Positions 1 through 39,875 of a stretch of 39,875 nt of DNA are shown one piece after another; the first letter of the stretch is position 1, and every line of letters begins with the position of its first letter. The notes beneath the pieces are model-generated. The model made no database searches, was not told the DNA's origin, and saw only the letters and a program-made list of their open reading frames with translations. The stretch spans positions 1 through 39,875 of the forward strand of contig JAJFJL010000164.1 in NCBI GenBank assembly GCA_021774055.1, read 5' to 3'. The position numbers and the translations under genes were made by a program. Source of the stretch: Nitrosomonas sp. (GTDB taxonomy: Bacteria > Pseudomonadota > Gammaproteobacteria > Burkholderiales > Nitrosomonadaceae).

Positions 1-148
1 GTAAAACTTTACGAATATAACTTGCACCGCCATAGCCTAGCTTTATTGCTTCAATAGCTGCATAACGGCGACGCTCTTTTTCTGACAAGCTGTTATAAAA
101 ATTACGCATTTGCGCTTCAATTTTTGTGGAATAAGTTCTCACTTTCAT
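1..148 (-). CDS. ISAzo13-type transposase, N-terminal fragment
   Basis: The reverse strand reads from an ATG at 148 off the window edge, giving about 49 residues beginning MKVRTYSTKIEAQMRNFYNS and continuing with LSEKERRRYAAIEAIKLGYG. A short N-terminus with a charged E(K/R)xRRRYAAxEAxKLG segment, followed by a G-G-x-x-Y-I helix-turn-helix-like stretch, is what I associate with the start of ISAzo13-family transposases. Only the DNA-binding start is visible; the catalytic domain would lie outside the window. I see no stop or frameshift in the part present, so the gene may be intact. The family call rests on remembered motif similarity. Nothing else is recognisable between 149 and 253. Confidence 0.6.
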   Translation of the reverse strand, partial: MKVRTYSTKIEAQMRNFYNSLSEKERRRYAAIEAIKLGYGGASYIRKVL

Positions 149-253
149 GGCAACAAAGGATACTTGATTCAGAGCATATTACCAACTGGTATGATTCATT
201 TAGTTTCGGGCTTTATTAAATCCTCGTTCCTTATTACTAAATATATTCAATAG

Positions 254-370
254 TGGGTAGTCCTGCACATGTAGTGGTTTTTTCAAATGTCAATACGAAT
301 TAAGGTATGAAACTTATAGTTTATTCTTGTTGTGGTTCCCCAAAAACCACTACATGTGCAGGACTACCCA
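254..370. repeat. MITE-like element with 29-bp inverted repeats
   Basis: A 29-bp terminal inverted repeat is perfect at both ends: 254-282 (starting TGGGTAGTCCTGCACATG) and 342-370 (ending CATGTGCAGGACTACCCA). The 117-bp element has no coding capacity. The tetranucleotide ATAG stands immediately outside each end (250-253 and 371-374), as a target-site duplication would. Perfect ends, small size and a flanking direct repeat are the signs of a miniature inverted-repeat transposable element mobilised by a transposase elsewhere. Its parent element is not in the window. A hairpin regulatory site is a less likely alternative. Confidence 0.65.
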
Positions 371-399
371 ATAGTGAATTAATTCAAAAAATAGATATA

Positions 400-800
400 T
401 TCAAAATAGTCAGGAGGCGCTCGACCTAGCAAGGTCGATAATTCCAGCTGGTGTAAGCCCCGTTCCGGCAAGGCAAGGCAGGTCAGCCACCGGACAGCAA
501 ACACTGGGCAGGAAAAGGTAACTCCAAATGTTAAACACGGTGTGCGTAAGTCAATAGGCAGTAAACGAAAGTTGAGGTGATTTAGCCTCGAAAGGATTCT
601 ACACGAGCAGGGCGACAGCGTGCACCTACTGGAAGCCGCCACTCTATGATACGAGAGACCAGTGTCATAAAGCTGCTTTGGGGTTGTAAAGCATGGCATG
701 TTGGACATTAGGAATAATCGGCAACTGGGGAGATCCCAAGTGGTCTTTCAAATATGAGAGTAGGTTGTGAGCTCGAGGAATCAGATGCCGCCTTAAAAGT
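400..800 (+). mobile_element. Probable 5' (domain I) fragment of a group II intron
   Basis: This stretch is GC-richer than its surroundings and full of short complementary segments, for example CTCGACC...GGTCGA near 420-434 and a GGTGATTTAGCC region near 576. It has a GTGCG motif at 542 and phrases such as GAGCAGGGCGACAGCGTG and GGGGAGATCCCAAG...GAATCAGATGCC that resemble domain I of bacterial group II introns. No reverse-transcriptase ORF and no domain V-like hairpin follows before ettA, so at most a truncated 5' part remains. The 109-codon open frame on the opposite strand (379-708) looks like an accidental frame through structured RNA. The assignment is by remembered resemblance, so confidence is moderate to low. 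Confidence 0.4.
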
Positions 801-1229
801 CAATCATATTTAATCATTAATTTTTTCTACTTTATTGGCTTTTTATACCTGTGTCTGATAATTCACATCAAATGCTTTCCCGGATTTCAAAACACCATAA
901 TTACAATATCTCTACCCCTCATCCAACCGTCATTGGACAGTGTCATTTATTACTCTAAATTGACACCGGAATTAAGATACAAGGACTTACATTTAACACT
1001 TTAGGTTATTCTATTCTATCCTGTAATTCAAACTAAAAATACAGGATACGTGGCAATGCCAGCACCTGGCGGATGCAATTCAGCATCCACCGCAAAATGT
1101 AATCCTAGCCCCCTTGGTGTGACCCCCCTTGGTGCATTCCTGCATGCTTTTAGCAGGAATGACGGAGTGGTATTTTATTAAAAAGTGTAAACCGAATAAT
1201 GAAAGATGCCAAAAATAGCTCAGAATATA
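801..1229. other. Gene-free region with several hairpins
   Basis: I see no supportable gene here. It holds an 8-bp stem with a 14-nt loop (1018-1025 with 1040-1047, ATCCTGTA/TACAGGAT), a hairpin around GGATGC/GCATCC (1071-1087), and a 9-bp stem CATTCCTGC/GCAGGAATG (1135-1143 with 1153-1161) followed by ACGG. The last resembles the dispersed CGTCATTCC...GGAATG palindromes common in proteobacterial genomes. Bases 1186-1212 match one arm of the nested-palindrome repeat found elsewhere in the window (GTAAACCGAATAATGAA). None of the hairpins has a U-tract that would make it a convincing terminator for ettA. Confidence 0.5.
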
Positions 1230-2894
1230 TTACCGACTAATCGGCTTATACCGAATCCGTTTTGGTTTTGCCCCTTCTTCACCCAGGCGTTTTATCTTAT
1301 CGGCTTCATATTCTTGATAATTACCATTGAAGAATGTCCATTGTGATTCACCTTCAGCGGCCAGGATATGGGTAGCAATACGATCAAGAAACCATCTGTC
1401 ATGGGAAATTACTAGTACACAGCCAGCAAATTCAAGCAATGCATCTTCTAATGCACGTAAGGTTTCAACATCTAGATCATTGGAAGGTTCATCCAGCAAT
1501 AGCACGTTGCCACCTGAGATTAAGGTTTGCGCTAGGTGCAAGCGGCCACGTTCACCACCAGAAAGTTGGCCGATGATTTTTTGTTGATCGCCACCTTTAA
1601 AGTTAAAACGGCCGAGATAGGCACGGGCTGGGGTGGTGTATTTGCCTACGGTGAGGATATCGTTACCAGCAGATACCGCATCAAATACAGTTTTGTCATT
1701 TTCTAGTGCGTCGCGTGCTTGGTCGACATGGGCAATTTTAACGGTAGATCCAATTTTTGCTTCACCTGAATCTGGCTGTTCTTTACCGGTAATCATTTTA
1801 AACAAAGTTGATTTACCTGCACCATTGGGTCCGATGATGCCAACAATTGCTCCTGGTGGGATTTTAAGACTTAACTTGTCTATTAACAGACGATCACCGT
1901 AAGCCTTGGAAACTTCATTAAATTCGATGACTTCGTTACCTAGTCGTTCACCTACAGGGATAAATATTTCATGGGTTTCATTACGCTTTTGATAGTCTTG
2001 TGAATTAAGTTCTTCGAAGCGAGCCAGGCGGGCTTTAGATTTAGCTTGACGGCCTTTGGCATTTTGTCGCACCCACTCAAGCTCTTGTTTCATAGCTTTT
2101 CTATGCGCATCAACTTGTTTATTTTCTTGTTCTAGACGCTCTTCTTTTTGTTCTAACCAGCTAGAATAATTACCTTTCCACGGGATACCGCGACCACGAT
2201 CAAGTTCCAGTATCCATTCAGCAGCGTTATCAAGGAAATAACGGTCATGGGTTACCGCTACTACGGTCCCAGGGAAACGTACTAGGAATTGCTCTAACCA
2301 TTCCACTGATTCAGCATCTAAATGGTTAGTTGGCTCATCTAGCAACAACATATCCGGTTTTTCTAGTAATAATTTACATAAGGCAACTCTACGTTTTTCA
2401 CCGCCAGAAAGGTTTTTTATTGGCGCATCCCACGGTGGCAAACGTAGAGCATCAGCAGCTATTTCCATTTGATGTTCGGTATCACTACCGGCAGTCGATA
2501 GAATAGCTTCTAAACGTGCCTGCTCGGTGGCCAACGCATCAAAATCAGCATCTTCTTCGGCATAAGCAGCATAAACTTCATCTAGTTTTTTTTGTGCTTG
2601 CATAACTTCACCTAATGCTAGTTCTACTTCTTGGCGCACAGTATGTTCGAGATTCAATTGCGGTTCTTGTGGTAGATAACCAATATTAATATTTGGTTGA
2701 CGCTGCACTTCACCATCAAACTCTTGATCTACATTGGCCATGATTTTTAATACTGTAGATTTTCCAGAACCATTTAGTCCTAATAAGCCAATCTTTGCAC
2801 CAGGGAAGAAGCTAAGTGAAATATCTTTAATAATTTGACGCTTAGGAGGGACTGTTTTACTCACGCGGAGCATAGACATTACATATTGGGCCAT
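1230..2894 (-). CDS. ettA: Energy-dependent translational throttle protein EttA (ABC-F ATPase)
   Basis: The 554-residue protein has the family length and the characteristic start MAQYVMSMLRVSK. It carries two ABC ATPase domains: Walker A GLNGSGKST near residue 40 with signature LSGGEKRRVA and Walker B LLLDEPTNHLD, then Walker A GPNGAGKST near residue 355 with LSGGERGRLHLAQ and LLLDEPSNDLD. The linker between them (about 240-320) is the charged P-site tRNA interaction motif region of ABC-F proteins. EttA is a soluble ribosome-associated factor that gates the first peptide bond according to ADP/ATP level. The start is chosen by family match because the ribosome-binding site is weak. It lies 22 bp downstream of the DUF2835 gene and is probably cotranscribed with it. 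Confidence 0.97.
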   Translation of the reverse strand: MAQYVMSMLRVSKTVPPKRQIIKDISLSFFPGAKIGLLGLNGSGKSTVLKIMANVDQEFDGEVQRQPNINIGYLPQEPQLNLEHTVRQEVELALGEVMQAQKKLDEVYAAYAEEDADFDALATEQARLEAILSTAGSDTEHQMEIAADALRLPPWDAPIKNLSGGEKRRVALCKLLLEKPDMLLLDEPTNHLDAESVEWLEQFLVRFPGTVVAVTHDRYFLDNAAEWILELDRGRGIPWKGNYSSWLEQKEERLEQENKQVDAHRKAMKQELEWVRQNAKGRQAKSKARLARFEELNSQDYQKRNETHEIFIPVGERLGNEVIEFNEVSKAYGDRLLIDKLSLKIPPGAIVGIIGPNGAGKSTLFKMITGKEQPDSGEAKIGSTVKIAHVDQARDALENDKTVFDAVSAGNDILTVGKYTTPARAYLGRFNFKGGDQQKIIGQLSGGERGRLHLAQTLISGGNVLLLDEPSNDLDVETLRALEDALLEFAGCVLVISHDRWFLDRIATHILAAEGESQWTFFNGNYQEYEADKIKRLGEEGAKPKRIRYKPISR

Positions 2895-2916
2895 TTTATT
2901 TTATCTTTTTAAGAAG

Positions 2917-3144
2917 TTAATTATGTATACGGTGGATTGATATGAATTTATTATTGTCATCAAAAGCTAATTCAAAGGTGCCATATACACCTTCAGACTG
3001 CACCATAGAACGCAAGATATTCGCTGGAAATTTAATGGTACGGCCATCAGTTGTTTTTGCTACCACTGAATCAACCGCACCCTCATAATACTGCATGAGT
3101 TGGCTAGAAGAAATTTTTAGAACAATTCTCAATCGTTGGGTCAT
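2917..3144 (-). CDS. DUF2835 family protein
   Basis: This 75-residue protein matches the small DUF2835 family of gammaproteobacteria: an LxISxxQxMxYYxGxVxxVVA start, then TTDGRTIKFPANILRxMV and a GxFELxFDDxxKFxSI ending. No function is known for the family to my knowledge. It is soluble, with no signal or membrane segment. A strong Shine-Dalgarno (AGGAGGAG) sits 6 nt upstream of the ATG, and a TATAAT-like -10 lies on the minus strand at 3171-3176 without a good -35. It is the first gene before ettA on the same strand, with a 22-bp gap, so it may lead that transcript. Confidence 0.85.
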   Translation of the reverse strand: MTQRLRIVLKISSSQLMQYYEGAVDSVVAKTTDGRTIKFPANILRSMVQSEGVYGTFELAFDDNNKFISIHRIHN

Positions 3145-3185
3145 ATTATCTCCTCCTAGGTATAATTTTAATTATAGAAAAATCA

Positions 3186-3298
3186 GCATCCTTCATATCA
3201 GTTCCAAAGTAGTTTACACTTTTGATGTCAAAAAAATCACACGTAGGGTGCATTCCATGCATCATTTATAACCTTGATGTGTAAAACACCACCCTACC
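3186..3298. repeat. Nested-palindrome dispersed repeat, copy 1
   Basis: The core 3243-3298 folds as GTAGGGTG...CACCCTAC with inner arms around GCATTCCATGC. The left flank GCATCCTTCAT...GTTTAC (3186-3218) is shared with the copy at 20046-20182. Here the right outer arm is missing. It fills the gap between the DUF2835 gene and the HerA-like ATPase gene. Confidence 0.8.
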
Positions 3299-3307
3299 TT
3301 CTATTAA

Positions 3308-6300
3308 TTACCCACCAAAAAGCCTACGTAAAAACGATGGAGACGAATCTGGTGATTCAGATAGTTGCTTCTGACCTGATGGCTTGTCATTGGCTAATTC
3401 TAATATTTCATCTGCAGGTATTTGTTTAGCTTGTACTAAGGAAAGGTTTGCTTTTAGGTTACAAACTTCTCCATCACTAATCGCATAAAACTCCCCAGTT
3501 GCCAAACCAGACAGTTTATTAGTAACGTCTGTTTTTGCCTCACGTAGCATTGGGCTTAATTTATTTAGTGCGGTATTTTCTTTTACTTTTCCAACAAACC
3601 AAGACGAAATCTGGTCACGTGATTTATAGTCTAAATCAGCCGGACTTTGAGTAGCCAACATCATGCCAATGCCTGCAGAACGAGCACGTTTTAATAAACC
3701 TTCTAATGGCTCTTTGGTGGCAGGTTTAGATTGTGCTGGCAAATAAAGATCAGCTTCATCAAATAGAATCACAGCTTGTAGTTGGTCACTTGGAAATTCT
3801 TTAGCGTAGCGATTTATTTCCAGCAATAACTGTGCCACCCAAAATAATATATTACTATTGCTACCAAGTGCGGCAAGGCTGATTATGCTTAAACGGGTTT
3901 TATCAGTTTCTTTGTTGGCTTCCAATCCAAACAGTTTTTGTGCATTTAGACGCTCTCCATCCTGATCAAACAGCGTGCCGTTGGTTAAGCTTAAGGTTTG
4001 TAGATCTTCTACTAATTTTTTAAATAACTTTGGATCTAACTTGCCAATTGCGTTAACCAAAAGTGGGTCTTCATTAGCGATCAAGTCAATAAGACCATCT
4101 AGAGTTAATTCTTTATCAGGGTTTTGTTCACTAATAACAGCAATAGCTTGCCCAAGAATTGCCTGTCTGGTTTTATATGCCCCTGAATCTCGATAACCCA
4201 TCACATTACCAAGAGCAAACGCAGCATAATTTGCCAGCTGCAGGCGCTCACCACTAGGTAGATGCCCGATACCATCAGGAGCAATAGAGATATTTAAGCG
4301 TCGTCCTTGGTTTTCAATTGCGCCAGGAGTATAAACAACTACTTCAATTTTAGAACGCAGGTCGTCACGTACTTCTGTTTGTGTGCTATCAGTAAGAGTG
4401 GTTGTCCATGCTGCATCTTGCGCGTAGCTACAAAGATCACCCTTACGATCTAATAAAATAGCTGGAATTCCCTGCTGTAACAGTTGCTCAATAATATTTA
4501 AAGCTAATGTAGTTTTACCACTACCAGAACCACCAAGAAATGCTGCATGGCGTAACAAGGTGGCAGTTTCTATTTGATGGGATTGTCGCTTTTCTTGATC
4601 AATACCTAGTGTTAACTGTGGTTTATTGCTTGTTGTTTTCTTTGTATCTGCTATAGCTGCAGGTGGTTTATTGATGAGAGGTGTATCTGTTGGTTTATCA
4701 GGAATTACCTCAGCTATCGCGATTGTTTCTTGATTAACAATATTTAATATTTGTTGTAGTGAGGGTAAGCTAAGCAATGGTTGCTCGTTCTTTAACCAGT
4801 CTAAAAATTCTGGATCTTCAGCATATTTTAATTTAAATGCCTGCATCGCCACCATAGTGTGCCAATCAGAACTGGCAATAATTACTTTCTGCCCCCCCGC
4901 TTTGATAAATTCCCCTAATTGTTTAGCAATTTTTGTTCGTGGTCCTGATGGGAAAGCAAGTGACCGAATGGCAATTGGCACACGTGTATTAGCGTGCAAT
5001 TGCAATTGTTCTATTTGCTTATAAAGTCCTCCACCAATTGCTTTTTTTTGACATAAACCGATAGCTAAAGACTGTATGACTTGTTCATTACCATGATCAA
5101 TATCAAGATCAATAAAGGTTTTATCTTGTGAAACTTTAAATGAAAATTTATTATTTAATTCAACTTCACAATGCTTAATTGACCAAGAAAGTAACCCAAT
5201 CATTTCATGCTCACTTCCTGGTATTGGATAGGCCCCTGTTAAATGATCGTTCCATTGTTGGTCTAGTTTTATTGAAGAAGAAATAACGTTACTTGGTATT
5301 ATTATTTCTGAAGCAGAGTCATCTGGAATATCTGTCTCAAGCATAGGAGCTTGTCCACTGGCAATTGATTGCTCGCGCTGTTTACGACAATTGTGTAAAA
5401 CATCTCTATTTTTAAGACCACTTAATTTTTCTGAAATATTTGATGGAAATGGATAGACCGGTTCATTTATATCCAATTTAACTTGCTCACTGTCGTATAA
5501 ATCCTGCAGGCGCGTAACAATCAATTCTTGTATTTCTTTAGAGTTACGCTCCAATGTCAGCGTCATCATCTCAGGATTCTTTTCTATTCGCTCAACATGA
5601 GAGGCCGGTAAATAATTTTTAAACTTATGATAAATTGTGGATAGACAAGAAATGACCACAATTACGTTAGGACTTTGCACAGCCATTATCATACTTTGAA
5701 TGACACTACGAAACTGTTTCCCTGGATCATCTGCCGACTCAACGTTTTCAAGCTCATCAAGGCAAATTACCAGCGTACCGGAATTAGTTGCCATCATTAG
5801 AGAAGCTAATGATTCCAACATACGCTGAGGATCGTGGTCTTGTGTTAGCGGGTTAATTCCTCCTAAAATATCACAATCATATTGTGATAAGTTTTCACAA
5901 CGAAGGTATAAAAAAACTCTAGCGTGAATGGCATAGTCATCTGTTTGCAAATAAAGCATGACTCGGATTAGATTAATATCTAACTTGCGGAAGTTATTAA
6001 TAGCCATAAGCTTATCAGCCATTCTGTTAATAAAATCTGAAAGATCACTTCGGTTTAACTCACCGCCACGTAAAATTTCTATATCATGTTGCGATATTTC
6101 TTCATACCCTTCAATTACCGCATTAGATAAATGCATCAAACCGGTAACACTGCCCGTTAATTCACAATATTCTTTATTAAGTGAATCAATAGTATAGCTA
6201 AGAACATAACGAGAAAATTGAGAAATATTAGGAGACATTTGCATATAAGCAAAATGTCCCAGACTATGTTCATGGGTGTAGCTACGAAGAGCGCGCATCA

Positions 6301-6526
6301 AGTGTGTTTTACCAGCCCCAGAGTCTCCTAATAACAATAAGATACGTCCAGAATTTTCAGTTGCATTGTGATTTAATAAATGCTGATAGCACTCCCTGCT
6401 ATCTTTATGAATAATTTCAACATCATATGGATCTGGCTGCCATATTTGGTTCTGATGGGTAACAGCATGAAATATGCCTAATTTAACCGGAGAACAAAAA
6501 ACTTTTAAGCGCTCATCAATCTTCAT
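3308..6526 (-). CDS. Dual ATPase: AAA P-loop domain fused to a HerA/FtsK-like motor
   Basis: The protein is 1072 residues from the ATG at 6526, chosen over an upstream frame start at 6571 because AAGGTG lies about 8 nt before it and it clears the previous gene. Domain 1 (about 50-345) has Walker A GDSGAGKT (67-74) and Walker B LVICLDELE (D257, E258), like AAA_16/ORC-type ATPases. A middle region (about 425-600) is unassigned. Domain 2 (about 640-1020) has Walker A GGSGSGKTT (665-673), an ILLDRKGD segment, Walker B AVILFDEAD (D923, E924) and KRARSAGIGMMLATQSP, which is typical of HerA/DUF87 hexameric DNA-pumping ATPases. It is soluble. It is the last gene of a three-gene unit with a nuclease, suggesting DNA translocation coupled to cleavage. 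I do not recognise a named system. Confidence 0.85.
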   Translation of the reverse strand: MKIDERLKVFCSPVKLGIFHAVTHQNQIWQPDPYDVEIIHKDSRECYQHLLNHNATENSGRILLLLGDSGAGKTHLMRALRSYTHEHSLGHFAYMQMSPNISQFSRYVLSYTIDSLNKEYCELTGSVTGLMHLSNAVIEGYEEISQHDIEILRGGELNRSDLSDFINRMADKLMAINNFRKLDINLIRVMLYLQTDDYAIHARVFLYLRCENLSQYDCDILGGINPLTQDHDPQRMLESLASLMMATNSGTLVICLDELENVESADDPGKQFRSVIQSMIMAVQSPNVIVVISCLSTIYHKFKNYLPASHVERIEKNPEMMTLTLERNSKEIQELIVTRLQDLYDSEQVKLDINEPVYPFPSNISEKLSGLKNRDVLHNCRKQREQSIASGQAPMLETDIPDDSASEIIIPSNVISSSIKLDQQWNDHLTGAYPIPGSEHEMIGLLSWSIKHCEVELNNKFSFKVSQDKTFIDLDIDHGNEQVIQSLAIGLCQKKAIGGGLYKQIEQLQLHANTRVPIAIRSLAFPSGPRTKIAKQLGEFIKAGGQKVIIASSDWHTMVAMQAFKLKYAEDPEFLDWLKNEQPLLSLPSLQQILNIVNQETIAIAEVIPDKPTDTPLINKPPAAIADTKKTTSNKPQLTLGIDQEKRQSHQIETATLLRHAAFLGGSGSGKTTLALNIIEQLLQQGIPAILLDRKGDLCSYAQDAAWTTTLTDSTQTEVRDDLRSKIEVVVYTPGAIENQGRRLNISIAPDGIGHLPSGERLQLANYAAFALGNVMGYRDSGAYKTRQAILGQAIAVISEQNPDKELTLDGLIDLIANEDPLLVNAIGKLDPKLFKKLVEDLQTLSLTNGTLFDQDGERLNAQKLFGLEANKETDKTRLSIISLAALGSNSNILFWVAQLLLEINRYAKEFPSDQLQAVILFDEADLYLPAQSKPATKEPLEGLLKRARSAGIGMMLATQSPADLDYKSRDQISSWFVGKVKENTALNKLSPMLREAKTDVTNKLSGLATGEFYAISDGEVCNLKANLSLVQAKQIPADEILELANDKPSGQKQLSESPDSSPSFLRRLFGG

Positions 6527-6536
6527 ATTAGACACC

Positions 6537-7568
6537 TTAAGACTCCAATTCAATAAGATTAAAAGTTGCACCTAAATAAGTTATTTCAGAGGCAGCAACA
6601 TCATCTAAATTCATCTCATAGGGTAAATCAGCTCTACTCAAGTTAAGTAGTCTTTTGCTATTTGCCTGCACAAGGCGTTGTTTCAATTGTTCTAAATCAA
6701 GACCAAACTGTTTATTTTCAACACCCATCTGTTCCCATACTTTAGATACAAATACTTTATTATAACCAGGCATACATGTTTGACATTTACTTGCAGAACG
6801 TAGAACTTGCGCGGCAAAAGTTTCCAAATCAAATATTTCAGAATCAATACTGGTTGCTTGAGTCGGTTTTATTGCAGCTGCCGCCCTAAGAATAGCTTGA
6901 CGTACTTCTTCTATATCAGTACGCCTAGCATTAGTAATTTTTGCGACTAATTGTTTAAGCGCAGATTCCGCAGGTAGTTCACGTGTTGTACCTAACAGAG
7001 CATTTAGTAACAACTCATTTATTTTGGCTTGTTTAAATGGTTTAGTACTATACGAAGCTAATCTTGCCTGCATACTAGTAGTTATCTGTGGGTCTGCTAG
7101 TAGTTGCCAGAGTAAACAATCACGCGCTTTGGTTATTGTTGGAAAAGGACCGCTATCTAGCTGGTAGTGTTTTGCCAAAATACTTGCACGCAGACCATCT
7201 GCACCACCAATTTGTTTTTTATCTTTATCACTTGATGGTATAGGTAGCCCTAGTGCTAGAACCATTAAATAACGATTCTTTAATACTGGCCAACTGATAA
7301 CACCAGGGATAGACGACACTCCAATAGTCTGTAATGCAGCTTGTTTACCCGGTGTAGTTATTTGAAATTTTGCTTTACTGATACGCTGTAATTTATTTTG
7401 TTTGACTAGCTGACCCAGGTCATCTTTCCAGTCATCATCTGTCGGTGCATCATTAAATAACTGCTGCAATGATTTTTTCAACTCAGTAGTAGACAAGCCC
7501 TTATCTGTTGAAGCGAGAAAGCGGATTAATATTAATTCACGTAACGTTAGGTTTTTTTCAATCTTCAT
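6537..7568 (-). CDS. Winged-helix-like protein of the HerA/nuclease operon
   Basis: The 343-residue protein starts at the ATG at 7568, where AGAAGG sits well placed upstream; an in-frame ATG at 7586 is less likely. Residues of about 8-75 (LTLRELILIRFLASTDKGLS, then a DDDWKDDLGQLVKQNKL stretch and a basic KAKFQITTPGKQA end) look like a winged helix-turn-helix with a beta wing. The rest is mostly helical with one CxxC (CQTC) in the C-terminal third. I recognise no catalytic motif. It overlaps the nuclease gene by 11 bp and ends 10 bp before the ATPase gene, so the three products are probably made together. It may be a DNA-binding or adaptor subunit. Confidence 0.75.
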   Translation of the reverse strand: MKIEKNLTLRELILIRFLASTDKGLSTTELKKSLQQLFNDAPTDDDWKDDLGQLVKQNKLQRISKAKFQITTPGKQAALQTIGVSSIPGVISWPVLKNRYLMVLALGLPIPSSDKDKKQIGGADGLRASILAKHYQLDSGPFPTITKARDCLLWQLLADPQITTSMQARLASYSTKPFKQAKINELLLNALLGTTRELPAESALKQLVAKITNARRTDIEEVRQAILRAAAAIKPTQATSIDSEIFDLETFAAQVLRSASKCQTCMPGYNKVFVSKVWEQMGVENKQFGLDLEQLKQRLVQANSKRLLNLSRADLPYEMNLDDVAASEITYLGATFNLIELES

Positions 7569-8790
7569 AGCTAACCCTTCTCCCATTTAGTTTTCTACGT
7601 TGATAATGCAATGCCTGGCGAATCCTATAAAGAATTTCTTCCAGCTTAGATAATACATCTTCAGATAAAAAACGCAGCACCAGGATTTCTTTTGTTTGTA
7701 ATTCAAAATCCTTACGTCTATCCCTACGCCAGGCATCTAAATCTTGAAAATGATAATAACCATCAATTTCTATAGCTACTTGAACTGTTGACGCAAACAA
7801 ATCAACTTCCATCGCTTGATTGCCAAATTCAAATGGTAATTTTGCATTAAGTTTAAATAAATTTTTTGTATCTGCTGTTTGCATTAATACATTAAACAAA
7901 AACAATTCAGCCTGACTACGAGCTACAGAATGATCAACATTTTTATCTGTTATCACTTGCTGAAGCGCATGAGCATCATCAAGCAAATTTTGTGGCATGT
8001 TACATTGATACAGAAATTTATTGGTTTCAATTGGTAAACCAGATGTTTTTATCTGCGGTATTACAACAACACCTGTGCGCAGCATAACCTTATCTTTAGA
8101 CTCGGTATGCTTAGAAAGGTATTCCGTTAACGTTGCAGGTTGAATTGAAAGTGCCAGCAAAATACCTGGATGGGATTCTGCAATTTGTATGATTAAATGA
8201 ACTAAATCGGAGTGATACAAGTCATCAGTAGAAACTTCTATCAGCAAACCAGGAATAATATCCAACGGCAAAATCTCTGCAAATACACTTATAATAGTCG
8301 ATATATGTTGACCTTTCTGCACCTCCAAAAAGTAAATTAAATCCACCGCTGAACCTACAGTTAATATATTATTTGCAGCAATTTGCTTAATAAACCAACG
8401 TAGTATTAATGCACAATCAACAGTAACTCGTTTGTATTGTGATTGTTGTTGCATAATATCTAACTCGTAGTCAGATTTATTTATCAACTCAACTTCAAGT
8501 TGTTTTTTTGGACATTGATGTAACTTTGCCAGATAGGTTAAAACTTCGTCGCGTAAAGTTGAATTAGCAAATAACTTCTGCAACCAGTTGGTGAATAACA
8601 ATTTTGAAGTTCCAGTAGGACAGATAGCCGTATTTCTTGCTATGCCTTTCATCCATTGCAGCCAAATATTTTTAGTATCGTTAAATGTTCCACTTAAAAC
8701 AGAAAGAGTTGGTACACCTTGGTTACGATATTGTAATTGCATATCTAACTTGGCGTTAACATGGCATTGCTTATTATGCTTAGGTTCCAT
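7558..8790 (-). CDS. Protein with C-terminal Vsr/DUF559-type endonuclease domain
   Basis: The product is 410 residues. The last 90 carry a very-short-patch-repair-like/DUF559 nuclease pattern: EVDLF (D330), VAIEIDGYYHF (E341, D343, H347), RRDRRKD (355-361) and EILVLRF. In this fold the Asp, the E-x-D-G and the His/Arg positions form the metal site. The first 300 residues have alternating helix and strand like a P-loop or AAA core, but I find no Walker A. The IEVSTDDLYHSDLVH stretch could be a Walker B remnant; this is inference. It is the first gene of the three-gene unit, overlapping the next by 11 bp. A stand-alone repair nuclease is less likely given the fused long N-terminus. Confidence 0.75.
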   Translation of the reverse strand: MEPKHNKQCHVNAKLDMQLQYRNQGVPTLSVLSGTFNDTKNIWLQWMKGIARNTAICPTGTSKLLFTNWLQKLFANSTLRDEVLTYLAKLHQCPKKQLEVELINKSDYELDIMQQQSQYKRVTVDCALILRWFIKQIAANNILTVGSAVDLIYFLEVQKGQHISTIISVFAEILPLDIIPGLLIEVSTDDLYHSDLVHLIIQIAESHPGILLALSIQPATLTEYLSKHTESKDKVMLRTGVVVIPQIKTSGLPIETNKFLYQCNMPQNLLDDAHALQQVITDKNVDHSVARSQAELFLFNVLMQTADTKNLFKLNAKLPFEFGNQAMEVDLFASTVQVAIEIDGYYHFQDLDAWRRDRRKDFELQTKEILVLRFLSEDVLSKLEEILYRIRQALHYQRRKLNGRRVSYED

Positions 8791-8812
8791 TTGTTTGTAT
8801 TATTGACGCCAG

Positions 8813-8841
8813 TTTGCTCCCCCACCTTACTGGGGAGCAAA
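8813..8841. repeat. Hairpin upstream of the nuclease operon
   Basis: A 10-bp perfect stem, TTTGCTCCCC (8813-8822) with GGGGAGCAAA (8832-8841), has a 9-nt loop. A looser palindrome (TGCAATGCCC...GGTTATTGCACCCTACC) follows to 8905. It lies between the phosphoesterase gene and the nuclease gene on the minus strand. Without a U-run it is more likely a dispersed repeat than an intrinsic terminator. Confidence 0.6.
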
Positions 8842-8910
8842 GGGCTTGGTGGTTTTTCAACCGCATGAGACTGGTGCAATGCCCTACGGTTATTGCACCC
8901 TACCTAGCTA

Positions 8911-9537
8911 TTATCTATTCGATCCATACGGCAAAAGAAAACCAGTTAATTTAACAAACTCTACTGTATTATTTTCATCATCAAATATACCATACCTAAT
9001 ATATACTCCTCCTCTCCTTGGGTAGCCTACTGCACCAAATGATATGATATAACGATCATTATCTTGCGTACAAAACACCCCTCCATTTACATCATAACTT
9101 TTTGCTTCTCCAAAAGAATTATTTTTATCACCATATATCATTGGAGAATGAGTATGACCAATAAAACATAACCTAAACTCTTCCTCATCAAACACATTCC
9201 ATGCTTCAATATTATTAGAAATTATTAATTTTCTTTTTCTTCTTGGTGAAACATGAGTGAACAAAACATCTTTTTCTATTATCGTTTCAGGTAAGCTACT
9301 TAACCACTCTTGATTTGCTGCAGTTAAAACACAATCATTGATTTCATCATGATTTCCAATAACAGTTGGATAATTATTTCTCCTTATTATTTCAACAACC
9401 TTATCATTATGATCGCCACCTTCCACTAGATCACCCAGACATATAATTCTGCCTACATTTTGTTTTTTTATATCCTGCAATACAATTTCAAGCGCTGGTA
9501 AATTTCCATGTATGTCAGAGAATATTGCTGTTTTCAT
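8911..9537 (-). CDS. Calcineurin-like metallophosphoesterase
   Basis: This 208-residue protein has all the motifs of the MJ0936/YfcE-type metallophosphoesterases: FSDIHGN (residues 7-13; D8, H10), CLGDLVEGGD (D36), IGNHDE (N and H of GNHD), a later THVSP and GHTHSP. These residues bind two metal ions and hydrolyse phosphoesters. The subfamily resembles small soluble phosphodiesterases, but the substrate cannot be read from the sequence. There is no signal peptide. It sits alone between repeats, 120 bp upstream of the nuclease operon on the same strand, and could be cotranscribed with it, though the hairpin between argues otherwise. Length is normal for the family. Confidence 0.88.
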   Translation of the reverse strand: MKTAIFSDIHGNLPALEIVLQDIKKQNVGRIICLGDLVEGGDHNDKVVEIIRRNNYPTVIGNHDEINDCVLTAANQEWLSSLPETIIEKDVLFTHVSPRRKRKLIISNNIEAWNVFDEEEFRLCFIGHTHSPMIYGDKNNSFGEAKSYDVNGGVFCTQDNDRYIISFGAVGYPRRGGVYIRYGIFDDENNTVEFVKLTGFLLPYGSNR

Positions 9538-9552
9538 TTTATTAAGTTCGTA

Positions 9553-9673
9553 TCCTGGATGAAGCGTAGCGGAATCTTGGAGTAATTTCTACTGACCCAC
9601 TTGACGTGATTATGATGAGTAATGTAGCTCATTTCAGCATTGCAACCCCGGATTCCGCAAGCTCCATCCAGGC
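9553..9673. repeat. Imperfect inverted repeat of the CCTGGATGGAGCxxxGCGGAATCC type
   Basis: The left arm 9553-9580 (TCCTGGATGAAGCGTAGCGG) and right arm 9646-9673 (GGATTCCGCAAGCTCCATCC) are imperfect inverted copies separated by 65 bp. This palindromic motif is one I recognise as dispersed in many proteobacterial genomes. No gene is supported here; the 80-codon frame over it is an artefact. Confidence 0.7.
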
Positions 9674-9703
9674 TACTTGCTAAATAACTAGGAAAATTAG
9701 CTT

Positions 9704-9795
9704 GTAGGGGAATAAGCAAAGCGTATCCACCTTGATGGAAAAAAAATAGTACGAGGACAAAAAATGGTGGATGCACTGTCGTTTATCCACCCTAC
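9704..9795. repeat. Imperfect inverted repeat of the GTAGGGTGGATAAGC type
   Basis: Arms 9704-9731 (GTAGGGGAATAAGCAAAGCG) and 9766-9795 (GTTTATCCACCCTAC at its end) are imperfect inverted copies ending GTAGGG/CCCTAC. It is adjacent to but distinct from the preceding inverted repeat. Together they fill most of the 9538-9918 gene-free gap; 9796-9918 holds nothing I can name. Confidence 0.65.
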
Positions 9796-9918
9796 AAACT
9801 GTTATCTTATGTGATAAATGAGACCAATTATCTTTAAACATAGCTACAGATAAAACTTGAATATCAAGTATAAATATTCTTTGATGTAGAAGAATATCAA
9901 TATAGCTATAGACAAGAT

Positions 9919-11223
9919 TTAAGAATTTCTTGCTCGTTCCAACATACTTTTATCAAATATCTTGTAATTAACATCTTTGTCACGCTTTGCCTCATACATT
10001 GCAATATCAGAAAACTTCACGATTTCATTGTTATTGCTTGTATCGTCAGGTGAAATAGCTACACCAATACTTATTGAAATATTCATTAGTTGCCCCTGAA
10101 TCATTGCTGGCTCTTCAAATTCTTTCAGTATATTTGTAACAGCAGTATGTACATAAGAAATATCTTTAATATTTCTTACTATTACTAAAAACTCATCACC
10201 TCCCATACGAAATACTGTATCACTAGAACGCACAGAATGGTTAAGTCTGGTAGCAGTCTCTTTTAAAATCAGGTCACCAACATCATGTCCTAAAGTGTCA
10301 TTTATTTTCTTAAATAAATTTAAGTCTAAAAATAAGATGGCAATCTTGCCACCCAATTGTTGCAAGCCATTAATTGAATTCTTAATCTCTTCAAATATAG
10401 TGGCTCGATTCTTTAATCCAGTTAGCTCATCATGGTTAGCTTTGTAAGCTAATGTTTGTGCTCGTTGATATACTTTATCACTCATTATAAAAAAAGTAGA
10501 AATTAAACGCCCCATTTCATTATTTTCAATAACATCTGAAATTTCTATCTTGTTTCCACTTTCAACTTTTTCTATACTTGCTAGCAATAATCTTAGTGGC
10601 AGAAAAAGACTTTTTTGTAGAAACATAACAGTCATTATTGCTAGCCCAATAAAAAATAATAATCCAACAATTATTAACGTAGTTATTTGAACCCTATTTT
10701 CTCTAAAGTCACCTTTTCTTTTTTCTAATAGAATAAGCTCTACATTAGCAAACAAAATGAATTGATTCTTAATATCATCCATATATTTCTTGCCTTTGTC
10801 TTGCAATACAATTTCAAGTGCTTTATCTTTTTCATTACCCTGGACGAACGCAATAGTCTCTGCTAATTCATCAAACTTAAGCTCCATTATTGTTTCGATT
10901 AACTCCAAACGTTCTTGCTGCTCAGCATTATCTATTGTCAGTTCTTTTAACTTGTAAAAGTTACTGTTAGCTTCATACACACCTGCATAATATGGTTCTA
11001 GATAGGATGGATTATCTGCAAGCAAGTATCCCCTCTGACCAGTTTCAGCATCCTTTATGGCACTTAACAGCTTTCCTTTAACCATTAAAACTTCATTTGT
11101 ATGATCCACCCACTTTAATTTATCGTCTCCATATCTTTCTAGTTGAAAAGTAAAAAATGCATTTATAATTGTGGTTAAAAATAAAATAGTTATTAACACA
11201 GATAACTTTAATCGAACACTCAT
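9919..11223 (-). CDS. CHASE3-HAMP-GGDEF diguanylate cyclase
   Basis: The protein is 434 residues. A transmembrane helix (about 8-27) is followed by a periplasmic helical CHASE3-like sensor (about 35-170) containing the ETGQRGYLLAD hallmark. A second membrane helix (about 181-203), a HAMP-like stretch and a GGDEF domain (from about 262) follow. The catalytic RMGGDEF motif is intact at 339-345. An inhibitory I-site RSSD (332-335) lies exactly five residues before it, so product inhibition is expected. It should synthesise cyclic di-GMP at the inner membrane in response to an unidentified signal. There is no EAL domain. It stands alone with no obvious partner. Confidence 0.93.
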   Translation of the reverse strand: MSVRLKLSVLITILFLTTIINAFFTFQLERYGDDKLKWVDHTNEVLMVKGKLLSAIKDAETGQRGYLLADNPSYLEPYYAGVYEANSNFYKLKELTIDNAEQQERLELIETIMELKFDELAETIAFVQGNEKDKALEIVLQDKGKKYMDDIKNQFILFANVELILLEKRKGDFRENRVQITTLIIVGLLFFIGLAIMTVMFLQKSLFLPLRLLLASIEKVESGNKIEISDVIENNEMGRLISTFFIMSDKVYQRAQTLAYKANHDELTGLKNRATIFEEIKNSINGLQQLGGKIAILFLDLNLFKKINDTLGHDVGDLILKETATRLNHSVRSSDTVFRMGGDEFLVIVRNIKDISYVHTAVTNILKEFEEPAMIQGQLMNISISIGVAISPDDTSNNNEIVKFSDIAMYEAKRDKDVNYKIFDKSMLERARNS

Positions 11224-11401
11224 ATAACCACCTTACTCAGGGCAATCTTATTAAAAATTTATTCCGATTTAAATTAATGCGTTTGCCCTACCACCTTCCT
11301 TATTTCAACTTAAGCTAGGGGTAAGAAAATACTCGCAATTACAATTTGTTACTCACATATACTTTTGTAACTTACAAAAAACATTATATTTTCATCAACC
11401 A

Positions 11402-11506
11402 TCATGTCACCAAACGATACAAATTTTGTGCACTCTCACTATCATCGCCACTCTTATCCATAGCTTCTGAAATCGCTTTACGTGCAGCTTGTTGATTACT
11501 TAATAA
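11402..11506 (-). pseudogene. Out-of-frame C-terminal tail of the Gly/His-rich protein gene
   Basis: Just past the stop at 11500, the same strand carries a clean reading in the next frame: LLSNQQAARKAISEAMDKSG followed by a DDSESAQNLYRLVT ending with TGA at 11402-11404. Adding one A to the AAA run (plus-strand TTT, 11507-11509) would join it to the upstream gene as IAALKLLSNQQAARKA. The tail therefore looks like the original C-terminus cut off by a 1-base deletion, or a base missed in sequencing. Confidence 0.6.
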
Positions 11507-12327
11507 TTTAATGCTGCAATCATAAAAATAGCATCAGAATATTTCCCGTTATCAGGTTGATTCAAATAATTGTTATATTCTTTCAAAAGATGGTCAAGAT
11601 GAGCACGCAGTGGTTGTTCAATCTTAATATAGTGTAAAGAATTAGGGTCAATTCTAAAAGCACGGCGCATTGCCCAAGTTGCTCCAGCTAGATCACCTTG
11701 CATTGCTTCTGACAGCGCATAACCAACTTTTGGAATGCTATCACTTTGATGTTGACTGGCTTGTATAGCAAATACACCCAGCGCTTCCCGGGCGTTATTC
11801 TGTGCTAGCAAATTCCAGCCTGATGAATTATTTGTGAAACTATTTGCTCCAGATTTTTCAATATACTGGACATTGGTATTGTTGGAGTAAACTGGCACCA
11901 CATCGTCTCGACTTATGTATGTTGTAGTCGGTGCATAGCGTGTTGAATTAGAAATATAATTGCGAGAAGGTGTCGAATAATATCTAGGTGTGTATGCACG
12001 ATAGCTACTACCATAAGGGTAATAGTTATAACGATTGCTATGACTGTGATTATTATGGCTATTACTATAGCGGCGACTGCCACCAAAATGACTACCACCG
12101 CCAAAGTGACGTTGACCACCTATATGACTGCCATGATTTCCTCTGTGGCCAGAAAAACCGCCACCATGCGAGATAGAACCCATACTTGATACACTACCAC
12201 TATGATTTCCATGACCACCACGTGCTAACACATTGCTTGATATTGCTAACATGGTAATACTAAAAGCTAAGTATATTAATAATTGTTTTAATTTAAAACT
12301 ATTAGTACTAAAATTCTTAAACTTCAT
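11500..12327 (-). CDS. Secreted Gly/His/Ser-rich protein with TPR-like C-terminal part
   Basis: The 275-residue product has a signal-peptide-like N-terminus (basic start, hydrophobic YLAFSITMLAISS, then NVLARG). A low-complexity region (about 36-110) is rich in Gly, His, Ser, Asn and Tyr. The C-terminal half (about 165-260) is helical, with A-x-x-A-L-G-V-F-A-I and GDLAGATWAMRRAFRIDPNS resembling tetratricopeptide repeats. A good Shine-Dalgarno (GGGAGA) precedes the ATG. The His-rich tract could bind metal, but that is inference. The stop is probably premature: an in-frame tail follows after a one-base shift. It lies 61 bp after the anchored-protein gene on the same strand, a likely pair. Confidence 0.7.
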   Translation of the reverse strand: MKFKNFSTNSFKLKQLLIYLAFSITMLAISSNVLARGGHGNHSGSVSSMGSISHGGGFSGHRGNHGSHIGGQRHFGGGSHFGGSRRYSNSHNNHSHSNRYNYYPYGSSYRAYTPRYYSTPSRNYISNSTRYAPTTTYISRDDVVPVYSNNTNVQYIEKSGANSFTNNSSGWNLLAQNNAREALGVFAIQASQHQSDSIPKVGYALSEAMQGDLAGATWAMRRAFRIDPNSLHYIKIEQPLRAHLDHLLKEYNNYLNQPDNGKYSDAIFMIAALNY

Positions 12328-12388
12328 CGTAGTCTCCCATATGGTCTTCTAAATGTTGAATAACTTTATATAACCAATACGCACGCCA

Positions 12389-12829
12389 TTAATTGCCCGC
12401 TCTTGTCAAAGAAAAATTATAGACTAGAAAGAAGCCATCCCGTTCAACCAATGTAATATTAAGATTAACCAAACCAACATCAAAATAAGCAGCGCCAGAA
12501 TAATTAATCCGTTTCTCCCCAAATAATGAGAATGCACTAGCCATGCGTGAGAACCCTAATTCATCAATTGAATTAAACCTTCCAAACCCTCGGTAATGAT
12601 TAAGTAATTCTTCTAATTGTGCATCACCTACTGTTTGTTTTGTTTCTGGTGCTAAATGTCTAAACAGGTCTGTTTTTTGCCAACTAGATATTTCAGATAA
12701 AATCTGATGAATTGCTTGCTCAGAGCTTCGTTGATAGTGATTTTTTTCTTGAGTTGTATAAAAAAACAACATTACAAATGATGTTAAAAAAAGAAATACA
12801 ATGAAGCGTAGTAGTGTTTTAACTTTCAT
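12389..12829 (-). CDS. Small membrane-anchored protein of unknown function
   Basis: The 146-residue product has one N-terminal hydrophobic helix (LLRFIVFLFLTSFVMLFFY), either an uncleaved signal anchor or a signal peptide. A soluble region follows, ending in an amphipathic beta-rich stretch (YFDVGLVNLNITLVERDGFF). I recognise no catalytic motif. The shape (one helix, then a small alpha/beta region resembling NTF2-like or DUF4864-like folds) suggests a periplasmic accessory protein, but that is a weak impression. It is followed closely by the secreted Gly/His-rich protein gene. Confidence 0.6.
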   Translation of the reverse strand: MKVKTLLRFIVFLFLTSFVMLFFYTTQEKNHYQRSSEQAIHQILSEISSWQKTDLFRHLAPETKQTVGDAQLEELLNHYRGFGRFNSIDELGFSRMASAFSLFGEKRINYSGAAYFDVGLVNLNITLVERDGFFLVYNFSLTRAGN

Positions 12830-12868
12830 AGTTTAATTTATTCTAGGTTATTTAATTGATTACACAGA

Positions 12869-12954
12869 CCCTGCAAGTAATCGCGCATATAATATTTAAC
12901 AAATTGTTTCATAGAGAGAATCTGTTGTGCAGTATGTGTGCGATTACTTGCAGG
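12869..12954. repeat. 18-bp inverted repeat downstream of ruvB
   Basis: CCTGCAAGTAATCGCGCA (12869-12886) is repeated inverted at 12937-12954 with one mismatch and a 50-bp gap. It abuts the ruvB stop codon. There is no U-run on either strand, so it is more like a mobile or protein-binding repeat than an intrinsic terminator, although the long hairpin could still stop or stabilise the transcript. Confidence 0.65.
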
Positions 12955-12956
12955 AT

Positions 12957-14003
12957 CTAGGTATTATCATCTAACAATTCAGCACAGCTTTGTTCTGTTA
13001 TTGGTAATGCTATGGAAAAATGTCGATAAGCCATCGCAGTCGCCACACGGCCACGCGGTGTACGTTTTATAAAACCTTGTTGGATAAGATAAGGCTCTAA
13101 AACATCTTCGATAGTATCACGCTCTTCACCAATGGCAGCGGCCAGATTATCGACACCGACTGGGCCACCATCAAATTTTTCTAACACAGCTAATAACAAA
13201 TTTCTATCCATAACATCAAGCCCTACAGCATCCACATCCAGCATGATTAAAGCATCATCAGCCACCTGGTGAGTCACATGACCATCAGCTTTAATCTCAG
13301 CAAAATCACGTACCCGACGTAACAAGCGATTAACTATACGTGGTGTACCGCGAGAGCGACAAGCAATTTCCATCGCACCTTCAGAAGAAATTTGCATTTT
13401 TAAGAGGCCGGCCGAACGGATTACTATTTTGCACAGTTCCTCGGCAGAATAAAACTCTAAACGTGAGACAATTCCAAAACGATCACGCAGTGGGTTGGTC
13501 AGCATGCCTGCACGTGTGGTAGCACCAACTAAGGTGAATGGTGGCAAATCAATTTTAACCGAACGAGCTGCAGGGCCTTCACCAATCATAATGTCTAATT
13601 GGTAGTCCTCTAATGCTGGGTAAAGAATTTCTTCTACAACTGGTGATAAACGATGAATTTCATCAATAAATAACACATCATTTGGTTCAAGATTGGTAAG
13701 TAACGCCGCTAAATCTCCAGGACGTTCTAATACTGGTCCTGAAGTATGACGCATGTTTACCCCCATTTCTTTAGCAATAATATGAGATAAAGTTGTCTTA
13801 CCTAAGCCTGGAGGGCCAAATAAAAGTACATGGTCAAGTGCTTCTTTACGCCTACGTGCAGCTTCAATAAATATTTGTAATTGCGCACGAATTTTTTCCT
13901 GACCAATATATTCTTCTAACTGCTTAGGGCGTAATGCACGGTCCTGAACTTCTTCTTGCGAAGAAGAGGTGGCTGCGGCGATAAGTCGATCTGTTTCAAT
14001 CAT
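12957..14003 (-). CDS. ruvB: Holliday junction branch migration ATPase RuvB
   Basis: The product is 348 residues, the usual length. The N-terminal linker contains [20 protein letters not shown]. Walker A is GPPGLGKTT (about residues 63-71), Walker [11 protein letters not shown], sensor 1 [19 protein letters not shown], and the C-terminal winged helix includes [14 protein letters not shown]. RuvB hexamers pump DNA through the RuvA-bound junction, feeding RuvC. It is separated from ruvA by a 356-bp gap filled by two repeat elements, which is unusual because ruvA and ruvB are normally adjacent. The ATG is placed by family match. Confidence 0.98.
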
Positions 14004-14040
14004 TCAAAGGGTGAGATTTAAATTTGTGATGTAACATCTA

Positions 14041-14199
14041 AGGAACGCGCATGGAATAAATAGGCAACTAGCGTAGGATTTATGTTCATATTCAAGGCGT
14101 GTAAACAGGCGCATAGCACGGCTATGTAACTGTTTACATAACGCAGAAGATGGGCTTAAATACAAAGCTAGTTGCCTAATTTGTTTCATACACGTTCCT
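14041..14199. repeat. Palindromic element of about 160 bp between ruvA and ruvB
   Basis: The whole segment is one long imperfect palindrome. The outer arms AGGAACGCGCATGGAATAAA (from 14041) and the inverse of ATTTGTTTCATACACGTTCC (to 14199) match, and both continue through AGGCAACTAGC. The inner arms match as well (GTGTAAACAG...CTGTTTACAT). It would fold into a stem of about 75 bp. The 61-codon frame across it is an artefact. It has nearly the same length as the palindrome at 18379-18538, so both may be MITEs of a similar type. Confidence 0.75.
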
Positions 14200-14260
14200 A
14201 AGTGCTACAAGTAGGCGTTTAATCCAGAATTATTACAGAGCGAGACTAAAGTCTCATTTA

Positions 14261-14345
14261 GCGTGCATTCTATGCACCATTTATAACGTTGGTGCGTAAA
14301 ACGCACCCTACCTTAAATGTAAGGGACGAGGCAATGAAGGATACC
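14261..14345. repeat. Nested-palindrome dispersed repeat, copy 2
   Basis: The core 14261-14312 (GCGTGCATTCTATGCACC, then GGTGCGTAAAACGCACCCTA) is followed by a TTAAATGTAAG...AATGAAGGAT tail, matching the copy at 20046-20182. It lies immediately downstream of ruvA on the minus strand. Confidence 0.8.
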
Positions 14346-14359
14346 CACACTACATTAAG

Positions 14360-14944
14360 TTATTTTTCTTTTGAAAGTAATTTTAGTGCTTGGCGTATTC
14401 CATCAGAGACACTAACATCTGGAGTAATTTGTTTACTGGCCCAGCTGGCCTCACGCTCTTTATAACCTAATGATAAAAGAGCATTACGTATATCATCGTC
14501 ATTTTTTGGGAGTACAGCGGTACCATTATCTAACGCTACTTCAAGATTAAATTTATCACGTAATTCCAGCAATAAACGCTCAGCTGTTTTTTTACCAATG
14601 CCAGGAATTTTAATTAATTGATCACTATCTTGATTCACTACCGCATGCTGTAAATCAGTGACACTTAGACCTGATAATAATGCTAAGGCAGTTCTGGTAC
14701 CAACACCTGAGATTTTTATCAACTGACGAAAAGCTTGTCGTTCTGCTTCAGTCCCAAAACCAAATAAAAGATGTACATCTTCACGCACTACCAGATGAAT
14801 ATGCAAAGTAACTTGTACTTCAAGCGCAGGAAGATTATAAAATGTGCTCATAGGCACATTGATTTCATAACCAACACCTTGCACATCAAGTAACACTAAT
14901 GGCGGCTGTTTCTCTAACAACAGCCCGCTTAATCTTCCGATCAT
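14360..14944 (-). CDS. ruvA: Holliday junction DNA-binding subunit RuvA
   Basis: The 194-residue protein starts at the ATG at 14944, which overlaps the ruvC stop by four bases (ATGA), a typical translational coupling; the longer open frame to 15028 is not RuvA-like. It begins [20 protein letters not shown] (OB-fold). Two helix-hairpin-helix motifs follow, [16 protein letters not shown] and [16 protein letters not shown], and a C-terminal domain with [16 protein letters not shown] binds RuvB. RuvA tetramers clamp the junction and load RuvB. It is downstream of yebC and ruvC in the same operon. Confidence 0.97.
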
Positions 14945-15471
14945 ACTAAACGACCACGCTTCATACGATAACCAGTTGTTGAAATATGTCCTAGCCCTGA
15001 CCCGCCATGTGCATGACAAATCGCACAAGCTAGAGCATCTGCGGCATCAGCACTAGGATTACCAGCAAGCTTTAGTAACCGTACGACCATTGCTTGCACT
15101 TGTTCTTTTTTTGCATGCCCATTGCCAACTACTGCCTGTTTAATTTGCAGTGCTGTATATTCAGAAACCTCAAGATTGTTCAAAACTGCAGCACAAATAG
15201 CTGCACCGCGCGCTTGCCCCAATAACAAGGTTGTTTTTGGATTTACATTGACAAAAACTTGTTCTACCACGACTTGATCAGGGTGATGCTGCACGATTAT
15301 TTCATTAAGATTATTAAGTATTTGTTTTAAGCGTAACGGTAGCGATTGATCTAATGTTTTAACACAGCCACTGCTAACATAAGTTAACACGGCACCATCT
15401 TTATCGATTATCCCAAAACCGGTAATTCTAAGACCTGGATCTATACCAAGAATACGAGTTTTATTTTTCAC
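14941..15471 (-). CDS. ruvC: Holliday junction resolvase RuvC
   Basis: The protein is about 176 residues with an RNase H-like fold. The four catalytic acidic residues are identifiable: the Asp of [12 protein letters not shown], the Glu of QVVVEQVF, and the two Asp of [16 protein letters not shown]. RuvC cuts junctions held by RuvAB. No ATG is available in frame. GTG at 15471 or TTG at 15474 must serve, and there is no clear Shine-Dalgarno, so translation may depend on coupling to yebC, whose stop is about a dozen bases upstream. The 3' end overlaps ruvA by four bases. Confidence 0.96.
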
Positions 15472-15485
15472 CAAACAACATAAAT

Positions 15486-16211
15486 TTATTCTTCGATAAT
15501 AGCAGTAGTGTAAACTGCTTGCACATCATCTAAACTTTCTAGTGCGTCCAGCAGTTTCTGCATTTTTAACCCATCATCACCAGTTAATATATTCTCATCC
15601 GTTGGTTTCATGGTTACTTCGGAAAGTTCAGCATGAAAGCCTGCTTGATCCAAAGCTTCCTTAATTTCAACAAATTCATATGGTGCAGTCATAACCTCAA
15701 TACTGCCATCATCATTGACAACAATATCTTCAGCACCAGCCTCAAGTGCAGCTTCCATTAATGCATCTTCATCCATACCAGGAGCAAAAAGTAATTGACC
15801 ACAGTGTTTAAACAAAAATGCCACCGAGCCATCCATACCAAGATTACCGCCAAACTTACTAAATGCATGACGCACATCGGCAACCGTGCGTATACGATTA
15901 TCTGTCATACAATCAACCATTACCGCTGCACCAGAAATACCATACCCTTCATAACGAAGTTCTTCATAATTAACACCTTCCAGATCACCACTACCGCGTT
16001 TAATGGCACGCTCGACATTATCCTTCGGCATATTTTGCTCAAAAGCTTTATCAACTGCCAGACGTAAGCGTGGATTGCTGTCAACATCACCACCACCCAT
16101 GCGTGAAGCAACTGTTATTTCTTTAATAAGACGAGTAAATATTTTGCCTCTCTTAGCATCCTGCGCAGCTTTCTTGTGCTTGATATTAGCCCATTTACTA
16201 TGACCAGCCAT
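15486..16211 (-). CDS. yebC: YebC/PmpR family translation/transcription factor
   Basis: The 241-residue protein opens with the diagnostic [20 protein letters not shown] and contains [18 protein letters not shown], the [16 protein letters not shown] segment and [20 protein letters not shown]. YebC/PmpR proteins are soluble three-domain factors, originally described as DNA-binding regulators and more recently implicated in helping ribosomes through difficult sequences. The position directly upstream of ruvC is the standard gammaproteobacterial arrangement. Length and motifs are normal. Confidence 0.97.
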
Positions 16212-16364
16212 TTGTCTATACCCTATATTAAAGTCATTGAATATACCACCCTAAGCCTAGCGAATAAAGTATAAACATTGAGTTAGGAAAAAGGTTACTT
16301 AAAAAACTTCAATAACATCCCTGTGTTAAGATTGATCACCATGAAGTACATGAAGAAATGACAT

Positions 16365-16458
16365 TATCCTTCATTATTCGGTTTACATTTCTTAAAAAAT
16401 TTCGGTAGGATGCATTTTACGCACCAACATCATAAATGGTGCATGGAATGCATCCCAC
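16365..16458. repeat. Nested-palindrome dispersed repeat, copy 3, downstream of glmS
   Basis: The outer arm ATCCTTCATTATTCGGTTTA (16366-16385) is followed by the core 16405-16458 (GTAGGATGCATTTTACGC to GCATCCCAC). Read on the minus strand, the core hairpin is followed by GAAATTTTTT, so this copy could also act as an intrinsic terminator for glmS. The rest of the 16212-16498 gap shows nothing nameable. Confidence 0.8.
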
Positions 16459-16498
16459 GGGGCTCTTACACTACTTATACGATTAAAATAATATATAT

Positions 16499-18355
16499 TC
16501 ATTCAACAGTGACAGCTTTTGCTAAATTTCTAGGCTTATCAACATCAGTACCTTTTTGTAAAGCAACATGATAAGCCAATAACTGAAGGGGTATTGTGTG
16601 AATAATTGGACTCAATAAACCAGCATACTCTACTAAGCGAATAATATGCACACCATCACTTTGAGGTATGCAAGAATCTGCATCCGCAAGAACATAAAGT
16701 TCTCCGCCACGAGCATGAACTTCCTGCAAATTTGATTTAAGTTTGCTTAACAATAAATCATTCGGTGCAATTGCAACAACCGGCATATCGCTATCAACCA
16801 AAGCCAACGGCCCATGTTTTAACTCTCCAGCGGCATAAGCTTCGGCATGAATATAAGAAATTTCTTTAAGTTTAAGCGCACCTTCCATAGCTATAGGATA
16901 ATGTAAACCACGCCCAAGGAACAATGCATGATGTTTTGATGCAAACTTCTTGGCCCATATTTTTATTTGTGGTTCTATTTGTAAAGCAAGTTGTAGCGCA
17001 GTCGGCAAATGCCGTAAAGCGGCTACGATCTTATCCTCATGTCCACTAGATAATTTATGACGTATTTTTGCTAAGGTTACTGATAACAACAAGAGCGAAG
17101 CCAATTGTGTTGTAAATGCCTTAGTGGAAGCGACACCAATTTCAGGTCCAGCTCGGGTTAAGAAACGTAAATCAGTTTGTCGTATTAAGGCACTTTCAGC
17201 CACATTACAGATAGCTAAACTATAACGGTGTCCCAAGGATTTTGCATATTCAAGAGCAGCTAGAGTATCTGCAGTCTCGCCTGATTGAGAGATTGCAACC
17301 ACTAAAGTTTCTGGATCAGCAATCGGATCACGATAGCGATACTCACTAGCAATCTCTACAGTACATGATACGCCCGCATTAGTTTCTAACCAATAACGTG
17401 CTACTAGGCCTGCGTGATAACTAGTACCACACGCCAAAATCAGAATATTTCTAGTCTGCAAAAAAATCTTTTCCGCATTATTGCCAAATAATATTGGTGA
17501 AATAGACTGAACATTAAGCACCATTTCCAAAGTATTGGCGACTGCACCAGGCTGTTCAAAAATTTCTTTTTGCATAAAATGAGCATAAGGCCCTAAATCA
17601 ATAGCTGCACTACTCAGCTTACTTGTATGTACCGTACGTTGAACTGTTTCAGTTGTCTTTCCTTGGAGACAATTAACGATACGATAACTATCACAATCAA
17701 GTTCTGCCACATCACCTTCTTCCAAGTAAACCATGTTTTTAGTTACCTGCAATAATGCAGAAGCATCTGATGCAGCATAGTTACCATTAGTACCTAAACC
17801 AAGTAATAATGGCGCGCCATTACGTGCAACAACAAAATAACCTGGCTTGGTTTCATCCATAACAGCAACAGCATAAGCACCTTGTAATTCAGCAATCGAT
17901 AAACAAACTGCATCAAATAAATTTAACGCCTGCCTGAGATTAAACGCAATTAAATGCGCAATTACTTCAGTATCTGTATCAGAAATAAACTTAAAATCCA
18001 GCTCCTGTAGACGCTTGCGTATCACTTCATGATTTTCGATAATGCCATTATGTACAACTGCTATCTTTGAGTCCTGTCCTGAGTAATCTGAATAATGAGG
18101 ATGCGCATTACGTTCAGAAGGCGCACCATGGGTTGCCCAACGAGTATGTGCTATACCACTCAGCCCATTTGTTTTATGCTTAACTATTAGCTTATCCAGC
18201 TCGGTGACACGCCCTATTGTTCTTAAACGCTGCAATCCATAATTAGCAACTACCAATCCAGCTGAATCATAACCACGGTATTCAAGACGCAACAAGCCTT
18301 CTAACAACACAGGAACAATATTATCTTTTGCAACGGCACCAATAATTCCGCACAT
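16499..18355 (-). CDS. glmS: Glutamine-fructose-6-phosphate aminotransferase (isomerizing)
   Basis: The 618-residue protein makes glucosamine-6-phosphate from fructose-6-phosphate and glutamine, the first step to UDP-GlcNAc. It begins MCGIIGAVA, so Cys2 becomes the N-terminal nucleophile of the glutaminase domain (1-240), with HTRWATHG and HNGIIENH motifs. Two SIS sugar-binding domains follow (about 290-600), with ILACGTSYHAG, ISQSGETADT and the C-terminal PRNLAKAVTVE that shapes both active sites. AAAGGA lies 8 nt before the ATG. It follows glmU on the same strand but is separated from it by a 160-bp palindromic element. I see no ribozyme upstream. Confidence 0.98.
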   Translation of the reverse strand: MCGIIGAVAKDNIVPVLLEGLLRLEYRGYDSAGLVVANYGLQRLRTIGRVTELDKLIVKHKTNGLSGIAHTRWATHGAPSERNAHPHYSDYSGQDSKIAVVHNGIIENHEVIRKRLQELDFKFISDTDTEVIAHLIAFNLRQALNLFDAVCLSIAELQGAYAVAVMDETKPGYFVVARNGAPLLLGLGTNGNYAASDASALLQVTKNMVYLEEGDVAELDCDSYRIVNCLQGKTTETVQRTVHTSKLSSAAIDLGPYAHFMQKEIFEQPGAVANTLEMVLNVQSISPILFGNNAEKIFLQTRNILILACGTSYHAGLVARYWLETNAGVSCTVEIASEYRYRDPIADPETLVVAISQSGETADTLAALEYAKSLGHRYSLAICNVAESALIRQTDLRFLTRAGPEIGVASTKAFTTQLASLLLLSVTLAKIRHKLSSGHEDKIVAALRHLPTALQLALQIEPQIKIWAKKFASKHHALFLGRGLHYPIAMEGALKLKEISYIHAEAYAAGELKHGPLALVDSDMPVVAIAPNDLLLSKLKSNLQEVHARGGELYVLADADSCIPQSDGVHIIRLVEYAGLLSPIIHTIPLQLLAYHVALQKGTDVDKPRNLAKAVTVE

Positions 18356-18378
18356 GTAATTTTCCTTTAGCTAAGAAT

Positions 18379-18538
18379 CTAGTACCTTACACCCTAAAGA
18401 ACCAGGAAAATATAAATATGCAAAAATTGTCGAGGACAAGGCGAAGAAACGCAGGCACATTGAACATACGTCAAGTTTTTTCAACTCAGTTATCGGCAAT
18501 TTGTGCCACAGATTTTCCTAGTTCTTTAGGGTACTAGG
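18379..18538. repeat. Palindromic element of 160 bp between glmU and glmS
   Basis: The left arm from 18379 (CTAGTACC...CCTAAAGAACCAGGAAAAT) and the right arm to 18538 (ATTTTCCTAGTTCTTTAGGG, then TACTAGG) are imperfect inverted copies. The palindrome continues inward (GCAAAAATTGTC/GGCAATTTGTGCC). It could fold into one long hairpin and lies entirely between the glmU stop and the glmS start. The size and architecture are close to the 14041-14199 element, but the arm sequences differ. Confidence 0.7.
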
Positions 18539-18544
18539 TAAAAA

Positions 18545-19918
18545 CTAAACCTTATTTTTTGTAGGTCGCATCCATCCAGCAATGCTTACTTGCTTAGAAC
18601 GTGACAATGATAGTTGTCCTGGCGGAGTATTGCGGGTAATCGTTGATCCTGCACCGATGGTCGTACCTGCTGTCACTTTAACTGGTGCAACAAGTTGAGT
18701 ATCTGAGCCAATAAACACATTGTCTTCTATAATAGTTTGATGTTTATTTACCCCGTCATAATTACAAGTTATTGTTCCAGCACCAATATTTACATTTTTA
18801 CCAATTATAGAGTCACCAATATAAGATAAATGATTTGCTTTACTACCAAACGCAACTGAACTATTCTTTAGTTCAACAAAATTTCCTACATGTACCTTAC
18901 TTGCAAGCTTAGTGCCTGGACGAATGCGGGCATATGGACCAATTCTACAATTTTCACCAACTTCAGAATCTTCCAATAAGCTAAAAGGTGCAATAGTCGT
19001 TCCTGAACCTACAGTCATATCCTTTAAAATACAATTCGCTTTTACAATAACATGATCACCAAGAATTACCTTTCCTTCGAATATACAACCAACATCTATC
19101 ATTACATCCTGACCGCATAAAAGATTGCCACGAATATCAATACGCTCAGGATCAGCCAGCCCGACGCCTTGTTCAAGCAGCTTTTCTGCGTAATTATTTT
19201 GGTAAATACGCTCAAGTTTTGCTAACTGAACTTTACTGTTTACACCTAATATTTCCCAGGTATTAATAGGCCGTTCGGTAGCAATTGATACTTTATTTTC
19301 AACTGCAAACGATATTAAATCGGTCAAATAATATTCATGTTGCTGGTTATTATTTTCAAGTTTTGGTAACCAGTCTTGTAAATATTTATTCGGCAGCAAC
19401 ATAACACCAGTATTGATTTCACAAACTTTCTTCTGTGCTTGACTAGCATCTTTTTCTTCAACTATAGCAATTACTTTTGATGCTTCCTGAGAACGTATAA
19501 TTCTGCCATATCCATATGGATTATCCATATTTGCTGTAAGCAATGCACACAGATTATTACTAGAAACTATAAGTAAGTTACGTAAAGTTTCAATTTTTAC
19601 CAGCGGCACATCACCAAATAAAACTAAAGTAGACGCATCATCGTCTAAAAATGGCAACGCCTGCATTAGCGCATGCCCAGTACCCAATTGTTCACTTTGT
19701 TTGACCCAAATAATGTCATGATCAGTAATTGCTTTCTGTACATCTTCACCATTATAGCCATAAACGATACAAATTTTATCTGGGGATAACTTGCGTGCTG
19801 TGCTAAGCACATGTACTAATAATGGTTTGCCTGCTAAACAATGCAGCACTTTTGGCAAAGATGATTGCATCCGTTTACCAATTCCTGCGGCGAGAATAAC
19901 AATATTCAACTTTGACAT
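18545..19918 (-). CDS. glmU: Bifunctional N-acetylglucosamine-1-phosphate uridyltransferase / glucosamine-1-phosphate acetyltransferase
   Basis: The protein is 457 residues from the ATG at 19918, matching the usual length of about 456; the TTG 15 bases upstream is not needed. The N-terminal pyrophosphorylase domain (1-230) has the LAAGIGKRMQSSLPKVLH nucleotide-binding loop and the VLFGDVPL segment. The C-terminal half is a left-handed beta helix of hexapeptide repeats with NHLSYIGDSIIGKNVNIGAG and NVFIGSDTQLVAPV around the acetyl-CoA site. It completes UDP-GlcNAc synthesis after GlmS and GlmM. It lies downstream of atpC, as in many gammaproteobacteria, but behind a repeat and a terminator. 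Confidence 0.98.
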   Translation of the reverse strand: MSKLNIVILAAGIGKRMQSSLPKVLHCLAGKPLLVHVLSTARKLSPDKICIVYGYNGEDVQKAITDHDIIWVKQSEQLGTGHALMQALPFLDDDASTLVLFGDVPLVKIETLRNLLIVSSNNLCALLTANMDNPYGYGRIIRSQEASKVIAIVEEKDASQAQKKVCEINTGVMLLPNKYLQDWLPKLENNNQQHEYYLTDLISFAVENKVSIATERPINTWEILGVNSKVQLAKLERIYQNNYAEKLLEQGVGLADPERIDIRGNLLCGQDVMIDVGCIFEGKVILGDHVIVKANCILKDMTVGSGTTIAPFSLLEDSEVGENCRIGPYARIRPGTKLASKVHVGNFVELKNSSVAFGSKANHLSYIGDSIIGKNVNIGAGTITCNYDGVNKHQTIIEDNVFIGSDTQLVAPVKVTAGTTIGAGSTITRNTPPGQLSLSRSKQVSIAGWMRPTKNKV

Positions 19919-20045
19919 AATCAGGCACACCAATTATTCATTATATTGAAAGCTGGACTTAAGCCCAACCAGTTTACTAAAAAAATATCAAATAATTAAC
20001 AAAAACTATAGACATCTTTCATAAAAAATTCGAAAATAGAGAATT

Positions 20046-20182
20046 CTTCATATCATCCCCAAAGTAGTTTACACTTTTGATGTCAAAAAAATTACCAGTA
20101 GGGTGCATTCCATGCACCATTTATAATGTTGATGCGTAAAACGCACTTTACCTTAAATGTAAACCGAATAATGAAGGATGCC
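20046..20182. repeat. Nested-palindrome dispersed repeat, copy 4 (most complete)
   Basis: This copy has both outer arms: CTTCATATC...AAGTAGTTTACAC on the left (20047-20075) and GTAAACCGAATAATGAAGGA on the right (20160-20179), which are inverted relative to each other. The inner core 20098-20152 reads GTAGGGTGCATTCCATGCAC...GTGCGTT-like arms. It lies between glmU and the atp terminator. Confidence 0.85.
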
Positions 20183-20195
20183 AAATTATAGACAT

Positions 20196-20226
20196 AAAAA
20201 AAGGCGACTAAAGTCGCCTTTTTTTA
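20196..20226 (-). terminator. Intrinsic terminator of the atp operon
   Basis: GGCGACT/AGTCGCC (20203-20209 with 20212-20218) is flanked by a run of seven A on the left and of T on the right. On the minus strand it gives a GC stem followed directly by a U-run, 18 bases after the atpC stop. The symmetry means it could work in both directions. It is the clearest terminator in the window. Confidence 0.9.
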
Positions 20227-20243
20227 TGAAATGAATAATAGTA

Positions 20244-20666
20244 CTAATGACCACGCTTTCTAAGTTTCTGAATAGCTGATAGTTGAGCAGTTGCCTCTAT
20301 CAACTCAGCTTGCGCACGTGCAAAGTCTATTTCTGATTCACGATTTTTCATTGCCTCTTCTGCTGCCTCTTTAGCTTCTATTGCCTTAGCTTCATCCAAA
20401 TCTGCTGCACGAACAGCAGTATCTGCAAGAATAGTTACAACATCAGGTTGAACTTCCAGCATACCACCTGACACATAAACAAGTTCATCATCTTTCAATG
20501 GTGCTTTAATACGCACCATTCCAGACTGAATACGTGTCAACATTGGGGTATGACGCGGATATATACCAACCTCCCCCATCTGAGCAGGTGCTACTAAAAA
20601 TTCAACAGGACCAGAATATAAAGACTCCTCAGCACTGACAATATCTAAATGAAAAATTGTACCCAT
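20244..20666 (-). CDS. atpC: F1 ATP synthase epsilon subunit
   Basis: The 140-residue protein forms part of the central stalk and can inhibit ATP hydrolysis. It has the N-terminal beta-sandwich ([20 protein letters not shown], then [20 protein letters not shown]) and a C-terminal two-helix domain (about 90-138) rich in Ala and Glu. It is the last gene of the operon, 20 bp after atpD, and is followed by a clear hairpin terminator. Length and motifs are normal. Confidence 0.97.
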
Positions 20667-20686
20667 TAGATTAATATTTCCGTTAT

Positions 20687-22075
<1,389 letters not shown>

Positions 22076-22094
22076 CTAGATACTAGTAAAATAT

Positions 22095-22985
22095 TTAAAC
22101 AGCTGCTGCGCCAGCGACTATCTCTGACAATTCCTTGGTTATAGCGGCTTGTCGTGATTTATTATAAATAAGCGTCAACTCATCTATAACAGTCCCTGCA
22201 TTATCTGATGCAGCTTTCATTGCCACCATCCTGGCTGATTGCTCAGATGACATATTCTCAGTAACAGCCTGATAAATTAGTGCTTCAACATACCGCACCA
22301 TAATGTCGTCAATTACCGGCTTAGCTTCCGGTTCGTAAATATAATCCCAAGCCGTATTTCCACTTTGACCATCACCTGCTTCTGTATCGCCTTTTATACG
22401 TTCATCAGTAAGAGGGAGTAATTGCTCCATTACAGGCTCTTGTTTCATCGTATTGATAAAACGGTTATAAAAAATAAACACACGATCAAAACGATCTTCT
22501 GTGTATCCATCTAAAACAACCTTCACAGCTCCAATCAATTTCTCCATATCTGGGGTATCGCCCAAAGCAACGACCTGAGAAATAACTTTAGCGCCAACAC
22601 GACCCATAAAACCTAATCCTTTGTTACCAATACAGCATACTTCAAATTCTTCTTTATCTGCTTCCCACGACTTCATTTCTTTCAAAGCTCTGCGCAGGAC
22701 ATTGGTATTAAGGCCACCACATAAACCCTTATCTGATGTGACGACAATAATACCAACACGCTTCACACTATCTCGGTCAATCAAAAAAGGATGACGATAC
22801 TCAGTATTAGCTAGACTCATATGTGCGGCAACATTACGTATTTTCTCACCGTAAGGACGTGCCTTTTTCATACGATCTTGCGCCTTACGCATTTTAGATG
22901 CGGCCACCATTTCCATAGCACGCGTTATCTTTTGCGTATTTTTAACACTTTTTATCTTATTGCGTACTTCTCTACTGCCAGCCAT
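22095..22985 (-). CDS. atpG: F1 ATP synthase gamma subunit
   Basis: The 296-residue rotary shaft subunit starts [20 protein letters not shown] and runs into [13 protein letters not shown], the long N-terminal coiled-coil helix. [14 protein letters not shown] is the conserved core, and [17 protein letters not shown] with [14 protein letters not shown] forms the C-terminal helix. It starts 3 bp after the atpA stop. Length is close to the family norm. Confidence 0.98.
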
Positions 22986-22988
22986 GGG

Positions 22989-24530
22989 TTAATATGTCCC
23001 GTTTTGCTTGAATTCCTGAATCGCAGCATGCAGTGACTTTTCTGTCTCTGCATCAAGCTCTTTGGTACTTTCAATCTTATCTAAAATCGCACCATGGTGA
23101 CTTCTAACATGCCCTTTTAGTGCAGATTCAAATGCTAATGCACGACCAACATCCACGTCATCCAAGTAACCGTTGTTTATTGAAAATAAGGTTAGTGCCA
23201 TTTCAGAAATACTTAAAGTTGCATATTGTGGCTGCTTCATTAATTCAGTAGCCATCTTGCCACGCTCTAATTGCTTACGTGTTGCTTCATCAAGATCAGA
23301 TGCAAATTGAGCAAAAGCTGCCAACTCTCTATATTGCGCTAAAGCCAAACGAATACCACCACCTAGCTTTTTAATAACCTTAGTTTGTGCCGCGCCACCA
23401 ACTCTAGAAACTGAAACACCAGCATTAATTGCAGGACGAATACCTGCATTAAATAAATCTGTTTCCAGAAAAATCTGCCCATCAGTAATTGAAATTACAT
23501 TAGTTGGCACAAATGCAGTCACGTCACCAGCTTGAGTTTCAATAATAGGTAAAGCAGTTAATGAACCTGTTTTTCCTTTAACTGCACCATTAGTTGCTTT
23601 TTCAACATATGCAGCATTAACACGAGCCGCACGTTCTAACAATCTTGAATGCAAATAGAATACGTCACCTGGATAAGCTTCACGTCCTGGTGGACGACGT
23701 AACAATAACGACACTTGACGATAAGCCCATGCTTGCTTAGTCAAATCGTCATAGATGATCAAGGCATCTTCACCTTTATCACGAAAATATTCACCCATGG
23801 TACAGCCAGAATAAGGAGCAATAAACTGCAAAGCAGCAGATTCAGATGCATTAGCAGCTACTACAATGGTATATTCCATCGCGCCATGCTCTTCCAATTT
23901 ACGTACCACGTTTGCAATAGAAGATGCTTTTTGCCCTATTCCAACGTAGATGCAGGTCATATTTTGACCTTTCTGATTAATAATTGCATCAATCGCAACA
24001 GCTGTTTTACCTGTTTGGCGGTCGCCAATAATTAATTCACGCTGACCTCGCCCAACTGGAACCATAGAATCAATTGCTTTCAATCCAGTTTGCACTGGCT
24101 GATCAACTGATTGGCGCCAAATAACACCAGGAGCTATTTTTTCTATTGGTTCTGATTTTTTGGTCGCTACCGGACCTTTTCCGTCAATTGGTTGACCCAG
24201 TGAGTTAACAACTCTACCTAGCAACTCCTCGCCAACAGGAACCTCCAAAATACGACCAGTACATTTAACTGTGTCACCCTCAGAGATATGCTCATACGCG
24301 CCCATGATAACGGCACCAACAGAATCACGCTCAAGATTAAGTGCGAGTCCATAAGTATTACCTGGAAACTCTAACATTTCCCCTTGCATTACGTCTGATA
24401 GACCGTGTATTCGCACAATACCATCAGTCACCGAAACGATAGTACCCTGTGTGCGAACTTCCGCAGTATCGGCAAGACCTTCAATTTTACTCTTAATCAG
24501 CTCACTGATTTCAGATGGATTTAACTGCAT
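22989..24530 (-). CDS. atpA: F1 ATP synthase alpha subunit
   Basis: The 513-residue protein holds the non-catalytic nucleotide sites. It starts [19 protein letters not shown] (the delta-binding N-terminus) and has Walker A GDRQTGKT at 169-176, [13 protein letters not shown], the [20 protein letters not shown] segment and [21 protein letters not shown]. Length is the standard 513. It is preceded by atpH with a 12-bp gap and followed within 3 bp by atpG. Confidence 0.98.
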
Positions 24531-24542
24531 TTAAAATAACTC

Positions 24543-25079
24543 CTAGCTTTTAAGGGAAATGGCCATAGCCTCGAGTTTGCCGCGAACTGAACCATCAAGT
24601 ATCTCATCGCCGACTTCAACTTTCACCCCACCTATTAATTCAGGATCAATACTTACCTGAGCTTCAATTTTATGCTTAAACTTACGCTCAAGATTTGCTA
24701 TCAATTTACTTAACTGCTCACTGTCTAACGCAAATGCCGAAACAATTTTTGCTTCTAGCACACCCTCGTGCTGTGCTTTTAATTGCTCGAACAGCTCTCT
24801 CACCTGCGGCAAAATAGCTAACCGACTATTTCCAGCCATAGCTACAATAAGGTTTCTACCCTCATCATTCAATTTATCTTTACAACTTTCAATAAATATT
24901 TCTGTTAGTTGCTTAGCAGATACACCTGGGTTACCTTCAATAGCTTTAACACTTTCATCATTTGCTATTGATGTCATAGCAAGCAGCATATCTGACCACA
25001 AGTTTAATGTTTGCTTAGCCAATGCTGTTTTAAATATTGCCTCAGCATAGGGCCTAGCGATCGTTATAGCTTCAGCCAT
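24543..25079 (-). CDS. atpH: ATP synthase delta subunit
   Basis: The 178-residue peripheral-stalk subunit links b to the top of F1. It opens [20 protein letters not shown], the conserved helical bundle start, and ends with the family signature VSIDPELIGGVKVEVGDEIL and a DGSVRGKLEAM segment. Its ATG shares one base with the atpF stop (TAATG), indicating translational coupling. Length and motifs are normal. Confidence 0.97.
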   Translation of the reverse strand: MAEAITIARPYAEAIFKTALAKQTLNLWSDMLLAMTSIANDESVKAIEGNPGVSAKQLTEIFIESCKDKLNDEGRNLIVAMAGNSRLAILPQVRELFEQLKAQHEGVLEAKIVSAFALDSEQLSKLIANLERKFKHKIEAQVSIDPELIGGVKVEVGDEILDGSVRGKLEAMAISLKS

Positions 25080-25552
25080 TATTTTAGCTCTTCACCGATT
25101 GTGATAAGTAAACTCTCATGCGCTTTCGCATCAACTTCTCTACGCAGTATCTTAGACGCTCCTGCTACTGCTAACTCTGCCACCTGCTGGCGCAACGACT
25201 CTCTAGCACTAAATACCTCATGTTCAATTTCTGCCTTAGCACCTACTAGAATACGACCACCCTCTTCTCTAGCCGTCACCTTAGCTTCGTCAATAATCTC
25301 ACCGCTACGCTTTTCAGCCTGCGCAATTATCTCAGAAGCACGCTGCTTTGCTTCTTTCAACACTTCGGATGAACGCTGACTCGCAAGTTCAAGATCATGC
25401 TTACCACGCTCACCAGCAGCCAAGCCATCCGCAATTGTTTTCTGTCGCTCTTCTATTGCTAGCAACAACGGTGGCCAAACGTATTTAATTGTGAACCATA
25501 TAAATACCGAAAAGGCAATTGCTTGTGCAATAAGAGTAAAATTAATATCCAT
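25079..25552 (-). CDS. atpF: ATP synthase b subunit
   Basis: The 157-residue protein has one N-terminal membrane helix ([20 protein letters not shown]) and a long charged helix (about 35-150) with a regular Ala/Glu/Lys/Arg pattern that dimerises as the stator. [20 protein letters not shown] is the conserved junction. It lies between atpE (37-bp gap) and atpH (one-base overlap). Length is typical for gammaproteobacteria. Confidence 0.97.
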
Positions 25553-25589
25553 GCTTAAACCCTAATATTGTCGTTAATAACAGCGATTG

Positions 25590-25886
<297 letters not shown>

Positions 25887-25916
25887 TTACTTTATGATAA
25901 ACCATTAAAAAATAAA

Positions 25917-26732
25917 TTAGTGTGACTCATGCGCCATTGAAATATAAACAACTGTTAGCATCATAAAAATAAATGCTTGCAACGTAACAATAAGAATATG
26001 AAATATTGCCCAGCCTGCTCCAAGTAGTGCACCAAAAAACGTCCCTGCTATGCCTGTTGCTGCCCACATACCTAACAGTAAAAATATTATCTCACCCGCA
26101 TATATATTACCAAACAAACGTAATGAATGTGACAGCGGCTTAGACACATATTCTACAAAGTTAAATAATAAATTGAGTGGCCACAACAGAGGATTCTTAC
26201 CAAAAGGCGTACAGAATAACTCAAAAGTCCAACCACGAACTCCTTTAACCTTCAGGTTGAAGTAAATAACCATAAACCATACTGATAAAGCAAGCGCAAA
26301 AGTCGTATTAACATCGGTAGTTGGAACTGTGCGCCAATTGTGTAACCCAAAGACATTTTCATAGATCCAGGCCATTATATCTATTGGCAGAATATCCATG
26401 GTATTCATCAGCAATACCCAAATAAAAATGGCTAGTGCTGTTGGCGCAATAAACGCATGTCGATCCCCGTGGAAGCTATTTTTAACCTGGTCGTCAATAA
26501 ACTCAACTGTTAATTCAACAAATGCTTGCCGCTTACTTGGTACGCCAGGTGTAGCTTTACGCACCATAAGCCACATAAAACCAAGTCCAATTACGCCAAG
26601 TATTATTGATGTCACAAGGGTATCAACATGTAACGTCCAGAATGACCCTTCCAATCCTCCTACTTGTGTCGTCAGATGGGTAAGATGATGCTCTATGTAC
26701 GATGTTGGAGTAAGTTCTATATCTGCTGCCAT
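25917..26732 (-). CDS. atpB: ATP synthase a subunit
   Basis: The 271-residue integral membrane protein has about five to six helices. The essential stator Arg is in [15 protein letters not shown], and the C-terminal helix region [20 protein letters not shown] is conserved, ending in the usual His-rich tail (AHESH). It forms the proton half-channels against the c ring. It follows atpI by 24 bp. Confidence 0.97.
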
Positions 26733-26756
26733 TATTGTTGCCTATCCATAACTATT

Positions 26757-27146
26757 CTATTTAATCTGTGCTGATTGTTTGTTGTCTGATACCAAAAGTG
26801 CCATACTGTTAACAAGCACCGTCACTACAAACATCCCTATAAATACAAATGCATTCATCTCTTTATAAACTGTAAAAACCAACCAAAGAAAAATGACGGT
26901 AATAATTATTTTTACAGCCTCTGCCCTTAATGCGGTTCTAATTGTGCTACTTGCTGTATATCCTTTATGCATTGAAACCATGATTGCAAAGCCAATTGCA
27001 GATGCAATACTAACTGAACCACCTAACAACGCTGATATTGCAGCATGAAAATCAATTGCAAATCCAAGCACCAATGCAGATACGGATACGAATATTATTT
27101 GCCACCAAATAACAATACGTAACGGCCTATTCACTATCCATGACAT
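26757..27146 (-). CDS. atpI: ATP synthase accessory protein AtpI
   Basis: The 129-residue protein is predicted from the ATG at 27146, which has AGGAGAGG well placed upstream; an earlier in-frame ATG at 27170 lacks one. It has four hydrophobic helices (WWQIIFVSVSALVLGFAIDF, a second with ISALLGGSVSIASAIGFAIM, then IIITVIFLWLVF and FIGMFVVTVLVNSMALLV), the shape of AtpI, which helps assemble the c ring. It heads the operon. Sequence conservation in this family is low; the position supports the call. Confidence 0.9.
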   Translation of the reverse strand: MSWIVNRPLRIVIWWQIIFVSVSALVLGFAIDFHAAISALLGGSVSIASAIGFAIMVSMHKGYTASSTIRTALRAEAVKIIITVIFLWLVFTVYKEMNAFVFIGMFVVTVLVNSMALLVSDNKQSAQIK

Positions 27147-27194
27147 AGACCACACCTCTCCTGCATACACATAGCTTGAATTTATAATTCGCGC

Positions 27195-27223
27195 ATTCTA
27201 CAGCGTCTAAACAAATCAGTCAA
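27195..27223 (-). promoter_or_regulatory. Sigma-70 promoter of the atp operon
   Basis: On the minus strand, TTGACT (27218-27223) and TAGAAT (27195-27200) are separated by 17 bp, a near-consensus arrangement. Transcription would begin about 40 bp before the atpI start. The rest of the 27224-27573 gap is AT-rich. It should also hold the promoter for the divergent coiled-coil gene, which I cannot pin down, and it contains ATACTTCGCGCGG (27498-27510), half of the palindrome at 30343-30373. Confidence 0.75.
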
Positions 27224-27573
27224 CGAAAGAAAATTTCTCATCTGCTGCATATCTGAAATCCACCACCAACTTCTATATTTATTAAATCATTACTGTTTTC
27301 ACCAAATACTTGTGAATAAATTTTAATTTTATTCTCATAATATTCAACAATCTAGAGCTGTAAATAACCATGCTAGAATGACCGTAAGCAGACAAGTATT
27401 TTTAACAATTGTTTTTCAGTAATTAATTTGTTTGATCATAAAATTCACCTAACAAATGACTAGTAATCACTTTCAGATATACTACAGCCTCTCCTACATA
27501 CTTCGCGCGGTTACAGTTTCATTTTTATAATGCAAAAGCATCTCCCTCACTTGATACTAGCTCGAGAATAATC

Positions 27574-29421
27574 ATGACATTCAAGTCTCAGTTAATAAAA
27601 TCGTTGCTAAACACACCTTCATCAAGTAAAAAGTCTCAGCAAAAACAAACTAAAAAAACCACCAATCCTATTAAAACTAACAAACCAGCTGCTAAACCTA
27701 CCAACAAACCTCGCTCAAAAATTGACTCAGCAATTGAAATTAGTATAAAAAACGAAACTGCCAGAAGGGAACGCCTAAATGCTGAAGATCGTGCAATTAA
27801 AGAAGCCACTCAACGTATTGCATCAGAAAACAAAGCACGTGTCGCAGCAGAAGCACGTGCTAGAGCAGAAACCAACGCTAAAATAGCCGCTGAAGAAAGA
27901 GTTAAAGCAGAGACAGCAGCAACAAATGAAGCTAGAGCCAGAGCTAAAGCCGAAGCTATAGCGACAAAAAAAATCAACACTAGAATATCTCTAGAAACTA
28001 AAGTAAAACAGTTGGCCGAAGATAGGGCTCGCGCCGAAAATGAAATAAATATTTTACTAAAAACTAAGATACAGGCAGAAATATCAATCGTCGCAAAGGC
28101 ACGTCATCGTGCAGAACAAGAAGCCCTGGCATTAGATAAGGTAAATACAAAGGTTTTAGCTGAAAAGAAAGCTGCTGAAGCAGCTATCAACCTAAGCAAA
28201 GTCGCAGAAGAAGAAAGGTTAACTGCAATAGCTGATGCAGAAGCAAAAGCAATGTCCGCAGCAATAGCCCAAACTAAAATTCAGGAAAATGAAAAAGCAT
28301 TAGCCTTGGCCAAAGAAAAAACAGAGGCCGAAAGACAAATAATAGAAGAAATCCAAAAACATGCCAATATAGAACTAAAAATATTGGATCAAGTGCGTCA
28401 CCGTTTAGCTGAGGAAACTGCTGCTAGAAAAGTCGCAGAAGAAAGAATTCAGGCTGAAATTATTGCAACTGAACAAGCACAGATCAAACTAAGAGCAGAA
28501 ACATTTGCTACTAAAGAGGCACAAACACAAGTAAAGGCAGATATTCAAGCAACTATTGCAGCTGAAAAAAACATGTCAGCAGCACAAGAAGCCGCAGCAA
28601 TTTCACAGTCTATTATTAATACAAAAACAGCCATTACTAACATTGAACAAGAAAAAATTAAAACAGAATCCAGTCTACTTGAAGCAGTTAATAATCGCCT
28701 AGCGGCAGTAGCAAAAATACAAGCTGAAAAACAAAAAAGAATTCAGGCTAAACAACAAGAAATATTAATTTTAAAAGAAAAAGGTGATGCTGAGATTGCA
28801 GCTACAACAGCAATCCAAGCACGCATTAAGATAGAAAAAGAAGTTGCAGAAAAAGTTCGAGAACGTACCGCAGCAGATACAATTGCTATCACTACTGAAA
28901 GAAACAAGCTTATTGCTGAGAACAATGCTAAAAAAATTGCACATGAAAGCATTAAAGCCAATACCTTAGCCACAATAGAAGCAAATAATTTAGCTGAAAT
29001 GGAGAAACAACAGCTAAAAAATGCAGAACAACGTATCGAAGCTATTTCTCAAGCCAAACAAACTGTAGCAGAGCGCCTCAAAACTGAGCAAGCTATAACA
29101 CAACTTGCTATGACCAGAACCCAAGAAAAAATAGCTGCACTTGCTGCTGCTAAGTCTAGATTGAAGCTAGAAGAAACAGCTGCTGCTAAAGCTACAACTA
29201 GAGCTGAAACCGAAGCTGCTGTATTAGTTGCGATTAAAAAACGAATTGATAGCGACAAGCTAGCAACAGAGCGAGCAGTAGCCCGTAAAGAAGTAGAAAC
29301 TATGGCCCAAGAAGCAGCGCAAGCACGCGCCAAAATTGACAGAAAAGCAACAGCTGAAGCAACAACTAGAATAAGGGCAGAAATTGCAAGTGCCAAACAA
29401 GTTCGTAATAAAACAACTTGA
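27574..29421 (+). CDS. Large Ala/Glu/Lys/Arg-rich coiled-coil protein
   Basis: The 615-residue protein is almost entirely helical, with no recognisable catalytic domain. Residues 1-50 are Lys/Pro/Thr/Asn-rich (KTTNPIKTNKPAAKPTNKPR). From about 55 to the end runs a degenerate repeat built on phrases like ARARAETNAKIAAEERVKAE and KARHRAEQEALAL, with A/E/R spacing compatible with a long coiled coil. There is no signal peptide or membrane helix, and Cys is absent. TolA, M-protein-like or cytoskeletal filament proteins have similar composition, but I cannot assign one. The start ATG has a weak ribosome-binding site. It diverges from the atp operon, where parB/gid genes stand in many gammaproteobacteria. 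Confidence 0.75.
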   Translation: MTFKSQLIKSLLNTPSSSKKSQQKQTKKTTNPIKTNKPAAKPTNKPRSKIDSAIEISIKNETARRERLNAEDRAIKEATQRIASENKARVAAEARARAETNAKIAAEERVKAETAATNEARARAKAEAIATKKINTRISLETKVKQLAEDRARAENEINILLKTKIQAEISIVAKARHRAEQEALALDKVNTKVLAEKKAAEAAINLSKVAEEERLTAIADAEAKAMSAAIAQTKIQENEKALALAKEKTEAERQIIEEIQKHANIELKILDQVRHRLAEETAARKVAEERIQAEIIATEQAQIKLRAETFATKEAQTQVKADIQATIAAEKNMSAAQEAAAISQSIINTKTAITNIEQEKIKTESSLLEAVNNRLAAVAKIQAEKQKRIQAKQQEILILKEKGDAEIAATTAIQARIKIEKEVAEKVRERTAADTIAITTERNKLIAENNAKKIAHESIKANTLATIEANNLAEMEKQQLKNAEQRIEAISQAKQTVAERLKTEQAITQLAMTRTQEKIAALAAAKSRLKLEETAAAKATTRAETEAAVLVAIKKRIDSDKLATERAVARKEVETMAQEAAQARAKIDRKATAEATTRIRAEIASAKQVRNKTT

Positions 29422-29843
29422 AATACAACTTATACTTCACAGGAATCTTTGGAAAAAACACGTTTAAGCTTAAAGAAGCGTCCTAAGCAACTTTAAGTAT
29501 TCTCCATAACCTTATTTTATCAGTTAACACTACCGAGGATTTATTACGTCCTTTAAAGTACAAATTCAGGATAAATTGCAGTTTTTCGTGCTATTTTAAA
29601 AAAATATTGCGCTTAAATTTATTTTTAGTTGGATTACTTAAATCCCAACAAATTTGGCTTCAATTTTGTGAGGTTTATGAGTTTCCGGTTAGACACTAAT
29701 TAACAGTTATTACGATAAAATCATAGTGCTAGTTAATTCCCTTATAATCAAATGGATTTCTGATTTCATGTTGTTTGCAATGAGAAAATAACAGTACTTG
29801 TGGCATACGTAGTTAGCATTTCATCAAGCGTATCTATTACCGT
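29422..29843. other. Gene-free AT-rich region
   Basis: I see no gene, tRNA or strong terminator here. A short palindrome around TTTAAGCTTAAA (29462-29473) lies just after the coiled-coil gene. The remainder is unstructured AT-rich sequence. Confidence 0.4.
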
Positions 29844-30314
29844 TTATTTTGTTTCAGCATATTCAATGGAATAGTCTAAAACTAACTTACCCTTAATATT
29901 AATATCCGAGTATAGGTAAATACTTTTTTTGAAGTCCCTGGCTTGTTTAGGTGGAATATTAATATAAATATATTTGTCTACTTCTGAAACAATAATGCAA
30001 TCATTGTTGTTGTCGTTGGTGCAGTCTCTAATCTTAAGTTTTATCTGTACACCACTTAGAGAGTACTTGTCTGAGTTATTAATAATACGGCCAATAATAT
30101 CGTAGTTGCTATCTGAATGATCTAATACTACACCTTCAAAAAATAATTCTGACGGCAAAATTCTATTTCTAGATTTACTCTCTTCATATGCTTGATACTG
30201 CCAAATTAACCCCGCTCCTACAGCACAGGTCAAAACAAGAATTCCTGTGAATTTTCTAAATCTTGCTGATACTGTAAGTAGAATCAATATAACTATTATT
30301 GCAAGCCATTTCAT
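29844..30314 (-). CDS. Small membrane protein with an FxLYD-like soluble domain
   Basis: The 156-residue protein has two hydrophobic helices at the N-terminus (LAIIVILILLTVSARF and FTGILVLTCAVGAGLIWQY). A beta-rich soluble part follows with VVLDHSDSNYDIIGRIINNS, then YSLSGVQIKLKIRDC and YIYINIPPKQARDFKKSIYL. The 'G-x-I-x-N-x-S...L-x-x-V-x-I-x-L/KI-D/RD' rhythm resembles FxLYD/Ig-like domains of extracytoplasmic proteins. Two Cys (CTND, DCII) could form a disulfide. No partner gene is evident. Confidence 0.6.
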   Translation of the reverse strand: MKWLAIIVILILLTVSARFRKFTGILVLTCAVGAGLIWQYQAYEESKSRNRILPSELFFEGVVLDHSDSNYDIIGRIINNSDKYSLSGVQIKLKIRDCTNDNNNDCIIVSEVDKYIYINIPPKQARDFKKSIYLYSDINIKGKLVLDYSIEYAETK

Positions 30315-30342
30315 ATATTGTTCTTTTTAACTTTAACCTATA

Positions 30343-30373
30343 ATACTTCGCGCGACCATGGCCGCGCGAAGTA
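30343..30373. repeat. GC-rich palindrome
   Basis: ACTTCGCGCG (30345-30354) and CGCGCGAAGT (30363-30372) are perfectly inverted around ACCATGGC, and the flanks ACCTATA/TATAGGT extend the symmetry. It sits just upstream of the 29844-30314 gene on its minus-strand 5' side. The 12-mer ATACTTCGCGCG also occurs at 27498. It may be a protein-binding site or a dispersed repeat. Confidence 0.6.
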
Positions 30374-30500
30374 TAGGTAAAGTGCAAACGTGCCGTAGCC
30401 ATTTAAACATTGTTAGTAGCTGCTCGGTTCAACGACTTGATTCCACCGGTTTGGTTCAAAGGTGCATTTATAAAACCACCAACATGGACAAGCAGCCGAG

Positions 30501-30640
30501 TTGACAAATTACCACCGTTGGATCCTGACTAATGAGCAAATGAAGTCGTCTCTTCTAGTACTGAAAAGGCCTGCGAGAGACAGACCTTTGTCGATGGACG
30601 ATTGTGCTATAAATTGGGCTCTTTTGCCTGTATACCAGAC
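30501..30640 (+). pseudogene. Possible degenerate IS5-type transposase N-terminal fragment
   Basis: A short open frame from TTG at 30501 reads HRWILTNEQMKSSLLVLKRP and then ARDRPLSMDDCAINWAL. This resembles the Y-x-L-T-D-E-Q-W...LLP...GRP...D-R-x-x-x-N-A start of IS5/DUF4096-type transposases. It runs into the 3' end of the macro-domain gene on the other strand and has no continuation, so it would be a remnant at best. The similarity is loose. Confidence 0.25.
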
Positions 30641-31098
30641 TGATATGTGGAATAGACATAGATGTCCACTTCTAAGTCACCTAGCTGATTCTTGATTAAA
30701 GGTAGTACCTTGTCCCACAATAGACCTCCAACACCTGTCGCAACAGCAGGCAATGCAACCGATGAGAATTTTTCTTCTTGAATAATTTTTTTCAGTGCAC
30801 GCAAAGCATGATTAACGTTTGCAGTGCTGGCTTTTCCCGGTCGGATGCCATGCCTGTAGCCACCCTCCTGGGTTAGTAGGCTGATAACACGAACGTTGTT
30901 TGGCCCTTCCCATAGCCATGCTTCGCCTGGCTTTGGATGATTTTGGTGACACCAATGATGGAAGTCCTTATGCAAGGCGGGAAAGTGTTCGTGCAGAGAT
31001 TTGGCTAGGCCTTGGTCCATAGGGTCGTTCGCCGCTACGCCATGTGCGATTACTTGAGCCTTGCTTAGAAGGATATCACCTGTAACTTCGTGGATCAT
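30607..31098 (-). CDS. Macro-domain protein (ADP-ribose binding/processing)
   Basis: The 163-residue protein is a single macro domain: MIHEVTGDILLSKAQVIAHG, then ANDPMDQGLAKSLHEHFPAL, VISLLTQEGGYRHG and ALPAVATGVGGLLWDKV (the Gly-rich phosphate loop). Such proteins bind ADP-ribose and often remove it from proteins or hydrolyse related metabolites. The usual catalytic or binding Asn of the NAAN loop appears as GVAAND. AAGGAG precedes the ATG. No ADP-ribosyltransferase partner is visible nearby. It is divergent in orientation from the TerY-P cluster downstream. Confidence 0.85.
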   Translation of the reverse strand: MIHEVTGDILLSKAQVIAHGVAANDPMDQGLAKSLHEHFPALHKDFHHWCHQNHPKPGEAWLWEGPNNVRVISLLTQEGGYRHGIRPGKASTANVNHALRALKKIIQEEKFSSVALPAVATGVGGLLWDKVLPLIKNQLGDLEVDIYVYSTYQSGIQAKEPNL

Positions 31099-31177
31099 AT
31101 AATGTTCTCCTTAATAGATGGTTAAAAACTGGTCCTGCGAATGAAGCCGCCCTATTTTTTCTCTAAAATACAACGAT

Positions 31178-32805
31178 TCAAATTTTCAGGTCTGGTTCAT
31201 TAGTTTTTTTATTAATATCACTATAGTTGCATACTCGATTGCGTCCGGTCTCTTTGGCTGTATACAAGGCGGTGTCAGCGGCATCAATCAGTGTCTGTGA
31301 TGTGTTGGCATGATTCGGACACGAAGCTATACCTATACTGATTGTTATTGAGATATGGGTGCCATCATTAAGAACCCATTGTTCACTCGCTATCGTATCA
31401 CATAGGCGTTGAGCAATGATGGAGGCGCTTGCAGAATCAGTTTCTGGCAGTAGTGCAACAAATTCTTCCCCCCATAGCGACACATGCGATCAGCTTCCCT
31501 AGCTTGATGTGTCAGACGTTTTCCTAATTCAACCAAAACTGTATCTCCAGCTATATGACCGTATGTGTCATTCACCTTTTTGAAGTGATCTATGTCAATC
31601 ATTAGTAGCGATACGGGCCGTTTATAGCGTGTGTGTTGGGTTATTGAGTCTTCCAGCATCAGGTTAAATTGCCGGCGGTTGAATAGACCCGTAAGGCCAT
31701 CGTGTGTTGCCATTTGTTCCAGCTGCAATTCATCGCGCACTATGCGTGCATCAATTCGACCAACGAACCAATAAAAGAACAGGGTCAAAATGACCGCTGA
31801 CACAACCACCGCAATTGATCCAATGATCACTGTTCTTCGAGCTTGTTTCATAAGGCTAGAGGTGTTAAAAAGAACCACCATGGTTCCAACGGATCGTCCG
31901 CTAACGTCCTGCAATGGATGAAAGATGGCATGCTGATTATCCATCTCAATCTTGAAAGCCGATGTATGTTTGCTGAAATCTGTTTCCCGAATACGTGCTG
32001 AAAGTGCTTCTGGTAACGACTGCATACCATTCATACTGATAACCAGTTGAGGAAAACGCTCCCAATTAGGTGTCCTGCCGAAGGTTCGCATACCTTCTTC
32101 CCAGCTATGCTGATCAAGATATTGTTTCTTTATCATCACAAAGGTATCTATTCCAAAAATCTTCTGTATCGAATCGAAGGTTTGTCCTACTTCCATGCCC
32201 AACTCCACAAAACCGAGTAGTTTCTGCGTTTGTTCCTCATACCATGGCCGGACATAACGTAATGTTAGGGTGCCCAATGGTCCGAGTTCAACCCCATAGA
32301 CTCCTTTTTCATCTTGCTGAGCGGTTAGGGTAGTTTGGCGATTGATGCTGTCACCATATTTCTCTGGTTTATGCACACGTAGCAAATTTACACGATTTGG
32401 ATCGGAAAAATAAAAGTGGGTTACGTTATAATGAAATTTGATGTCCTCGTAGATGGGTGTAGAACGCTGCAGCAATCTTTGGCGGTCTTGCTTTGCGAGA
32501 GCAGAGGCAAGTTCTCTGTCAGTATTGAGCACAGCCATTATAGCTTGCAAGGCCTTGGCGTTCTGTCGAATGCTGTCCTGATAGAGGTCATTTGATGTTG
32601 ATTGTAACTGTACAATATCACTGTCTATCGTTCGGTATTCATAGAAGTAGAGAGTGGAAATAATTGCTATCATCGCGAAGGAAAGTGTAACTGCAACCGG
32701 GATGAGAAATTGAAAACGCAGTCGAGTGATATACCGTCTGGCTTTGTCAGTAGGTGGGTCCTGATTCTGAGAGCCAGCGAGCTTGTGAAAAGATTGATCG
32801 CTCAT
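31178..32805 (-). pseudogene. dCache-GGDEF diguanylate cyclase, frameshifted in the GGEEF motif
   Basis: From the ATG at 32805 (AGGAA upstream), the product has a transmembrane helix (about 31-57), a periplasmic dCache_3-like sensor (about 60-320, with HFYFSDPNRVNLLRVHKPEK and GYVELG-type segments) and a second helix (about 325-349). A GGDEF domain then runs intact through the READ I-site and CRYGG. There the frame breaks in a run of six C on the plus strand (31468-31473). The remaining half (GEEFVALLPETDS to the stop at 31178) continues in another frame. One more G on the coding strand would restore CRYGGEEFVALL. As written, the gene cannot make an active cyclase. Confidence 0.85.
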
Positions 32806-33116
32806 TGCATTTCCTATTGTACATAGTTCATTATGGCACATTGATAGCACTAATGTTTCAAGTTTCAATTGAGTAAGTTAGCTATTGTGTTTTTTAGTTT
32901 TATGATACTACAGAAGATAGGTTTTATTCTACTTCGTAACACAGTGCTGCGTCATGATGATTTTGTTAAATATATTACAAAGGTGTTTTCGATAACCTCT
33001 CAAACCAAACTGTAGTTAGATACTGATTAGCGTGTTGCATGAAGCTATGATCTAAAATTCAATCAATCTTAATTGCCACAACCACCACCTGAAACTAAGG
33101 GACAAGGAGAAAACAA

Positions 33117-33764
33117 ATGTCAGTTAGACGATTACCGGTTTATATTGCAATAGATACTTCTGGTTCGATGCGTGGTGAGCCGATCGAATCTGTTAATGTT
33201 GGTTTGCAAGCGATGTTGCAAGCCATGCGTCAGGATCCATATGCACTAGAATCAGTTTATTTAAGTGTGTTTACTTATGATATAGAAGTAAAAGAGTTGT
33301 TTTCTTTAACGCCGCTAGAAGATGTGCAGATGCCAATAATATCTTGCCCGCAATCTGGACCAACTCATTTAGGTGAAGTGTTAAAACGAATTGTGGAACG
33401 CTTTGATGGTGACATTAAAGCTTCTAATACCGAAGGTAAGGGTGATTGGCGACCGATGCTGTTTGTGATGACTGATGGTGTACCTTCAGATATTCAGTTA
33501 TTTAATACTATGGTTCCAGAAATTAAAAGACGTGCTTTTGCTAGTGTGATTGCTTGTGCCGCTGGGCCAAAGGCTAAAACAGAATACCTTAAGAAATTTG
33601 CAAATCAAGTGGTTAGTCTTGATACTACTGACAGTGCAGCTTTTGCTGCATTCTTTAAGTGGGTATCTAGCAGCATTGCTGCTGGTAGTGCCAGCAGTGG
33701 AGTTTCTACAGAAAAAGCAGATGTATTACCGCCGCCGCCAGATAAAATCCAAATAGTATTGTGA
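33117..33764 (+). CDS. TerY-like von Willebrand factor A protein
   Basis: The 215-residue protein is a single vWA domain with an intact metal-ion-dependent adhesion site: DTSGS (D13, S15, S17), T83 in SGPTHLG and MTDG (D120). The start MSVRRLPVYIAIDTSGSM is typical of the TerY family. In the TerY-P triad described for tellurite-resistance-type stress systems, TerY is encoded beside a PP2C phosphatase and a Ser/Thr kinase, as here. The C-terminus has a PPPPDK tail. AAGGAG lies upstream. It is probably the first gene of the cluster. Confidence 0.88.
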   Translation: MSVRRLPVYIAIDTSGSMRGEPIESVNVGLQAMLQAMRQDPYALESVYLSVFTYDIEVKELFSLTPLEDVQMPIISCPQSGPTHLGEVLKRIVERFDGDIKASNTEGKGDWRPMLFVMTDGVPSDIQLFNTMVPEIKRRAFASVIACAAGPKAKTEYLKKFANQVVSLDTTDSAAFAAFFKWVSSSIAAGSASSGVSTEKADVLPPPPDKIQIVL

Positions 33765-33829
33765 GTAAATATAGGCTAGGCATGCCTTGTCTCTAGCGTT
33801 TATTTTTTATTTTAAAAGAGGTAATGATT

Positions 33830-34864
33830 ATGCGCAGATTACCAATCTATTTTCTTCTGGATGTGTCTGATTCTATGGTCGGGCAGCCACGGCAGCTGCT
33901 TGAGAAAGGAATAAAAAGTATTATTCAACATTTGCGCTCAGATCCACATGCTTTGGAAACAGCGCATGTTTCGGTGATCGCTTTTGCTGGCAAAGCTAAA
34001 CAATTGGTTTCCTTAACCGACTTGATCAATTTCACTCCGCCTAAGTTGCCGATTGGTTCTGGCACGGCACTTGGTTTAGGTGTAACTGAACTAATGAAAG
34101 CTATGCAGCGTGAGATTATTCCGACCACTAAAGAGCAAAAAGGGGACTGGAAGCCACTGGTTTATATTCTTACCGATGGTAAACCTACGGATAGTTATGC
34201 GGAAGTTTTTACCCGCTGGCAACAAGAGTTTGCTGGTAAGGCACATATTATGGGTATTGGCTTAGGTGAATATGCGGCAACCGATGTATTGTCGCAGATT
34301 TGCGAGCAAGTATTTATTTATAACGGTGAAAATGAACAAAAATTTGCTGGCATGATTCGTTGGATTACTAGCTCAATTAGCGCCGTGAGTGAGTCTCCAG
34401 GTAAAGTTGATTTAAGTAAACCCTCTATTGGCATTTCTTTTGATAAGAATGGCTTGATGCAAGTATCAGCAGGGATGACGATTCGTCAGGATCAGGATGC
34501 GGTTATTTTGCTTGGCCGTTGCCAAACCAATAAACAATTGTTTCTAGTTAAGTACGATAGAACTAAAGCATTTGATGCTAAAGCAGCTGATATTTTTCAA
34601 TACGCCGGTTCACATATTATTGATGATGGTTATTTCGCCTGGTCAAACGAATTAGATAGTGATGCGCTATCTGTGCGTTCTGATCAATTGTGGGGGCCTT
34701 TTGCTTGTCCTTATTGCGGTGCAAATTATGGCGGGCAATGTGGTTGCGGTAAAAGCATGTGTATGGAACAAGAGCAACGTGTTGTGACATGTCCTTGGTG
34801 TGATGCTCAAAGTGAATTTTCTGGTGAAGGCAAGAGTTCTGAGATAACTCGTTCTAGTGGCTGA
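33830..34864 (+). CDS. TerY-like vWA protein with C-terminal zinc ribbon
   Basis: The protein is 344 residues from the ATG at 33830 (AGAGG 8 nt before); an ATG six bases earlier is too close to the ribosome-binding site. The vWA domain (1-190) has an intact MIDAS: DVSDS (D11, S13, S15), GSGTALG and ILTDGKPTD. Residues of about 205-290 are beta-rich. The C-terminal TerY-C-like part has FACPYCGANYGGQCGCGK and VTCPWCDAQ, Cys pairs for zinc. It is paralogous to the preceding gene (RRLPIYFLLDVSDSM against RRLPVYIAIDTSGSM), suggesting a tandem duplication with an added domain. Confidence 0.88.
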   Translation: MRRLPIYFLLDVSDSMVGQPRQLLEKGIKSIIQHLRSDPHALETAHVSVIAFAGKAKQLVSLTDLINFTPPKLPIGSGTALGLGVTELMKAMQREIIPTTKEQKGDWKPLVYILTDGKPTDSYAEVFTRWQQEFAGKAHIMGIGLGEYAATDVLSQICEQVFIYNGENEQKFAGMIRWITSSISAVSESPGKVDLSKPSIGISFDKNGLMQVSAGMTIRQDQDAVILLGRCQTNKQLFLVKYDRTKAFDAKAADIFQYAGSHIIDDGYFAWSNELDSDALSVRSDQLWGPFACPYCGANYGGQCGCGKSMCMEQEQRVVTCPWCDAQSEFSGEGKSSEITRSSG

Positions 34865-34887
34865 AGGTGAAAATCTAAGAAAAAGTA

Positions 34888-34929
34888 AGGGACGAGTCTA
34901 AATGGATAAAGTATTATTTCCTCGTCCCT
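34888..34929 (+). promoter_or_regulatory. Hairpin just upstream of the PP2C gene
   Basis: AGGGACGAG (34888-34896) is inverted at 34921-34929 (CTCGTCCCT) with a 24-nt loop. It ends immediately before the Shine-Dalgarno AAGGAGAG (34930-34937) of the PP2C gene, so the stem could affect access to the ribosome-binding site. TAAGGGACGAG also occurs at 14321-14331, so it may be a dispersed motif. Confidence 0.45.
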
Positions 34930-34945
34930 AAGGAGAGTCAGAATT

Positions 34946-36661
34946 ATGCGTGATCCTCGTTATATTATTATTCAAGCAATTAATGATTTTTATGGTGGTA
35001 GTGCTAGTGATGAAGAATTAACTGATTTTTTAGCTGTTCCACAAAATAAAATGATGCTAGCTGAAGTGTTAGCTAAAGTTAATACACAGTTTGAACAATT
35101 CCAAGAAAATAAGCGTAACAAAGATAATGTTAAACATCCTTTTGAACAACAAGATATTGTTGTTAAGCTGAATAAGAATTTACCAGCGGATGATGCAGTA
35201 ATAGAACCTGATTCTACAACAAAGCCAATTAAAGATACGCCACCTAAATATTCTAAATCCAAGTGTGGCGTTTTCCGCCCACAAAGTACAGATGTTGTAG
35301 CAAAGCATACGTTTGAACAGCTACAAGAAAGCAATCCTAAACAAAATAAGACTGTTGGTGATAATGAGAAGAAATTAGTTCAAGTAAAAAACTCACCATC
35401 AAGTACAAAACCAGCAGTATCATCTTATTTACCTGATCCAATTTCAATAAAAGCAGTTTATTCTAAATCTGAAGATGTTGTTTTTCGTCTGCAAAATGCT
35501 CGTGTCGGGGCAAAATATGATAATGCGGTAGAACAAGATAGTAGCGTAAATATAAAAATTACTAACATTCTTGATTTAGCAGAATTAGGTTTACAGTGGG
35601 ATCAAGAGCAGTACAAAATTATTGGTACACCGACAAAGGATGGCTCTTATCCATTAAGAATCGTTTATAGCTATGATGGAAAAGTTGATAAATATATCGC
35701 TACAATAGAACTAGTCGTAATCAGCGACCCAAAAAATTTATGGAAAGATCTTCCTTCTGACCAATCAGTTGCTTTTTGGAAAACAGATGATGCCTATTCT
35801 GGTATTGCAAGTAACAATTATGTATTGGCAGGGGCTAGTCGCCGAGGGCGTAGTCATGCACATATTGGCTCTTGTCGTGATGATGATTTTAATTTGTTAC
35901 CTAGCACTAACAATGGCTGGCAGATTCTTGCTGTAGCTGATGGCGCAGGATCTGCCAAATTTTCTAGGGAAGGTGCCAGAATAGCGGTACATACAAGTAG
36001 CGATTTATTAGTTAAAGAACTAGATAATCATGATGATGAATTGTTAGCTGCAATGAATAAATACCACCAATCTGAGGGTGTAGAACAAAATCTACAAAAT
36101 ATTGTTTATAGTGTTTTTTGTAATCCAATTTATAAAGTAGTGGAAGCAATTCATGAATTAGCCGGACAACATAAAGCTTCATTTAAGGATTTTTATACCA
36201 CGTTACTTATTGCCGCACATAAAGAAATTAATGGCCGTCATTATGTAATTGGCTATTGGCGTGGTGATGGTGCTATGGCATTGTTTAGCGAGAATAATTG
36301 TCTGAATCTACTAGGTTCTCCTGATGGCGGTGAATATGCTGGCCAAACAAGATTTATGGATACCAGTGCAGCGTTGCAAGAAGATATTTTGACACGTGTT
36401 AAGTTTGCTGTTGTTGATGATATAAGTGCGATATTTTTACTAACCGACGGCATTACTGATCCTATGTTTAAATCTGAGAATGATTTGCGCGCACTTACCG
36501 CATGGGATAACTACTGGCATCAACAAGTAAAACCACAACTTAGTAATGATCCTAAAGAAAGTGCCAAGAAACTTTGGAAATCTTTAGATTTTTGGTCCCC
36601 TGGAAATCATGATGATCGTACTATTGCTGTGCTTTATAAAAAGAATGTTTCTGATTCTTAG
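34946..36661 (+). CDS. PP2C-type protein phosphatase with Ig-like region (TerY-P triad)
   Basis: The protein is 571 residues. The N-terminal 50 residues are helical. A Lys/Asn/Ser-rich linker (about 55-165) is followed by an Ig-like He_PIG-type region (about 185-258) with LGLQWDQEQYKIIGTPTKDG. The PP2C domain (about 290-565) has the metal-binding motifs AVADGAGS (D332), YWRGDGA (438-443), LLTDGITD (498-505) and NHDDRTI (554-560). It should dephosphorylate Ser/Thr on targets of the adjacent kinase. YSKSxxxVFRxQ occurs twice (about 102-113 and 172-183), suggesting internal duplication. There is no membrane segment. Confidence 0.85.
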   Translation: MRDPRYIIIQAINDFYGGSASDEELTDFLAVPQNKMMLAEVLAKVNTQFEQFQENKRNKDNVKHPFEQQDIVVKLNKNLPADDAVIEPDSTTKPIKDTPPKYSKSKCGVFRPQSTDVVAKHTFEQLQESNPKQNKTVGDNEKKLVQVKNSPSSTKPAVSSYLPDPISIKAVYSKSEDVVFRLQNARVGAKYDNAVEQDSSVNIKITNILDLAELGLQWDQEQYKIIGTPTKDGSYPLRIVYSYDGKVDKYIATIELVVISDPKNLWKDLPSDQSVAFWKTDDAYSGIASNNYVLAGASRRGRSHAHIGSCRDDDFNLLPSTNNGWQILAVADGAGSAKFSREGARIAVHTSSDLLVKELDNHDDELLAAMNKYHQSEGVEQNLQNIVYSVFCNPIYKVVEAIHELAGQHKASFKDFYTTLLIAAHKEINGRHYVIGYWRGDGAMALFSENNCLNLLGSPDGGEYAGQTRFMDTSAALQEDILTRVKFAVVDDISAIFLLTDGITDPMFKSENDLRALTAWDNYWHQQVKPQLSNDPKESAKKLWKSLDFWSPGNHDDRTIAVLYKKNVSDS

Positions 36662-36670
36662 TACGATTTA

Positions 36671-36755
36671 GGTATCTTTCATGCTCCGACTTACATTAAG
36701 GCAGGGTGCGTTTTACGCACCAACGTCATAAATGGCGCATGGAATGCGCCCTACT
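36671..36755. repeat. Nested-palindrome dispersed repeat, copy 5, inside the TerY-P cluster
   Basis: GTATCTTTCATGCTCCGACT (from 36672) corresponds to the outer arm, and the core 36700-36755 reads GCAGGGTGCGTTTTACGCAC...AATGCGCCCTAC. It splits the phosphatase and kinase genes by 177 bp, where other members of such clusters are usually close. It may attenuate or process the transcript. Confidence 0.8.
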
Positions 36756-36838
36756 ATAAAGGGTGTCAAAACCTGGAAGATCTAAAAAATACGGCGACCA
36801 ATACACCAGAAGTTGTAACTCTAATCAAGGAAAATCAT

Positions 36839-38353
36839 ATGGTCATGACCAGAGTTAGACGAGCGCATAGTGAAGATGGTAAAGCTTTTGAGTTTGAAGA
36901 GACTATGATTGGTTCAGGTGGCATGAAAGATGTCTATTTCAGTATGGATGGACAAAATGCTGTAGCTTTTTACCGTGCAGCACTAGATGCAACCGCAATG
37001 GAGCGGATTAATATTTTAACTGGGCGTTACAAAGAACGTATCTTTGAGCAAGATGGCGGTGATTACTGGAAAAATCTTTTATGTTGGCCAACCCATGTAG
37101 TGAAAGATGAACAAGATGGGCGGGTTGGTATTGTTATGCCAAAATATCAAACACATTTCTTTTTTGAACATGGTTCGTTTAATAACGATGTGTTAGGTAT
37201 CTGTGGTAAAGAAAAAGAAGGCAAATGGTATGCTTCACCCCGTAATCGTTTTAAATTTCTTGCCACCAATGAACGTGGTAATTGGCTTAGTTATTTACGT
37301 ATTTGCATATTAATTGCCCGTGCAGCCAAACGTTTACATGCCGCTGGTTTGGCACATTCTGATCTAAGCTATAAAAATGTTTTAGTTGACCCAGTGGGTG
37401 GTAATGCTTGCATTATTGATATTGATGGCTTAGTTGTACCAGGACGTTTCCCCCCAGATGTAATCGGCACGCCAGATTTTATTGCTCCAGAAGTCATCAA
37501 AACACAGAATCTACAACGTGACGACCCTAAACGTTTTCTACCAAGTATTGATACAGACAGATATGCCCTGGCGGTATTGATCTATATTTACATGTTCTTG
37601 CGTCACCCGCTGAAAGGCAAAAAAATTCATGATATTGATGATGTGGATCGTGATGAACAACTTAGTATGGGTGAGAAAGCTTTATTTGTTGAACACCACA
37701 GCGATAGCAGCAATCGTATTGACAAGAAAATCTTAAGACCAGAAGAAACATTCTGGGGCGATACCAATAAACTTCCTTATACGATTGCAGGGCCTTATCT
37801 AGCCAAATTATTTGAGCAAGCTTTTATTGACGGTTTGCATTTCCCAGAAGCAAGGCCTTCCGCCGATGAATGGGAACAAGCATTAATTAAAACTGTAGAT
37901 TTAGTGCAACCATGTGCGAATAAATCTTGCGAACAAGGCTGGTACGTATTTGATAACAGCACTAGACCAAAATGTCCATTTTGTGGAACACCGCATAAAG
38001 GCAAGCTACCTATACTAAATCTTTACTCCAGCCGCGACGGTGCCGACTTCATGCCAGATAATCATCGTTTAATGGTTTACACCAACCAAGCATTATTTCC
38101 CTGGCATGTTAATCGCTTAATCGTTCCAAATGAACGTATGACTGACGCACAAAAAGAGCGTGTTGGTTATTTTGTGCTACATGATCAGCGTTGGTTATTA
38201 GTGAATGAAAATATGCTGGGACTTACTGATATGACCACCAAACAAGCAATTACCATAGGTGAACATATTGAACTTAAAGATGGCTCGCAACTTCTTCTTT
38301 CTAAAGAAAATGGTGGCAGGTTGGTTGTGGTGCAAATGGTTACTGCAAGGTAG
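36839..38353 (+). CDS. Ser/Thr protein kinase with C-terminal zinc ribbon (TerY-P triad)
   Basis: The protein is 504 residues. The kinase domain (about 15-350) has the glycine loop GSGGMKDVYF (25-34), catalytic loop HSDLSYKN (173-180; D175, N180), metal-binding DID (194-196, in place of DFG) and GTPDFIAPEV in the activation segment. No canonical Ala-x-Lys is apparent after the loop; VAFYR (42-46) is there instead. A zinc ribbon follows (C359, C364, C379, C382), then an FHA- or beta-sandwich-like tail (about 410-504). In TerY-P triads this kinase is paired with PP2C and TerY. AAGGA precedes the ATG. Confidence 0.88.
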   Translation: MVMTRVRRAHSEDGKAFEFEETMIGSGGMKDVYFSMDGQNAVAFYRAALDATAMERINILTGRYKERIFEQDGGDYWKNLLCWPTHVVKDEQDGRVGIVMPKYQTHFFFEHGSFNNDVLGICGKEKEGKWYASPRNRFKFLATNERGNWLSYLRICILIARAAKRLHAAGLAHSDLSYKNVLVDPVGGNACIIDIDGLVVPGRFPPDVIGTPDFIAPEVIKTQNLQRDDPKRFLPSIDTDRYALAVLIYIYMFLRHPLKGKKIHDIDDVDRDEQLSMGEKALFVEHHSDSSNRIDKKILRPEETFWGDTNKLPYTIAGPYLAKLFEQAFIDGLHFPEARPSADEWEQALIKTVDLVQPCANKSCEQGWYVFDNSTRPKCPFCGTPHKGKLPILNLYSSRDGADFMPDNHRLMVYTNQALFPWHVNRLIVPNERMTDAQKERVGYFVLHDQRWLLVNENMLGLTDMTTKQAITIGEHIELKDGSQLLLSKENGGRLVVVQMVTAR

Positions 38354-38389
38354 TCGGATAGAATTTGGCAAAATATGAGGGAATGATGA

Positions 38390-38968
38390 ATGTTTAGTGA
38401 TTTTAAAACTAAAACAGATTTAGCACGAATCGGCTATAAGCTGAAAGAAAAAGATCTATCGCTGCCAGAGCAGAGAAAGATTAGTGATGCAGCCTATGAC
38501 AATATTCAAACATTCGTCAAACTGTTTTATAGCAATGAGGAAGCGGTTAAAGCTCTTATTCTGACACCTGTTATCGTAAATGTAGTCAAGCAATTGAGCG
38601 GTAAATATAGTGTGCTCTATGAAGAATATATCGAGGCTGATGAAGACTTGAAGGGGCGTTGCGATCTTATTGTTTCAAAAGTCGAAGATGATGATACCAA
38701 TGACACGCTCGGAGATCACCCGGTGCCGGTCATTGAGGCGAAAAAGAAAACAGTTGAAGAGGCGCTGAGCCAATGTGCGGCTGAACTTGTGGCGTTGCAT
38801 AAACTTGGTAAACACGCCCAATATGGAGTTATTTCGACAGGTGATGATTGGATGTTCTTGGAAATTTTTCCAGAACGGCAACTTGTCTATCAACATGATT
38901 GTAAATTTTATCTTTCTGATATACGGCGTGTTGCTGATATTTTATTGAGTATGCTGACTGTTAGGTAG
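38390..38968 (+). CDS. PD-(D/E)xK nuclease-like protein (type I restriction R N-terminal type)
   Basis: The 192-residue protein resembles the HsdR N-terminal nuclease fold. An acidic EEYIEADEDLKGRCDLIVSK segment gives D92, VPVIEAKKKT gives the E116-x-K118 pair, and Q128 in ALSQCAAEL matches the Q-box seen in HsdR nucleases. The N-terminal third is helical. There is no helicase or translocase attached. It lies 36 bp after the kinase gene, same strand, and is probably part of the cluster, which would link phospho-signalling to a nuclease. It could instead be an inactive DNA-binding derivative. Confidence 0.7.
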   Translation: MFSDFKTKTDLARIGYKLKEKDLSLPEQRKISDAAYDNIQTFVKLFYSNEEAVKALILTPVIVNVVKQLSGKYSVLYEEYIEADEDLKGRCDLIVSKVEDDDTNDTLGDHPVPVIEAKKKTVEEALSQCAAELVALHKLGKHAQYGVISTGDDWMFLEIFPERQLVYQHDCKFYLSDIRRVADILLSMLTVR

Positions 38969-39100
38969 AATGATAGCTCTCTTGATTTCATTAAAAAAAC
39001 AGGAACCTTATTTGCTTTAATTTATGTCTTTTATTTTGACATCTGTAATTAAATTATTCTTTTATGCATCGCCAAACACTCATACTGGGCGTTAATCTAG

Positions 39101-39689
39101 GTAACCGTTCATCTACCCCCCCTCTGAAACTTGCAACAATCTCCAAACTGCAAGAGAATGGAGCTTATGAAATTCGACTTCACCAAACCTACGCCACAAG
39201 CTAAAACTCTTAAAAAGGAGCAAAAAATTATCAACGTGTTGTGGGATCGTCTGTTTGAATCTCAAAATGAATCTCAAAAAAAAGGTAACCGTTCACCTAC
39301 CACCCCTCTGAAGTTTGCAATAATTTTTAGATTGCAAGAGAATGGAGCTTATGAAATTCGACTTCACCAAACCCACGCCACAAGCTAAAACTCTTAAAAA
39401 GGCACAAAAAATTATCAACGTGTTGTGGGATCGTCTGTTTGAATCTCAAAATGAATCTCAAAAAAAGGAATTAGCTTTAATCTCAGAAATAGCAGATTTA
39501 AAGGAAAAGTTAAACACCAATTCGAGCAATTCTTCAAAAGCACCATCCTCAGATTTATTCAAAACGAAAAAGCCAAAAAAGAAATATCATGGCGCAGGTA
39601 AAAGTAATACTTTAAAACAAGGCGCACAAAAGGGTCATGAAGGAAAAGGACGCAAGTTATTACCACCTGAAGAAGTAGATAATAAGTAA
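39101..39689 (+). mobile_element. Left end of an IS66-type element, truncated and internally duplicated
   Basis: GTAACCGTTCATCTACC (39101-39117) looks like an IS66-family terminal repeat (the usual start is GTAA...). The segment from 39100 to 39283 is repeated directly at 39284-39467 with a few changes, a 184-bp tandem duplication covering the end and the start of the transposase gene. The element breaks off after the LPPEEVD segment, where IS630-type sequence begins. Confidence 0.65.
39351..39689 (+). pseudogene. IS66-type transposase N-terminal fragment
   Basis: The fragment is about 112 residues from the ATG at 39351 (GGAG five bases upstream). A coiled-coil start leads into LKEKLNTNSSNSSKAPSSD and GAQKGHEGKGRKLLPPEEVD, the N-terminal hallmarks of IS66 transposases (the NSSNSSKPPSSD motif and the GHxGxxxxLPPEEVD zinc-finger lead-in). 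It then meets a stop at 39687-39689, so the catalytic domain is absent. A first partial copy of the same start lies at 39167 in the upstream duplicate and runs out of frame. Confidence 0.75.
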
Positions 39690-39714
39690 GTAACAAATTT
39701 TATTCTAACAAAGC

Positions 39715-39875
39715 TTACGTAAAATTAATGCAGTATTCTTTTCCAATATTTGCCAAAATGTTATTCAGTGAATTTTTAAGAGCAGAAAAAGATTCATAAG
39801 CAGAAAAATCTAACCACTCATATTTTATTTTACGCCATAAAATTTCAATTTTATTTAACTCAGGAGAATATGCTG
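39715..39875 (-). CDS. IS630-type transposase, C-terminal fragment
   Basis: Reading the minus strand from the window edge gives about 53 residues: AYSPELNKIEILWRKIKYEW, then LDFSAYESFSALKNSLNNIL and ANIGKEYCINFT before TAA at 39715-39717. PYSPxLNPIExxWxxxK is the DDE_3 glutamate motif of IS630/Tc1-type transposases, so only the C-terminus is present. The remainder lies beyond the window. It appears to have inserted into, or deleted into, the IS66-type element on its left. Confidence 0.75.
   Translation of the reverse strand, partial: AYSPELNKIEILWRKIKYEWLDFSAYESFSALKNSLNNILANIGKEYCINFT

Follow-up and report, generated by a model that had tools for sequence, protein, structure and literature searches.

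Three adjacent genes (C, B and A) on one strand of a Nitrosomonas genome were singled out in an earlier note as an unrecognised unit, combining a DUF559-type nuclease, a winged-helix protein and a double AAA+/HerA ATPase. This raises the question of what such a trio does, and of whether it is as unfamiliar as it appeared. Here the whole stretch of DNA analysed, 39,875 nucleotides in length, is referred to as the window. The trio reads C-B-A from 8790 to 3308, over 5.5 kb (Table 1), and the 11-bp overlap of C with B and the 10-bp gap between B and A are exact when the inner start codons are used. The open reading frames are not chance, because 12 other genomes of the genus have all three in the same order, and because the Nitrosomonas copies are 41–57% identical in alignments and all three genes are under purifying selection, with dN/dS values of 0.12–0.34 in three pairs (A, 0.12–0.17; B, 0.16–0.34; C, 0.26–0.29).

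Table 1. Genes, domains and motifs of the trio; nucleotide positions refer to the window.
Feature	Position	Strand	Details
Gene C	7558..8790	minus	410 aa, long ORF
Degenerate P-loop-like region (sequence pattern)	C residues about 20–285	minus	
DUF559/Vsr-type nuclease	C residues about 290–400	minus	E295, D330, E341-x-D343, H347, Q365
Gene B	6537..7568	minus	343 aa from second ATG; 349 aa from upstream ATG at ORF 6537–7586
N-terminal winged helix	B residues about 5–110	minus	
Helical middle	B, between both winged-helix regions	minus	
C-terminal winged-helix-like domain	B residues about 248–343	minus	
Gene A	3308..6526	minus	1072 aa from ATG at 6526; ORF 3308–6571 gives 1087 aa from GTG
ORC/STAND-type AAA+	A residues about 1–390	minus	
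AAA+ Walker A, GDSGAGKT	6305..6328	minus	Residues 67–74 from 6526 start
Alpha/beta domain, REase-like element order	A residues about 439–570	minus	
HerA motor	A residues 634–1037	minus	
HerA Walker A, GGSGSGKTT	4508..4534	minus	Residues 665–673; GKTT in 22/22 covering rows of the A6 alignment
HerA Walker B, LFDEAD	3749..3766	minus	Residues 921–926; D923 and E924 in 23/23 rows of the A6 alignment

The domain assignments first made for the three proteins hold up well. In Pfam, A matches AAA_16, NACHT, HerA_C and DUF87, while C matches DUF559 at 6.8e-6, which passes the cut-off; a structure model backs the winged-helix nature of B, and both Walker sites of A lie where they had been placed. The N-terminal Walker B motif, previously read as DE, is indeed DE in the window and in L034, but the family mostly carries DQ (19 of the 21 rows covering the site in the A6 alignment). 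The arginine pair and sensor Q of the HerA motor are conserved in the covering rows, like Walker A and B. Structure models show a HerA fold in A as well as the winged-helix fold in B, and the top model-based structural neighbours of A are HerA, DndH, VirB4 and anti-phage HerA complexes, with HerA-NurA and HerA-DUF4297 chains among the matches; the HerA motor is close to DndH. The AAA+ part falls in the ORC/STAND clade, an assignment made at the level of the clade rather than the Orc/CDC6 subclade; Cdc6 chains match the A profile at E 0.006, and the Pfam family BrxC_BrxD (PF10923) matches at 0.0011, below its cut-off.

Directly after the AAA+ part comes an alpha/beta domain (helix, three strands, helix, strand, helix, strand) that has no match in Pfam. 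Within it, E456 is kept in 21 of 21 rows, Q504 in 22 of 22, and C492, at the position of the ExK acid, in 21 of 22. The domain may represent an inactive REase, a reading whose basis is this order of elements and these three residues. PDB sequences offered TFD designed proteins (1.7e-4 over 48 positions) and APS kinase (0.029) as relatives, both of which we regard as chance. No winged helix was seen in A between the alpha/beta domain and the HerA motor.

Protein B found nothing above cut-off in Pfam, no match among 5027 PADLOC models and, whether searched whole or as its C-terminal domain, nothing convincing among PDB sequences. Among solved folds (Foldseek) its matches include common winged helices. 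A KITE-like or MukE identity was considered and set aside, the matches to MukE/MukF (Foldseek E 0.08–0.35) and to Pfam MukE (0.15) being too weak.

The nuclease domain of C looks active by its residues: E341, D343, H347 and Q365 are invariant in 15 aligned sequences, so that the conservation across homologues on which the nuclease assignment hung is borne out, and E295 and D330 are present in 14 of the 14 sequences that cover them. Among PDB sequences C matches the endonuclease-like protein 3hrl (E 4.8e-4), and it has no match among the 5027 PADLOC models. The N-terminal region is probably a dead P-loop, judging from a sequence pattern that is clearest in L151, which has GPSGLGSHAF at the corresponding position; sequence searches with this region gave no convincing match (AAA_22 in two of 14 members, 0.054 at best).

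How widely is the trio distributed, and do its genes travel together? C was detected at E ≤ 5e-99 in 13 of 149 relatives searched (window genome included), all of one genus, with nine further genomes giving short DUF559 matches alone. B occurs in the same 13 of 85 Nitrosomonas genomes; in a 369-genome sample of the window's class it was found once, in the window itself. C-B-A are contiguous and co-oriented in all 12 other Nitrosomonas loci fetched, so that the tally of co-occurrence suggested in the earlier note yields a tight unit. In one copy (L028) A ends early, at 814 codons and 76 bases short of the contig end, and in another (L035) C contains one in-frame TAG, the only such case among 13 Nitrosomonas C genes.

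A scan of species-representative contigs with A recovered 29 loci: 10 from Nitrosomonas, nine from cyanobacteria (counting Petrachloros, which we take to be one), five from Hyphomicrobiaceae or unclassified Pseudomonadota, two of myxobacterial origin (counting Paraliomyxa, presumably a myxobacterium), and one each from Bacteroidales, Planctomycetales and Verrucomicrobia. C-B-A was found in all 10 Nitrosomonas loci and in six cyanobacterial loci (L043–L046, L048, L049); L042 and L047 start inside the operon, L064 holds A only as frame-broken pieces, and in the Bacteroidales locus A and B are accompanied by an in-frame remnant of C, only its final 93 codons or so. The Myxococcales MAG that is the parent of L063 carries C-B-A on another contig (L067), where C is cut by the contig start, and full C-B-A is also present in L149 (planctomycete phylum) and L151 (the phylum of Paraliomyxa). 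Searches with B gave nine of 338 genomes in the cyanobacterial class, with C visible beside B in eight and A in eight, and each time the missing gene lies beyond the contig end. B was likewise found in 39 of 297 genomes of the order of Hyphomicrobium (28 at ≤1e-39, the others weak; 14 loci with long flanks were fetched from these 28, G520 itself apart), four of 282 in the phylum of Paraliomyxa (one weak), two of 199 in the phylum to which the Planctomycetales genome belongs (one of them, at 3e-4, probably by chance) and one of 198 in the order of the Bacteroidales MAG, that MAG itself.

A, B and C diverge together. Their pairwise distances correlate at 0.93–0.96 overall (n = 11–18 loci; L042, L049 and L053 dropped) and at 0.88–0.97 within Nitrosomonas (n = 7–9), where 0, 2 and 0 of 2000 permutations reached values as high. 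The wide alignments contained 10 (B), nine (C) and nine (A) of the 13 Nitrosomonas sequences and excluded L045 and L047; L035 was excluded from the C alignments because of its in-frame TAG.

The linked genes do not share a common genomic address in Nitrosomonas. Among the 116 flanking proteins of 12 loci, no protein is common to more than three; whole flanks are common only to L029/L030 and L032/L034, with further single matches of L024 with L032/L034, L026 with L028 and L030 with L035, and most copies of the trio sit at unrelated sites. The window's A shares 52–57% identity with that of other Nitrosomonas, 49–50% with cyanobacterial A, 38% with A of Bacteroidales and Paraliomyxa, and 32.5–35.0% with A of Hyphomicrobiaceae/Pseudomonadota. 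These identities are at odds with the species tree and, together with the presence of the trio across phyla, show that it moves horizontally. The window's B matched none of 72,556 plasmid and 50,697 phage records at E 1e-5. Its A has partial matches, over 29–51% of its length, in five plasmid records.

The repeats once thought to flank the trio as in an accessory island turned out to be just a dispersed 10-bp element, TGCACCCTAC (seven matches in the window at ≤1 mismatch against 1.5 expected), with no island-specific ends. Four other genes of the window encode, by Pfam, a metallophosphatase, a CHASE3-GGDEF protein, an ABC-F-type ATPase and RuvB. Across 29 loci of relatives with the ABC-F-type gene (1230–2894), homology to the window extends in nine as far as 3090–3138, stopping some 170 bases or more short of the A stop codon; this comparison took in at most 1.5 kb of flank per locus, on the left side of the trio, and we claim no clean empty site from it. 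Whether the trio lies in defence islands was assessed by comparing PADLOC matches (1e-15; families rather than proteins tallied) of the 116 flanking proteins with those of 116 of 195 control ORFs, drawn from 12 arbitrarily chosen 20-kb stretches in four genomes. The tallies, at least 25 families among neighbours vs 19 among controls, give no clear excess of defence genes near the trio, and we do not count them as support. TnpB/Cas12f-type models dominate both lists; the neighbour matches listed include one ThsA-type, one ThsB-type, HNH, BrxHI/DpdF-type helicase and TnpB-like (Cas12f-model) proteins, with the BrxHI/BrxHII helicase model falling, among the matches listed, on two of the 116 neighbours, and the control matches include MADS, ZorB, AriA, TniQ and TnpB-like proteins.

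Is the trio then a known system? None of the models in Pfam, NCBIfam, PHROGs and PADLOC names it (for NCBIfam, none is above cut-off among the matches listed), and full-text literature searches, which covered main texts, returned no paper naming it. Like HerA-DUF4297 and HerA-SIR2 (Nezha), it couples a HerA motor to an effector enzyme; unlike them, it has an effector of DUF559 type, extra AAA+ and alpha/beta domains, and a third protein, B. PADLOC HerA models cover just part of A (best value 2.2e-14), and the NCBIfam model HerA_antiphage stays, at 44 bits, below its cut-off of 800. We rejected membership in these systems, whose effector is DUF4297 or SIR2, since C is of DUF559 type and B is unassigned. 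The best PADLOC match of A is mad8 of MADS, on the HerA part (4.1e-22), with mad3 on the AAA+ part at 2e-4; however, the mad8 model is a HerA domain only (314 positions), and neither B nor C matches any PADLOC model. DndFGH was likewise rejected, with DndH models on the HerA part alone (8.9e-6 at best) and none on B or C, and the SWI2/SNF2, methylase and TRD domains that the main text of Rakesh, Aravind and Krishnan (2024; PMC10853773) gives for DndH are not seen in A. The ORC-type AAA+ part recalls BrxC/BrxD of BREX through the sub-threshold PF10923 match noted above, and yet a BREX identity (PglZ and BrxC with companions) was discarded, no BREX model being found on A (24 PADLOC families touched), B or C.

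The closest likeness is to a class described in 2024 with an equal domain combination, so that the trio is unnamed, as the earlier note had it, but not wholly unrecognised. The main text of that study (PMC10853773) describes mobile neighbourhoods in which an Orc/CDC6 ATPase occurs with an adjacent inactive REase, an active REase, HerA/FtsK and a winged helix, the domains residing in one or several polypeptides. There the Orc/CDC6 protein carries the inactive REase after its AAA+ core and ahead of its C-terminal winged helix, the active REase comes from one of two families (one of AbiJ type), and a subset has a separate protein with two to four wHTH domains. On the authors' proposal (PMC10853773), localisation of the machine falls to the ORC part, and HerA intercepts invader DNA and pumps it to the nuclease; the relevant portion of a 2026 paper with overlapping authors restates this (PMC12839542). 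Like these systems, as the main text presents them, the trio has an ORC-type AAA+, a HerA ATPase, winged helices, an active-looking nuclease of the REase kind and mobile neighbourhoods. Unlike them, its AAA+, alpha/beta and HerA domains are fused in one protein, its winged helices are in B with none after the alpha/beta domain in A, its nuclease, of DUF559/Vsr type, is joined to what is probably a dead P-loop, and a form lacking the nuclease exists. Because the AAA+, HerA and winged-helix elements are all present, the trio looks like a little-known variant of the predicted Orc/CDC6 HerA/FtsK capture class as the paper's main text portrays it. That class is a prediction from genome comparison and domain composition (PMC10853773), having so far been proposed on the latter only; the trio, compact and found in a number of named Nitrosomonas strains and in several phyla, therefore offers a practical case for testing DNA restriction by double-motor systems.

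The nuclease-free form comprises 21 loci with B-A and, by profile over the stretch read at each, no C (L054, L057, L058, L060, L061, L062, L135–L148 and L150), most of them from Hyphomicrobiales. The parent genomes of L054, L057, L058 and L060–L062 hold one short DUF559-type match elsewhere in three cases and none in the other three. Motor motifs are kept in all six nuclease-free loci aligned, showing that the motor is retained without the nuclease in this branch, and the 21 loci indicate that not every locus needs cleavage by C. Upstream of B, 13 of the 14 Hyphomicrobiales loci L135–L148 have homologues of one gene (CAP by Pfam in the two tested), and their neighbours include a flippase (10 of 14), a DD-carboxypeptidase (nine of 14) and a transglycosylase (seven of 14). 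These shared neighbours imply that B-A there occupies a fixed, vertically inherited site.

What, then, might the trio do? We lean towards a mobile DNA-capture-and-cleave module, its likeliest target being invading DNA (phage, plasmid or conjugating element). A would encircle double-stranded DNA as a ring, with the ORC/STAND AAA+ part loading or positioning the complex and the HerA part pumping DNA; the winged helices of B would choose or hold the DNA, B bridging to C, and C, its nuclease domain attached to a probably dead P-loop, would cleave what is delivered to it. This reading draws on the linkage and joint divergence of the three genes, their mobility, the conserved motor and nuclease residues and the top structural neighbours of A. 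A role in defence against invaders is plausible, a like set of domains having been proposed for anti-invader capture (PMC10853773) and a HerA with a different nuclease partner, DUF4297, having been shown by experiment to act against phage (PMC11291478). Counted against capture and cleavage are the 21 loci without C, the TAG of L035, the truncated A of L028 and the lack of a clear neighbour excess, and also the alpha/beta domain and C N-terminus, which lack convincing sequence matches.

These points leave room for other readings. The fixed, vertical site of the 14 Hyphomicrobiales loci, together with the HerA-NurA chains among the top structural matches, would suit an A-B translocase for chromosome maintenance or repair, with C an occasional partner nuclease and defence not its main job. 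We consider this unlikely, as the trio has a patchy distribution (judged by B, 13 of 85 Nitrosomonas genomes and nine of 338 of the cyanobacterial class, and confined to the window in the class-wide sample), changes sites and crosses phyla, unlike housekeeping repair. Somewhat less likely still is abortive infection, in which a triggered A-C complex would deplete ATP and cut host and phage DNA indiscriminately. The model for it is HerA-DUF4297, whose chains turn up as structural neighbours of A and which, according to excerpts of the report on it, is an experimentally shown anti-phage complex that cleaves dsDNA, hydrolyses ATP and acts by abortive infection (PMC11291478); the extra AAA+ of A and the DNA-binding-type folds of B argue instead for a DNA-directed complex. 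We regard as improbable a non-defensive module for transfer, segregation or maintenance of a mobile element, with a HerA part akin to conjugation ATPases; in the flanks of the 12 Nitrosomonas loci no gene recurs at more than three, the window's B is without a match at E 1e-5 in the plasmid and phage records, and its A matches five plasmid records in part. Alongside these, and rather doubtful though a shade less so than the repair translocase, B-A could be a self-standing DNA-translocating core with a nuclease-independent function, domesticated at one Hyphomicrobiales chromosomal site and elsewhere turned by C into a mobile restriction machine, against which a free viral C-terminal domain of B could serve as a decoy. 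The nuclease-free B-A form offers a natural separation of motor from effector.

Such a free domain is in fact found in a virus, and is a candidate for counter-defence. The B profile hits one locus in IMG/VR (L152), a 103-kb viral contig where a 124-codon frame corresponds to the C-terminal domain of B alone. The frame is 41–46% identical over 94–114 residues to Nitrosomonas B, which gives its best scores, and 39–45% to cyanobacterial B; it has no match in phage records and one weak match in plasmid records (Xanthobacter, 3e-3). The A profile finds four short HerA-type matches in IMG/VR, at 24–38% identity. The viral copy may be a decoy, or the domain may serve an unrelated purpose there, given that Paraliomyxa has it inside open frames of 2257–2814 codons at four sites.

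The winged-helix-like C-terminal domain of protein B (about residues 248–343) also occurs outside the trio. A free-standing copy, encoded at positions 7980–8351 of locus L152 on the 103-kb viral contig IMGVR_UViG_3300032177_000002, gave its top scores with Nitrosomonas B, at 41–46% identity, and this viral domain could possibly act as a counter-defence decoy. The same domain is contained in each of four huge open frames (2257–2814 codons; L131–L134) in the Paraliomyxa genome G515.

The B-A form of the cassette, without the nuclease gene, is kept in Hyphomicrobiales (L135–L148), where homologues of one and the same CAP-domain-type gene adjoin it at 13 of the 14 loci and the same cell-envelope genes are its neighbours at many of them.

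Gene C of one Nitrosomonas genome (G045, L035) carries a single in-frame TAG in a nuclease frame that is open otherwise, and A of a Planctomycetales genome lacks its front half (L056:9123–10160), with a transposase-like ORF, recognised by eye, at the break. At the AAA+ Walker B of A, DQ replaces DE in 19 of the 21 aligned sequences covering the site, DE being found only in the window and in another Nitrosomonas locus, L034.

The trio is flanked by two oppositely oriented copies of TGCACCCTAC, a dispersed element with seven matches in the window at up to one mismatch (1.5 expected); it has no specificity for the trio. Elsewhere in the window, the plus strand at 33117–38968 carries two ORFs of VWA/TerY-like type, one each of PP2C-like and kinase-like type, and a further small one; as labelled from their translations, the group appears to resemble a TerY-type phosphorylation cassette. 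AT skew is strong (0.41) at 28–29 kb, within the repetitive ORF listed below.

Additional features of the window
Feature	Position	Strand	Remark
TGCACCCTAC, example copy	3243–3252		
TGCACCCTAC, example copy	8894–8903		
TGCACCCTAC, example copy	20098–20107		
Group II intron D1-D4-6	454–693		Rfam match, 77.6 bits
Repetitive ORF	27574–29421	plus	615 aa, with a very high content of A, E and K
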